DNA from: a virus
Length of the DNA: 45,355 nucleotides
Virus record (IMG/VR): IMGVR_UViG_3300036859_000299
Span: 1 to 45,355 of that record
Direction: 5' to 3' (one strand)
The translations under genes and the position numbers were made by a program. Shown one piece after another: positions 1-45,355 of this stretch. The notes under the pieces are model-generated. The model made no database searches, was not told the DNA's origin, and saw nothing but the letters and a program-made list of their open reading frames with translations. Each line of letters starts with the position of its first letter. Positions within the stretch are counted from its first letter, which is position 1.

Positions 1-25
1 GTACCGCGACGAAGGAGACGCGAAG

Positions 26-313
26 ATGACAAAAGCGCAAGCGGTAAAGATGTATCACTCGGCTTGGTGGCAGCAGGCTACGGACCAAGAAATCGTAGCC
101 TTCCAGCTCTTCGAGGAAAAGCTGTGCATGCCATTTGGCCGTTTTCATGAGGCGGTGGAGAAGTGTTTGGAGCGCCCGGTATTCACGCACGAATTTGGGC
201 TGGCGCACGAGCAACTCAAGGCGGAATTTCTCAAGCAGCGGCCAAAGGCCACGTTCGCTGAAATCATGGCGCTGATTCCCAAAGACAAGCAAATCATCAT
301 CACGGTGAAATGA
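26..313 (+). CDS. conserved small phage protein, function unknown
   Basis: A 95-residue soluble protein. The ATG is preceded by a purine-rich GAAGGAG Shine-Dalgarno sequence. A central block with FQLFEEKLCMPF and then RPVFTHEFG resembles a small family I associate with phage early regions, but I cannot name it with certainty and no function is known to me. It stops one base before the next gene, so the two are probably translationally coupled. It lies in the 538-base left segment that is replaced by different sequence at the other end of the contig, so it may be present only in some genome variants. Confidence 0.75.
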   Translation: MTKAQAVKMYHSAWWQQATDQEIVAFQLFEEKLCMPFGRFHEAVEKCLERPVFTHEFGLAHEQLKAEFLKQRPKATFAEIMALIPKDKQIIITVK

Positions 314-314
314 C

Positions 315-740
315 ATGGGAGAGTGGAAAAAAGCGCGCAGCGTTAAGTTTGGCGGTCGTCGCGAAGAACAAATCTTCGACATTGCTGACCGCTTTGCGCC
401 GTTCTTCAAAAATCCGCTGACGGACGTTGCTTGCTTTGCTGTGGATTGGCTGTGGGTCTGCATTCAGAAGGGAATGCTAGAGAACATCATTGGGGCAATT
501 CAAGAACTACGCTGTACTTCTGTGTCGGACGCGGCGGTGCGCGCGGAGGAGCGGTCGGTCAAGCCGTCGCAAAGGGAGCGGCCTACGGTGCTGAGCGTTG
601 GACGCGGGCCGCTTCACTTCCTCGCTAATCGCCCAGGTCGGGCCAGGGCGGGGGAGGCGGAGGCGGTGGGTATGGCACAGTTCATCACCCCCTTTCGTTC
701 GCTTCATCTTCTCCCTGTGTACGGCGGAGTGCAAGGATGA
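315..740 (+). CDS. ribbon-helix-helix-like protein, variant 1, with invariant C-terminal part
   Basis: A 141-residue protein. The N-terminal ~80 residues start MGEWKKARSVKF and look like a ribbon-helix-helix DNA-binding fold: a short strand, then two amphipathic helices. The last 42 codons before position 665 (539-665) are identical at DNA level to the gene at 45005. That gene has the same number of codons (117) from start to the junction but a strongly diverged N-terminal half, aligning without gaps. The C-terminal tail is Arg/Gly-rich and of unknown role. The stop overlaps the next start by 4 nt (ATGA). The RHH assignment is from pattern only. Confidence 0.65.
   Translation: MGEWKKARSVKFGGRREEQIFDIADRFAPFFKNPLTDVACFAVDWLWVCIQKGMLENIIGAIQELRCTSVSDAAVRAEERSVKPSQRERPTVLSVGRGPLHFLANRPGRARAGEAEAVGMAQFITPFRSLHLLPVYGGVQG
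539..665 (+). repeat. 127-bp exact direct repeat of the contig's right end
   Basis: Identical base for base to 45229-45355. The first mismatch to the left is T at 538 against C at 45228; beyond it the sequences differ widely while keeping reading frame. A 127-base exact overlap equals a k-mer length commonly used as the largest k by de Bruijn assemblers, which suggests an assembly-graph junction rather than a biological terminal repeat. Confidence 0.9.
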
Positions 741-1465
741 AATTGGCTTACATAGCGACGGGAGCCACGGCGTGCGTGCTGCTGTTTCTGGGCGGCGCGA
801 TGGCGAAACTTCCCGCCAAGGCTTTGCCGCTGTCCGCGTGGATATTCTTCGGTGTCCAGTTCATCGGGTGCGGCGCGGCGTTCATCGGCTTGCAGAAGTT
901 CGCGATCAGCAGCGGCGCGTATGACGCCTTCTATCGCGTGTCCTTACTGGCGACGATTTTCTCCGCGTGCGTTGTGGCGGGGTATCTGCACCGCGAAACG
1001 CCGTCGCCGCTCGTAGGATTCCTTGCCATCGGCGCGCTGATTTTCTCTCTGGCGCTGGCGTCGCTCACTTACTCACGGCTACTGGAAGTGTACGGCGGCG
1101 CAGTTCCAGGTAGGACTTTGCTTTTGCTCTTTCAGTTTGCCGGACTTGCGTTTTGCGCGGCGCTGGCCGCGGGCGCGTGGACGCAGCCGCAAACGGAAAC
1201 CGACCGCATCCTCACTCTTGGCCTTGGCGCGTACTGGTTTGCGATGGCGGCATGGACGCTGGCCTACACGGTTGAATCCGTGCGCGGACGCGAGCAATGG
1301 GACTTGTGGCAGCGTCGGGCTGGCGTGTGGCCCGCGCTGATTGCTCTGGTCTGCTTCGCGTGGATTACCTACAGGTTTGTGAGCATTCAGGCGGAATTGA
1401 GCCGCGCGCCGTCGCGCGAGATGGAGCAAGAGGTAGCGGCGGCGTTGCAGGAAGTGGAGGAGTGA
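737..1465 (+). CDS. multi-pass membrane protein
   Basis: A 242-residue protein with about seven hydrophobic segments, roughly residues 4-24, 33-53, 66-83, 91-111, 127-147, 158-178 and 196-212. A charged C-terminal tail is rich in Glu (MEQEVAAALQEVEE). It starts at an ATG that overlaps the previous stop (ATGA) and ends exactly at the base before the next ATG, so it sits inside a coupled operon. It is predicted to be in the host inner membrane. I do not recognise the family; early expression suggests a host-interaction or superinfection role, but that is inference only. Confidence 0.75.
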   Translation: MKLAYIATGATACVLLFLGGAMAKLPAKALPLSAWIFFGVQFIGCGAAFIGLQKFAISSGAYDAFYRVSLLATIFSACVVAGYLHRETPSPLVGFLAIGALIFSLALASLTYSRLLEVYGGAVPGRTLLLLFQFAGLAFCAALAAGAWTQPQTETDRILTLGLGAYWFAMAAWTLAYTVESVRGREQWDLWQRRAGVWPALIALVCFAWITYRFVSIQAELSRAPSREMEQEVAAALQEVEE

Positions 1466-1909
1466 ATGTTCATCTGTACAGAATCTTGGCACGGTCGCGT
1501 GTATCGCTGGTGGTACAAATCGCGCTACCAAACAAAGGATGAGCCGACGCACATAAATCTCTGTCCCTACGTGCGTCGGGTTCTGTTCCGCGCACCGCTT
1601 CGTTGGCTTTTCATCGCTGGCAGGGTCGGTTCTGTGCGTCTGCCCTGGGCAACTTGGACGGTGCTAATCGGAGCGCCTGCGATGATAGGAACAAATGAAT
1701 TTGGATGGAGATACGCCCAAGCATTTATGTGGACTTTGCTTGGCGCAGCAGTTGTTGTCGCGTTGGCGGCTTGGAGCGAATCAAAGACCAAAAAAAGGCT
1801 TAGTGCCTCCATCCACGACAAGGCGGCTACTTTCCTTGAAGTGGTGCGGGCAAATTCCAAGCCAATACACGACCGCCTCTGCCCTGACGTGGAATTGAGA
1901 AAACCATGA
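1466..1909 (+). CDS. small membrane protein with Trp-rich N-terminus
   Basis: A 147-residue protein. The ATG directly follows the previous TGA and has a GGAGG ribosome site within the end of that gene. The N-terminal ~45 residues are soluble and Trp/Tyr/Cys-rich (CTESWHGRVYRWWYKSRY). Hydrophobic stretches follow at about 59-75 and 82-102, and the tail is basic and helical. The gene upstream is also membrane-bound, so the pair may act together. No family recognised. Confidence 0.7.
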   Translation: MFICTESWHGRVYRWWYKSRYQTKDEPTHINLCPYVRRVLFRAPLRWLFIAGRVGSVRLPWATWTVLIGAPAMIGTNEFGWRYAQAFMWTLLGAAVVVALAAWSESKTKKRLSASIHDKAATFLEVVRANSKPIHDRLCPDVELRKP

Positions 1910-2056
1910 CACTTCTTCTATTGCTGATTCTCTGGCATCCCGTGCCGGTCGCCGCGCTGAAAGCGATCTATTGCGATGACTGTGGGCGACGGCGAAGAAA
2001 TGTGCCCAGAGTGTCAAGGGCTCGGCGTAGTCGGGCCGGAGGATTACGACGAATGA
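1906..2056 (+). pseudogene. frameshifted zinc-ribbon microprotein
   Basis: The frame that starts at ATG 1906 (4-nt overlap with the gene before) encodes a hydrophobic start and then YCDDCG, after which it turns into an Arg-only low-complexity string typical of out-of-frame reading. In the +1 frame from ATG 1976, the sequence continues as DGEEMCPECQGLGVVG and stops at 2056. Joined, the two frames give a CxxC...CxxC zinc ribbon of the DnaJ-like CPECQGLG type. The frame change must lie near 1976-1990. It could be a sequencing or consensus error, a true inactivation, or programmed +1 shifting. The next gene starts at 2053 with an ATGA overlap with this +1-frame stop, which supports the joined reading. 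Confidence 0.5.
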
Positions 2057-2331
2057 GCCGCGCGACGCCAGACCAAGACGCTATGCGCCAAAACGCGCTG
2101 CATCACTATGAGCAAACACACATTGATTTTCGCGGCGACCCGCCAACCGATAACCCCTGTCGAAAGACGGACTCGCACACCGCAGAGCAATCGCCGCGAA
2201 ACAAACTCTTGGCGCGCACGTTGATTGATCTGCTGGTTGCCTTTCACGCGGCGGCGCTGAGGAAGAACGACTATCGCCGCGCGAAACAGATTGAGGAAAC
2301 GGTGCGCCTGATTAAGAAAGGGAGACGATGA
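2053..2331 (+). CDS. hypothetical small phage protein
   Basis: A 92-residue protein starting MSRATPDQDAMRQNALHHY. The start at 2053 is preferred over 1906 in the same frame because the intervening residues are Arg-rich noise and because this ATG overlaps the stop of the preceding zinc-ribbon frame. The C-terminal half is a helical, basic segment ending RRAKQIEETVRLIKKGRR. It overlaps the next gene by 4 nt. Function not recognised. Confidence 0.6.
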   Translation: MSRATPDQDAMRQNALHHYEQTHIDFRGDPPTDNPCRKTDSHTAEQSPRNKLLARTLIDLLVAFHAAALRKNDYRRAKQIEETVRLIKKGRR

Positions 2332-2528
2332 AAAAGGGAAGATTCGACCGGAAAATTGAAAAGCAAGTAATCAAAATGCTCGACCATTTCGCGGCGAAAT
2401 TCAGCATGGCCGATGTCAAGCACGCTGCTGGCAAGTTCATCAAACGCGAACAGGTGCGTAACTTCATCGCCAAAGAAAGAGAGCGCCTGAATCGTCGGCT
2501 CGCTGAAATCGAAAGGGCTATGCCGTAG
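2328..2528 (+). CDS. small basic helical protein
   Basis: A 66-residue, Lys/Arg-rich, probably all-helical protein (MKKGRFDRKIEKQV...). The ATG overlaps the previous stop (ATGA) and GGGAG of the preceding gene acts as ribosome site. The charge and helix pattern would suit nucleic-acid or protein binding, but there is no diagnostic motif. Function unknown. Confidence 0.6.
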   Translation: MKKGRFDRKIEKQVIKMLDHFAAKFSMADVKHAAGKFIKREQVRNFIAKERERLNRRLAEIERAMP

Positions 2529-2667
2529 TGATTTGCGCGATGGAGAAAGGCGGCAGGTAATGACCACCCGCACAGCCCCGGCGACCGCTGGCCTACGTTG
2601 CCTTGCGCGTGCTGGTTTACGCGGCGGCGGCGAGCGCGGCGGGACTGTTTGCTTGGGCGGTGCTGCG

Positions 2668-2853
2668 ATGAGCGACACCTTTAAGAAGGGCGACAAGGTG
2701 CGCGTGAAAAGCACAGACATGAGGCAGCCATTCCTTGGCATGGCTGGTGACGTCGTTAGCGTCGAGGAAGATTTTGTAGAGATTAGGCTGCTTGTTCCGC
2801 GTGACGTGCTCTACCGCGCCGACGAGCTGGAGAAAGTTGAGGACGCGAAATGA
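2668..2853 (+). CDS. small SH3/KOW-like protein
   Basis: A 61-residue protein (MSDTFKKGDKVRVKSTD...). The KGDKVRVK / GMAGDVVSVEEDFVEIRL arrangement looks like an SH3-like or KOW-type beta barrel, often used by small phage proteins that bind RNA, DNA or host factors. The frame stays open upstream to a TTG at 2533, but that stretch is low-complexity Arg/Gly and this ATG is the better start. It overlaps the next gene by 4 nt. Confidence 0.65.
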   Translation: MSDTFKKGDKVRVKSTDMRQPFLGMAGDVVSVEEDFVEIRLLVPRDVLYRADELEKVEDAK

Positions 2854-3032
2854 CGAATGGCGAACTCACGGTAGGCGAGCTTCGTGCGGCAATCGCGGGC
2901 CAGCCGGACGAGGCCATGATGAAGTTTGTGTTGGGCGACGCGCGGCTGCGCGTGAAGGATGCATGGCCGAACGAGACGCGCGCCGAGTATGTCATCGAGT
3001 TTGAACCGCCAGAAGGAGGCTATCAGCCATGA
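2850..3032 (+). CDS. hypothetical small phage protein
   Basis: A 60-residue protein starting MTNGELTVGELRAAIAGQPD. The LTVGELRAAIAGQPDEA start resembles short phage proteins of unknown role in which a helix leads into a small beta region. It has 4-nt overlaps on both sides, so it belongs to the coupled operon leading to recT. No catalytic motif. Confidence 0.65.
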   Translation: MTNGELTVGELRAAIAGQPDEAMMKFVLGDARLRVKDAWPNETRAEYVIEFEPPEGGYQP

Positions 3033-3235
3033 TTTGCCCCACGCAAGACGGTTGTCGAGGAAAGGGAGTTTATTTCCCAAGCGGAAAGTTTTGTCCGTAC
3101 TGTGGTAAGCCGCTTCAAGAATTGCAATGCCGCCGCTGCCATCAAGACATGATTCCGATACAGACGTTTTGCGGAAATTGCGGCACGCCCGTCGCGCAAG
3201 AAGAACTCGCCGCCGCGCCGAAGGAGCAAGCATGA
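3029..3235 (+). CDS. double zinc-ribbon protein
   Basis: A 68-residue protein with two zinc-ribbon-type knuckle sets: an N-terminal Cys pair then FCPYCGKPL, followed by CRRCHQDM and FCGNCGTPV. The double set is typical of DZANK/zinc-ribbon folds that mediate nucleic-acid or protein contacts. It lies immediately before the Gp157-like/RecT pair with 4-nt overlaps on both sides. The target is unknown. Confidence 0.75.
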   Translation: MICPTQDGCRGKGVYFPSGKFCPYCGKPLQELQCRRCHQDMIPIQTFCGNCGTPVAQEELAAAPKEQA

Positions 3236-3810
3236 GCGTCACGAAAAGTACGCTGCCAGATGAAATCACCAAGATTGAAAAGACGGTTGACGTCGTTGCG
3301 CGCTGCCGCAAGAGCGCGGACGAACTCGCCGGAAAGCTGTTTCAAGCCTTCGCCGCGAGCGTCGAGATGCAGGTCGCGCAAGGCGAAATCACACCGGGCG
3401 AACAGACCGCGTTGATTCAGATTGTCGAAGGCGCGGACATGGCTATCCGCGATGACGTGGGAATCGCCATCAAGAAACTTATCGCAGAGGAAGAAACGCT
3501 GAAGCAACTTGGCACAGCGGTAATCGAGAACGGCAAGTCTCGCGGCGCGCTGGCCCGCCGACTGGTCTGGAGCATTCTTTCCTACATGCAGGACAAGGGC
3601 TACCGCGAAATCGCGGGAGAATTTACGCGCTTCAAAATCAAAAAGAATCCGGTGCGGTTGGTCATAAACGAAACGCTCATTCCCGACGAATGGAAGAAGG
3701 ACGAAATCAAGCGCGTGCCCGACCGCGCAAGGATTGAGGCCATGTTGGATGCTGGCGTTGAACTGCCGTTCGCGCACTATGAGCAGGCCGAGCGACTGGA
3801 GGTCAAGTGA
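3232..3810 (+). CDS. Siphovirus Gp157-like protein
   Basis: A 192-residue protein. The C-terminal part, with FKIKKNPVRLVINETLIPDE followed by a basic segment and a repeat of acidic/hydrophobic residues, matches the hallmark of the Siphovirus Gp157 family, whose members often sit next to a phage recombinase. The N-terminal half is helical and acidic. The ATG at 3232 overlaps the zinc-ribbon stop (ATGA), and the stop overlaps the GTG of recT. It is probably an accessory to single-strand annealing; the biochemical role of the family is not settled. Confidence 0.8.
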   Translation: MSVTKSTLPDEITKIEKTVDVVARCRKSADELAGKLFQAFAASVEMQVAQGEITPGEQTALIQIVEGADMAIRDDVGIAIKKLIAEEETLKQLGTAVIENGKSRGALARRLVWSILSYMQDKGYREIAGEFTRFKIKKNPVRLVINETLIPDEWKKDEIKRVPDRARIEAMLDAGVELPFAHYEQAERLEVK

Positions 3811-4916
3811 CGACCGTGCTGGTTTCCAATAGCAAGACAGTCCACACAAAGCTGTTTGACGCGAAACCGCAGTTCGCCGCGATCATCCCCGCCGGGCAAG
3901 ACATTGACCGCTACCTGCAAATTGCATGGGGCTGCATCCGCCAGAACGAGAAGCTGCTGAAATGCACTCCAGAGTCAATTCTTTCCGGCGTCGCGCAGGG
4001 TTGCCAACTCGGGCTGAGTTTTGACCCCGTTCTCGGGCAGGGCTTCCTTGTTCCCTATTTCAACAGCAAGAAGCAATGCTACGAAGCCCACTTTCAGGCC
4101 GGCTACCGCGGCTTGGCGAATCTGGCCTACAACTCTGGGAAGATCGCCAAGATTTACGCTGAAGTCGTCCACAAGGACGACAAGTTCGAGGCCATTGACG
4201 GCACGGAGCAGCGCATCGTTCATGTGAAGAATCTGGACGTAGACCGCGAGAAAGAGGACGACTGGCGCGGCGCGTATGCCGTGGCCGTCACGAAGGATGG
4301 CGTCACCTTTTCCAAGTACCTTACGGCGACGGAGATCATGAAACGCCGTGCCGTCTCAAAGGCGGCTGACAAACCGGACTCGCCGTGGAACACAAGCCCA
4401 AAGGAAATGTGGTTGAAATCGCCAATCCGCGCTCTGGCGAAGTTGCTGCCTATGTCTCCGGAAACAGAACAAGCCATCCGCGCAGCGATTGAGGACGAGT
4501 ACCGCGACGCTGGGGTTGACCTGCCGACGCCAGAGCTACCAGCAGGCGCGGTAGAGGTCGAAACAGCCGCACTTCCAGCCAAGAACGGCGGCAAAACGCC
4601 GCCTGAGCCATCCCGGCCGCAGGAGCGCCCATTCTGCACGGTTACTTGGCGCGAAGGCGGCAAGCAAGAGGTAGGTGTGCTCTCCAACGTTCCCTACGCG
4701 GTTTCCGAACAAAGCAAGTTCCGCGATCTGTTCACTAAGAGCGGGAAGGTTTGGTACATCCAGCCCGCGGACTTCGCGGACGCGGTCGCGCTGTTTGACG
4801 ACTGCGGATTTGACCTACGACTTCCTCCAGAGGCAAGCGCGGACAGCGGGGCGGCAGTCGCTCCCCCTTCTGCCGCTCCGCGTGAGCCGGGAGTTGACGA
4901 GGAGATTGGAATCTAA
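3807..4916 (+). CDS. recT: RecT-family single-strand annealing recombinase
   Basis: A 369-residue protein. Residues ~25-240 carry the RecT pattern: repeated ESILSGVAQGCQLGLSFDP, then GQGFLVPYFN and AHFQAGYRGLANLAYNSGKI, and SPIRALAKLLP near the end of the domain. The enzyme anneals complementary strands and supports recombination-dependent replication. The start is GTG, sharing bases with the previous stop (GTGA). After residue ~245 there is a Pro-rich linker and an extra ~95-residue C-terminal region (from FCTVTWREGGKQEVG) not needed for the core fold. No cognate RecE-type exonuclease is obvious; the PD-(D/E)XK-like gene at 9529 is one candidate partner. Confidence 0.92.
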   Translation: MTTVLVSNSKTVHTKLFDAKPQFAAIIPAGQDIDRYLQIAWGCIRQNEKLLKCTPESILSGVAQGCQLGLSFDPVLGQGFLVPYFNSKKQCYEAHFQAGYRGLANLAYNSGKIAKIYAEVVHKDDKFEAIDGTEQRIVHVKNLDVDREKEDDWRGAYAVAVTKDGVTFSKYLTATEIMKRRAVSKAADKPDSPWNTSPKEMWLKSPIRALAKLLPMSPETEQAIRAAIEDEYRDAGVDLPTPELPAGAVEVETAALPAKNGGKTPPEPSRPQERPFCTVTWREGGKQEVGVLSNVPYAVSEQSKFRDLFTKSGKVWYIQPADFADAVALFDDCGFDLRLPPEASADSGAAVAPPSAAPREPGVDEEIGI

Positions 4917-5161
4917 TGCCCGACGCCATCGAACAGACGCAGGAACAGCTTGACGCCGAGTATCCACATATCTGCGAAGTGCTCCGCGTGCAGCGCGTGA
5001 CTGCGGCCATGAAAACGGTCATGGAGCAGACAATGGAATTGGCGGCGGCAAAGTTGGGCGTGGATATTCACGCCGACGAGGACTGGCAACGGAAATCGGC
5101 CCGGCGTCGCTGCATACTGGCGATTTTTGGAAGCTATGACGGGCGCCCCGACAGGGGTTAG
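4916..5161 (+). CDS. hypothetical small protein downstream of recT
   Basis: An 81-residue acidic-to-basic helical protein starting MPDAIEQTQEQLDAEYPHIC. The ATG shares a base with the recT stop (TAATG), which implies coupled translation with the recombinase. No recognised motif. Position suggests an accessory in DNA metabolism, by context only. Confidence 0.65.
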   Translation: MPDAIEQTQEQLDAEYPHICEVLRVQRVTAAMKTVMEQTMELAAAKLGVDIHADEDWQRKSARRRCILAIFGSYDGRPDRG

Positions 5162-5194
5162 GTAGCGGCGGCAGAACCGCCAAAGGAAAACGCG

Positions 5195-5452
5195 ATGCGC
5201 TGTAGGGCGCTAGATAGGAGAGGGCAGCAATGCAAGGGCGTTGGCGTAGGGGAATACTCATTTTCAATAAATTCCGAGTTGGACAGTTCGCTTACTGTTA
5301 GTTGGGTTCTTGTTCCGTTTTGCAAAAAGCATGTCAACGCGGTCGGTGAAACAGAAACACACACGGAAATGATGGCTCGCTACCGGAGAGAAAGGCGGGC
5401 CGCGATAAGGAGAAACAATGCTGAAAAAGAACGCACGAATCGTAGCAAGTGA
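5195..5452 (+). CDS. hypothetical protein with CxxH-type N-terminus
   Basis: An 85-residue protein. The start RCRALDRRGQQCKGVGVGEY and later VPFCKKHVNAVGET give a C...C...CxxH arrangement, a pattern found in small phage proteins that bind a metal ion. The C-terminus is strongly basic. A ribosome site (AAAGGAAAA) precedes the ATG. A short GGCGG/CCGCC hairpin lies upstream at about 5165-5179. It overlaps the next gene by 35 nt. Confidence 0.6.
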   Translation: MRCRALDRRGQQCKGVGVGEYSFSINSELDSSLTVSWVLVPFCKKHVNAVGETETHTEMMARYRRERRAAIRRNNAEKERTNRSK

Positions 5453-5618
5453 CGCCGGGCGTCGCGTGGAAATCACAATCCGCGTGAGCAGCAGAAACGG
5501 GTTGGCGCGAGATGAAGTCAGCTTGGCTTGCCGCGACATTGCCAAGCGTGCGGCACGCGCCATCCCAAAGGCACGCTACCTGAATTTGGACGAGGTTGAC
5601 CGACGAATTGAATTTTGA
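5418..5618 (+). CDS. small basic protein, function unknown
   Basis: A 66-residue protein (MLKKNARIVASDAGRRVEIT...) with a strand-rich start and a helix ending in YLNLDEVDRRIEF. An AAGGAG site lies a few bases before the ATG. The overlap with the preceding gene is longer than the usual 4 nt here, so one of the two ends may be decayed. No family recognised. Confidence 0.6.
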   Translation: MLKKNARIVASDAGRRVEITIRVSSRNGLARDEVSLACRDIAKRAARAIPKARYLNLDEVDRRIEF

Positions 5619-5683
5619 GTTTCGCGCGCTGAGCTGAGGCGCGTGAGAAGGCGGCGGCGCGGCGCGAGGACGCGTACCGAAGT

Positions 5684-5728
5684 GTGAGCGCCAAGCACGA
5701 GGCGGTTATAACGGCTCAGCGTGCATAA
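5684..5728 (+). pseudogene. gene remnant or micro-ORF ending at the next start
   Basis: A GTG-initiated reading of only 14 residues (VSAKHEAVITAQRA) whose TAA shares a base with the next ATG. The same frame is open upstream to about 5638 and reads AEAREKAAARREDAYRS, a plausible helical protein without a start codon. It looks like the 3' end of a truncated gene. The rest of 5619-5727 shows no other gene. Confidence 0.3.
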
Positions 5729-5892
5729 TGCCTGCACGGACGCTGATGACTGCTGGCAAAGGATGGCCCTTACCGATTATCTCGAACGAGCCGATGCAAC
5801 AGGAGACGGCTTGGTGGGTTCATCTGGTCCGGTTTGCGCTGCGGCTCACTGCTGATGGCGCATCCGCCGCCGCACTACTAAGGAGCAACTGA
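5728..5892 (+). CDS. possible small protein
   Basis: A 54-residue frame (MPARTLMTAGKGWPLPIISN...) that begins in a TAATG overlap with an upstream frame and ends directly against the next ATG. The middle part WWVHLVRFALRL is hydrophobic. The ribosome site is weak. It is supported mainly by the tight spacing on both sides, which follows the pattern of this operon. Function unknown. Confidence 0.4.
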   Translation: MPARTLMTAGKGWPLPIISNEPMQQETAWWVHLVRFALRLTADGASAAALLRSN

Positions 5893-6045
5893 ATGACCTT
5901 CGAGCCTGGTTTGATTCTGCGGGCAGTGGCAGAAATCATCGGCTGGCTACTGATTGCTTATTCTTTTTTGCTCGGCGTCCGCGTGCTTTTGAAATCACTT
6001 CTCAGCGCCGGGAAATCGGCATGGAGAGAGACGCAGGTGCTTTGA
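5893..6045 (+). CDS. single-pass membrane microprotein
   Basis: A 50-residue protein with one clear transmembrane segment (EIIGWLLIAYSFLLGVRVLL, residues ~14-34) and a basic C-terminal tail. A good AAGGAG site lies 8 bases before the ATG. Its TGA shares a base with the ATG at 6045 (TGATG). Role unknown; small early phage membrane proteins often modify the host envelope or block superinfection. Confidence 0.65.
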   Translation: MTFEPGLILRAVAEIIGWLLIAYSFLLGVRVLLKSLLSAGKSAWRETQVL

Positions 6046-6428
6046 TGTGGGCGCGACGCGACGACGCAGCGACGAGGGCCGCGCGAAAGGCCAAGCGGTT
6101 CGTGGACAGGCGTTCGTGGATTGGCGTCCGCTCAAATGGCGATATGTACCTGCGATTGCATGGCCGCGACAAGGAAGCGCAACGCGAACGGCTGTTTGCG
6201 CTGTGGGATGGGAATTGCTATCTATGCGGCCAGCCCGTCGCACGCGGAGATGAGGACTTGGAACACATGATTCCCTTGGGGCGCGGCGGCGACGATAGCG
6301 ATATAAATCAGGATTTTTGCCATTCGATGTTTTCCAAGTTTCCTTGTCACCGCAATAAAACGGCGCGGGAAGTGCAGTTGAAGTGGCTGCCGCCGCTGGA
6401 AACCTGGACGCATGGAGGAGAAGCATGA
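6045..6428 (+). CDS. HNH endonuclease-like protein
   Basis: A 127-residue protein. It has the HNH layout: a first zinc pair CYLCG (residues 58-61), the catalytic block DLEHMIPLGRGGDDSDIN (71-88), then FCHS and PCHRNKTAREVQ with the second Cys pair and the final Asn/Lys. Free-standing HNH proteins in phages act in packaging or as mobile nicking enzymes. The start at 6045 is chosen for its TGATG coupling; an in-frame ATG at 6021 would add 8 residues. The C-terminus PPLETWTHGGEA recurs at 6625-6675. Confidence 0.85.
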   Translation: MWARRDDAATRAARKAKRFVDRRSWIGVRSNGDMYLRLHGRDKEAQRERLFALWDGNCYLCGQPVARGDEDLEHMIPLGRGGDDSDINQDFCHSMFSKFPCHRNKTAREVQLKWLPPLETWTHGGEA

Positions 6429-6628
6429 GCACGCGGCTGCGAAAACGAGAAATTTGGCCTAAAACAGGATATGAACTTGAAATTGAGAGAGACCATCCTA
6501 GATGGATTCCATACCTGCAAATTCCCTACATTCGCGTACCGCTTTCCTATTTGCAGAGTTTCGCCGTGCCAGAAGGATGCACTGTTTCACTCTCAGGGTC
6601 AAATCGCCATGTGAGGCCGCGCCGATGA
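6425..6628 (+). CDS. hypothetical small protein
   Basis: A 67-residue protein (MSTRLRKREIWPKTGYELEI...) with aromatic and Pro-rich sequence (RWIPYLQIPYIRVPLSYLQS). The ATG overlaps the HNH stop and has GGAGGAGAA upstream. Its stop overlaps the ATG of the 16-codon frame that follows. No family recognised. Confidence 0.6.
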   Translation: MSTRLRKREIWPKTGYELEIERDHPRWIPYLQIPYIRVPLSYLQSFAVPEGCTVSLSGSNRHVRPRR

Positions 6629-6675
6629 ACGCGCCGCCGCTTGAGACATGCTGGAAACATGGAGGCGAACCGTGA
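6625..6675 (+). pseudogene. 16-residue micro-ORF copying the HNH gene's C-terminus
   Basis: A frame that reads MNAPPLETCWKHGGEP and stops. It has 4-nt overlaps on both sides: ATGA with the previous gene, and TGA within GTGA of the next. Its residues match the last residues of the HNH protein (PPLETWTHGGEA) and the DNA is alike over about 40 bases including the GGAGGAGAA-type ribosome site. It looks like a duplicated end-of-gene plus start-signal cassette. It may be translated as a coupling peptide, or be a remnant. Confidence 0.5.
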
Positions 6676-7058
6676 AAGAAGCGCGGAAGAAGGTCGGTCG
6701 CTACCATCTTGGCATCCGCGACGTTGATTTGTATTTGCGTTCTGGCCATGGCGGCGACTTTGAAAGCGCGTCTGAGAAAAATGGAATTGCTGAGATCAAC
6801 ATCGGCGCATCGCCGCGCAGATGGGCGGACGTGGTTTCCGTTTTGGTGCATGAATCCGCGGAGATGGTTCTTTCAGACCTACATCGCCGCTACAGGCACA
6901 GCACTGACTATGCCGACGACCACGCGAGCTATCTATTTGTAATCAACCATTCGGAGTTTGCCGAAGCTATGGGCCGTGTAGGGTGGTTTCTTTCTGCGGC
7001 GCTGCCAAACTTGGCCGCCGCCTACAAAAAGAACCGAAAGCGGAGGCCGCGCCCATGA
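6672..7058 (+). CDS. hypothetical protein with HExxE-like motif
   Basis: A 128-residue protein read from GTG 6672, which overlaps the preceding micro-ORF stop; an in-frame ATG at 6648 is possible. The segment VSVLVHESAEMVLSDLHRRY contains H-E-x-x-E in a helix, and YLFVINHSEFAEAMGRVGWF follows. This could be a metal-binding or degenerate metallopeptidase-like helix, but a third ligand is not certain. The C-terminus is basic. It overlaps the next gene by 4 nt. Confidence 0.6.
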   Translation: MKEARKKVGRYHLGIRDVDLYLRSGHGGDFESASEKNGIAEINIGASPRRWADVVSVLVHESAEMVLSDLHRRYRHSTDYADDHASYLFVINHSEFAEAMGRVGWFLSAALPNLAAAYKKNRKRRPRP

Positions 7059-7240
7059 CCGCCGCCAAGAGCGACGCGCTGGACGACCTAGATAGCGGCG
7101 AAGGATGCGTGTGCTGCGGAGCGCCGGAGGCTTGGGATTCGTACTACTGCGAAGATTGCCAAGGGCCGCTCAAGCGGTGCTGTGGGCTGTGTGAAGCTTG
7201 CTGCGAATGTGACGATGATTATGAGGAGGCAAATCCGTGA
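7055..7240 (+). CDS. Cys-rich microprotein, copy A
   Basis: A 61-residue protein with twelve cysteines, arranged CVCCGAPEAWDSYYCEDC, then CCGLCEACCECDDDYEE. This is a zinc-cluster type with at least three Cys pairs. A second copy lies at 7874-8023 with the same order of cysteines and the same WDSYYC and CGLCEACC cores. The ATG and stop overlap the neighbours by 4 nt. The acidic tail suggests protein rather than DNA binding. Function unknown. Confidence 0.75.
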   Translation: MTAAKSDALDDLDSGEGCVCCGAPEAWDSYYCEDCQGPLKRCCGLCEACCECDDDYEEANP

Positions 7241-7695
7241 GCGACGCGATCAGCTTCACGGTGCCGGGCGCGTTCCCGCCTTCGGGCAACGAACTGCGCC
7301 GCAAATATCGTCATTGGGCGGCGTATGCGCGACTGCGCGACCAATGGGCGGATTGGATTCACGATGCGGCGTTAATAATCGAACGGGAGAGACCAGACTT
7401 CCCAGAAATAACAAGTCGGCCATCCGACAAGCGCGACAGAAGGAAAGTCTCTGTGCAGATTTGCCATTCCCGGGTTCGTAGACTCGATGATGACAATTTA
7501 TCGAGCGGTCTAAAACCAGTTTACGACGCCCTGCGGCTTGCTGGATTCATCGTGAACGACTCGCCGCGCTGGATGGACCAAGTGAAGCCGACGCAATCGC
7601 GCACCAAAGACCCTAAGCAGGTGGGAACGACGATAACGATTGAGCCGCTGGAGCCGCCGCGCCAGCGAACAGAGATTACCGTGAGGGCGAAATGA
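7237..7695 (+). CDS. rusA: RusA-like Holliday-junction resolvase
   Basis: A 152-residue protein. The N-terminus FTVPGAFPPSGNELRRKY and the acidic catalytic set, LDDDN (83-87), Asp97 in KPVYDAL and Asp108 in GFIVNDSPRW, match the RusA fold, which cuts Holliday junctions symmetrically in a metal-dependent way. The length fits the family. The start is GTG in a GTGA overlap with the Cys-rich gene. Together with RecT it makes up the recombination set of this phage. Confidence 0.9.
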   Translation: MSDAISFTVPGAFPPSGNELRRKYRHWAAYARLRDQWADWIHDAALIIERERPDFPEITSRPSDKRDRRKVSVQICHSRVRRLDDDNLSSGLKPVYDALRLAGFIVNDSPRWMDQVKPTQSRTKDPKQVGTTITIEPLEPPRQRTEITVRAK

Positions 7696-7877
7696 AACGG
7701 GGACTTTTCATTTTGCGCATCCACTTGGCTGGATTCAGTTTGTCGTGTTGCGGCTGTGGAAAGGAACTATACCTATCGGAGGCAAGTCAGCCGAATGGTT
7801 ATGATGGCAAGCAAATTCTAAAACTCGCGGCGGAACATGAATGCCAAATGGTCATCAAGCCGGAGCCGCCGCGATGA
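7692..7877 (+). CDS. small putative zinc-binding protein
   Basis: A 61-residue protein with SCCGCGKELYL and later AAEHECQMV, giving a CxxC plus HxC set suited to zinc. It is flanked by RusA and the second Cys-rich gene with 4-nt overlaps on both sides. Its ribosome site is weak and expression probably depends on coupling. Function unknown. Confidence 0.6.
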   Translation: MKRGLFILRIHLAGFSLSCCGCGKELYLSEASQPNGYDGKQILKLAAEHECQMVIKPEPPR

Positions 7878-8023
7878 AAACAGATGAAGGCTGTCTTTGC
7901 TGTGGGTTTCCCGAAACGTGGGATTCGTATTACTGCGCCGACTGCCAGCCGCCGCTCTGTCGAATCTGCGGACTGTGTGAAGCGTGCTGCGATTGTCATG
8001 ATGAGTATGAGGACGAAGAATGA
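7874..8023 (+). CDS. Cys-rich microprotein, copy B
   Basis: A 49-residue paralogue of the gene at 7055. Shared elements are EGCLCCGFPETWDSYYC, then CxxCQPPL, and CGLCEACCDCHDEYEDE. It lacks the first ~11 residues of copy A. The divergence between copies is conservative at the cysteines and at WDSYYC, so both appear to be under selection. It overlaps both neighbours by 4 nt. Confidence 0.75.
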   Translation: MKTDEGCLCCGFPETWDSYYCADCQPPLCRICGLCEACCDCHDEYEDEE

Positions 8024-8193
8024 AGCCGACGCGGCCGCTGACCTACATAGAGCATGTGCTGGCGCAGATGAGCGGCGTCCGCGTTTCGCCCGTCGCTACC
8101 GAGCGTGGCTGGTACACGAGCGCCGCGCTGTATAAGCAGACGACCGAATTTCTGGCGCGGGCGACGCGAAAAAAGGAACGACGGACGCGATGA
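8020..8193 (+). CDS. hypothetical small basic protein
   Basis: A 57-residue protein (MKPTRPLTYIEHVLAQMSGV...) ending in a basic run RATRKKERRTR. The ATG overlaps the Cys-rich copy B stop and the TGA overlaps the ATG of the radical SAM gene. The first half looks like a helix, then a short strand region with GWYTSAALYKQTTEFL. No family recognised. Confidence 0.6.
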   Translation: MKPTRPLTYIEHVLAQMSGVRVSPVATERGWYTSAALYKQTTEFLARATRKKERRTR

Positions 8194-9197
8194 AGGTACT
8201 TTGCTTCCAAGTTGACGGCAAGTTTCCAAACTTCGCATTGATGCGCCTTGCAGCATGGCATCGAGTGAAAGGGGACGATGTATTTCTGACGCGGTTTCTG
8301 CGTGACCTTCCCTTCGTGGAAGTCAAGAGGGCTTATGGTTCTTCTATCTTCGCGTTTTCGCTGGAACGTCGCAACTCGCTTGCGGCAATCTTCCCACAGG
8401 TAATCACCGGCGGCGACGGCTACAAGCCGATTTGGAATAACCTGACGGTGATCGGTCGAAACTTGGGAAGCAATCTGCGCGAAGTGATTACTGATATTGA
8501 CCCTGATTTGATTCGCCCTGACTACTCAGACTATCCAGAGTTTACCGCTTCCATCGGCTACACACAGCGTGGTTGCCGTCTCGATTGTGCTTTCTGTCGG
8601 ATGAAAACCAGGGAGGGAGAAGCGCGTAGCGTGTGCAGCATCCATGACATTTGGCGCGGCCAGCCGTGGCCCAAGAACATCGTGCTACTGGACAATGATT
8701 TCTTTGGACAGGCCGAATGGCGCGACCGATTGGAAGAAGCAATCGAAGGAGAGTTTAAGATTTGCTTCAATCAGGGAATCAACATCCGGCTCGTCAATCA
8801 GGAGCAAGCGGAGATGCTTTCGCTTGTCTATTACTGCGACGACCAATTCAAAACGCGCCGCCTCTACACCGCATGGGACAACTTAGGCGACGAGAAAATC
8901 TTCAAGGCTGGCGTGCGGACGCTCATTGACGCAGGAATCCCCGCGAAACACCTAATGGTTTACATGCTTATCGGATTTCGCAAGGGCGAAACAGAAGCGG
9001 AGATTCTTTACCGCTTCAATGAAATGCGCGCGCTTGGATGTCGCCCCTACCCGATGGTCTTTGACAGGACGAATGCAAGATTGCGAGCTTTTCAGAGATG
9101 GGTTATCCGCCGCTACTACGAATTTGTTCCGTGGGAAAAGTACGGCGAGATGCCGCCGCACGAAGCTAATCCAGCGCAACTGGAACTTCCGCGATGA
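8190..9197 (+). CDS. radical SAM enzyme, phage type, substrate unknown
   Basis: A 335-residue protein. The iron-sulfur motif C129-x3-C133-x2-C136 (RGCRLDCAFCRMKT) is intact and follows SIGYTQ, as in radical SAM domains that carry an N-terminal cobalamin-binding-like region; here that region (residues ~1-115) is short and lacks the cobalamin-ligand DxHxxG motif. Downstream blocks such as FKICFNQGINIRLV and HLMVYMLIGFRKGETEAEI fit the rest of the barrel. The enzyme should cleave S-adenosylmethionine to a radical; the target could be a nucleic acid, a peptide or a cofactor. It lies among DNA-metabolism genes with 4-nt overlaps. Confidence 0.85.
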   Translation: MKVLCFQVDGKFPNFALMRLAAWHRVKGDDVFLTRFLRDLPFVEVKRAYGSSIFAFSLERRNSLAAIFPQVITGGDGYKPIWNNLTVIGRNLGSNLREVITDIDPDLIRPDYSDYPEFTASIGYTQRGCRLDCAFCRMKTREGEARSVCSIHDIWRGQPWPKNIVLLDNDFFGQAEWRDRLEEAIEGEFKICFNQGINIRLVNQEQAEMLSLVYYCDDQFKTRRLYTAWDNLGDEKIFKAGVRTLIDAGIPAKHLMVYMLIGFRKGETEAEILYRFNEMRALGCRPYPMVFDRTNARLRAFQRWVIRRYYEFVPWEKYGEMPPHEANPAQLELPR

Positions 9198-9532
9198 ACA
9201 GCGAACCCATGCTGCCCTTTGGGCCGCCGCCCACGGAACGTGTGGACCAGGCTCGCGTGCGGCAGTGGGGCGACGCGCGGCGCGAGGCACACAAGAGGCA
9301 ATCGCCGTCGCGCAAGGAAGCCATGTGGAACCGCATCGTCGCCTACGTCCGCGAGCACGGCGACGCTACGGCGGATGAGATCACAGCGGCGTGGGGCGCG
9401 TCGCCCAACAGCGTAGCTCCCCGCGTTTGCGAGCTGCTGAAACTTGGCCGCTTAGTGAAAACCGGCGCGTACCGAAAGACGCGCTACGGCTGCGACGCCT
9501 GTGTGGTGAAGGAGCGCGAGCAAACGACATGA
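9194..9532 (+). CDS. winged-helix DNA-binding protein
   Basis: A 112-residue protein. Residues ~45-105 form a winged helix: WNRIVAYVREHGDATADEIT, then AAWGASPNSVAPRVCELLKL and GRLVKTGAYRKTRYG as wing. Such proteins in phage early regions act as transcription regulators or origin-binding helpers. The N-terminus is charged and probably flexible. It overlaps the radical SAM gene and the nuclease-like gene by 4 nt. Confidence 0.75.
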   Translation: MNSEPMLPFGPPPTERVDQARVRQWGDARREAHKRQSPSRKEAMWNRIVAYVREHGDATADEITAAWGASPNSVAPRVCELLKLGRLVKTGAYRKTRYGCDACVVKEREQTT

Positions 9533-10107
9533 CCCATTCAGAACTTTGCCAAAGGGCCGTCCGATGGTTGCGTAACACAAAAAGATGCAATCCCGTCTTT
9601 TCGGGTAATGCCTCATGTACTGAAATACCGGATGCTATCGGTTGGTCGGCGTACGGAAGCATTGTAGTCGAGTGCAAAACAACAATTCTCGACTTTTTGG
9701 CAGATGGAGAAAAGTACGTTCGGTACACACGGCCAAGCTGGCATTCCTCAATTAAAGGAAACGGCAGAAAACGGCAACTAGAAGAGGCGGGCTACGATAA
9801 ACACACGATCCCGAACATGGGTGACTATCGCTTCTTCCTCTGTGAGCCTGGGGTTATCGAGAAGGCACACATGGAAAAATATCCAGACCACGGACTCATC
9901 CATGTAGTCGGAAGAAGAATAGCCATCGTACTCGACGCTCGCCGTAGAGAATCAGTAAATCTTCGCGGCGAGATTCGCTACCTTCGGTTTGCAATCGTCA
10001 ATCGCTACTGTCACACGCAGCACGCCGCGATGGAAACTCCGCGCGAGGAGCCGCCATCGCTATTCAGCAATTTGGCGGAACCGCCAGTCGCCCCGGTGAA
10101 CGAATGA
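9529..10107 (+). CDS. putative PD-(D/E)XK nuclease
   Basis: A 192-residue protein. The segment EIPDAIGWSAYGSIVVECKT gives the D...(E)xK core of a PD-(D/E)XK fold, preceded by a helix (ELCQRAVRWLRN) and followed by LDFLADGEKYVRY. Later GDYRFFLCEPGVIE fits the remaining strands. This family is common in phages and metagenomes as a short stand-alone nuclease-like protein. It could process DNA for recombination with RecT or degrade host DNA. The start at 9529 is taken from the ATGA overlap. Confidence 0.75.
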   Translation: MTHSELCQRAVRWLRNTKRCNPVFSGNASCTEIPDAIGWSAYGSIVVECKTTILDFLADGEKYVRYTRPSWHSSIKGNGRKRQLEEAGYDKHTIPNMGDYRFFLCEPGVIEKAHMEKYPDHGLIHVVGRRIAIVLDARRRESVNLRGEIRYLRFAIVNRYCHTQHAAMETPREEPPSLFSNLAEPPVAPVNE

Positions 10108-10715
10108 GCAAGCTGCCCTTCATGCAGTTCTACCCAGACCAGTGGCTCACCGAGCCAGGGCTTAAGGCTTGTTCGCTCGCGGCGCGCGGCCTGTGGATAG
10201 AATTGCTCTGCCATATGTGGAAGGCGACGGAGCGCGGCGTGCTCAAAACTGGCAAGCAGGTGTGGGGCATTCCGGAGATCGCAAACGCGGTTTCGGCGGA
10301 CCCAAAAACTGCACAAGAATTGCTGTCGGATTTGCTTCGTCACGCGGTAACTCAGCGCCGTAAAAGAGACGGAGCTTTGATTTGCCGCCGCATGGTAAAG
10401 GAGGAAAGACGTAGAAAACAAACGAGAAAGGCTGTAGAGGCACACAGGGATAAGAAAGCAAGTTGTAAGCCCGATGTAAGCCCCTATATTTCAGATTTCA
10501 GAAGTCATAAAGAACAAAGTCAAAACCTAAAAGCTCCCCTGCCTGTGGAAACTGTGGAAAACCCAAACCTAAAGGCAGCGGAAAAACAGATCGCGGACGC
10601 ACAAAGAGAACTGCGAGAGAATCCTGAGTCACGCGGTGCGCGACTGGCGTTCGATGTGGGCCTCGACAAAGTACGCGAACTGGTCGGCATAGTCGCCGCG
10701 AAGAGGAGCCTCTGA
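10104..10715 (+). CDS. replication-initiation-like protein (DUF1376/YdaU-like N-terminus)
   Basis: A 203-residue protein. The start PFMQFYPDQWLTEPGLKACS followed by AARGLWIELLCHMW is typical of phage replication proteins in which an N-terminal winged-helix domain recognises the origin. A basic linker (~105-160) and a helical C-terminus follow. There is no helicase loader partner visible beside it. It overlaps the nuclease-like gene by 4 nt. Confidence 0.75.
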   Translation: MSKLPFMQFYPDQWLTEPGLKACSLAARGLWIELLCHMWKATERGVLKTGKQVWGIPEIANAVSADPKTAQELLSDLLRHAVTQRRKRDGALICRRMVKEERRRKQTRKAVEAHRDKKASCKPDVSPYISDFRSHKEQSQNLKAPLPVETVENPNLKAAEKQIADAQRELRENPESRGARLAFDVGLDKVRELVGIVAAKRSL

Positions 10716-10716
10716 C

Positions 10717-10920
10717 ATGGCCGCGAAAACCACCGTGGAGCAGATTGAACGCGTCCTAGCGGCGCATCACCATTGCGAATTTGTGGGACGCGGCAGAATC
10801 CAGTGCATTTGCGGAAAACTTGTAGCGACGACCGGAGACGACGGGGGCAAGATCGCCAAGAATCACAATCGCCACGTCGCCCGCGCCCTCAAGGAACTCT
10901 TCGACAAGGAGGAGGGATGA
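10717..10920 (+). CDS. small putative zinc-binding protein
   Basis: A 67-residue protein with CEFVGRGRIQCICGKLV and later KNHNRHVARAL, giving CxC plus HxxxH as possible ligands. The ATG starts two bases after the previous stop codon begins to end the operon's usual 4-nt pattern, so it is reached by reinitiation. Function unknown. Confidence 0.6.
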   Translation: MAAKTTVEQIERVLAAHHHCEFVGRGRIQCICGKLVATTGDDGGKIAKNHNRHVARALKELFDKEEG

Positions 10921-11054
10921 AGAAATTGAAGCCTAGTATGACGCACGTGGTTGACTGGAATGGACAGTGTGTGCTTTGCGGCGCGGACACATCGCGGCAA
11001 TTAAACAAGACATGTCCCGTCAAGCCGAAACCGCGCAAGAGGGAGCGCCCATGA
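10917..11054 (+). CDS. zinc-ribbon microprotein
   Basis: A 45-residue protein: MKKLKPSMTHVVDWNGQCVL, then CGADTSRQLNKTCPVKPKPR. The CVLCG and single downstream Cys give a partial zinc site. A strong AAGGAGGAGGG ribosome site lies directly before the ATG, which overlaps the previous stop. The basic tail may bind nucleic acid. Confidence 0.65.
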   Translation: MKKLKPSMTHVVDWNGQCVLCGADTSRQLNKTCPVKPKPRKRERP

Positions 11055-11272
11055 AGACTAAGCCGAAGTTTCGCGTCGGGCAGGTCGTGATGGTTCGCTC
11101 TCACGCTGACGACCGGACGCCGTATCCTGTAAAACTCGTGAAGCGCACGGGAATTGGCGACGCAGAAGAAGGCGGCAAATGGTTCGACACGCTAGGGAAT
11201 ATCGAGTACGAGGTGAGGATGCGCCCCCTGACCGCACGCGAAATCGGGCCGCGCCCCCGGAGGAAAAAGTGA
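11051..11272 (+). CDS. small SH3-like protein
   Basis: A 73-residue protein (MKTKPKFRVGQVVMVRSHAD...) with alternating strands: FRVGQVVMVR, PVKLVKRTG, FDTLGNIEYEVRMRPL. The pattern is of a small SH3-like barrel, similar in style to the protein at 2668. 4-nt overlaps on both sides. Role unknown. Confidence 0.65.
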   Translation: MKTKPKFRVGQVVMVRSHADDRTPYPVKLVKRTGIGDAEEGGKWFDTLGNIEYEVRMRPLTAREIGPRPRRKK

Positions 11273-11526
11273 GCGATGTGCGGAAATTAGCGGAGGAAAT
11301 AGAGCGTGAAGTTTCGCGTGCCCGATCTCTTTGGGCACCCATGAACACGGAGCATGAAGGCATCGCAGTAATCCGCGAAGAGTACCTCGAATTGGAGCGC
11401 GAGGTTTTTAAGAAGCAGACAGAGTACGATTGCGCCGCACTAAGAAAGGAAGCGGTTCACGTGGCGGCGATGGCGATGCGTTTTATTCTCGACTTGGAAC
11501 CGCGTTGGAAGGAGCCGACGCGATGA
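11269..11526 (+). CDS. small helical protein
   Basis: An 85-residue, mostly helical protein from a GTG in a GTGA overlap. EHEGIAVIREEYLELEREVF followed by KEAVHVAAMAMRFI recalls a small phage family whose helices contain the HEG...EEYLEL pattern, seen near nucleotide-pyrophosphohydrolase-like (MazG-type) sequences. A full MazG metal site (ExxE plus ExxD) is not complete, so an enzymatic role is uncertain. Confidence 0.6.
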   Translation: MSDVRKLAEEIEREVSRARSLWAPMNTEHEGIAVIREEYLELEREVFKKQTEYDCAALRKEAVHVAAMAMRFILDLEPRWKEPTR

Positions 11527-12302
11527 CCGACCTCTCCCAAACGCAACGCCCGATCTGCGCGACCTGCGGCAAGCCGTTCCGCGACATGAAGACGAACATT
11601 CACCTGGGCGTCGAGGACGCGGAGCACAAGCAGCATATTTTCGCAGCACCGGAGGAAAAGATGAGCGGACGTGGAGGAATCTATAAGGGGCCGAGCGGGG
11701 AAGATTTGTACGGCGACGGGCGCGAAGTATCAGCCCCCGACGCGACTAAAGCTGGAGACACCCAGAGGGAAGCGTTCGAGAAGTGGTTCCGCGCATTGCC
11801 GGATACTTTCTTCGGTTACGATTACGAGACAGCATGGGCCGCATGGCGGGAATGCACTGCGCAGGCCGCACGCGACAAGGATGCGGCTGTGGCGGCGGCG
11901 ATTGAGCAGGCGGCGCAACTTGCAGACCAGGAAGGAAGCGTGCCGGAGTCCGAAGGCGGCAATATGGTGCGGCGGGACGCTTGCGATAATGTGGCTACGG
12001 CAATCCACGCCCTCGCCACTCCCGCCCAACGCGACGCCCAGAGGGAAGCGGCGAAGAACATGGACTGGCAGCAGGTCGTATTGAATGGTGGGCCGCCATG
12101 CTTCCATCTAGAAAAGGATGGCCGATTCTGTGGCCGAGCGAAATTATGGACGGGGCATGAAATCATTCACGGATTTGTCTCGCTGGCAGACCTACTCGCT
12201 ACAAGCACAAATGAACGCAGTTACGATGAGGGCCGCGCCGATGGCTTGCGCGAGGCGTTTGAAGCTGCGTGTAAGACTGGATTGCATGGATCGCGCTCGT
12301 GA
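11523..12302 (+). CDS. Ead/Ea22-like protein with N-terminal zinc knuckle
   Basis: A 259-residue protein. The start PICATCGKPFRDMK holds a CxxC pair. The middle block AFEKWFRALPDTFFGYDYET followed by AWAAWRECTAQAARDKDAAV matches the loosely conserved Ead/Ea22-type segment of phage early proteins. A long helical tail includes CFHLEKDGRFCGRAKLW, with Cys and His suited to a second metal site. It is the last gene of the coupled left operon. The ATG at 11661 could begin a separate shorter product, but the first frame is open throughout. Confidence 0.6.
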   Translation: MTDLSQTQRPICATCGKPFRDMKTNIHLGVEDAEHKQHIFAAPEEKMSGRGGIYKGPSGEDLYGDGREVSAPDATKAGDTQREAFEKWFRALPDTFFGYDYETAWAAWRECTAQAARDKDAAVAAAIEQAAQLADQEGSVPESEGGNMVRRDACDNVATAIHALATPAQRDAQREAAKNMDWQQVVLNGGPPCFHLEKDGRFCGRAKLWTGHEIIHGFVSLADLLATSTNERSYDEGRADGLREAFEAACKTGLHGSRS

Positions 12303-12351
12303 CAGTAGCCGCGCTAGGCTTTTATTTGGATTGGTCAATACATATGGACTT

Positions 12352-12463
12352 GCGCCGGGCACGCTGCCGGCGCGGGAAGGGGTAACAGGCAGTTTCGGTT
12401 CGAAACCACTCTAACGAAGCGTGGCGGCGGGCGGTATTCGCAGCGCGGAGGCCGCTCGCCGCC
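12352..12463 (+). other. structured non-coding region with three hairpins
   Basis: The 180 bases from 12303 to 12482 contain no gene I can support. Three dyads follow each other: GCGCCGG/CCGGCGC (12352-12373, 8-base loop), GTTTCG/CGAAAC (12392-12406, 3-base loop), and a 12-pair stem with one G-U (12423-12434 with 12452-12463, 17-base loop). No T-run follows any of them, so intrinsic termination is not supported. The last stem ends 19 bases before the next ATG, which itself has only a weak ribosome site. Confidence 0.6.
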
Positions 12464-12482
12464 AAAGAAAGCAAACACTCTT

Positions 12483-13205
12483 ATGTGGCCATGGTTACTT
12501 AGTCCAATCGGCAAGAAGGTGATGATCGGTGCGGGAATTGCTGTCGTTCTGTGGGGCGGCGTGAAATGGATTGAAGGTCGCGCCCGCGAAGATGAGCAGC
12601 GCAAACAGGCCGACAAATTCACGCAGGAAGTCGAAAAACAACGCGCCGCCGACCGCGCACAGGTCGAGGAGGTTCTGAATGCCGCGCAAGCGAAGCAGGA
12701 AGAAGCAGAGCGAAGGATGCAGCAAAGTCTCGACCGCGAAGCAGGACTTGTTCGGACCATACAAACTCTCGGACAGCAACGTGCAGCAGCAGTTACACAA
12801 GTATCTGGGATTTCCGATTCCGCCATTCACGGCTTTAACGTGCAACAACTCGGTTTACGTCGTAACGGAGAACAAAATGCTTGTTTTTCAATTAGCGAAG
12901 AGCGGGCGATTGCAGCCGCGCTCACTCAGTATCCACTCTGCCAAAAGCAAGTCGAGGCGCAAAACGCACAGATCGCCGAAGTTAAAAACCAAGTCACCGC
13001 ACTAATCGACAAAACCGCCGCACTGGAGACGAAGTTCGATACGCTCTCAGCCTACACGACGCGGCTGGAAGGCTACTACGTAACGGTCTATAACGCGATT
13101 CCGCGTAAGAAGCGTTCGGCGAAATGCATCTGGCTCTGGAATTGCGGAAAGCGTCCGCCGCTGCCAGTACCCGCGCCGATTGATTTGCATAAGCCGACGC
13201 CATGA
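12483..13205 (+). CDS. spanin-like membrane-anchored coiled-coil protein
   Basis: A 240-residue protein. One N-terminal transmembrane segment (VMIGAGIAVVLWGGVKWI, ~13-30) is followed by a long charged coiled coil (~35-110 and ~165-215) and a Pro-rich end LPVPAPIDLHKPTP. This topology fits an inner-membrane spanin (Rz-like), which joins inner and outer membranes at lysis of Gram-negative hosts. No outer-membrane lipoprotein partner with a lipobox is visible. A tail-associated or early membrane role is an alternative. The ATG lies just behind a strong hairpin. Confidence 0.55.
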   Translation: MWPWLLSPIGKKVMIGAGIAVVLWGGVKWIEGRAREDEQRKQADKFTQEVEKQRAADRAQVEEVLNAAQAKQEEAERRMQQSLDREAGLVRTIQTLGQQRAAAVTQVSGISDSAIHGFNVQQLGLRRNGEQNACFSISEERAIAAALTQYPLCQKQVEAQNAQIAEVKNQVTALIDKTAALETKFDTLSAYTTRLEGYYVTVYNAIPRKKRSAKCIWLWNCGKRPPLPVPAPIDLHKPTP

Positions 13206-13223
13206 GCGAAAAGGAATGCAGAC

Positions 13224-13412
13224 ATGAAAATTAGAAAGTGCGATGTGCGCTTCCTGAATCTATGGCGACCGATGGAGTACGGTTGGTCATTCAGCCTAGC
13301 CAATTTCTGGATAGGACGCCTGCCATTTGCGAAGAAAATGTTCCTAGGGCTATGTGTAGCCAATTTCGGGATAGAAATTAGCTGGGTCTGCATCCGAACT
13401 GCATCTAACTAA
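13224..13412 (+). CDS. possible small membrane-associated protein
   Basis: A 62-residue, hydrophobic, aromatic protein (MKIRKCDVRFLNLWRPMEYG...). It contains two related blocks, SLANFWIGRLPFAKK and CVANFGIEISWV, encoded by a near-repeat of about 20 bases 61 bases apart. A ten-residue frame (13202-13234) lies just before and overlaps its start. The ribosome site is weak (AAAAGGA). Moderate support. Confidence 0.45.
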   Translation: MKIRKCDVRFLNLWRPMEYGWSFSLANFWIGRLPFAKKMFLGLCVANFGIEISWVCIRTASN

Positions 13413-13423
13413 CAGGAGGTTTT

Positions 13424-13573
13424 ATGCCAGCAATGTCGCTGTGGGGGTTTGTCGAGTGGATTCTGATTGGCGTCGCGTTGGGAATTGGTTTCAAACTTGG
13501 CGGGAATATCTACGACTTCTTCGCGTGGCTGATCTCAAAAGTAATCGGCGGCGGCAAACAGCCTAGCCAGTAA
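13424..13573 (+). CDS. small transmembrane protein, holin-like candidate
   Basis: A 49-residue protein with a perfect AGGAGG ribosome site seven bases before ATG. Two hydrophobic stretches (FVEWILIGVALGIGFKLG and IYDFFAWLISKVIGG) end in a short polar tail. Its position between the spanin-like and DUF5675 genes suits a holin or anti-holin, but small size and topology alone do not prove it. Its last 11 bases overlap the convergent minus-strand gene. Confidence 0.65.
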   Translation: MPAMSLWGFVEWILIGVALGIGFKLGGNIYDFFAWLISKVIGGGKQPSQ

Positions 13574-14036
13574 TGTCAGGGTCCGGCGTCGCCGTCGTCA
13601 AATCCTTAACCGGATTGAAAATTGTTATGTCTATGCCTTCGTTCCTGTGTTCTGCATCGCGCATCTTCGTGAACAGCGCGTCCATCGCCAAGCGTGATTC
13701 GCCGATTGCATTATCCGAGGCTCGCGTGCGTCCGACCAAAATGCAGCCTTCGGTATTTTCTGCCGTGTTGCCAGAATGAATCCGCACGCCCTGAAATCCT
13801 GGCACATTGACAAGCAGCGGAAGAATGCGCTGGAAACGATTTGAGAATGTCAGTACGATTTTGTACGTCCCTTGTGGTATGGCCGATTCCGCTGGAATCT
13901 TCCAAACTTCTACGGGTACTCCGGGCCGTTCGCGAATCGCATCCTCTAGCGTCCAGCATTCCCGATTGCCGTTTACGCTCAGCGTTCCGAAGGTCGTCTT
14001 GCCGATGGTTTCTTCGCGTCTCAATTCAAGGTGCAT
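13563..14036 (-). CDS. DUF5675 family protein, possible lysis enzyme
   Basis: A 157-residue protein matching the DUF5675 pattern: REETIGKTTFGTLSVNG, CWTLEDAIRERPG, KIPAESAIPQGTYKIVLTFS, RILPLLVNVPGFQGVRIHSG and NTAENTEGCILVGRT. The conserved RIHSGN and TEGCILVG boxes recall L,D-transpeptidase-like active-site architecture, with a His and a Cys close together. It sits in the lysis-like cluster, so a role on peptidoglycan is plausible, though the family is not characterised to my knowledge. No other endolysin candidate is visible in the window. Confidence 0.8.
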   Translation of the reverse strand: MHLELRREETIGKTTFGTLSVNGNRECWTLEDAIRERPGVPVEVWKIPAESAIPQGTYKIVLTFSNRFQRILPLLVNVPGFQGVRIHSGNTAENTEGCILVGRTRASDNAIGESRLAMDALFTKMRDAEHRNEGIDITIFNPVKDLTTATPDPDITG

Positions 14037-14047
14037 CGTCGTACCTC

Positions 14048-14281
14048 TTAGCCGAGCGGACTTATGTTCCCGGCCTTACGATTTGCCATGCGCCACTCCT
14101 TAAGGTCTTCGACATCTTTCTCAATCATCGAGATCCGTCCGCCCAAGCGTTCAGCGACAAGCGATATTTCCGCGCTGAGTCTCGTTTGCGTTGTCGAGTG
14201 GCGCGAGAGCACAATGCCCAGCGTCATCCCAAGACCAAACGAGACGGCCACAAAAATCGTTAGCGCAAGCGCACTCAGCAT
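14048..14281 (-). CDS. small membrane protein with coiled-coil tail
   Basis: A 77-residue protein with one N-terminal transmembrane segment (LALTIFVAVSFGLGMTLGIV, ~5-25) and a coiled-coil segment (~33-65, ERLGGRISMIEKDVEDLKEW). The form is common for phage lysis-module membrane proteins. It lies between DUF5675 and a multi-pass membrane gene on the same strand. Confidence 0.65.
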   Translation of the reverse strand: MLSALALTIFVAVSFGLGMTLGIVLSRHSTTQTRLSAEISLVAERLGGRISMIEKDVEDLKEWRMANRKAGNISPLG

Positions 14282-14301
14282 CGGCTGGGCATCCCCGGTA
14301 G

Positions 14302-14637
14302 TTAATCCTTAATCGGCGTGAACTTCAGTTTCAGCCACGGCCATTTTGTCTGCGCGGCGTCAAAGGCAACGTCAAAGCACAGCCCGAACATGCACGCCAC
14401 TGGAATGAGTCGCGGAAGTTGCGGGATATGATGCCCCGCTATTTCCCACGGCCCCGCCATCGCCAGAGAAAATATCCCCGCGCCAAGAATCCAGCGAATC
14501 AGGAACGCGATCCAGCTTCGTACGAAGTACTGCTTGATGGAGCTGACATGGTTCGGCAGCGGAGAATCCGCCGCCATCTTCGCGCGCATCAGAATGTACG
14601 CCCCCTGCCCGACAATGAATGCCAGCCAAAGTGTCAT
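14302..14637 (-). CDS. multi-pass membrane protein, holin candidate
   Basis: A 111-residue protein with three hydrophobic segments (about 3-17, 42-62, 77-93) and a basic C-terminus, consistent with a class I type holin layout. The start at 14637 has AAAGGA upstream; the frame is open a further 11 residues to a weaker start. Its neighbours (DUF5675, small TM genes) make a lysis role reasonable; this remains inference. Confidence 0.65.
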   Translation of the reverse strand: MTLWLAFIVGQGAYILMRAKMAADSPLPNHVSSIKQYFVRSWIAFLIRWILGAGIFSLAMAGPWEIAGHHIPQLPRLIPVACMFGLCFDVAFDAAQTKWPWLKLKFTPIKD

Positions 14638-14650
14638 TTCGCTTTCCTTT

Positions 14651-14673
14651 CGTTTGCGGCGAGTCTGCAAACG
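14651..14673. promoter_or_regulatory. 7-bp inverted repeat between divergent genes
   Basis: CGTTTGC, nine bases, GCAAACG. It lies in the 63-base gap between the minus gene starting at 14637 and the plus gene starting at 14701. It could be an operator acting on both, or an RNA hairpin in the plus leader. No clear -35/-10 pair is visible beside it. Confidence 0.5.
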
Positions 14674-14700
14674 TGGTATCCATGCTCCCAGCGAGGGCTT

Positions 14701-14919
14701 ATGGACGATCGGCTTTTGCTGGTCATGCTGTTCTTGGGTCTCGGATACTTTTTGTCATATGCGCTCAACCTAATTAAGGAATGCTTCGACCGCATCGAAA
14801 CTATCCTGAAGCGCATCGAAAAAGGACAGACCTCGGAGTTCGAGCGGGATGAACTGAACCGCCGTTTGGAACACCTCGAAACCATACTTGAGGACATACG
14901 CATAAATCTCCCAACTTAG
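14701..14919 (+). CDS. membrane-anchored coiled-coil protein on the opposite strand
   Basis: A 72-residue protein: a transmembrane segment (LLLVMLFLGLGYFLSYAL, ~5-22), then a heptad-like helix FDRIETILKRIEKGQ and FERDELNRRLEHLETIL. The composition is clearly protein-like, unlike the minus-strand frame across it, which is Ser/Arg noise. It is a lone plus-strand gene inside the leftward block and ends six bases from the stop of the next minus gene. GAGG provides a weak ribosome site. Confidence 0.75.
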   Translation: MDDRLLLVMLFLGLGYFLSYALNLIKECFDRIETILKRIEKGQTSEFERDELNRRLEHLETILEDIRINLPT

Positions 14920-14925
14920 TCTGGC

Positions 14926-17055
14926 CTATTTCTGCTTCTCCAGAGCCTTTACGTCTCTCTTTGTTGTCTCGCTCAAAAATTCAGCCATTGTCTTGCTGCC
15001 AAGTCCGTAGCCAGCGATGCGCCGCGCTATGGGATAGGTCAAGGGCGAAAGCCTTCGAGTCGTTAAAGCTGTTGTCAGTGCAGCAAGGTCAAAGTAGGGG
15101 TGCCAGCCTTTTATTCCAGCCAACCGCTCACTCAACTCTGCCACTTCCTCCGCTTTCAATTTCTTGACATCGGATGCCGTTAATTTCGGAACATTCGTTT
15201 TCTCCGGCGGTTCAGGGAGTGGTTTTCCGGCCGTCATTTGCGGAAGTGGTTTGTCCTTGCGGACGGGAAGTTTTGGCTTCGCTGGCGTGTTGCCCATTTC
15301 CTTCAGGGCTTCGCTGGCCGTTCTGATTCGTGCTGCGATCTCCGGCTGTGTTCCAAGAGTCTTATATTCCTCCAGCATGGCCGCGGCGAGCTTTGCACCT
15401 TTCCCCACAAGCGGCGCTGCCGCAAGATGGCCGGAAAACTTGAATCCATGAAGCTGATTTTCAACCGCAAGCATGTTGGCGATCGGAGAGCCGCCGCCCG
15501 CGATACTTCCCCTGTCCGCGAATGTGGACTCCATCCTGTGCCAGTCGTTTTGCAGAGTTTTCCACTGGTCTCCGAATTTGTTGGCATCCGCGACACGCTG
15601 GAGTTCTTTTCCAAGTCCTTCGCGCACCGTTTTCAGCGCATGGTATATGTCGCCGGGAAGATTGCCAGCGCCGAGTTTTCCGCCGAGTTCTTTGTAGAAA
15701 CCGTGTGCATCGCGGAAACTAATCTCGTTCGGTGCGCCCTGAAGAATCTCCGCCACTTCTGGATTGAGCGCAAGGCTGCTTCCGCGCGATGCTTGGAAGT
15801 CAGCGAGCGGAACAGCACGACCACCGGCCCTGCCAAGTTGTCCTGCGCCCTTAAATACCGACGCTTCCTCCAGCATTGCGTCGCGCGTGCCCCTCAGAAT
15901 TTCGCGGAACAATTTGATATTTTCCGGCGAGCCTTCTATCTTCGCCTCGCCTTGCTTGACGATGTTCTTGACCGCGGTTTCATGCAGCGGAACATCTCCG
16001 AACTGTTGCTTGATCGCATCGTATTGTGGATTCAGTCGGGCCTTCTCGTTGGCGTATGCGGTTTTTGCTGCTTCCGCCGCCGCTACGCCGTCTGATTCGA
16101 TGCTGGTTCGCAGCACGTTCTTTTGCGCGATGTGCGCAGCCCTGGCGGTTACTGCGTCGTCGTAGGCTTTCACTGCTTCCTGCCAACGGGCTTCGTTTTC
16201 GGCGGCGACGGCTGCGCGTTTGGCAACCGATGTTTTGAGTTCTACCGCGTTCTGTAAGGCCGTATCAAATGTCGCCTCTTTGGTCTTGGAGACTGATTCG
16301 TTGTACTTTTCAAGTGCCGTCGCAGCCTCCGCATTGCGCGCCTTTACCGCCGCCTCAGTGAAGCCCTCTCCCACGCCGGCGGCGCTGCGCACTCCCCGAC
16401 CTGTCATTTCCACGACTTTTGGTGCAACCGCGCCGATAGCTTTTGCGCCGACGATTCCAGTTTCGACTTGCCCAACTCCGCGCGCAATGGCCCCGCCTAC
16501 ATCACCAGTGCCAGCCTGCTCCGCCAGAGCCGCCGTGGGAGGCCCTATCCCTGGAATCGTCGCCAGCGCGTGCCCTGCCGCCTCTGAATAGCGTCCAGCC
16601 CTGCCTAGAGCGACTGCCTGCTTTCCCTGCGCGATGGAAGGCTCTAGTACCAACTTCTCCGTCAGGGCACGCATTGGATCAGTGCCCTGTTTTAGCCCTT
16701 CCCAAATCGCGCTTCCAGCCGCAGGAACCATGCCGGCCACATCCGCCGCGCCGAGGCGAAGATTCTCCTCAATGTTTTGCGGCCCGAATCCCGCGCCCTT
16801 TACGGCCTTGCCGAATCCAGTTGTGGCCTGTGCCGCTTCTCGTTCGCGTGTGAATTTCGGCGCATTCGAGGCAATCATTTGCGCTTTGGACTTTGTGGCC
16901 AGCGCCGCCATACGCTCTTTGAATCCTGGGGGTTCCTGCTGCGCTTCCATTTCCGCGACAATCTGGTTGCGCTGCTCTGGCGGCATGGACTTCGGAAACT
17001 TCAACGTTCCCAGCGTCGGATGCTGTACTACGTCGAGTTGTTCTTGTTGCGGCAT
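14926..17055 (-). CDS. large internal virion/ejection-type protein
   Basis: A 709-residue protein. The N-terminus (~1-60) is charged; ~85-235 is Ala/Gly-rich with amphipathic helices (GPQNIEENLRLGAADVAGMV, and GIGPPTAALAEQAGTG); ~240-360 is a long coiled coil; then globular regions and a hydrophobic patch near the C-terminus (PYFDLAALTTALTTRRLSPL). It is the last virion gene of the late block, next to another coiled-coil protein. In short-tailed phages such genes encode internal proteins ejected with DNA. No lysozyme or transglycosylase motif is seen. Confidence 0.6.
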   Translation of the reverse strand: MPQQEQLDVVQHPTLGTLKFPKSMPPEQRNQIVAEMEAQQEPPGFKERMAALATKSKAQMIASNAPKFTREREAAQATTGFGKAVKGAGFGPQNIEENLRLGAADVAGMVPAAGSAIWEGLKQGTDPMRALTEKLVLEPSIAQGKQAVALGRAGRYSEAAGHALATIPGIGPPTAALAEQAGTGDVGGAIARGVGQVETGIVGAKAIGAVAPKVVEMTGRGVRSAAGVGEGFTEAAVKARNAEAATALEKYNESVSKTKEATFDTALQNAVELKTSVAKRAAVAAENEARWQEAVKAYDDAVTARAAHIAQKNVLRTSIESDGVAAAEAAKTAYANEKARLNPQYDAIKQQFGDVPLHETAVKNIVKQGEAKIEGSPENIKLFREILRGTRDAMLEEASVFKGAGQLGRAGGRAVPLADFQASRGSSLALNPEVAEILQGAPNEISFRDAHGFYKELGGKLGAGNLPGDIYHALKTVREGLGKELQRVADANKFGDQWKTLQNDWHRMESTFADRGSIAGGGSPIANMLAVENQLHGFKFSGHLAAAPLVGKGAKLAAAMLEEYKTLGTQPEIAARIRTASEALKEMGNTPAKPKLPVRKDKPLPQMTAGKPLPEPPEKTNVPKLTASDVKKLKAEEVAELSERLAGIKGWHPYFDLAALTTALTTRRLSPLTYPIARRIAGYGLGSKTMAEFLSETTKRDVKALEKQK

Positions 17056-18351
17056 TTACTCGTAGCGTCCTGTTTTGGCGTTCCACTTTTTGCCAGTTCC
17101 GCCGGTTTGTTTTGCCCCGCGCCCTGATTGCTGTTCGCGCTGAATTTCAGGAAGGCGCGAGTATGTCTCCAAAAACTTGTCCATCTCGCCCAAGGAAGCC
17201 TTCAGGTTGCCAGCGGATGCCTTACCTTGATTGATTAAGCCCTCAAATTTCTTGATGAGCTGAACGCCTCCGCGAGCACCAACGTGCGGAACCATCATGC
17301 CCGTTTGGAGCAGCCCAAGGGACGTTCTGAGTTGCGCGAAGTCAGGGTCATCAGCACCGACCTTGCCAGTCATGAACTCATTGAATCGCCCGGAGATAGC
17401 TCCCAACTTTCCCTGTCTGTCGAGGGCGTTAATCTGTTCAATCACATCAGGGATGTGCTCACGGAGACCGGCTGCGAATGATGCCCGGTCGCGTGCTGCG
17501 GTTGTCGGGCGATTCATCCTTTCAATCGAGAGTTCCAAACTGCGCTCGCGCAAGGCAATGTTGGCCTGTGCCGCTTGGATACGCGCGTTAATCTCACGTT
17601 CTTTCTGTTGATACAGTGGCGATTCAGGGTCAACCTTGCCCTGCGCTACTTCAGCTTGCGCCTTCGCTAATTCAGTTTTCGCAGCGTCGAGTTTTTTTCT
17701 GGCCGACAGTTTGTTGGCTTCTATTTTTTCCTTACTGGCAATCGTTGCAGCGGTTGTTTCTTTTTTGGTTGTCGCGGCGATCTGCATTCCCTTCAGCCAG
17801 AACCCTTTCGCGATATACGCTCCCAAATCCCTAGGCGCAATCTTCAGGGCTTCACCGTTCGGCCCCTGCACTTCAATCGAAGGAATCAGGGCTTGCTCCT
17901 GCGCGGCGCGCAAATCTTCCAACGCCTTTGCGGATGCTTCCTGAGACGCAACTTGTCTCTCACGGAGTCCAATTTGCCTTTGCAGATCGGCGCGCTCAAA
18001 CGGAGCGACAAGCGCCGCCCCTGCCCCGCGAATATTCGCTCCCGGTCCCGTACCGGATGCCTTCATGCCCTCGCCCAGCGAATAGATGAACGTGGAAAGC
18101 ATGGTGCGAAACATATCGCCACGAGTCTGCTTTGGCGGCGATGGGCCGGCCATACTTCGCGTGCCGATCAAAGACTGTAGCGGATCGTATGCGGATTGCG
18201 GAATGGTTGCGGGAATGTCTGGCGCGGGCATTTCTGGAGCCATGGCTTGTTGCCGTGGCGCGTGTGGGCCAGCGCCGCCCATCAGCAGGCTAACAAGCGG
18301 GTCAACAGTTCCTCTGCGGTCGGAATACAGCGCGTCATCTTCCCCGAACAT
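17056..18351 (-). CDS. coiled-coil virion protein, function unknown
   Basis: A 431-residue protein. The N-terminal ~80 residues are Pro/Ala-rich and disordered; ~80-125 has Gly-rich helices; ~125-310 is largely coiled coil (KEKIEANKLSARKKLDAAKT and REINARIQAAQANIALRERS); ~310-410 is a helical domain; the last 25 are Gly/Lys-rich. It directly abuts the 709-residue gene, so the pair are probable internal virion partners. Confidence 0.6.
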   Translation of the reverse strand: MFGEDDALYSDRRGTVDPLVSLLMGGAGPHAPRQQAMAPEMPAPDIPATIPQSAYDPLQSLIGTRSMAGPSPPKQTRGDMFRTMLSTFIYSLGEGMKASGTGPGANIRGAGAALVAPFERADLQRQIGLRERQVASQEASAKALEDLRAAQEQALIPSIEVQGPNGEALKIAPRDLGAYIAKGFWLKGMQIAATTKKETTAATIASKEKIEANKLSARKKLDAAKTELAKAQAEVAQGKVDPESPLYQQKEREINARIQAAQANIALRERSLELSIERMNRPTTAARDRASFAAGLREHIPDVIEQINALDRQGKLGAISGRFNEFMTGKVGADDPDFAQLRTSLGLLQTGMMVPHVGARGGVQLIKKFEGLINQGKASAGNLKASLGEMDKFLETYSRLPEIQREQQSGRGAKQTGGTGKKWNAKTGRYE

Positions 18352-18592
18352 CTTTCCCTCCGAATTGTTCTCCTATCTCCGACAGAACCTCTCCGATCGC
18401 TTCTGAAATAGTCATGGTCTCATCGTCCCGCATTCTGTGACCAATTTCGATAAGTTCATCTCTAGTTAAAAAATCGTTACCGATAGCTACCAGTAGGGAT
18501 GCTTGTTCCCCAGAAAGGGCGTAACGAAAACGCTCGCTGCGAACGAGATTTAACGCCATGCGTCTTTGTGTTGGATTAATTTCCATTTCCAT
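18335..18592 (-). CDS. small acidic helical protein
   Basis: An 85-residue protein (MEMEINPTQRRMALNLVRSE...). The 5' end overlaps the previous gene by 17 bases, where GGAAATGGAAAT is read as Gly-Asn repeats in one frame and Met-Glu in the other. Its 3' end overlaps the next gene. The helical, acidic layout (EAIGEVLSEIGEQFG) suits a virion adaptor or chaperone. Not recognised. Confidence 0.6.
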   Translation of the reverse strand: MEMEINPTQRRMALNLVRSERFRYALSGEQASLLVAIGNDFLTRDELIEIGHRMRDDETMTISEAIGEVLSEIGEQFGGKDVRGR

Positions 18593-19514
18593 TACCTACT
18601 GGCAAGCGGTCGAAAACAAACTTCGTTATGGCGCGTAGTCTCGCGTGGTTGTGAATCACCTGTGCCCAGTTAGGCCCAAACAGCCGATAGAAATAGGCGA
18701 ACGCGCGCACAAACGGATTGTGCGACGCAATGAGCCACGCCCTGATTTCCACGGCACGCGGCGACCACCAGCCACCGTATAACTCAGCAGCGACAAAGCA
18801 CGGCGCTGGCGCTTGTCGCCGATTGAAGATACCTCCAGGGACGAGAGTACCGCCGAGAACGCTTCCTGCCGCTCCGATTAGAGAACCCCAAATTCCTGTG
18901 CTCGCTTGATCTGCGGCGTTGGCCGCGCTAACTCTCGAACCAAGAGCACTGGAGGCCCCTTGGACGAAGGTAGCCGGATTGTATTGGCTGCCTACTCCGA
19001 GCGCGAGATTGCCAGCCGCGAAACGGTTTTGCAGTTTCGTCATGGCGTCCTGAATCGTCACGTCGCGCAGAAGTCCAGCTTTCAGCCCTTCCCTTCCGAC
19101 AAGAAGTTGAGATAGCCTTCTCAGGTAGTCTCCGCTGATTGGCAATGCTCCGCCGCCCGCGCCACGCCTCTGTAGCTCCGTGACGAGCTGCTGACGCGCG
19201 TCCTCGAATTGCGCGGGTACAGATTCAATGGCCTGCGACCTTAAAGCCGCAAGACTCGCAGGATCCAGTCCCATTCCTTCAGCACTCAGGAATGGTTCAT
19301 TAGAACGATTGATAAGCGCGAGTTGCTGACGCTGCAAAGCGAGCTGTTCGGAGGCACGCTGGTTCTCCATCTGCCGCTGTTGTTCTGCGGAAGCGGCAGC
19401 GGCCCTCGATTCTCCGCCCTTGGCCTGTTCGACCGGGCCATCGTAATCAAACGATTGTCTCTCCAAGATCGCGCCAGTCTCTATGTCGCTGACGATTCGG
19501 TTATAGAATCGCAC
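18576..19514 (-). CDS. virion protein with C-terminal CFIATAAYG-like domain
   Basis: A 312-residue protein. It starts RFYNRIVSDIETGAILERQS followed by FDYDGPVEQAKGG, a start I have seen in phage virion proteins. A coiled-coil region (~40-75) and a helical, Gly-rich region follow. From about residue 233, CFVAAELYGGWWSPRAVEI, RAFAYFYRLFGPNW and LRAITKFVFDRL match a short C-terminal domain whose typical form begins CFIATAAYG. That domain is of unknown function and usually found in secreted or surface proteins. The 34-base overlap with the upstream gene is retained because the N-terminal block is conserved. Confidence 0.7.
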   Translation of the reverse strand: MRFYNRIVSDIETGAILERQSFDYDGPVEQAKGGESRAAAASAEQQRQMENQRASEQLALQRQQLALINRSNEPFLSAEGMGLDPASLAALRSQAIESVPAQFEDARQQLVTELQRRGAGGGALPISGDYLRRLSQLLVGREGLKAGLLRDVTIQDAMTKLQNRFAAGNLALGVGSQYNPATFVQGASSALGSRVSAANAADQASTGIWGSLIGAAGSVLGGTLVPGGIFNRRQAPAPCFVAAELYGGWWSPRAVEIRAWLIASHNPFVRAFAYFYRLFGPNWAQVIHNHARLRAITKFVFDRLPVGNGNGN

Positions 19515-19903
19515 TCTTCCCCCTTCAGCTTCAGCCGATACACTGGAGCTTCAATCTTCTGGAATCCAAGCCGCTCCGCATCCTTCAAAAGACTATCTTC
19601 GCTGGCGATAAAATATACCTCGCGTACCCCGCGCTTCTCGATTGCGGGAAGGATGGCACTCAGCAAGTCATGCAACGCGCGCCGCTTTTCCGCATCCGTC
19701 GCGTCCGGCCGCGGTGCAAATGATTCAAGAATCGCCGCAAGCTGTACCGGAAGGTAGGCAACGGGAGACCCATTTTCCGCGCAGAATATCTCCATAAGCG
19801 GATAGGAGAACACGTCCATGTCAAGGTCGTTCGCCGCCTTGTTGCAGACGCTCCATGTCACAATCTTGCTTGCGTCCTGCACGGTCGCCGTTCTCACAAT
19901 CAT
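19481..19903 (-). CDS. GNAT-like acetyltransferase-fold protein
   Basis: A 140-residue protein. The start MIVRTATVQDASKIVTWSVC and the end LLKDAERLGFQKIEAPVYRL follow the first and last strands of the GNAT fold. The central acetyl-CoA loop (Q/RxxGxG/A) is not clear, so the enzyme may be degenerate and structural. Such short GNAT-like genes are common in the tail region of short-tailed phages. It overlaps the gene upstream by 4 nt. Confidence 0.6.
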   Translation of the reverse strand: MIVRTATVQDASKIVTWSVCNKAANDLDMDVFSYPLMEIFCAENGSPVAYLPVQLAAILESFAPRPDATDAEKRRALHDLLSAILPAIEKRGVREVYFIASEDSLLKDAERLGFQKIEAPVYRLKLKGEECDSITESSAT

Positions 19904-20544
19904 TGAATCTCTCCGATCTCGTACTTCCTGTTTCCGCCGCCGCCGGATCCGCGCTCACCCTGGTCAATGTCGTTCACTGTGGCTGGCTGGGCCTGGGGAG
20001 GAGCATTGACCGCATTCATCGGCACGCGCGCCCCTTCCTTGCCAGAGAAATTGACTGCTGACACCCAGTAGTACGGCGTGCCTGCGGTAGTTTCCTGCCA
20101 GCGCAGTTGCGAGAACCGCGTCACGTTTTGCGGCTGCGCAATCCAATCCACGCGCGACGCCACATTAGGATTGTTGATGGTCGAGCGGTAGATGTTGTAT
20201 CCCGCAACCTTCCCGCCCAGCGCGTACCACTTGAACTCCCAGCCGTTCGTAATGGCGGTTGCGACCTGGGACGTTCTTATCGGCCCAGGCGTGTTTCCTT
20301 TGAATCTGCGATTGCCAAAGCGACCGCCGGACTGCGCGATCCTCACCGCGGTAGAATATGGAAGCGCCTGCGTGGTTCTGTCTGGATTCCCGAACATCAT
20401 AGCGAGTGCGCCGCCAGTTTCCGGTTGCTGCCCAAACAGCAGCCCTAGAACGCTGACAGGCTTCGACTCTCCAGAAATGGGAGCCTTTTCGGTTTCGCGT
20501 TTGGCCCTTTCTTCTGGGCTGTAGATATAGCGCAGCGCACCCAT
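19900..20544 (-). CDS. virion protein with fibronectin-III-like domain
   Basis: A 214-residue protein. Residues ~85-180 (WEFKWYALGGKVAGYNIYRS, then WQETTAGTPYYWVSAVNFSG) have the FN3 layout of a Tyr-rich strand and the YYWVSAVN strand. The N-terminal part is disordered and Pro/Gly-rich; the C-terminus is Gly-rich. FN3 domains on phage virions often bind host carbohydrates. It follows the nozzle-like gene. Confidence 0.65.
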   Translation of the reverse strand: MGALRYIYSPEERAKRETEKAPISGESKPVSVLGLLFGQQPETGGALAMMFGNPDRTTQALPYSTAVRIAQSGGRFGNRRFKGNTPGPIRTSQVATAITNGWEFKWYALGGKVAGYNIYRSTINNPNVASRVDWIAQPQNVTRFSQLRWQETTAGTPYYWVSAVNFSGKEGARVPMNAVNAPPQAQPATVNDIDQGERGSGGGGNRKYEIGEIQ

Positions 20545-22868
20545 TAACTTCTCCCTCCGACAACCTGGTAGGCGATGTCGTAGCTATAAAGTTTCCACTG
20601 GTCTGCATTTGTCGGCCATGTCAACTTGAACGCCAAACGACGTGCCGCCTTGCTCTGCTGGCCGGCAACCGGATACCACCTGTCCAGAAGATTCGCGCCT
20701 TGTGCGCGGAGTTCCGCGTTTCTCACGTTGGCGGTTATGTTCGTGTACGCGCCAGTTGTGGGATCGTCGTCCGTCAAAATCTCTACTTTGCTTGGTTCGA
20801 CTACGTTACTTTCAAAACCGAGATGCTGAAGTGCCCCAAGAGTGTCGGGGCGACCGTCGCGGCAGATGGCGAACAAATTTGACCCCAGCGTACCCCCGTA
20901 GGCCGTACCGTTGTCGGTGAACGCAGTTGCGGATAGCTTGAGGCATTTCCCTGTGCTGTGCCCGACGATGAGTTCGGTCGTGCCTGATACCGTTTCTCCA
21001 GCCCAGATCGACCGTCCACCGACCGTCCAAGGTGTCTGCCACTTCTGGCGGCGTGCGTCAAAGATGCGCAGCCTTCCCGCGCCGCCGTCCAAGAGGCAAA
21101 GCCACTGGAAAGTTTTGGAGTTGAAAAACGTCATGCTCGCCTGCGAGTGGTCAATGCCGTCAAGGTCAGGAAGAATATCAGTGCCGATTTCCGTTACGGA
21201 GTCTCCGTCCGTCACCCACACGCTGTTTCCCACATCGAGCCATGCAATGACTTTTGCGAATGACGCGATGGCCGCGCGGTTGCGGCATCCCATGCCCCTG
21301 AGAACCCATTCCGAACGGCGGAATGTATCCAGAGAATCACCGACAATCTTCCAGATGGACGACGGAGTAAAGACCAGCACTCCATCTCCGACTGTCGCCA
21401 CGCCCGTAATTTCGGAATCGAAGGCCCAGAAGTTTCCAGCCGTACCGGAAGGTACGCATTCCTCCGGCACACCGTTGTTGATCTCTTCCCAGCCGGTAAA
21501 CCACACTTTGTTTCCTGTGAACATCCAGATGCGGTTCGCCCAGTACGCGAAACCTGCCGACGCCGGTGGAGGATCATTGAATCCCGCCGTAGGTGCGACT
21601 TGAGACGAAAGCGCCGTATCCGCTGTCGTGTCCGTTTTATTCCCTGTGCTGTTGGCAAACGGATTCCCGGTGATGCCGAAATAGGCCACGCCGCCGCCAT
21701 CGGTCGTGCGGAAGATGCGGATGCCTGTAACCTGCACGTCTGTCGAAGCCGTCGTACCTACGTCAACTTGCTTGTTGGCGAACGCTCCCGTCGAAGCAGA
21801 TTCTCCGGTCGGTGAGGAAAGGTGTTCCGTTCCCGCGTTTTCGTAACAGTAAACGTACTTGTAGCCAGTAACCGCCGTAATTCCCGTTGCGCTCGTCGCC
21901 ACAGTGGGCGTTCCTGTTGTGGAGTACGTCACAGTGATACGAACATGGTCATCCGAGAATGTCGTTGTGCCATGTGCTGGAGTGTGCTGGCAGAAAAAAC
22001 CTACTCCGAATCCAGACCCGTTTATGTCGCTATAGGTCCAAGAGGTTCCCCACAAGTCCGAAGTCCCGCCAAGGGACGTGTAACTGGCGTCCGAAAAGAC
22101 TCCAATGAAGTTAGTCTTATCTCTCACAAGCCCGGTGGCAATGCCTCCGCGCAGCAATGTACAAGCCAATCGTTGTGGAAGGCTTGGCGCGTTATCGGAC
22201 TTTATCTTCATCTCCACCGTAATTCCAAGTATGAGTGCGTCGGAAGGCAATCCAAATCCGAAGCCCGTAACATAGAGGCTACTGGTGTATGTTGATCCGT
22301 TTGGAATGGACGCCGTGGCGTAAACTCCATCGGCGACCTGTACGTTGGCGACATTCGACCAGCTAGAGCCTTTGTCCGATTCAGCGGTTGGGCTGTTCGG
22401 CCCGGCAGTAGCCGTTGCCAGAGTCCGCGAAGAAATCCCCCAATTCGTTACCGTAACGGAATCCCATTTCTTCATGTCGCTGCTGTTTCCGAAAAAGACG
22501 AAGTTGTTTGCAACGACAAAATCAAATGGCGATGCAGAGGAAGACGTGTAGATGAGAATGAAAGATGGGTCAACACCTACCTCTAGCTTGTACACTTTAC
22601 TCTGCGTCGCCGTAACGTCGTTGAGCATGATGAAGAACGAACCCGCCCACCGTCGCCACGTGAACACCCGCTGAATTGATGTGAAGCTCGTTTGCGAAGA
22701 CTCGACGCCGATAAGTCCAGGACGCTTCTCCAAATATCCGCGCGGGCTGGCATGGACATCCAATCCTGAGTTCCACAGCGGCTCTTCTGAAGTTGGCGAG
22801 TCATACGTCCGGTAGAGAAGCGTCGGGTTGAGGACTTGATGGTGCGCGAGCTCGCGTGTGAGTGGCAT
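20544..22868 (-). CDS. tail nozzle-like beta-propeller protein
   Basis: A 774-residue protein. It starts with HASPRGYLEKRPGLIGVESS, then repeated beta blades (FFIMLNDVTATQSKVYKLEV, FDFVVANNFVFFGNSSDMKK, VGDGVLVFTPSSIWKIVGDS, NSVWVTDGDSVTEIGT). The KRPG start with alternating W/D strands is typical of nozzle or stabiliser proteins that form the distal tail of short-tailed phages. A separate beta-sandwich (~150-330) is inserted. It lies between tailspike-type genes and the FN3 protein. This is the strongest sign for a podovirus-like tail. Confidence 0.65.
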   Translation of the reverse strand: MPLTRELAHHQVLNPTLLYRTYDSPTSEEPLWNSGLDVHASPRGYLEKRPGLIGVESSQTSFTSIQRVFTWRRWAGSFFIMLNDVTATQSKVYKLEVGVDPSFILIYTSSSASPFDFVVANNFVFFGNSSDMKKWDSVTVTNWGISSRTLATATAGPNSPTAESDKGSSWSNVANVQVADGVYATASIPNGSTYTSSLYVTGFGFGLPSDALILGITVEMKIKSDNAPSLPQRLACTLLRGGIATGLVRDKTNFIGVFSDASYTSLGGTSDLWGTSWTYSDINGSGFGVGFFCQHTPAHGTTTFSDDHVRITVTYSTTGTPTVATSATGITAVTGYKYVYCYENAGTEHLSSPTGESASTGAFANKQVDVGTTASTDVQVTGIRIFRTTDGGGVAYFGITGNPFANSTGNKTDTTADTALSSQVAPTAGFNDPPPASAGFAYWANRIWMFTGNKVWFTGWEEINNGVPEECVPSGTAGNFWAFDSEITGVATVGDGVLVFTPSSIWKIVGDSLDTFRRSEWVLRGMGCRNRAAIASFAKVIAWLDVGNSVWVTDGDSVTEIGTDILPDLDGIDHSQASMTFFNSKTFQWLCLLDGGAGRLRIFDARRQKWQTPWTVGGRSIWAGETVSGTTELIVGHSTGKCLKLSATAFTDNGTAYGGTLGSNLFAICRDGRPDTLGALQHLGFESNVVEPSKVEILTDDDPTTGAYTNITANVRNAELRAQGANLLDRWYPVAGQQSKAARRLAFKLTWPTNADQWKLYSYDIAYQVVGGRS

Positions 22869-23170
22869 CAGGAAATTACCCGTACTCTGTACGTGGTCGC
22901 GGTCGGCGTCAGTGTTGCAAGACTACAAACCTTGACCGTAACAACATCGGGAGAACTTACGTATCCGAACCAAACGATTCCGTCGCCAGGATAGGTCACT
23001 GGAGTCGCGGCAACCGACATGGCCGTGGTTGCTCCTGTTACGCTCGCGGTTCCGCTCGTACAGGTGGCGATAGTCAAAACTCCGCCGCCGATACTGGACG
23101 TAGTTCCCGTGAGAACCTGCGAGTACAGCGATGAATCAATGCGCCCCGTTCCTGCTGCCCATGCTGGCAT
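22868..23170 (-). CDS. small tail-associated beta protein
   Basis: A 100-residue Thr/Ser/Val-rich protein (MPAWAAGTGRIDSSLYSQVL...) with repeated short strands. The start is at 23170, in a TGATG overlap with the tailspike stop; the frame stays open upstream but without a better start. Its end overlaps the nozzle start. It is probably a tip or cap of the tail fibre, by context. Confidence 0.65.
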   Translation of the reverse strand: MPAWAAGTGRIDSSLYSQVLTGTTSSIGGGVLTIATCTSGTASVTGATTAMSVAATPVTYPGDGIVWFGYVSSPDVVTVKVCSLATLTPTATTYRVRVIS

Positions 23171-25131
23171 CAGCGTCCCATCGCAATTCCCGAAATCACA
23201 TACGTGCTTCCCGCGACCGGCGTGCCGTTGAACGTGACCGTCCACGCGGTCGCCGTTGCTGAATCCGTAAGATCAGTGATTGCCCCTGTCCCACCAACCA
23301 TTTTGGAAATCACAATCGGCGCGGAAGTCCAGGTTCCGTCCTTGAAAGTCAAAATTACTGTCGGACTCGCGCCTGGTGTTCCAGCGGCAGTCACGGTGAT
23401 ATTCCAGCCCTGGTCTGTCCCTGTAACCGATGTGACTGTGGCTCCCGCGCCCCAATTCGCGTGCAGCGCGAAATCTCCAGCGACGAGAGCCGTGCCGGTT
23501 GCTTTCACCCTCTGGAGCGAAGCCACTCCCGTTGAGCTTACGGTCGTAAACGCTCCGCTTCTTGCCGTAGTCGCGCCGATGGTTCCGTTGTAGGCCCAGT
23601 AGAGCGTTGCGTCGCCGTGCGCGGTCGCCGCAGAGAACGGCGAGAGCGCGATGCTTTTGTTGAGCGAAGTCGTAAGCTCAAGCACCTGCTCATTCCCGAC
23701 GTAGGTTTTTTGTGTTCCTGTGTCGGTCTTTACATTCAAGATGCCGAACTGCGTCCCTGAATAGAGCGTTGCAATCGCGCCATCGTAGGAAAGATTGATG
23801 GTCAAGAATCCGCTGTTGCTGCTGCCGTACTCGATACACTGAGTAATCGGCGTCGCGGAGTCAAAACTGAATTTCTGATTGGAGAAGTGCAGATCAAACA
23901 CGCTGTCCACAGTGTTCCGAACCAGCAGACCACGCAGAACGGGAGAATTATTGATGACGAGTTTCCAGTTGATTCCATGCACGTCATAACTTCCCACGTT
24001 CGCGCCGGAGTCAATTCCGTAGTCTCCGTCCGCGCCGCCCATGAAAGTTTTTCCCGTAAGATTCGCGCCGACCTCAATCACTACCGCAGCGTTGGAAACC
24101 GTGTCTGCCGTGTGATGTGCAACATGGACGTTCGAGGCAATTGTTCCGTCGTCGTAAAATAGCAGTCCTGTCGAAGCACCAACATTGTCAATCTGGTTGA
24201 AGTAAGAGTCCGTCGAGCTGATTCCTACGCCCACATTCCCGCGCTTGGTGAAAATCTGATTGACGTAATAGCTGTAGCCGAGAAATCGCACACACATCTG
24301 AGACTTGGGGCTTTTCGTTGCGTCGTAATCGCCGCCGGCGTGCCACGAGTGCAGCGTTCCGATGTACGACCCGCCAGCCGTGACGGCTGTTCCGAAGGAA
24401 ACTCCCATCCCTTCGCAGTTGTCAATCAGCAACCGTTCGCAGTGCGCGCCGGGCGAGAAGATGATCGAGAATGTCCTATCGCTCGCGGCCTTCGTGCCTA
24501 CTGCGGAAACGAGCATGGCTTCGGCGTTGATGTTCACCTTTCGCGCGACGGTTAACTGCGGCGTGAACAGATAAGCACTTCCAGAAGAAGTTGTAGGGAA
24601 TTTCAGGTCTACCCATCCGAGTTTCAGCGGATAATTGTAGGGGCTGATGTAATCAGCAACAGTTGGCCCAGTAGTCAGCGCCGCGGCTGCGGTCAATGCG
24701 TTCTGTATGGCTGTACCGTTGTCCGTGCCCCACATCAGCCATGCATTTCCAGTAAGCGTAGCCGAGGATGTCACGCTCATCGTACATTGGCTTGACGATA
24801 CGAAAGTGAGCGTTCCTTTGGCGACGACCGCGAACGTGGACTGATTGCGGACGATGCATGTCTTCCCTGTGTCTGCCGAAGTAAAAGTAGCAGACGGGGC
24901 TGTCAAGACGTTTGAGCCGCTGGTGACTGAGGCCGTGACAACCGATTTGCAGTCAGGAACCGCTCCGTAGGCCAAGACAGATACACTAGCCCCCGGCCCA
25001 GAGAAATAACCAGAGAAGTCAACATTCTGGAAAAATCCGTCCCATCGCTGACCGGAGTTACCGAGGTCGTAGCCGGTTTGCGAAGGGAGAATATTTCCAT
25101 CAATGGTTCCACCGCTGAAAGTGGTCGTCAT
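23170..25131 (-). CDS. tailspike/tail fibre with right-handed beta-helix
   Basis: A 653-residue protein. The N-terminal ~45 residues (GYDLGNSGQRWDGFFQNVDF) resemble a virion-attachment segment. From ~50, VLAYGAVPDCKSVV and WGTDNGTAIQNALTAAAAL are the usual entry to a pectate-lyase-like beta-helix, followed by many short strands with Asn/Gly turns to ~470. The C-terminal ~150 residues are Ala/Thr/Val-rich. It probably binds or degrades surface polysaccharide. Catalytic residues cannot be assigned here. Confidence 0.75.
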   Translation of the reverse strand: MTTTFSGGTIDGNILPSQTGYDLGNSGQRWDGFFQNVDFSGYFSGPGASVSVLAYGAVPDCKSVVTASVTSGSNVLTAPSATFTSADTGKTCIVRNQSTFAVVAKGTLTFVSSSQCTMSVTSSATLTGNAWLMWGTDNGTAIQNALTAAAALTTGPTVADYISPYNYPLKLGWVDLKFPTTSSGSAYLFTPQLTVARKVNINAEAMLVSAVGTKAASDRTFSIIFSPGAHCERLLIDNCEGMGVSFGTAVTAGGSYIGTLHSWHAGGDYDATKSPKSQMCVRFLGYSYYVNQIFTKRGNVGVGISSTDSYFNQIDNVGASTGLLFYDDGTIASNVHVAHHTADTVSNAAVVIEVGANLTGKTFMGGADGDYGIDSGANVGSYDVHGINWKLVINNSPVLRGLLVRNTVDSVFDLHFSNQKFSFDSATPITQCIEYGSSNSGFLTINLSYDGAIATLYSGTQFGILNVKTDTGTQKTYVGNEQVLELTTSLNKSIALSPFSAATAHGDATLYWAYNGTIGATTARSGAFTTVSSTGVASLQRVKATGTALVAGDFALHANWGAGATVTSVTGTDQGWNITVTAAGTPGASPTVILTFKDGTWTSAPIVISKMVGGTGAITDLTDSATATAWTVTFNGTPVAGSTYVISGIAMGR

Positions 25132-25868
25132 ATAATTTGCGTCCAGCGGTAGCCGTAGCGACCGGCTCCGAGCGGCGTGGACGGCCAGAAGAACGGTGCA
25201 GCGTTACCAAAGTCTTCATCGTCGCCCATCGCTGAGAGTGCAGCCAGAAATTCTCCCAACTGGCCTGTGTAGGTTCTTCGTCCAGTCCGCGGCTCTGTAA
25301 CAACCGTTCCAGCTCGCGGGTCGTCCGTTAGTTTGTAGAGATACCACTTCACGCCTTCCACCATCACTGGCGCGTACTGATCTGGAAACCACACATTGAG
25401 TGACCCCATGTTCGCGCTGGTAATCTTCGTCGGCGCTGTTTGATAATCCCCGTCCAGAACTACCGTCATGCCAGTGGAAATCTGCGGCGGCGCGTCCAGA
25501 CGAAGCAATCCCGTAGGATAGTCGAGCGAGATGCGCCGGATTCCGTAGATGCTTACCTTGTTGTATTCCGGCTCCAACTGTTCCGTAATGGTCAGCGGGT
25601 CAAGCGCCTGTGAAGGCGTGGTATCGGTGCGGATAATGCGTGTCCGCGTCAGACGGTAAATATTTGTCGGAGCTGTATAGTCCTGGTTCCCGTCCACCAG
25701 AGGAGTTTGCGGAGAGATGTTGGTTATCGTCCAGCGCCAGGGGAAATAGCACCACATGATTGACGAGACAAAATCAATCACCTGCGCGTTGACGGCCGTG
25801 ACCGGAACACCATGAACGAACTCTTTACAGAGATCGCTGATATTCTGGAACGTATAGGTGAACGGCGT
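25128..25868 (-). CDS. structural (head-tail/tail) protein, probable ACG start
   Basis: A 246-residue protein if started at ACG 25868. The sequence PFTYTFQNISDLCKEFVHGV and then DFVSSIMWCYFPWRW is clearly protein-coding and continuous with the rest, but no ATG, GTG or TTG exists between the in-frame TAA at 25881-25883 and GTG 25781. A GGAGGG ribosome site stands five bases before an ACG, where ATG would be expected. The late residues (LPVW-like strands, YKLTDDPRAGTVVTEPRTGR) suit a head-tail adaptor. The alternative GTG at 25781 would remove the conserved start. Confidence 0.65.
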   Translation of the reverse strand, partial: TPFTYTFQNISDLCKEFVHGVPVTAVNAQVIDFVSSIMWCYFPWRWTITNISPQTPLVDGNQDYTAPTNIYRLTRTRIIRTDTTPSQALDPLTITEQLEPEYNKVSIYGIRRISLDYPTGLLRLDAPPQISTGMTVVLDGDYQTAPTKITSANMGSLNVWFPDQYAPVMVEGVKWYLYKLTDDPRAGTVVTEPRTGRRTYTGQLGEFLAALSAMGDDEDFGNAAPFFWPSTPLGAGRYGYRWTQII

Positions 25869-25880
25869 AAAGCCCTCCGC

Positions 25881-26312
25881 TTAGGCGGCGACTTCCGCCA
25901 GTTCTTCTTGCGGCGGCGCAGACTCCGCCAATGACAAGTCGCCAATCTCGATGGCGCGGTAGTTTTCCGCGCTCACTTTCACTTTCCATGACTTGAAACA
26001 CATCTGGCAGATCAGCGCAATCATGCCGTCCGATGTGCAGATGCCGGCGGTATTCCAGTGGCCGTTTTCCTTACGGTGCTGGCAATTCTCCTGCCGTGCA
26101 TCAACGATGCGCTGCGCTTCCACGGCGTCACGCGCACGCTGCTTCTCGATTTGCAGCTTTCGTGCTTTCGCTTCGGCTTTCGCCGCAGCTTCTTCCGGGT
26201 CTGGCGCTTTCAGTTCTCGCGCAAAATCAATCAACGCCTGCCGCAATGCCGTGTTCTGCTGTTCGATGAGCAACGCCATGTCGTTTGCCGAGTAAATCTT
26301 TTCTCCTGCCAT
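25881..26312 (-). CDS. helical protein with Cys/His cluster
   Basis: A 143-residue protein. The first ~75 residues are a charged coiled coil (EEAAAKAEAKARKLQIEKQR). Then CQHRKENGHWNTAGICTSDG and ICQMCFKSW form a C-H...C...CxxC zinc site. The acidic C-terminus is short. It lies among head-tail genes; role unknown. Confidence 0.65.
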   Translation of the reverse strand: MAGEKIYSANDMALLIEQQNTALRQALIDFARELKAPDPEEAAAKAEAKARKLQIEKQRARDAVEAQRIVDARQENCQHRKENGHWNTAGICTSDGMIALICQMCFKSWKVKVSAENYRAIEIGDLSLAESAPPQEELAEVAA

Positions 26313-26321
26313 CGCTCCTCC

Positions 26322-26864
26322 TCAATGAGTTAGTTCATGCCAGCGGCGGCTTTGATTGCGCACGCTGGGAAATTCATTCACAAGGTTCGTACTGACAAAG
26401 CCTCCGCGTAACAGCCTCGCCAGCACCGTTCTCCAGCCCATCACCGGCTCGTCGGGAATCTTGACCGGAATCATCACGCCGCGCTCCGTGGGATGCGGAG
26501 CAAGGTCTTCCTTGAACTTCCGCACGGTGAACTCAGGCATCCATCCGTGGCCGCATCCGCAGATGAATACTTTTGTTCCGTCCGGCGCGATGCGGTAAAT
26601 TCCTCCGCGGTCTGGAAATGAAATGCTTTGCTCGTAAATCAGTTTCGGATTCAAGCGGCGCAACCGCCGCTCAAATTCCGTGTGCATCAATGGCGAGCCA
26701 GTCTGCGCTTCCAGCGAAGTCACCGGCCGGGAAATATCATCCGCAAACTCGCGCTTCTCATATTCGAGAAGCCGCACAAGCGCGTCCCGCGTGATTTGCC
26801 GCGTCCTTTCGACGCTAAACCACCGCTGCCAACGCGCCTGTGCGACCCCATCGAGGAGAAGCAT
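26322..26864 (-). CDS. hypothetical virion-region protein
   Basis: A 180-residue protein. A helical N-terminus (RWQRWFSVERTRQITRDALV) leads to a beta-rich part with KVFICGCGHGWMPEF and MIPVKIPDEPVMGWRTVLARL. The single CGCGH cluster may bind metal. The start is at ATG 26864, in a TGATG overlap with the gene upstream. No family recognised. Confidence 0.6.
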   Translation of the reverse strand: MLLLDGVAQARWQRWFSVERTRQITRDALVRLLEYEKREFADDISRPVTSLEAQTGSPLMHTEFERRLRRLNPKLIYEQSISFPDRGGIYRIAPDGTKVFICGCGHGWMPEFTVRKFKEDLAPHPTERGVMIPVKIPDEPVMGWRTVLARLLRGGFVSTNLVNEFPSVRNQSRRWHELTH

Positions 26865-27307
26865 CAGTCGGCGCTCTTTTGCAAGATGCCCGCGCCATAG
26901 ACCACTGCGGTAAATGACGGATTGGTTCCGCCGACCGTGAACTTAATCTTCATGTACTCAGGATCGAAGATGCAGTTCTTAGCCAGTGTTCCGCCAGTTG
27001 GCGCCGCGCCGGTTTCAAGAGCGACCTCGTTGTTTCCAAGACCGAGCTTGAAAACCATCATGCTCTGCGAAGCGGCTGTGAGTTGCGCCGAACGCAGCGG
27101 CAGGTTCACGTAGGTCGTGCCCTTGTCCACGGACGTTTGCACAACGCAGTCCAGCGTCGGAGAAGTTCCTGTTACCGTGGTCGCGTTGATGAGAATCATG
27201 TAGGTATCAGCGCGGCCGGGAAGGGAAAACTTGGCGCTGGTCGTGGTTGTCGTGTACGCCGTTGACGCGATGAGCGTGTTGATGATCGGTGCGAGGTTTG
27301 TTCTCAC
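26864..27307 (-). CDS. structural beta protein, paralogue A
   Basis: A 147-residue Thr-rich protein. Diagnostic blocks are ILINATTVTGTSPTLDCVVQ and KIKFTVGGTNPSFTAVVYGA. The gene at 38795 encodes a related protein with the same GTSPTLD and GGTNPSFT blocks in the same order and spacing. The pattern is widespread next to phage capsid genes. Probably an accessory head or tail-completion protein. Confidence 0.7.
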   Translation of the reverse strand: MRTNLAPIINTLIASTAYTTTTTSAKFSLPGRADTYMILINATTVTGTSPTLDCVVQTSVDKGTTYVNLPLRSAQLTAASQSMMVFKLGLGNNEVALETGAAPTGGTLAKNCIFDPEYMKIKFTVGGTNPSFTAVVYGAGILQKSAD

Positions 27308-27846
27308 AAGACCTCCAGTGCGAAGTAGTCGAGATAGCAGATGTTCGAGGCGTTGGTCGTCCCGAAAATCGCGTTCACGACAAACCCCGCTGTCTCAAGG
27401 CTCAGGTCAACGCTGGTCAACGCGGTAATGGCCGCACTCGCCGTCTCAATCGTCTCGGAGTTCAGACCGTTTTTCTGGCCGGTGAGCCGCTGAGAGGTTG
27501 AGTCCCAGATGAATACGGCGTCAATCATCCAGGCACGCGTCGCCGTGGAAATGCTCCGCGCTGTCAGTGCAACCGCATCCGTGTTGTTTGCGGCGGTAGC
27601 CGCGTTCACGTTTGTCACGTCCGCCGTGTACTGAATGGTCGCGGCGAAAGTGTATGCGCCTGCCGTAGTCGCGCGGCCAGATGCCCGCACTCGAAACGCC
27701 CGTCCGTTCACAATGCTTGAGCCGGGAATCTTCACGAACGTGGCTTTGGTGGAGTCACTGACGCGTTTGAACACAACGGCGGTAGTGACCGGATTGGTCA
27801 ACGAGGAAGCGCGCTCTGCAACATATCCCATATTCACGTTGCTCAT
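27304..27846 (-). CDS. structural beta protein downstream of the capsid gene
   Basis: A 180-residue protein rich in Ala, Thr and Val (MSNVNMGYVAERASSLTNPV...), with a jelly-roll-like run of strands. It is 10 bases downstream of the major capsid gene and overlaps the next by 4 nt. Its position suits a head decoration or fibre protein. No motif allows a firmer call. Confidence 0.6.
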   Translation of the reverse strand: MSNVNMGYVAERASSLTNPVTTAVVFKRVSDSTKATFVKIPGSSIVNGRAFRVRASGRATTAGAYTFAATIQYTADVTNVNAATAANNTDAVALTARSISTATRAWMIDAVFIWDSTSQRLTGQKNGLNSETIETASAAITALTSVDLSLETAGFVVNAIFGTTNASNICYLDYFALEVL

Positions 27847-27856
27847 GTCGCCTCCC

Positions 27857-28816
27857 TTAAACCAGCGACGCGTCGCACTGCACGATCCTGAAACGCAGGG
27901 TCGTAGTGTCGAGCGTCTTGAACGTATCCACGAAGCGGTAACTCGCTACAAAGCCGATTTTCCCTTCAGGGTCGAAACCTGAAGGCTGGCCCAGGCGAAT
28001 CACGGAAACGCGGAAGTTCATGTTGTTGGGGTCAACCACCATTGAGGGGCCGCGGCCGGAAAGACTCACGTGACCTACCGCCCCGTTGCCGACGACGTAC
28101 ATGTTGTATTTCACGTTCGGCGCGGAACCGGAAGTGCCCACGTTGGTCGAGGAAACAAAAGTGGCCCCAGCGATACGTCCTTCTTCGCCATCGAGCAATT
28201 TGTCCGGCTGTGCGTATTTGCTTACGTCAATAAATCCGCCAGCCGTGTTGTCGCTCTTGATGTCGTAGAGAACGTAGGGATGCGCGCACACGCGGAAGTC
28301 TCCACCGTCAAAGCCGTCAACCAGGTTGGCTTCGAGGATCGCTTTTTGCGCGCGCACATCTTGAATGGTGGCCGTCGGTCCTTGTGTCGCCACAAGCGCC
28401 GACGTATTGGAATCAAATTCAATGCGTCCGAGAGTGTCCACCGAAAGGCCGGCGCGATAGCCAAGTTCCTTTGAGTGGTATTCCTCGGAGTTGAGGATGT
28501 CGGTTTCGACAAGCAGGGTAGAACCGGAGATGAAATCCGAGAACTCCTGCACTGTCGCCGATACCGTGGTCGTGCTGAGAGCAAGGCTGGTTCCGACTAC
28601 GCCCTCCGCCGACGGCGTGGTATTTGCCGACATGACGGTAGGACGCGGCCATTGAATCAGTTTGCCGCGTTGCAGGGGAAGCGTCTTCTCAGAGCACAAC
28701 CCGCGAAAACGGAATTTCTGGCGCAGAACGTCAAGCGTTTCAGTGCTGTAATGCACTGTAGCAAGGTGTGTCAGGCCTGCGCTTGAGGTTTTCTGGCCCG
28801 CGGGAGCGTATGCCAT
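27857..28816 (-). CDS. major capsid protein, N4-gp56-like (HK97 fold)
   Basis: A 319-residue protein. GKLIQWPRPTVMSANTTPSA, TVQEFSDFISGSTLLVETDI and GFIDVSKYAQPDKLLDGEEG follow the N4-gp56 family of major capsid proteins, which have the HK97 fold. VNMNF...RVSVIRLGQPSGFDPEG and IGFVASYRFVDTFKTLD are its last strands. A strong promoter (28939-28966) lies 120 bases upstream on the same strand, with a GGAGG ribosome site, as expected for the most abundant virion protein. Confidence 0.85.
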   Translation of the reverse strand: MAYAPAGQKTSSAGLTHLATVHYSTETLDVLRQKFRFRGLCSEKTLPLQRGKLIQWPRPTVMSANTTPSAEGVVGTSLALSTTTVSATVQEFSDFISGSTLLVETDILNSEEYHSKELGYRAGLSVDTLGRIEFDSNTSALVATQGPTATIQDVRAQKAILEANLVDGFDGGDFRVCAHPYVLYDIKSDNTAGGFIDVSKYAQPDKLLDGEEGRIAGATFVSSTNVGTSGSAPNVKYNMYVVGNGAVGHVSLSGRGPSMVVDPNNMNFRVSVIRLGQPSGFDPEGKIGFVASYRFVDTFKTLDTTTLRFRIVQCDASLV

Positions 28817-28938
28817 TTAGCCTCCAGAGATGGATTTTTCTTGATTCGCTTTCGGCGGGTGAACAACTCGCCTACTTGCCCGCCTGCTCTGGAGGAACAC
28901 TCTGGCAGGACGTACTTGCGGGAACACCGCTTGCGGAG

Positions 28939-28966
28939 AAGATAACACGAAGTTTTGCGCTGTCAA
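28939..28966 (-). promoter_or_regulatory. sigma70-type promoter of the major capsid gene
   Basis: On the minus strand TTGACA (28966-28961), 16 bases, TATCTT (28944-28939). The -35 is perfect. It overlaps the last codons of the glycosyltransferase gene upstream and leaves a ~115-base leader to the capsid ATG, with no gene in between. That leader contains complementary GCGGG/CCCGC segments that may fold. Confidence 0.75.
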
Positions 28967-29724
28967 GAGGAAAGTAGAGGAGTCCACTTTTCGCGTAGAA
29001 GGCTGATATTCTTTTCCTGATTCGCAGCGGCGTCCTCCGGCGTCCATGTCCCGCGTCCAACGTGCTTCACTGTTACGCGGCCATCAATCGCCAGTTGCCA
29101 GCCTTTCATCGCGGCGCGGGCGCACCAATCATCATCCTCGCAAAATCCAGGCGAAAACCGCTCATCGAGCAATCCAACGTCTTCCAGCGCCTCGCGGCGA
29201 AACATCACGCAAAAAAATGACAGCCAAGGGTATCCCACCGCCTGGCCTTCTAGATTTGGTTTGGTTGCAAGGTAGTGGACAATCCCCTTGTCCACGCGGC
29301 CCTGATAGTGGTTAGGACTTTCGCAACGAGGTCCTACAGCGGCGATTTTGTGGTCAAATTCAAGCGTCCTCGCCAATGACGATAGGAAGCATGACGGAAC
29401 TTCCACGTCGTCGCTGATTAGCGAGATATACTTACCGCGTGCTAGCCTAATTCCAAGGTTGTTTCCTGCTACGAATCCGATGTTTGTCTCTTGCGGTAGA
29501 TAAAGTAAATACCGTTTTTCCCCTGTCGCCATCTCGACTGGTCGTAGAAATACATCACATACATCTGTCCTCGCATCTGTACCTACATTAGTCTTAGGAA
29601 CTTTAATTTCAGGCTTGTTGTCCACAACGATTAGTTCAAATCCATCGCGCTGCATCAAAGAGTCAATGCACTTCTCGAACAGGTCTTTTCTCCCGCATGT
29701 GAGAACGACTACGCTGTGTTCCAT
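28963..29724 (-). CDS. family 2 glycosyltransferase
   Basis: A 253-residue GT-A-fold protein. The start SVVVLTCGRKDLFEKCIDSL, the donor block NIGFVAGNNLGIRLARGKYI (81-100), the DxD-like SDDVEV (104-109), and the late FSPGFCEDDDWCARAAMKGW are typical of GT2 enzymes. It moves a sugar from a nucleotide sugar to an acceptor; in a phage this may be a virion protein, DNA or host surface glycan. It overlaps the second glycosyltransferase by 16 bases. Confidence 0.85.
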   Translation of the reverse strand: MEHSVVVLTCGRKDLFEKCIDSLMQRDGFELIVVDNKPEIKVPKTNVGTDARTDVCDVFLRPVEMATGEKRYLLYLPQETNIGFVAGNNLGIRLARGKYISLISDDVEVPSCFLSSLARTLEFDHKIAAVGPRCESPNHYQGRVDKGIVHYLATKPNLEGQAVGYPWLSFFCVMFRREALEDVGLLDERFSPGFCEDDDWCARAAMKGWQLAIDGRVTVKHVGRGTWTPEDAAANQEKNISLLREKWTPLLSS

Positions 29725-30305
29725 ACGGTGCTGAATCCTTCCCCGATGTGCATTTGCGTGATCTGCCGAAGATGTCCGACGCGCTTTCCCTGTGAGCGAA
29801 TGTAATCTGCCAAAATCCTGTCATATCCACGGCCGTTCGCTGCGGGCCATTCGTGGATGACGCCCTTGCGCATGAACGTCATCCCGCCGACCGAAACATG
29901 CTCCATGACTTCCTCGTCCACAAATGGCGTGTAACCTTCAGGCGTCCACGCAACGATGTTGCAATTTATCGGACGCAGGGATAATGCCGCAAATTCTGGA
30001 TAATCCAGCAGCAATTCCGCGCCGTTCTCCAGCCAGTTCTTTTCCACAGCTACACAGTCATCGTCCATGATGAGGTACAGGTCGGTTGTCGCAAGCGCCG
30101 CCGCCGTGCTTCGTCGCAAAACCTGAAAGTCGCTATCCTCACACTCAATCGTGTGGCGATGCTGTGAGTTTCTTAACGCGGCGTGCGGCGTCCGCAGAAG
30201 CCAGGGCCGCAATCCAAGTTGCTCTTGAAGAATTGAGTAACACGCCGATGCGATTTTTGAACGCAGTCCGTTTCTGGCGCAACTGCAAAAGAAAACGTCA
30301 ATCAT
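29709..30305 (-). CDS. GT-A-fold glycosyltransferase-like protein
   Basis: A 198-residue protein. RSTAAALATTDLYLIMDDDC (66-84) carries an aspartate triad in the position of a DxD metal site. VGGMTFMRKGVIHEWPAANG and RILADYIRSQGKRVGHL suit the acceptor side of a GT-A fold. It is smaller than most GT2 enzymes. Coupling with the neighbouring glycosyltransferase and 4-nt overlap with the scaffold-like gene place both in the head module. Confidence 0.65.
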   Translation of the reverse strand: MIDVFFCSCARNGLRSKIASACYSILQEQLGLRPWLLRTPHAALRNSQHRHTIECEDSDFQVLRRSTAAALATTDLYLIMDDDCVAVEKNWLENGAELLLDYPEFAALSLRPINCNIVAWTPEGYTPFVDEEVMEHVSVGGMTFMRKGVIHEWPAANGRGYDRILADYIRSQGKRVGHLRQITQMHIGEGFSTVWNTA

Positions 30306-31000
30306 CGTCCAGCGGCTTCCTCCTTGCGCAAATATTCGCGGCGCTGTTCAGGATTCATCTTCTGGAAGTCCTCGATGCTGATTCCACCGCCGCCAGTGGC
30401 AGCGGAAGTTCCGCCCAGCATGGGAGGGGGTTCCTGTCCGGTTTCGTGTTGTTTTTCCTCCAGCGGCTTAATGACTCCGCGTTCTGCCAGTTGCTTGTAG
30501 CCGAACGAAAGAACGCCGGAGTCCCATTCCTTGCCCCATTCGTCCTTGAGCCATTTCGTCAGGGCTTCGCCAGCCTCTTTCGTCGCCGGGTAATCTTCGT
30601 GCGCGTTCTTGAACTTTTGGATCTCGTAGGCGTCGCGCATCTCCGCCGTCACGCGAACCGTGTTCGTGATGGTAGGCACGACTTCTTCCGGCGCTACGCC
30701 GAAGCGGATGCTGTCCGCGTAATTGAACGCGCCAACAACATCACCTTCCGTCATCAACTTGTTCCAGTGGGTCAGGTCAAATCCGTGTCCGTTTGTTTTT
30801 TCCGCTGGGGCGGTTTTCTGGCGCAGGACTTCAGCCAATTCTTCCGCCGTCGCAGCCCGCGCCCTTTCCGCTTGCAGCGTTCGGTGACTTTCCTCTTGTG
30901 CCGCCGCAACCTTCTTGGCGACTTCCTCATAATCCTTGCCCTTGAAGACTTCTCCGGTTTCCAACTTCAACTCGACTTCCTTTACTGCATCGTCCGCCAT
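30302..31000 (-). CDS. scaffold-like capsid assembly protein
   Basis: A 232-residue acidic, helical protein. VELKLETGEVFKGKDYEEVA at the start, a coiled-coil middle (EESHRTLQAERARAATAEEL) and a Gly-rich linker before IEDFQKMNPEQRREYLRKEE are usual for scaffold proteins between portal and capsid genes. The start at 31000 has GGAGGAGGAG upstream; the longer frame to 31132 is poor. Confidence 0.7.
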   Translation of the reverse strand: MADDAVKEVELKLETGEVFKGKDYEEVAKKVAAAQEESHRTLQAERARAATAEELAEVLRQKTAPAEKTNGHGFDLTHWNKLMTEGDVVGAFNYADSIRFGVAPEEVVPTITNTVRVTAEMRDAYEIQKFKNAHEDYPATKEAGEALTKWLKDEWGKEWDSGVLSFGYKQLAERGVIKPLEEKQHETGQEPPPMLGGTSAATGGGGISIEDFQKMNPEQRREYLRKEEAAGR

Positions 31001-31341
31001 TGCTCCTCCTCCTGTTCTTTCTTTCTGAGTTCCAGAACCATTTGCCGATCCTGAATCCTGCTGATGACGAAATCCTGCAACCTGTGCAACAGCCTTTCCG
31101 ATTCCTGATAGCGAATCATGGCGGACTGGCATTTCCAGGGATTCCAGGGCCGCATCTTCTTTAGCGTTCCGATGTTTTCGTCCGCCATGCGCTCCATTTC
31201 ATCCAGTACAAGCTTCCACCCCTCAGAGCGATTCAGCGCGTCAAGGACTTCTCCGTCATGTAAAACTTTCCGTTCGTCGTCGTCGCGGCTTTCCAGTTGC
31301 TCAATCAGCCGCTTCAGATTCAGAAGCTCCGGAAATCTCAT
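30982..31341 (-). CDS. helical protein between portal and scaffold
   Basis: A 119-residue charged helical protein (MRFPELLNLKRLIEQLESRD...) ending QMVLELRKKEQEEEQWRTMQ. ATG 31341 with GAGG upstream is chosen over the TTG two codons earlier. The 5' end overlaps the portal's 3' end by 41 bases and the 3' end overlaps the scaffold start. Probably a capsid-assembly accessory; not recognised. Confidence 0.6.
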   Translation of the reverse strand: MRFPELLNLKRLIEQLESRDDDERKVLHDGEVLDALNRSEGWKLVLDEMERMADENIGTLKKMRPWNPWKCQSAMIRYQESERLLHRLQDFVISRIQDRQMVLELRKKEQEEEQWRTMQ

Positions 31342-33307
31342 CGGCAATCCTCGGCGCGATTACTTTCTCCATCATGTCAGCCGCGTGCTTTTCCTGTGCG
31401 ATGTCCTGCTGCCCGGCGATTCTCTCGCGCTGCATCTGCATCCGCAGCATATCGGCCGGAGGCGGCTGGTTGAGCGCCGCTTGCTCCTGCTGAGAGAGTG
31501 GCAGGAACAACGGCCCGGCCTTCTGGCGGTAGCCGCTGAAGTCCCAAAGCATCTGCCCGATTTCCTCGACGTTGACTTTCTTTCCGTAGAGCCTTGCCAG
31601 TGAATCCATGAACTGCGGGGCAAGTAGCGTCTGCGAAACGAGCGGGAATACTTGAATCAGGAATTGACGGCTCTGCATCTTGGCCGATGCCCGCATGGAA
31701 AATTTCGGCGCAGCATTGCGAACGACAAGCGGGTCAAGTCGAATCAGTTTTCCATTTTCGCCAACCCATTCGAGTACTCTTTCAGGGTCAAGGTACTTCT
31801 GATTGAGCGTGTGCCAAGCCTCAAGAAACGGCTCGATAATTTCGTCCTCGTCGTTTTCTACAAGGTACTGCAAACGCCTTCCCGACGCCGCAGTCACGGT
31901 GTTTACTCCGGTGGCTGTGCGGCCCACCGAACTTCCCGGTCCGCCAACGCCAAGAGCCGCAAGGTCGGTAATGCCGGTGATTTTCTGGGCGCGAATGTCC
32001 GAAGCGGCTACTTCCACTTGAGCCTCAATCGGCGTGCCAGACATATCCTCGCGCACAAGGTCTTTATCCGGGTCGTCCATCTCCATGACGTTTCCAGGGC
32101 GTCGGCGGAACATGCTTTGTGGGAGCCTTGCGCCGCGTCGCTTCTTCGTGGACGGATTCAAGAGAAGCGCGAGAAGGTCAATGCGCCCGTTAATGATTTC
32201 TTCCTGTAGGCGTTGCTCGCCCTCGACTACATCGCAGATTCCAAGCGCGTGCCAACGGTCAGGAACGTCGGTGTAGTAAAACGAGAATCGCGGAATGAAC
32301 CCAAGCGGATTGACTTTGTTGTACGCGCAATGCGTCCGGTTGAGCGCCCATACGATTCTGTCTTTGGTGGTGTACTGGACGACTTCCACGCGCTTTCCTG
32401 CGGGGTCTGCTGTCGAATCCCGGTGCGGCTCCCATATACCGCCAAGATAGGACTCAATGGCGCGTTTGGAATTGTCGCCCTGAGTTTCCGTTTTGGACTT
32501 GGCCGCTTCAAGCAACCACTCATCTGACGGGATGTTAAACCCGGTCTGGTTCCGATACTGCTTCAGGTCATCAACGGTCATCAGTTTTCGGACGCAATCA
32601 AACCGCGCTGCCTGAATGCTTGGAGCTTCGCAGCCTGGGTCAATGTAGTAGTCCTTGATGCTGATATTGCGGATATACGGGCGATTCGGTTTTTCCGTGT
32701 AAACCTTTTCCTCATAGACCGATTTCATTCCTACGGTTGTCGAGAACGAACCAAACAGCGGGTCCTGTTTTCGCCCGCGAATCGGCACGCGATTTCGGAT
32801 GATGGTTCTGCGCGTGAGTTCGCGCATATCCCAGCCGACTTCAAAGACGCCATTGCCGTAAATCTTGGAATCTTTCAGGGCGCGCTTGAAAACTTGACGA
32901 ACTCGCGCTGCTTTTAGCTGACGAAGCATGAGCAGCTTTGTAGCCTCAGCCTCCTCGTAGGTTGTGAGTCCATCGGGATCAGCGGAGAACCATTCCGGGT
33001 CGCTGAAAATGGACGCCAATTCAATCGGTAGAACGGACTCGATTTGTTGGAAGCATAGAAAGACTCCGAGACTGGAACGCGGCATTTTCGTTCCGTCCCA
33101 GAAGCGTTGCTGCACCCAGGCGAGATAGAGTTCGTCGGCATTGCGATACCTCTTGTCATGCACCATCTGGCGGTAGCGTTCGGCGTGCTCGAAATCTTCT
33201 ACGGCTACTTTCAGAGCGAACGTATCGTTCCACGGTTGGGCGGGCAGAGAGACTTTCGCCTTCTCCGCTTCGGTCATGGGTTCGGGATGCTTGAGTACAG
33301 CTTGCAT
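31301..33307 (-). CDS. portal protein
   Basis: A 668-residue protein. LPIELASIFSDPEWFSADPD, RALKDSKIYGNGVFEVGWD, KDYYIDPGCEAPSIQAARFD, RFSFYYTDVPDRWHALGICD and GEQRLQEEIINGRIDLLALL form the large P22-type portal pattern seen in short-tailed phages. A long helix and barrel-like C-terminus follow. It forms the dodecameric DNA entry ring. The ATG at 33307 is chosen because it shares bases with the terminase stop (TGATG); a GTG at 33316 is in frame. Confidence 0.85.
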   Translation of the reverse strand: MQAVLKHPEPMTEAEKAKVSLPAQPWNDTFALKVAVEDFEHAERYRQMVHDKRYRNADELYLAWVQQRFWDGTKMPRSSLGVFLCFQQIESVLPIELASIFSDPEWFSADPDGLTTYEEAEATKLLMLRQLKAARVRQVFKRALKDSKIYGNGVFEVGWDMRELTRRTIIRNRVPIRGRKQDPLFGSFSTTVGMKSVYEEKVYTEKPNRPYIRNISIKDYYIDPGCEAPSIQAARFDCVRKLMTVDDLKQYRNQTGFNIPSDEWLLEAAKSKTETQGDNSKRAIESYLGGIWEPHRDSTADPAGKRVEVVQYTTKDRIVWALNRTHCAYNKVNPLGFIPRFSFYYTDVPDRWHALGICDVVEGEQRLQEEIINGRIDLLALLLNPSTKKRRGARLPQSMFRRRPGNVMEMDDPDKDLVREDMSGTPIEAQVEVAASDIRAQKITGITDLAALGVGGPGSSVGRTATGVNTVTAASGRRLQYLVENDEDEIIEPFLEAWHTLNQKYLDPERVLEWVGENGKLIRLDPLVVRNAAPKFSMRASAKMQSRQFLIQVFPLVSQTLLAPQFMDSLARLYGKKVNVEEIGQMLWDFSGYRQKAGPLFLPLSQQEQAALNQPPPADMLRMQMQRERIAGQQDIAQEKHAADMMEKVIAPRIADEISGASESEAAD

Positions 33308-34968
33308 CAGCGCCACACTCCAGTTTTACCGACAGAAGGCATGGTTTCTTTATCGAGCAGCCAGCGCGGACGGCCATTCTCAAACCCTACGAAACGGTCA
33401 ATCATCCACGGAGGCGCAATCGGATATTCTGCCTGCGGAGGCGATGGCGTCAGGTCTCCCTCTACTCCGCCGTCACGATTCTGCATCTGGTCGGCGAGCG
33501 TATCGAGAATGTCGTCATGTACTGACGCGTCGCCGAAATTCAGAATCTCGATAATAGCGTCGGACTTTGAGGACAAATCTTCCGCAAAACGAATCACTCG
33601 CCCCTTGAACCACGCTTGCAATCCACGAATGCGCATGGCCTTTGATACTTTCGTGCTGCGGGGAAGTGCAATGATGTTTGGAAAAATTCCTAGCTTAGTC
33701 ATCTGCCGGCGCAAGAATGGAAGCAAAACTCTCGCGTGTGCATCCTTCTCGATCTTCATGTCCAACGGCTGCATTTTTACGTGGATGTCGAAAATGTGAG
33801 CGATGGTTTCGAACGGCGTAAAACGTCCGCGGCGAATGTCGAGGACGTACACCCTTCCGTCGCGGTCAAACCCGCAGGTAGTGAGGACTGTGTAGTCGTT
33901 ACGTTTGTTGTCCTCCATGCCGTGAAGGTCAATGGTCGTGTGTTTGCGGAGCGGGACGCCATCGAGCGCGCGGCGAGGAAAGAACACAATATCTTCACGC
34001 GCTGCAAGCTGGCTGGACTCGGCAACGGGCATCTGCCGGTACTGCGACGAATATTGCGTGGGATCATTTTCTTCGATGCGCTTGAGTTCTTCGAGCGGGA
34101 AGCGCGTCGGCCAAAGCGGAACGCTGTCAGGCGTGTCTTTCGGGTCCGCCGATTTGACGGAGATAAACCAGGTCTTTTTCTTGGCTGATTCTTCTTGCCG
34201 GATGATGTCGCCATAGGCGTCTCCTGTCGCGTAGCGCGTCCCTTCAATATCTTTCCAGCCGTGATGCGGCGGCAGTGGAGAACGTTCCAGCAGCGGGTCG
34301 CAAAACTTGATGTGGTCAATTACTTCTTTAATCTGGTTCGGAGTCTTGACGTTTTCCTTGTCCACCATGTCGGAAAACTTTTCGACTTCGTAGTGGTAGC
34401 TGGAAATTACTTTGCCGACGGATGAGACCGAAACGGTAGGCTCCTTCATCCATTTACGCTGGCGGTTCGGTATAGTGAAACTTTCCTGATTTCCAAATTC
34501 CATCACGTTCTTACGCGGCGGACAAAATTCAGGAAAGAGCTGGTAGAACCGCTCATTGAACTGGAAATGCTCTTTCATTTCGGAGAGCATTCGTGTGGCC
34601 TGTTCGCCGATGGCCGTGGAAATCAGAATGCGAACGTCTGGATAGTTTATAATCCATTGAATCGAATGGGAGATAGTAAGGATCGTGGTTTTGAAATGTC
34701 CGCGCGGCCAGAGCATCAACCGGAATCGCGGACCTTCCAGTTCCCAAAGTTGTTTGTGGGGGCGGTATCCGACAAGCGTCATGCTCTTGGGATCAATTCT
34801 GTCCACGCCGCCGGGAAACTTCTGCATCAACTCGCACATTTCGCGGTGCGGCTTTTCTTCTATGTCCTTGTATTGCAGCACAACTTTCGCCAAGAAAAAC
34901 AAATCCGTCCTTGCGCGCTGCCGCGCGTTCGACCACTGCACGACCCGTTGACGGAGTTCAGGATTCAT
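33307..34968 (-). CDS. terL: terminase large subunit
   Basis: A 553-residue protein. RLMLWPRGHFKTTILTISHS (84-103) is the variant P-loop of this terminase group, and HSIQWIINYPDVRILISTAI follows as motif III region. The nuclease part starts near THTTIDLHGMEDNKRNDYTV with its first Asp and runs on through CGFDRDGRVYVLDI to the later acidic residues. The enzyme pumps DNA into the prohead and cuts it. The Walker B region reads KFSDMVDKENV, where many relatives have DD in place of SD. It overlaps the upstream gene by 4 nt (ATGA). Confidence 0.9.
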   Translation of the reverse strand: MNPELRQRVVQWSNARQRARTDLFFLAKVVLQYKDIEEKPHREMCELMQKFPGGVDRIDPKSMTLVGYRPHKQLWELEGPRFRLMLWPRGHFKTTILTISHSIQWIINYPDVRILISTAIGEQATRMLSEMKEHFQFNERFYQLFPEFCPPRKNVMEFGNQESFTIPNRQRKWMKEPTVSVSSVGKVISSYHYEVEKFSDMVDKENVKTPNQIKEVIDHIKFCDPLLERSPLPPHHGWKDIEGTRYATGDAYGDIIRQEESAKKKTWFISVKSADPKDTPDSVPLWPTRFPLEELKRIEENDPTQYSSQYRQMPVAESSQLAAREDIVFFPRRALDGVPLRKHTTIDLHGMEDNKRNDYTVLTTCGFDRDGRVYVLDIRRGRFTPFETIAHIFDIHVKMQPLDMKIEKDAHARVLLPFLRRQMTKLGIFPNIIALPRSTKVSKAMRIRGLQAWFKGRVIRFAEDLSSKSDAIIEILNFGDASVHDDILDTLADQMQNRDGGVEGDLTPSPPQAEYPIAPPWMIDRFVGFENGRPRWLLDKETMPSVGKTGVWR

Positions 34969-35141
34969 CTGTGCGAAAGCAGCTTTGTCACTTTTTTGCG
35001 GCGCTCCTCAGAAAATTCTTCTGGCGTATGTGTTGCGCCAGTCTTCGTGTTTTTCGCCTCGATGACTTTATTCCCGCGAAATGCAAGGCGAATGTTGGTT
35101 CCTTTCTTGTAGCGGTAGCGGACACCTGCGCCGAGAGGCAT
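34965..35141 (-). CDS. small basic protein upstream of the terminase gene
   Basis: A 58-residue basic protein (MPLGAGVRYRYKKGTNIRLA...) ending ERRKKVTKLLSHR. The start at 35141 is chosen because its ATG lies in TGATG with the stop of the preceding gene and has GGAGA upstream; a start at 35195 would need 55 bases of overlap. The strand-rich start and basic tail suggest nucleic-acid binding. Not recognised. Confidence 0.65.
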   Translation of the reverse strand: MPLGAGVRYRYKKGTNIRLAFRGNKVIEAKNTKTGATHTPEEFSEERRKKVTKLLSHR

Positions 35142-35482
35142 CAGGCCATCTCCTGCCAGCCGCCCAGATCCGATTGCGATGTGCAGTTCGGACATGGCGC
35201 GTACTTCTCGACAAGTTGGTAAAGTAAAAATCCGATGAAAGAGACAACCAGCGTATAAGTCGCCCAGATATACGGGCTTCTCCATGCTGGCGAAGTCGCA
35301 ACTAGCGCGACCCAAAAGCCGACGCACATCTGGCAGGACAGCAGGTTACGCAGAAGCGGATGCTTGTTCTGCGCCCACTGGCGAAGGCTGTCCAGAAGGC
35401 TCGCTTGCAGCAGCAGCCGCGTCAGGTGCGCCTGCGCCAATGCGAGCGCGAACATCAGCGACCACTCGTTGATACTTAGCAT
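35141..35482 (-). CDS. DUF1360-like membrane protein
   Basis: A 113-residue protein. FALALAQAHLTRLLLQASLL, then LLSCQMCVGFWVALVA (CxxC at 50-53), a transmembrane part (ATYTLVVSFIGFLLYQLV, ~74-91) and a final CPNC match the DUF1360 layout of a conserved start, CxxCxGxW and membrane helix. The ribosome site AGGGAGGG is strong. The first 46 codons overlap the 3' end of the glutaredoxin-like gene in another frame. Confidence 0.75.
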   Translation of the reverse strand: MLSINEWSLMFALALAQAHLTRLLLQASLLDSLRQWAQNKHPLLRNLLSCQMCVGFWVALVATSPAWRSPYIWATYTLVVSFIGFLLYQLVEKYAPCPNCTSQSDLGGWQEMA

Positions 35483-35732
35483 CGTCCCTCCCTAGAATCC
35501 ATTTCTTCGTCGGTGCGAAAAGAAGAAGTGGAAAATGTGCACGAGGAGACTTCGTGATGGTTCTAATACCAAACTCGATCACTGGGTCGCCGCCGCCGAC
35601 GATTTCCTGAAACGCTACGCCATTCTCCATGAGGTATTGCCTGGCCCATTCGCACATCGCGCAGCCCGCCATTGTGTAGAGACGAACGTAGACCGGTACG
35701 CCTTCTCCTGCTTTCATGTCGTTGTCATTCAT
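35346..35732 (-). CDS. glutaredoxin-like protein
   Basis: A 128-residue protein. VYVRLYTMAGCAMCEWARQY contains the redox pair C24-x2-C27 in the first strand-loop of a thioredoxin fold, followed by LMENGVAFQEIVGG; the cis-Pro region may be RAHFPLLLF. It is a candidate thiol-disulfide exchanger. The C-terminal ~45 residues (APDAAAAASEPSGQPSPVGA) are disordered and overlap the DUF1360-like gene's start. The ordered domain ends just at the overlap. Confidence 0.75.
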   Translation of the reverse strand: MNDNDMKAGEGVPVYVRLYTMAGCAMCEWARQYLMENGVAFQEIVGGGDPVIEFGIRTITKSPRAHFPLLLFAPTKKWILGRDDAKYQRVVADVRARIGAGAPDAAAAASEPSGQPSPVGAEQASASA

Positions 35733-35738
35733 AGGTTC

Positions 35739-37517
35739 CTACCGTAGCTTAGCTACGATTCCTCTCCGATGCGCTGTGACCGTTCCGCACAAATCTCCCT
35801 TGGTAGGCCAGTAGGCGTACTTCCCACTCCTAGAAACGTAGGCTCGCGGCGCAGAGTAGCTAAAACTAGCGAGGTCCGCATGGCACAGATTGGCCTGGAT
35901 GCTCCAATCCACCGGCGAGCCGGAGGTCTTAACCATGAATAGCTTGCCCACAAGCGCACCAGGGGAAGAACCACTCGTCGCATTCCGGTAAACAACTGCC
36001 GAGAAGTAGTCCGTATCGTTTACAACATTGAATGACCCGAAGTACGACTCTGTGGCAAAGAACAGCGGACTGCCTGTAGTGATGCGCTGCGTGAAGGTGG
36101 CCGGGTCGGTTACGGGCCGCGAATAAATCTCGAATTGCGCGTTGGTAACGTTGTGATGGTTCATCGTGTACGTGCCCACGGGCGCTCCGTGGCCGTCGCC
36201 GCCTTTTTGCGAGGCGTTGTCCACGGTATAGACGTTCAGCGTTTCCACGTCCCAGACAGAATTATTGCAACTGGTGATCCCACTACATGTCGCCCACGAT
36301 ATGCTGATGTATTTTGAATTGGTGCCGACGCGCATGTTGTGCGCCTTGCCGCGAATCGCGCTGGGAATCGTTCCAGTTGGATAGGCTTGTACTTCCCATT
36401 GGCTGCCTGTCGCGTTGGTCACGGTGCCCTGATCTGTCCTCCACCACCGGCAGCCAAGAGTGGCGTCATACACAAGAACGGTTGTGCGGTCGTTTTGACC
36501 TGTGGCTATGTCGCCTGAGAAATTAAACAGTTTGAAATATCGCCGGTTCGCTCCACTGCCTGCTACCATCAGATCGCCGGAAAATCCCTGTAGCCCTTGT
36601 CCGTTCATGCAAGTGGAAACGTTGGGGTCAAGAACGGTAGTAAATGTTCCTCCGCTGGTAGGGTCAACCGTTAATTTTCTAATCAGCCTTGGGGTAGTAA
36701 AATCATAGCCGTAATAGACGCCAGATTCATCAGGCGAAGCAAATGGGGCGTTTTCAGAGAACCTTCCAGAACCGCGTATCTCAAATCCCGGTGTTCCCGT
36801 AGATGGGAGTGCGAAGCCCATTCCCGTTCCTGCATGGATTGACGCCTGAAATGTAGTGGTGTTGAAGTCGTATAAGACCCAACTAATTGTTCCCGTAGTG
36901 TCGTTACGCAACGGTAGCGCGAAGTAAGCGTCATCCTTGTCCCAGAGATTGCATTGCATGCTCTCCGCAGCGGCAGGCTGGAAGTTTGTTCCTGAACGCC
37001 ATCCAGTATTGTCTGCGATCTGAAGCAGGTCTGTGTTGTAGGTCGTGTCCGTGAACTGTGTGTTATTTGATGGATTCGTATTAGACCAGTTTGTTTCTAC
37101 AACTGTGGCTAAAGACCTGGAACCCCCAGTATATGTCGGCGGTCCTGAAGCTGGCGGGTTCGCGGCTGTAGTGAAATTTTGTTCCGAGCTTGTAGTTGTT
37201 TGGCTGTAATTATTTGTGACCTGAACTTTATAATAATAGGTAGTAGAGGCGCTTAATCCAGAGATTGTAATGGAAAAACTGGTTGCAAGTGTCGGATTGG
37301 TAGTAGCGGTCTCCGTATTGGGGTAAGGTCCGCCTAGAACTGTTCCCCAAATAACTTGAGCCGTACAGGGACTATCGGTGTCGAAAGTTATAATCGCCTG
37401 GGTTTGACCAGGAGTGCCCGAAGAGATATTGCTGATAACAGGTGGAGATGTGGTAAATGCGATGTAGAACCCTCCCCCACTTTGGGTCATCGTTCCTTTG
37501 ATTTGTATTGTTGACAT
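35739..37517 (-). CDS. large tail fibre-type protein with FN3-like domain
   Basis: A 592-residue protein. The N-terminus (STIQIKGTMTQSGGGFYIAF) is followed by an FN3-like domain (~25-135: PPVISNISSGTPGQTQAIIT, STTYYYKVQVTNNYSQ) and a ~450-residue Trp/Tyr-rich beta domain with propeller-like features (DDAYFALPLRN, GTISWVLYDFNTTTFQA). The start at 37517 is preferred over an upstream one because it follows a weak AAGGAAAAG. It may be a host-binding fibre or enzyme. Confidence 0.65.
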   Translation of the reverse strand: MSTIQIKGTMTQSGGGFYIAFTTSPPVISNISSGTPGQTQAIITFDTDSPCTAQVIWGTVLGGPYPNTETATTNPTLATSFSITISGLSASTTYYYKVQVTNNYSQTTTSSEQNFTTAANPPASGPPTYTGGSRSLATVVETNWSNTNPSNNTQFTDTTYNTDLLQIADNTGWRSGTNFQPAAAESMQCNLWDKDDAYFALPLRNDTTGTISWVLYDFNTTTFQASIHAGTGMGFALPSTGTPGFEIRGSGRFSENAPFASPDESGVYYGYDFTTPRLIRKLTVDPTSGGTFTTVLDPNVSTCMNGQGLQGFSGDLMVAGSGANRRYFKLFNFSGDIATGQNDRTTVLVYDATLGCRWWRTDQGTVTNATGSQWEVQAYPTGTIPSAIRGKAHNMRVGTNSKYISISWATCSGITSCNNSVWDVETLNVYTVDNASQKGGDGHGAPVGTYTMNHHNVTNAQFEIYSRPVTDPATFTQRITTGSPLFFATESYFGSFNVVNDTDYFSAVVYRNATSGSSPGALVGKLFMVKTSGSPVDWSIQANLCHADLASFSYSAPRAYVSRSGKYAYWPTKGDLCGTVTAHRRGIVAKLR

Positions 37518-37533
37518 TATCTTTTCCTTACAG

Positions 37534-38787
37534 TTAGAACATCTCCGTGATAACCACTTGGCGCAAGCGAACGAAGTTGCCAATGGTTCCAGTTCCCAGT
37601 TGCAGAGTGAAGGTCAGTTGGAGCGTTCCATTCGTCGCAAACCCAGTAACAGGTTGGGCAGTGTTGTTAGGACTGAACAGGGTCGTGGCTGTAGCAGATC
37701 CCTGTTCTGTTAGCGTTCCTGTTTCTATAGCGGCACTCGCTCCCGCGGCGGCGGTGCCTTGAATTAAGAAGCTCGTGCCGCGCCCAATAGCGACGGTGCT
37801 AGCACCGGGAACCTGTGTATTGCTCTGGAAAATAATTGTGCCTGCCAACTTCATCTTGAACAGGAATGTGGGAACTGTGGATGTGCTTGTACGCTCGACA
37901 ACGATGTCCACTCGATAGAGCTTGTTCGTGAAAATCGTGTTCGCAGGAAAGGTGGCATTGAACCCGAACGCCGTTTCGTTCGTGCCCGCGTTGGTGCAGT
38001 TTGTATCCGCGCCTCCGCTGATGCAATTATTCGTGAAGGTTCCCGTCGTAAAGGTCAAGCTCGGACTGGCCGCGGTGCAGGCCGTGGAATTACAGAACAT
38101 GGACAGCAAAACTTTTGGCGTGTATCCAACAGTTCCGTTAGTAAACATCGCAAACGCTTTTTGCGTGGTATCATCCGCAATCGCACCCACCAGAGTAGGT
38201 GCAGCTCCCGCGATATTCGGAACTCTAACGGCGTCTGCCGATGTCGCCGCGCTGGCGTCCAAAGTACCCGTCGTTCCAAAGGTATTGGCTCGGTTAGCCA
38301 GCAGGACATTTTGGACCGCTCCGCCATTTTCAGAACAGGCGAAGACGTTTCCGGTGTTGGCCCCGCACTTTACAGAACTGGCCGCTCCTACAGCCAGTGC
38401 TCCAGTTGTCCACTGCGTCGAACCCGCCCCGGTGCCTCCGAAAACGGTATTCCCATCCTTGTCAACGGCCAGAACGGTAGTCCCATCCTTCAGTTTAACC
38501 TCAAAGATGTCTACGGCGTTGGTGCCGTTAAACTGCTTAACGATGAAAGTCTTATCCGCAGTGGGCTGGATTGTCTGGTCTAGCGAAGGTGACGGACTAA
38601 TCTTGTTGTTGAAAGTCGTAAAATCGCCGGCAGCCAGATAGCCATCAATGGCTCCCGTAGCTTGCGGGATTGCAAATGTCCTGTCGGCAGAAAGATCGCC
38701 TCCTCCAGTCAGCGGTGCCGTCGTATTTATCGTTCGCGCCGAAGAGACGCCCCCTCCGCCGCCCACTCCAAAAATTCGTTTTCTCAT
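37534..38787 (-). CDS. tail fibre protein with GGGDLSADRT repeat motif
   Basis: A 417-residue protein. TINTTAPLTGGGDLSADRTF and AIPQATGAIDGYLAAGDFTT are the classic tail fibre repeat that begins with TGGGDLSADRT. The middle part is Ala/Thr/Val-rich; the C-terminal part (~280-417) is a beta-sandwich like head-binding or receptor-tip domain. A Gly run (GVGGGGGVSS) near the start works as a hinge. Confidence 0.8.
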   Translation of the reverse strand: MRKRIFGVGGGGGVSSARTINTTAPLTGGGDLSADRTFAIPQATGAIDGYLAAGDFTTFNNKISPSPSLDQTIQPTADKTFIVKQFNGTNAVDIFEVKLKDGTTVLAVDKDGNTVFGGTGAGSTQWTTGALAVGAASSVKCGANTGNVFACSENGGAVQNVLLANRANTFGTTGTLDASAATSADAVRVPNIAGAAPTLVGAIADDTTQKAFAMFTNGTVGYTPKVLLSMFCNSTACTAASPSLTFTTGTFTNNCISGGADTNCTNAGTNETAFGFNATFPANTIFTNKLYRVDIVVERTSTSTVPTFLFKMKLAGTIIFQSNTQVPGASTVAIGRGTSFLIQGTAAAGASAAIETGTLTEQGSATATTLFSPNNTAQPVTGFATNGTLQLTFTLQLGTGTIGNFVRLRQVVITEMF

Positions 38788-38794
38788 GGATTCC

Positions 38795-39226
38795 TCACGA
38801 GAAGAAGTCAGCCTTCACGGAAAATGTGAAACTAGGATTTGTTCCGCCGATGGTGTAGGCCACGCGAAGAGTGTGCCCAAGAAGCGTAGCGACCTGAGTA
38901 TTGGCTGTTGCCGATTTGCTCTGCGGCGTGATCGGGGTCGCGGTGGGCTGCTGCACGAAAGAACACAACTGCTGTCCGGTTGCCGTTACCTGCGAGAAAT
39001 GGATTAGGTCCTGATACGTGCTGTTGTCGGGCATAAGTTTCTGGATATAGACATCAAGCGTCGGCGAAGTACCGGATTTAGCCGTCACATCCAAAAGCAC
39101 GTCCATTGCCGTGTAGCATTCCGCGCCAGGCATGGCATCTCCAGCGCCAGTAGCGGTGAAGGCTGCCGAACCAAGAAGAACGACCTGTCGGGCGCAAGTC
39201 TCCATTTTGGGAATGTTGGTGCTCAC
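38795..39226 (-). CDS. structural beta protein, paralogue B
   Basis: A 143-residue protein. LLDVTAKSGTSPTLDVYIQK and LRVAYTIGGTNPSFTFSVKA align with the corresponding blocks of the 147-residue protein at 26864. The start is GTG 39226, overlapping the preceding stop (GTGA). The presence of the same fold next to the tail fibre and next to the capsid genes suggests a repeated structural adaptor. Confidence 0.7.
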   Translation of the reverse strand: MSTNIPKMETCARQVVLLGSAAFTATGAGDAMPGAECYTAMDVLLDVTAKSGTSPTLDVYIQKLMPDNSTYQDLIHFSQVTATGQQLCSFVQQPTATPITPQSKSATANTQVATLLGHTLRVAYTIGGTNPSFTFSVKADFFS

Positions 39227-39390
39227 GATTTCCTCCCTTTCACAGCCATTGCAGCCATTTTGGACGCACCGTACTTTCTTCGGCCTATCGCCGCAGCAAC
39301 CGCCTTTGGATCTCGAATCCCCGGCCTACCCGACAGGCTCGCCGCCAACTTCTTGAACCGCTCGCCGCTTCCCAATTTCGGACGCACCAT
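39223..39390 (-). CDS. small basic protein with GRRKYG motif
   Basis: A 55-residue, strongly basic protein (MVRPKLGSGERFKKLAASLS...) with PKAVAAAIGRRKYGASKMAA. It overlaps the preceding stop as TAATG and the next start as GTGA. The RDPKA...AAIGRRKYG...KM pattern is common in small phage proteins near structural genes. It may bind DNA or the capsid interior; role unknown. Confidence 0.7.
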   Translation of the reverse strand: MVRPKLGSGERFKKLAASLSGRPGIRDPKAVAAAIGRRKYGASKMAAMAVKGRKS

Positions 39391-39659
39391 TAGCTTTCCT
39401 CAGGGAACTTTTGCAACTCGGCCCCAAGTTCCTGACACATCCTCTGCCCGGATGCCGAAGCATGTTCTCGCGTCACCGCGGACAAGGCCCCAAAAATGCG
39501 ATTCGCCAGCGCATGCAATTCCTTATATCCATGAGTCGGCAAAGTCTCGACCACGCTTGTCTCCGGATGCTTCTTGGCCTCCGCGACGCTCTCAAACTCC
39601 CCGCTCCGTGAATCCCGCCCAATCTTCCGCTTCCTGCTACCCGCCGCTTTTTTCGCCAT
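39390..39659 (-). CDS. small basic/helical protein
   Basis: An 89-residue protein (MAKKAAGSRKRKIGRDSRSG...) with a basic disordered start and a helical rest (HGYKELHALANRIFGALSAV). The start at 39659 overlaps the upstream gene by 23 bases. It is the second gene of the leftward operon. Function unknown. Confidence 0.65.
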   Translation of the reverse strand: MAKKAAGSRKRKIGRDSRSGEFESVAEAKKHPETSVVETLPTHGYKELHALANRIFGALSAVTREHASASGQRMCQELGAELQKFPEES

Positions 39660-40818
39660 TTGTCCTCCATGCCGCCACACCGTACAAACTCTGATCTCCT
39701 ACTCTCTGCGGAACCCGGTAAAACCGCGCGTCCTTCAAATGCTCGATCACCCGGCCAATCTTCATCCAAATGCCTCTCTCACGCAGCCGGTCCCGAATCT
39801 CCCCCGGCAACATCTCTCGCCCAATCTCGTCCATCATGTTACAAATTATTGCCTTCTCCCTCTCCCGCAACTCCGCCTTAGCCGCCATCTTCTTTTCATC
39901 CCACCTTCTCCGTGCTTCCGCCGCACTTATCTCCGCTTTCACCGCCGGAAACTCCGCAACCTCCACTACTGCATCACTTTCCGGCAACTTGCTGAAAATA
40001 GACTTCTTATTTTTTTTGCGCAGGAGTTTTGATTGTGGATTAGGGCTTTGTCGCTGTCTGCGGGCAAGGCCTGGGGTGTTTCCAGGGGGGTCTGTCATGG
40101 GACTCCCGCACGTTTCTGTACGCTCGTTTCGCGCATGTCTCTGATTCTTCGCGCGTTGTCGCTTACTGTTTACTACTTGTGGGGCTACTACTTGATGGCG
40201 TTCTGGCTCGCCTGCCAGAGCCAGGAGCGCGCCGGAGCCGTCATCATCTATTCGCGTGCTAATTGTCTGCAAATCTGGTGCTGATCGCGTGTCAATTGGC
40301 TTTGCTGCACTCCTAGGCCGCGTAGGAACGTCCAATACCTTAGTGTCGGCCGCGCAGCCTGGCCGCGTTTCCGCTTTTTCGCCTATAAACTCAACAGAAT
40401 CAACAGGTGTCTGATAAGATTGGAATACGTTAACCTCTCCGCCGATCCAGTCTGAGCCGAAATTGAGCGACACACCAACAGCAATCTTCGTTTCCGCGTC
40501 AGCTCCAATGCCCATACTTCTGATAGTGAACTTCGCAGCGTCTAAACTGTTTCGATTCAGATGGTAATCAACTACACGCACCGACCGCGGCAAACGTACA
40601 GCAAGCGCGCTTTTCGTGTCCTCAACACTTTGCTTGATCTCTGGCTGCGAGAGAACTCTAGACACCGTATGTGGATCTACGTCCAGTGCTTCGGCGACAT
40701 CCGCGTTTGTTTCTCCACCAATTACTGAGCGGGCGATTATCGCAGCTTGGGTCGCGAGGGGTAGGCGAGACTTGTAAGGTTTCTCCGGTGCGGCGGAAAT
40801 CGTTTCCGATTCGCTCAC
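39637..40818 (-). CDS. HTH protein, terminase small subunit-like or regulator
   Basis: A 393-residue protein. Residues ~17-62 (LPLATQAAIIARSVIGGETN, ADVAEALDVDPHTVSRVLSQ) hold a helix-turn-helix, followed by a region with KSALAVRLPRSVRVVDYHLN. The middle (~150-290) is basic and disordered. The end (~320-385: MLPGEIRDRLRERGIWMKIG) looks like a second winged helix. It is the first gene of the late operon, as expected for TerS, though TerL is 5 kb away. The GTG start is 9 bases behind a perfect -10, so the mRNA is nearly leaderless. An autoregulating DNA-binding role is an alternative. Confidence 0.65.
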   Translation of the reverse strand: MSESETISAAPEKPYKSRLPLATQAAIIARSVIGGETNADVAEALDVDPHTVSRVLSQPEIKQSVEDTKSALAVRLPRSVRVVDYHLNRNSLDAAKFTIRSMGIGADAETKIAVGVSLNFGSDWIGGEVNVFQSYQTPVDSVEFIGEKAETRPGCAADTKVLDVPTRPRSAAKPIDTRSAPDLQTISTRIDDDGSGALLALAGEPERHQVVAPQVVNSKRQRAKNQRHARNERTETCGSPMTDPPGNTPGLARRQRQSPNPQSKLLRKKNKKSIFSKLPESDAVVEVAEFPAVKAEISAAEARRRWDEKKMAAKAELREREKAIICNMMDEIGREMLPGEIRDRLRERGIWMKIGRVIEHLKDARFYRVPQRVGDQSLYGVAAWRTNGEKSGG

Positions 40819-40827
40819 TTTGGGCGG

Positions 40828-40855
40828 ATTATATGCGTCGGCGACGCGTTGTCAA
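40828..40855 (-). promoter_or_regulatory. consensus promoter for the leftward operon with dyad in spacer
   Basis: On the minus strand TTGACA (40855-40850), 16 bases, TATAAT (40833-40828): both boxes are perfect. The spacer contains a palindrome GCGTCG-G-CGACGC (40835-40847). A protein bound there would block RNA polymerase. The expected transcription start is 2-4 bases before the GTG of the HTH gene. Confidence 0.8.
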
Positions 40856-40863
40856 GGAAAATC

Positions 40864-40878
40864 GTAACAAAAGGTTAC
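40864..40878. promoter_or_regulatory. 5-bp dyad between the divergent promoters
   Basis: GTAAC, five bases, GTTAC. It is upstream of both promoters, in an A/T-rich stretch. It might be an operator or activator site. The sequence alone cannot tell this from chance, since a 5-bp arm is short. Confidence 0.4.
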
Positions 40879-40949
40879 ACTTTGTTTCAAAACTACCCAT
40901 AGGCGAAGGAAAGGCGAGTTACATTCTGCGGGTAGTACTCATTATTCGC

Positions 40950-40978
40950 TTGACAAGGTATCCTCAGTGGGATACCAT
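40950..40978 (+). promoter_or_regulatory. promoter for the rightward operon with overlapping operator-like dyad
   Basis: TTGACA (40950-40955), 17 bases, TACCAT (40973-40978). A perfect 7-bp inverted repeat, GGTATCC-TCAGTG-GGATACC (40957-40976), covers the spacer and the first bases of the -10, as a repressor site would. The predicted start (~40985) is one base from an in-frame ATG at 40986. Confidence 0.8.
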
Positions 40979-41000
40979 ACGCGACATGGAGGGAAACACA

Positions 41001-41162
41001 ATGAACCCCGAAACACAAGCATTGATTAACGCAAGCAAGGAATTGGACGCAATCCACACTTCGCTACGCAATGAACCACAAGCAATCCGTATACTTGTGT
41101 GGGATGCGCGTAACCATGTAGACAAGCTGTTGGCTGAGCAACTTGGCCGCGAAAAGAACTAG
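41001..41162 (+). CDS. small helical protein, first gene of the rightward operon
   Basis: A 53-residue helical protein (MNPETQALINASKELDAIHT...). Read from ATG 41001 with GGAGGGA upstream; an in-frame ATG at 40986 (five residues more) lies at the expected transcript start. It is the first product after the divergent promoter. The seat and size suit a regulatory or anti-host protein. Not recognised. Confidence 0.65.
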   Translation: MNPETQALINASKELDAIHTSLRNEPQAIRILVWDARNHVDKLLAEQLGREKN

Positions 41163-41171
41163 CCTTGACTC

Positions 41172-41196
41172 TCTCCGCCGTAGCGTGCGGCGGGGA
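41172..41196 (+). other. GC-rich RNA hairpin between genes
   Basis: A nine-pair stem (41172-41180 with 41188-41196, core CCGCCG/CGGCGG, one G-U pair) with a seven-base loop. No T-run follows, so it is not an intrinsic terminator by itself. It is 32 bases before the ATG of the ArdC-N-like gene and may protect or time its mRNA. Confidence 0.5.
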
Positions 41197-41228
41197 AGGG
41201 AAGTCTAGCCTAAATGGAGGGGAAGCTA

Positions 41229-41555
41229 ATGAACACTCATGAAGCAAGGCAGGAAGCATTGGGCCGCGCGGTAGGCGGGCAATCGATGACAAACTACCCG
41301 GTCATTATTCGGGGATTCATAGCGCGCGGCATTCCCGAGAGTGAGACTCTGCCGCGCGAAAACGTATTCACCTATGATGCCTGGCTAGCGCAAGGTCGGC
41401 AAGTCCGCAAAGGCGAGCACGGGATCAAGGTGCTGACCTTCATTACCTGCGCGAAGGAAGACAAAGAGACCGGGGAAAAGAAAGCCTATCGGCGGCCCTG
41501 GTCTACGACCGTGTTCCACATTTCCCAGACTGAAGAGGCGAAGAGGCAAGCATGA
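41229..41555 (+). CDS. ArdC N-terminal-domain-like protein, candidate anti-restriction
   Basis: A 108-residue protein. NVFTYDAWLAQGRQVRKGEH followed by GIKVLTFITCAKE, and the final TVFHISQTE, follow the ssDNA-binding N-terminal domain of ArdC-type proteins (Wx..G.xVrKGExGi...VFdvsQTe). The metallopeptidase half of ArdC is absent. ArdC-type proteins protect incoming DNA from restriction and repair DNA. A GGAGGGGAA site precedes the ATG. It overlaps the next gene by 4 nt. Confidence 0.75.
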   Translation: MNTHEARQEALGRAVGGQSMTNYPVIIRGFIARGIPESETLPRENVFTYDAWLAQGRQVRKGEHGIKVLTFITCAKEDKETGEKKAYRRPWSTTVFHISQTEEAKRQA

Positions 41556-41941
41556 CTCAAGACGATATTCTCCGCGCGTGTCAGCACACCGACCGGCAAA
41601 CTTCCGAAGTCAAGATGACTGCCGACGAAGTAATCCAAGTCTGCACGGAATGCTGGAATGCGTCAGTAGCAGCGAGGCGCGCAGCTCGCAAGGTACAGCT
41701 TTCCGATCACTGGGCCAAGTACCGCACCGAGCAAGCTATCGCCATGCGCGAAGCTGGGGCGGAGATAGGGCAGAGGGTTTCTTACTTCTGCCGTTCTATG
41801 CTTGGTTTTGGTGGATACTCTGTTCTAGGCACGATTGTTGCAAACCGAAATCGTATCGCGGTTGTAAAGCTAGACCACGTCCAAGACGGAAAGACTCAAA
41901 CAGAGTGGAATAAAGGATGGAAACCATGCAAACAAGCCTAG
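41552..41941 (+). CDS. hypothetical protein
   Basis: A 129-residue protein. The N-terminal helix-rich part (MTQDDILRACQHTDRQTSEV) has two Cys (CTECW in the middle) and the C-terminal part is a small beta domain (YSVLGTIVANRNRIAVVKLD). It is sandwiched by the ArdC-N-like and AAA+ genes with overlaps. No family recognised. Confidence 0.65.
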   Translation: MTQDDILRACQHTDRQTSEVKMTADEVIQVCTECWNASVAARRAARKVQLSDHWAKYRTEQAIAMREAGAEIGQRVSYFCRSMLGFGGYSVLGTIVANRNRIAVVKLDHVQDGKTQTEWNKGWKPCKQA

Positions 41942-42564
41942 CGTTTCCGCAATCCCTAACTGAAAAGTATCGGCCGACGCGCATCGCCGACTTTGTAGGC
42001 TTAGACAAGCCTAAACGCATCTTCGCCAACTTCATTAAAGCGCCGCGGCCTACCTCGTTTGTGTTTGTCGGTCCGTCCGGCACTGGCAAAACCACGATGG
42101 CCTTGGCGCTATGCGCCGAATTAGCGGGCGAATTGCACCACATCCCCTCACAGAATTGCACGGTCGGCGCAATCGAGGATGTAGTCAGAATGTGCTGGTA
42201 CGTTCCGCGCGGCGGTCTGCAATCGTTTCACATCGTTCTTGTGGATGAAGCCGACCAAATGACTCCGCAGGCCCAGCTCGCGCTACTTTCCAAACTTGAC
42301 TCGACCGACGCGCCGCCGAATACAATCTTCATCTTTACCTGTAATTCTGTTGAGCGTTTCCAGGATCGGTTTCTTTCGCGCTGTAAGGTCTTGGAGTTTT
42401 CGTCCTACGGTATGGCCGGAGAACTTGTGCCCATGCTGGAAAGAATCTGGCACGCTGAAGGCGGGAATGGGAATTGCCCGAACCTGGCGCGGCTGGTAAA
42501 AGACAGTACGAACAATGCGCGAGAGGCTTTGAATCGGCTGGAATTAGCTTTGCTAGGAGCGTAG
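41926..42564 (+). CDS. AAA+ clamp-loader-like ATPase
   Basis: A 212-residue protein. It starts LTEKYRPTRIADFVGLDK, the standard start of RFC/DnaX-type subunits, with Walker A GPSGTGKTT (49-57), Walker B VLVDEAD (104-110), sensor 1 FIFTCNSVERF and the SRC arginine-finger motif (151-153). The ATPase opens sliding clamps on DNA. It lacks the third collar domain, so it is the minimal form. An ATG at 41917 is in frame but the one at 41926 sits at a better distance from GGATGG. No clamp or polymerase gene is near. Confidence 0.85.
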   Translation: MQTSLAFPQSLTEKYRPTRIADFVGLDKPKRIFANFIKAPRPTSFVFVGPSGTGKTTMALALCAELAGELHHIPSQNCTVGAIEDVVRMCWYVPRGGLQSFHIVLVDEADQMTPQAQLALLSKLDSTDAPPNTIFIFTCNSVERFQDRFLSRCKVLEFSSYGMAGELVPMLERIWHAEGGNGNCPNLARLVKDSTNNAREALNRLELALLGA

Positions 42565-42597
42565 CGCGGGACGCGGAACACGCGCAAGGGGGAGAAA

Positions 42598-43494
42598 ATG
42601 TCAATATCTTCGTGGCACAGTGAGCGACCGCAGGACACCTCAGAAATCAAGGTAGGGCAACGAATCCACTGTATTCTATACGGTGGGCGCGATGGCGTCA
42701 TCTTCAACATTCGCGGACAGCAAGATCCCGGCAGTATCCGGCAGCTTGGTGGCGGATGCGTTGTCATGGGTGGCCGTGCCTCTTTCGATGTGGTTTTCGA
42801 GGATGGCACGGAATCCAAAGGCGTGCCGGAGGGCATCGTGCGTGGCGTCCAGTGGCGCATTTTCCCAGAAGTGGCGACGGAACAAGAAATAGCCACCATG
42901 CGCCGCGCAGCAATCCTTAAACAGCAAGCGGACGACGATGAACGCAAGCGCAACGCTGAGGAGTTCGCCGCAGCAGTCCAAGCACTCCGCGCAGATCCGA
43001 AATATGCGCACCTCAAACAGACTGCCAAAGATGCCAAGCTGTACGGTTGCACTCTGGCAGCGTCCAACATTCGCACAGAATTGAAACTCGCATTTCCAGG
43101 CGTCAAGTTCTCCGTGCGTTCCGACAAGTTCAGCGGCGGCGATTCGGTTGACGTAACGTGGACCGACGGCCCGACCTGCGACCAAGTAAAGCGCATCATT
43201 GGGAAATACGCCGCTGGCACTTTTGACGGCATGACCGACTCCTACGATTATGAGTCGCGGCCGTGGACAACGGTATTTGGTGACGCCAAGTATGTGCAAT
43301 CCAGCCGGGCGCACTCCCGCGAAGCACTTGAGGCCGCCGTCGCCAAAGTCAAAGCAGAGTTCAAACTTGAAGAACCCGAACGGCTGGACGTCGCTAACGG
43401 CTGGGTGAGCACTCCGAGCAATCACGACCAGCGGCTCGTTAACGACTGCCTGGAGCTGCGCGGATGGTTCGACCCAGCACGCAACGACGATTGA
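42598..43494 (+). CDS. LPD29-domain-like protein
   Basis: A 298-residue protein. The N-terminal ~80 residues are an SH3-like beta unit (VGQRIHCILYGGRDGVIFNI). Residues ~150-245 (ASNIRTELKLAFPGVKFSVR, SVDVTWTDGPTCDQVKRIIG, GTFDGMTDSYDYESRPWTTV) match the LPD29 domain found in large polyvalent proteins of phages and plasmids, which often carry anti-defence functions. Here the domain is free-standing with an N-terminal barrel. A strong GGGGGAGAAA site lies before ATG. Confidence 0.75.
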   Translation: MSISSWHSERPQDTSEIKVGQRIHCILYGGRDGVIFNIRGQQDPGSIRQLGGGCVVMGGRASFDVVFEDGTESKGVPEGIVRGVQWRIFPEVATEQEIATMRRAAILKQQADDDERKRNAEEFAAAVQALRADPKYAHLKQTAKDAKLYGCTLAASNIRTELKLAFPGVKFSVRSDKFSGGDSVDVTWTDGPTCDQVKRIIGKYAAGTFDGMTDSYDYESRPWTTVFGDAKYVQSSRAHSREALEAAVAKVKAEFKLEEPERLDVANGWVSTPSNHDQRLVNDCLELRGWFDPARNDD

Positions 43495-43534
43495 GCGACA
43501 TGCGCCGCACTTGGCGCAAAGGGAGGGAAAGAAG

Positions 43535-43705
43535 ATGACGCCGATCAAGAAGGTCAACCGCTACGAATGCGAATGTACCAGGTGCGGCCATAAGTGGATT
43601 GCCAAGAGCGACGCGCCGCCGGTTCGATGCGCGAGTCCCGCATGCCGATCTCCGTACTGGAACCAGGAGAAAAAGGCGACCGGAGAAATCTCAAGTAAAA
43701 CTTGA
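43535..43705 (+). CDS. zinc-ribbon protein
   Basis: A 56-residue protein (MTPIKKVNRYECECTRCGHK...). CTRCGHKWIAK and CASPACRSPYWN are the two knuckles of a zinc ribbon (C-x2-C...C-x4-C) of the kind often found in phage accessory genes. A GGGAGGGAAAG site precedes the ATG. It ends within a hairpin followed by a T-rich stretch. Confidence 0.7.
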   Translation: MTPIKKVNRYECECTRCGHKWIAKSDAPPVRCASPACRSPYWNQEKKATGEISSKT

Positions 43706-43709
43706 GATT
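43687..43709 (+). terminator. possible intrinsic terminator
   Basis: A perfect 9-bp stem AATCTCAAG/CTTGAGATT with loop TAAAA, followed by ATTCTTTC. The stem is A/T-rich, so it is weak, but it lies exactly between the stop of the zinc-ribbon gene and the next promoter. It overlaps the stop codon. It may only partly stop transcription. Confidence 0.55.
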
Positions 43710-43726
43710 ATTCTTTCAGAAAGTGC

Positions 43727-43755
43727 TTGACACGGCGTTGGACTGTGTATACCTT
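43727..43755 (+). promoter_or_regulatory. promoter for the RHH gene
   Basis: TTGACA (43727-43732), then -10 as TACCTT (43750-43755, spacer 17) or TATACC (43748-43753, spacer 15). The transcript would start at or next to the ATG at 43762. There is no ribosome site in front of that ATG, so the mRNA appears leaderless. Confidence 0.65.
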
Positions 43756-43761
43756 GTGCCC

Positions 43762-43920
43762 ATGAACGGCACCGAAAGACCTGAGAAATTCATCACGGCG
43801 AGAGTACCGAAAGACATGCGCGAGTCGCTATTTATGATTGCCCGGACTAGAGGATTCACACTATCACAACTCATCCGGCGCATCCTTGAGCAATATCTCA
43901 AGCAGCGGAAAGCAGCCTAG
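43762..43920 (+). CDS. ribbon-helix-helix regulator
   Basis: A 52-residue protein. EKFITARVPKDMRESLFMIA forms the ribbon and helix A, RTRGFTLSQLIRRILEQYLK the turn and helix B: the classic RHH (Arc/MetJ/CopG) fold, used as a dimer to bind DNA dyads. Its own promoter and leaderless start suggest early, independent expression. It could act on the dyads at 40835-40976. It ends two bases before the next gene. Confidence 0.75.
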   Translation: MNGTERPEKFITARVPKDMRESLFMIARTRGFTLSQLIRRILEQYLKQRKAA

Positions 43921-43922
43921 AA

Positions 43923-44507
43923 ATGCAAGAATGCAATAAAGCCCGCGCCGATGCCTTGGGTCCGATAGTAGATACTCTCGCCACTCAACATAATCGAGAG
44001 AACGGTTTTGCCTTCATCTATGCCTTCCTAAATCCGAAAGACCTCCAGCCTTTTTACGTAGGCTCCGCAATTGACCCAGTGCGAAGGCTCTACAGCCACG
44101 TCATGCAGCCCACAACTAAGGCATCACGCCGCGTCGCGCAACAGATCGCGGAAACTGGCGAGTATCCAATCATCAAGATATTGGAGCGTGTTGACCACAC
44201 GATTCGTAACGAACGCGAGAAGCACTGGATTCGCCAGATGCTTGCGCAGGGAATCAAGTTGCTGAACGACAAGATTGCGGGACACGGCGAGCACCGCAAT
44301 CGCCACACGAAGGAAGAAGAAAAACTTCGGGTTGCTCTACATGCCTACAAATTGCAGCACGAGCTCACCTATTCCCAACTTAGTCTCGCCGTAGGACTGA
44401 CTAGCAACGCAGAGACGATGCATCGTTTTCTAGTCCGCCGCCGCTCGCTGCATCCCAAGACCTTCCGCAAAATCGAGGCTTTCCTGAATGGGGTGTCCCG
44501 TGGCTAA
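43923..44507 (+). CDS. GIY-YIG nuclease-like protein
   Basis: A 194-residue protein. FIYAFLNPKDLQPFYVGSAI (31-50) gives the GIY...YVG strands, with DPVRRLYSHV (Arg, His) and the helix containing NEREKHWIRQML (Glu) as further active-site parts. The C-terminal ~60 residues look like an HTH (YSQLSLAVGLTSNAETMHRF). Such genes can be homing endonucleases or host-DNA-cutting enzymes. A minus-strand gene overlaps its 3' end. Confidence 0.75.
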   Translation: MQECNKARADALGPIVDTLATQHNRENGFAFIYAFLNPKDLQPFYVGSAIDPVRRLYSHVMQPTTKASRRVAQQIAETGEYPIIKILERVDHTIRNEREKHWIRQMLAQGIKLLNDKIAGHGEHRNRHTKEEEKLRVALHAYKLQHELTYSQLSLAVGLTSNAETMHRFLVRRRSLHPKTFRKIEAFLNGVSRG

Positions 44508-44699
44508 GAGCCGCCGCGTCTGGAAAAGAATCTCCGCAACTTCCGCCTGTACGAGCGCGGCGGTCAACTCCTCGACAATTTCCTTGCGTTCTTTTTCGAG
44601 GATGGCGGCGCGTTCCAACCGGCGCATCCAGAAACTTCGCAATTCTGAATCAGTGCAGCCAAGCAAGTATTCAAGGTCGGGTATGGGGTTAGCGGCCAT
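44430..44699 (-). CDS. helical protein antisense to the GIY-YIG gene's end
   Basis: An 89-residue, acidic, helical protein (MAANPIPDLEYLLGCTDSEL...) with a normal residue composition, whereas the opposing plus frames are Ser/Arg noise. A GGAG ribosome site precedes the ATG. Its last 78 bases overlap the GIY-YIG gene. It is the only leftward gene in the early block. No family recognised. Confidence 0.65.
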   Translation of the reverse strand: MAANPIPDLEYLLGCTDSELRSFWMRRLERAAILEKERKEIVEELTAALVQAEVAEILFQTRRLLATGHPIQESLDFAEGLGMQRAAAD

Positions 44700-44825
44700 C
44701 GGTGGCTCCAGTGGGCGGGTGAGGCAATTCTTTTACAAAATGATTACTTGGAGCAAGACAAACGGAAAGCGAAGCGCCGCGTACTGAGAGTTCTGTAACG
44801 ATAGCGAGGCGAAAAAGGAGGAAAT

Positions 44826-45002
44826 ATGTTCTTGCCTGAAACTTACGCGCACAACGCGAGGCTTGAGGATGATACCTGCCCCTACGGAAACACCGTGAGA
44901 GACGCAAGCGGGCAAATCTTCCCATGCGGCGAAGCCGGGGAAGACGAGTACGGCAATCTGATTTTGTGTGGAGAATGCCGTCAAGCGTGGGGCGAAAACT
45001 AG
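44826..45002 (+). CDS. small Cys-containing zinc-ribbon-like protein
   Basis: A 58-residue protein: EDDTCPYGNTVRDASGQIFP, then CGEAGEDEYGNLILCGECRQ. The four Cys (18, 34, 48, 51) suit one zinc site. The best ribosome site of the region, AAAAAGGAGGA, stands before the ATG. It occupies the place that the gene at 26 holds in the other variant of the junction. The 125 bases upstream hold no gene. Confidence 0.7.
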   Translation: MFLPETYAHNARLEDDTCPYGNTVRDASGQIFPCGEAGEDEYGNLILCGECRQAWGEN

Positions 45003-45004
45003 AC

Positions 45005-45355
45005 GTGGGCGAGTGGCGCAAACCGTTGACGGTCAAGTTGAGCGACGCGGAGCGCGCGAAGCTGCTCGCCATCCATGAAGCTCTCGCGCCGATGCACGAG
45101 AATCTTTCGCAGACGATTCGCTGGTGCGTCGCGCAAATGCACTTTCTGATTTTCACGCGGGGAATGTTGGCAGAGTTGATCGCGGCGATTCAAGGCTTAC
45201 AGCGTAGTTTTCTGTCGGACGCGGCGGCGCGCGCGGAGGAGCGGTCGGTCAAGCCGTCGCAAAGGGAGCGGCCTACGGTGCTGAGCGTTGGACGCGGGCC
45301 GCTTCACTTCCTCGCTAATCGCCCAGGTCGGGCCAGGGCGGGGGAGGCGGAGGCG
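45005..45355 (+). CDS. ribbon-helix-helix-like protein, variant 2 (cut by contig end)
   Basis: 117 codons from GTG 45005 to the contig end. RKPLTVKLSDAERAKLLAIH and NLSQTIRWCVAQM give a good RHH pattern. From codon 76 the DNA is identical to 539-665. The shared frame implies that it would continue into 666-740 and end as the gene at 315 does. The N-terminal 70 codons differ strongly from that gene but align without gaps (GEW, VK, AP, GML, AIQ are shared). Confidence 0.75.
   Translation, partial: MGEWRKPLTVKLSDAERAKLLAIHEALAPMHENLSQTIRWCVAQMHFLIFTRGMLAELIAAIQGLQRSFLSDAAARAEERSVKPSQRERPTVLSVGRGPLHFLANRPGRARAGEAEA
45229..45355 (+). repeat. 127-bp exact direct repeat of 539-665
   Basis: The contig stops at the last base of the shared stretch. 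See 539-665. If the molecule is circular, the base after 45355 corresponds to 666. Confidence 0.9.

Follow-up and report, generated by a model that had tools for sequence, protein, structure and literature searches.

Two versions of a small gene at the ends of the record

The window is the entire IMG/VR record IMGVR_UViG_3300036859_000299, which is 45,355 nt long. It contains two versions of an RHH-like gene, called here allele A and allele B, one close to the start of the record and one which runs into its end. One relative, the contig L003 (record G001, 27,945 bp), was retrieved with the RecT protein as query, and it is the relative with which both alleles are compared. The genes and branches of the locus are the following.

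1 to 538, plus strand: branch A of the variable locus, with a leader, the DUF7736 gene and the first 74–75 codons of the RHH-like gene; it rejoins branch B exactly at 539
26 to 313, plus strand: upstream gene of branch A, DUF7736, 95 aa (Pfam PF24875, E=1.6e-13; 88% aa identity to L003:4834-5118)
315 to 740, plus strand: allele A of the RHH-like gene, ATG start, 141 aa, with a stop codon that overlaps the start of the following gene (ATGA at 737); a homologue of the same length lies at L003:5123-5545
737 to 1465, plus strand: downstream gene common to both branches, a putative membrane protein (68% aa identity to L003:6261-6980; codon statistics favour the frame)
44790 to 45228, plus strand: branch B, the version of the variable locus at the end of the record, delimited by alignment with L003 and with 1–538
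44826 to 45002, plus strand: Cys-rich upstream gene of branch B, encoding 58 aa, in place of DUF7736 (open reading frame and codon statistics; no family match)
45005 to 45355, plus strand: allele B of the RHH-like gene, which starts with GTG and runs out of the record after codon 117; its N-terminal half is 86% identical to L003

The open reading frame at 315 and the frame at 45005 align without any gap and have a common start, MGEW.K...VK, as the initial annotation of this DNA had described. The claim that the upstream neighbour is exchanged as well is also borne out, since the DUF7736 gene of branch A and the 58-aa Cys-rich frame of branch B are unrelated. The DNA identity between the two alleles is 46% in codons 5–35, 33% in codons 36–52, 62% in codons 53–66, 88% in codons 67–80 and 100% thereafter. 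The alleles thus differ strongly as far as codon ~66, with a gradual transition across codons 53–75, which does not agree with a sharp break at one codon. The 3' parts had been called DNA-identical; the identity is exact over 127 bp, but gene B is incomplete and only these 127 of about 200 bp are visible.

Other genes are found upstream of branch B. The region 43702–44507 encodes a true RHH protein (Pfam RHH_1, E=1.4e-4) and then a GIY-YIG nuclease (E=1.7e-6). Inspection by eye places the probable ATG of the RHH_1 gene at 43762, just 3' of a promoter-like sequence (TTGACA/TATACC). Neither gene has a counterpart in L003 in a tblastn comparison, and the two together thus resemble a mobile insertion. 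A short plus-strand frame at 44720–44787, MRQFFYKMITWSKTNGKRSAAY, was seen by eye just upstream of the variable locus and is conserved in L003 as MTPLYVRKISWRKTNGRRSAAY. It may be a small gene or the last part of a plus-strand frame at 44488–44787 which lies opposite a minus-strand open reading frame at 44430–44699.

The 127-bp junction and the probable closure of the record

The identity between the two ends of the window is confined to one pair of sequences, which is the sole repeat of at least 18 bp in the window.

539 to 665, plus strand: junction sequence, internal copy, 127 bp, exactly equal to the final 127 bases of the record, with no more identity upstream
45229 to 45355, plus strand: junction sequence, terminal copy, 127 bp, an exact match to 539–665 which stops where the record ends

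The metaSPAdes command of the JGI is run with -k 33,55,77,99,127, which gives a largest k of 127; this value is taken from the published command (PMC7311315). The breakpoints of metaSPAdes assemblies leave end overlaps of exactly maxK, and variation within a population has been simulated as one of their causes (PMC10914622). Here, exactly k bases are common to the contig end and another node, with a match of 127 and zero extra bases. An identity of exactly k which ends with the record is the mark of an assembly-graph junction. The "DNA-identical 3' part" of the record is therefore such a junction, and the extent of the identity past 45355 lies outside the record.

The RHH-like gene is present only once in L003, where it encodes 141 aa, the same length as allele A. 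The order at this locus in L003 is the homologue of the gene at 43511, that of the 44488–44784 region and that of DUF7736 (26–310), after which come the RHH-like gene, a C5-methylase-like insertion and lastly the counterpart of 737–1465. This order shows that the two ends of the window meet in a single locus. Position 1 of the window aligns to 44790 and to L003:4809, at which branch B departs from the common sequence. The C5-cytosine-methylase-like gene of L003 (L003:5545-6261, Pfam E=1e-6) is inserted precisely where the RHH-like gene would otherwise adjoin the 737–1465 homologue, and the overlapping stop/start persists where this gene meets the RHH-like gene.

It is therefore likely that each phage genome has one RHH-like gene, that the record closes on itself and that 1–538 is the allele of a second strain, the locus consisting of a variable cassette and an unconstrained tail. 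We infer a circular closure of the present genome at about 44.7 kb (~44,690 bp). Branches A (1–538) and B (44790–45228) would form a bubble in the assembly graph, that is, two strain versions which rejoin at 539, and the path that ends at 45355 would go on at 666. The alleles would then differ by a cassette made of the small upstream gene and the first 66–75 codons of the RHH-like gene. If the initial annotation meant two genes within one genome, these are most likely alleles which are joined at the 127-mer assembly junction. The start of the contig coincides with the homologous branch point, and the first 127 bases of the contig (1–127) do not occur a second time anywhere in the record. The left end is thus not a textbook k-mer overlap, and this holds for the bubble model too.

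A real duplication is an unlikely alternative to one locus with two alleles. It supposes two paralogous copies, either adjacent or located at the genome ends, whose N-terminal halves have diverged and whose 3' part has undergone gene conversion; the record would then break off with the first k-mer of the repeat. Indeed, both copies lie within one record, and a repeat longer than k would likewise end a contig with its first 127-mer (PMC10914622). However, the single copy of L003 stands in a locus that joins both window ends, and position 1 starts just where branch B diverges. A tandem arrangement also predicts that the record start repeats the last k-mer of the common part, which is contradicted by the lack of recurrence of the first 127 bases. 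It is similarly improbable that the record is a chimera, in which 1–538 comes from a different phage species of the sample with only a short stretch in common with this genome: DUF7736 is missing from branch B, but the same DUF7736 gene occurs at the same place in L003 with a dS of 0.22, no greater than that of the other common genes (0.30–1.09).

The N-terminal half and the C-terminal tail

The N-terminal halves of A and B have 19 identical residues out of 66 (29%) with no gap, a score that none of 20000 shuffles reached; BLASTP gives E=1e-10 as a single comparison. They are thus diverged homologues, as alleles would be, and not unlike classes. The initial annotation had called them very different domains, which is correct as regards the strong divergence up to about codon 66 but not as regards their kinship. 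The N-terminal half is under purifying selection: 10 amino acid changes separate allele B from L003, compared to 15.8 expected (P=0.0025), and the same holds for allele A against L003 (P=0.0095).

The assignment of both N-terminal halves to the RHH fold is not supported by database matches. No RHH family profile in Pfam, PHROGs or NCBIfam matches allele A, allele B or the L003 protein; over the whole record, PF01402 matches only at 43792–43905, in a different gene of this phage. A PDB sequence search returned nothing relevant to the RHH-like gene, and a profile comparison with the phage's own RHH protein gave no support for RHH. A structure search with a low-confidence model (VIA-align) gave no RHH row; one row had a Z of 2.3, which is meaningless. 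AlphaFold models based on the three-row alignment show helices at 14–30, 34–51 and 55–77 for L003 (B type), and at 14–31, 36–51 and 55–79 for A. Within the ~45 residues that a strand-helix-helix layout would occupy, the two helices have a low pLDDT of 45–69, and the strand is unformed in the monomer models. The helix layout of these low-confidence models fits RHH without proving it. The N-terminal ~66 residues would probably form a small helical domain, which may bind DNA, in a regulator of the early operon.

The C-terminal part behaves differently. The last 75 codons differ from L003 by 23 amino acid changes, compared to 24.0 for chance placement (P=0.42), so that no purifying selection is seen, and dN is not below dS. 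The pLDDT of this part is about 31–44 in the models, which predicts disorder. The neutral rate of change and the predicted disorder suggest that the C-terminal part is probably an unconstrained tail, rather than the fixed effector proposed at first. In both phages the frame is uninterrupted up to the ATG of the following gene (ATGA overlap), and it is thus presumably translated. A reading of this part in another frame was considered and rejected, since no alternative frame has better codon statistics throughout. The C-terminal ~75 residues would therefore be a translated, little-constrained tail which runs into the overlapping downstream gene.

The 3' DNA of the gene (600–740 compared to L003:5409-5545, ~125 bp from codon 101) is 92% identical between the two phages, and most of their common genes have a dS of 0.2–0.8. 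Eight of the ten differences in this stretch are at second codon positions. Recent recombination or exchange, or a constraint at the DNA level, may explain the conservation. An Rfam search over the window gave nothing, so the conserved DNA is not a known RNA.

An adaptive swap of specificity would be compatible with the allelic reading. The N-terminal halves would be alternative DNA-binding domains, which change operator recognition or allow escape from a regulator of the host or of a rival phage, while the C-terminal part keeps one function. It is true that the exchange involves both the N-terminal half and the upstream gene and leaves the 3' part in place, that a recombinant is present in L003, and that the helices 14–31 and 34–51 after a short VK segment are compatible with RHH. 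On the other side, RHH has no profile, PDB or profile-profile support, the C-terminal part is not under purifying selection, and the locus showed neither a promoter-like site nor a clear operator repeat; the only inverted repeats that might serve as operators are weak and lie within open reading frames. We consider this explanation doubtful. It is also doubtful that the locus is a specificity cassette in a wider sense, in which the group keeps several N-terminal DNA-binding alleles, exchangeable with or apart from the upstream gene, that are selected for different operators or host regulators. Thus, of the proposal that specificity is swapped and an effector kept, the exchange of the N-terminal half and the upstream gene next to retained downstream DNA stands, with its recombinant in L003, but a kept effector finds no support.

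Mosaic exchange and comparison with known systems

Protein and DNA scans of viral contigs for homologues of the RHH-like gene, with allele A, the three-row alignment, the N-terminal half of B and the DNA pattern of the common 3' part as queries, retrieved only the L003 record. Nine more distant records, fetched via the clamp-loader gene and searched whole, have neither the RHH-like gene nor DUF7736. Phage records (tblastn, blastn) and genome contigs gave no homologue.

L003 is an independent recombinant, which combines the DUF7736 of A (88% aa identity) with the N-terminal half of B (86% aa identity). Each piece can therefore be exchanged without the other, and the breakpoints lie close to the start codon and at about codons 66–75. 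An abrupt change of similarity within one gene, a homologous position and a recombinant in a relative are all found here, as expected for a pair of intragenic mosaic alleles. The swap is real mosaic variation, an ordinary phage mosaicism which the assembly junction would have made visible.

The phage encodes a RecT-type recombinase (Pfam E=1.5e-36). Relaxed homologous recombination by Rad52-like recombinases is proposed as a source of phage mosaicism (PMC3945230). The cassettes would arise by ordinary phage recombination between conserved flanks.

Strain variation and a k-mer junction can thus mimic a duplicated, domain-swapped gene in one record. The locus is also a small and clear case of cassette exchange, with both breakpoints at one gene. 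If the N-terminal halves bind DNA, A and B are a ready pair for asking whether operator specificity varies.

RHH regulators include Arc and Mnt of phage P22, CopG and the RelB/ParD antitoxins. In its low-confidence models, the RHH-like protein is similar to them in length and layout, with a short VK-type segment, two helices of about 17 residues and a disordered tail. It differs from them in that no sequence match to any RHH family is detectable, and by the extra helix 55–77, which lies outside the RHH fold.

The exact 127-bp identity that ends with the contig is like the maxK end overlaps of metaSPAdes described in the COBRA paper (PMC10914622). The difference is that the terminal k-mer matches the internal site 539–665 and not the opposite end, which would be because the record start is a variant branch.

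Finally, the locus resembles the intragenic phage mosaicism treated in PMC3945230, in that the similarity changes abruptly within a small gene, the flanks are conserved and a RecT is encoded. It differs in that two probable alleles of a population are found here in a single metagenomic record, and the recombination between them is deduced from their sequences.
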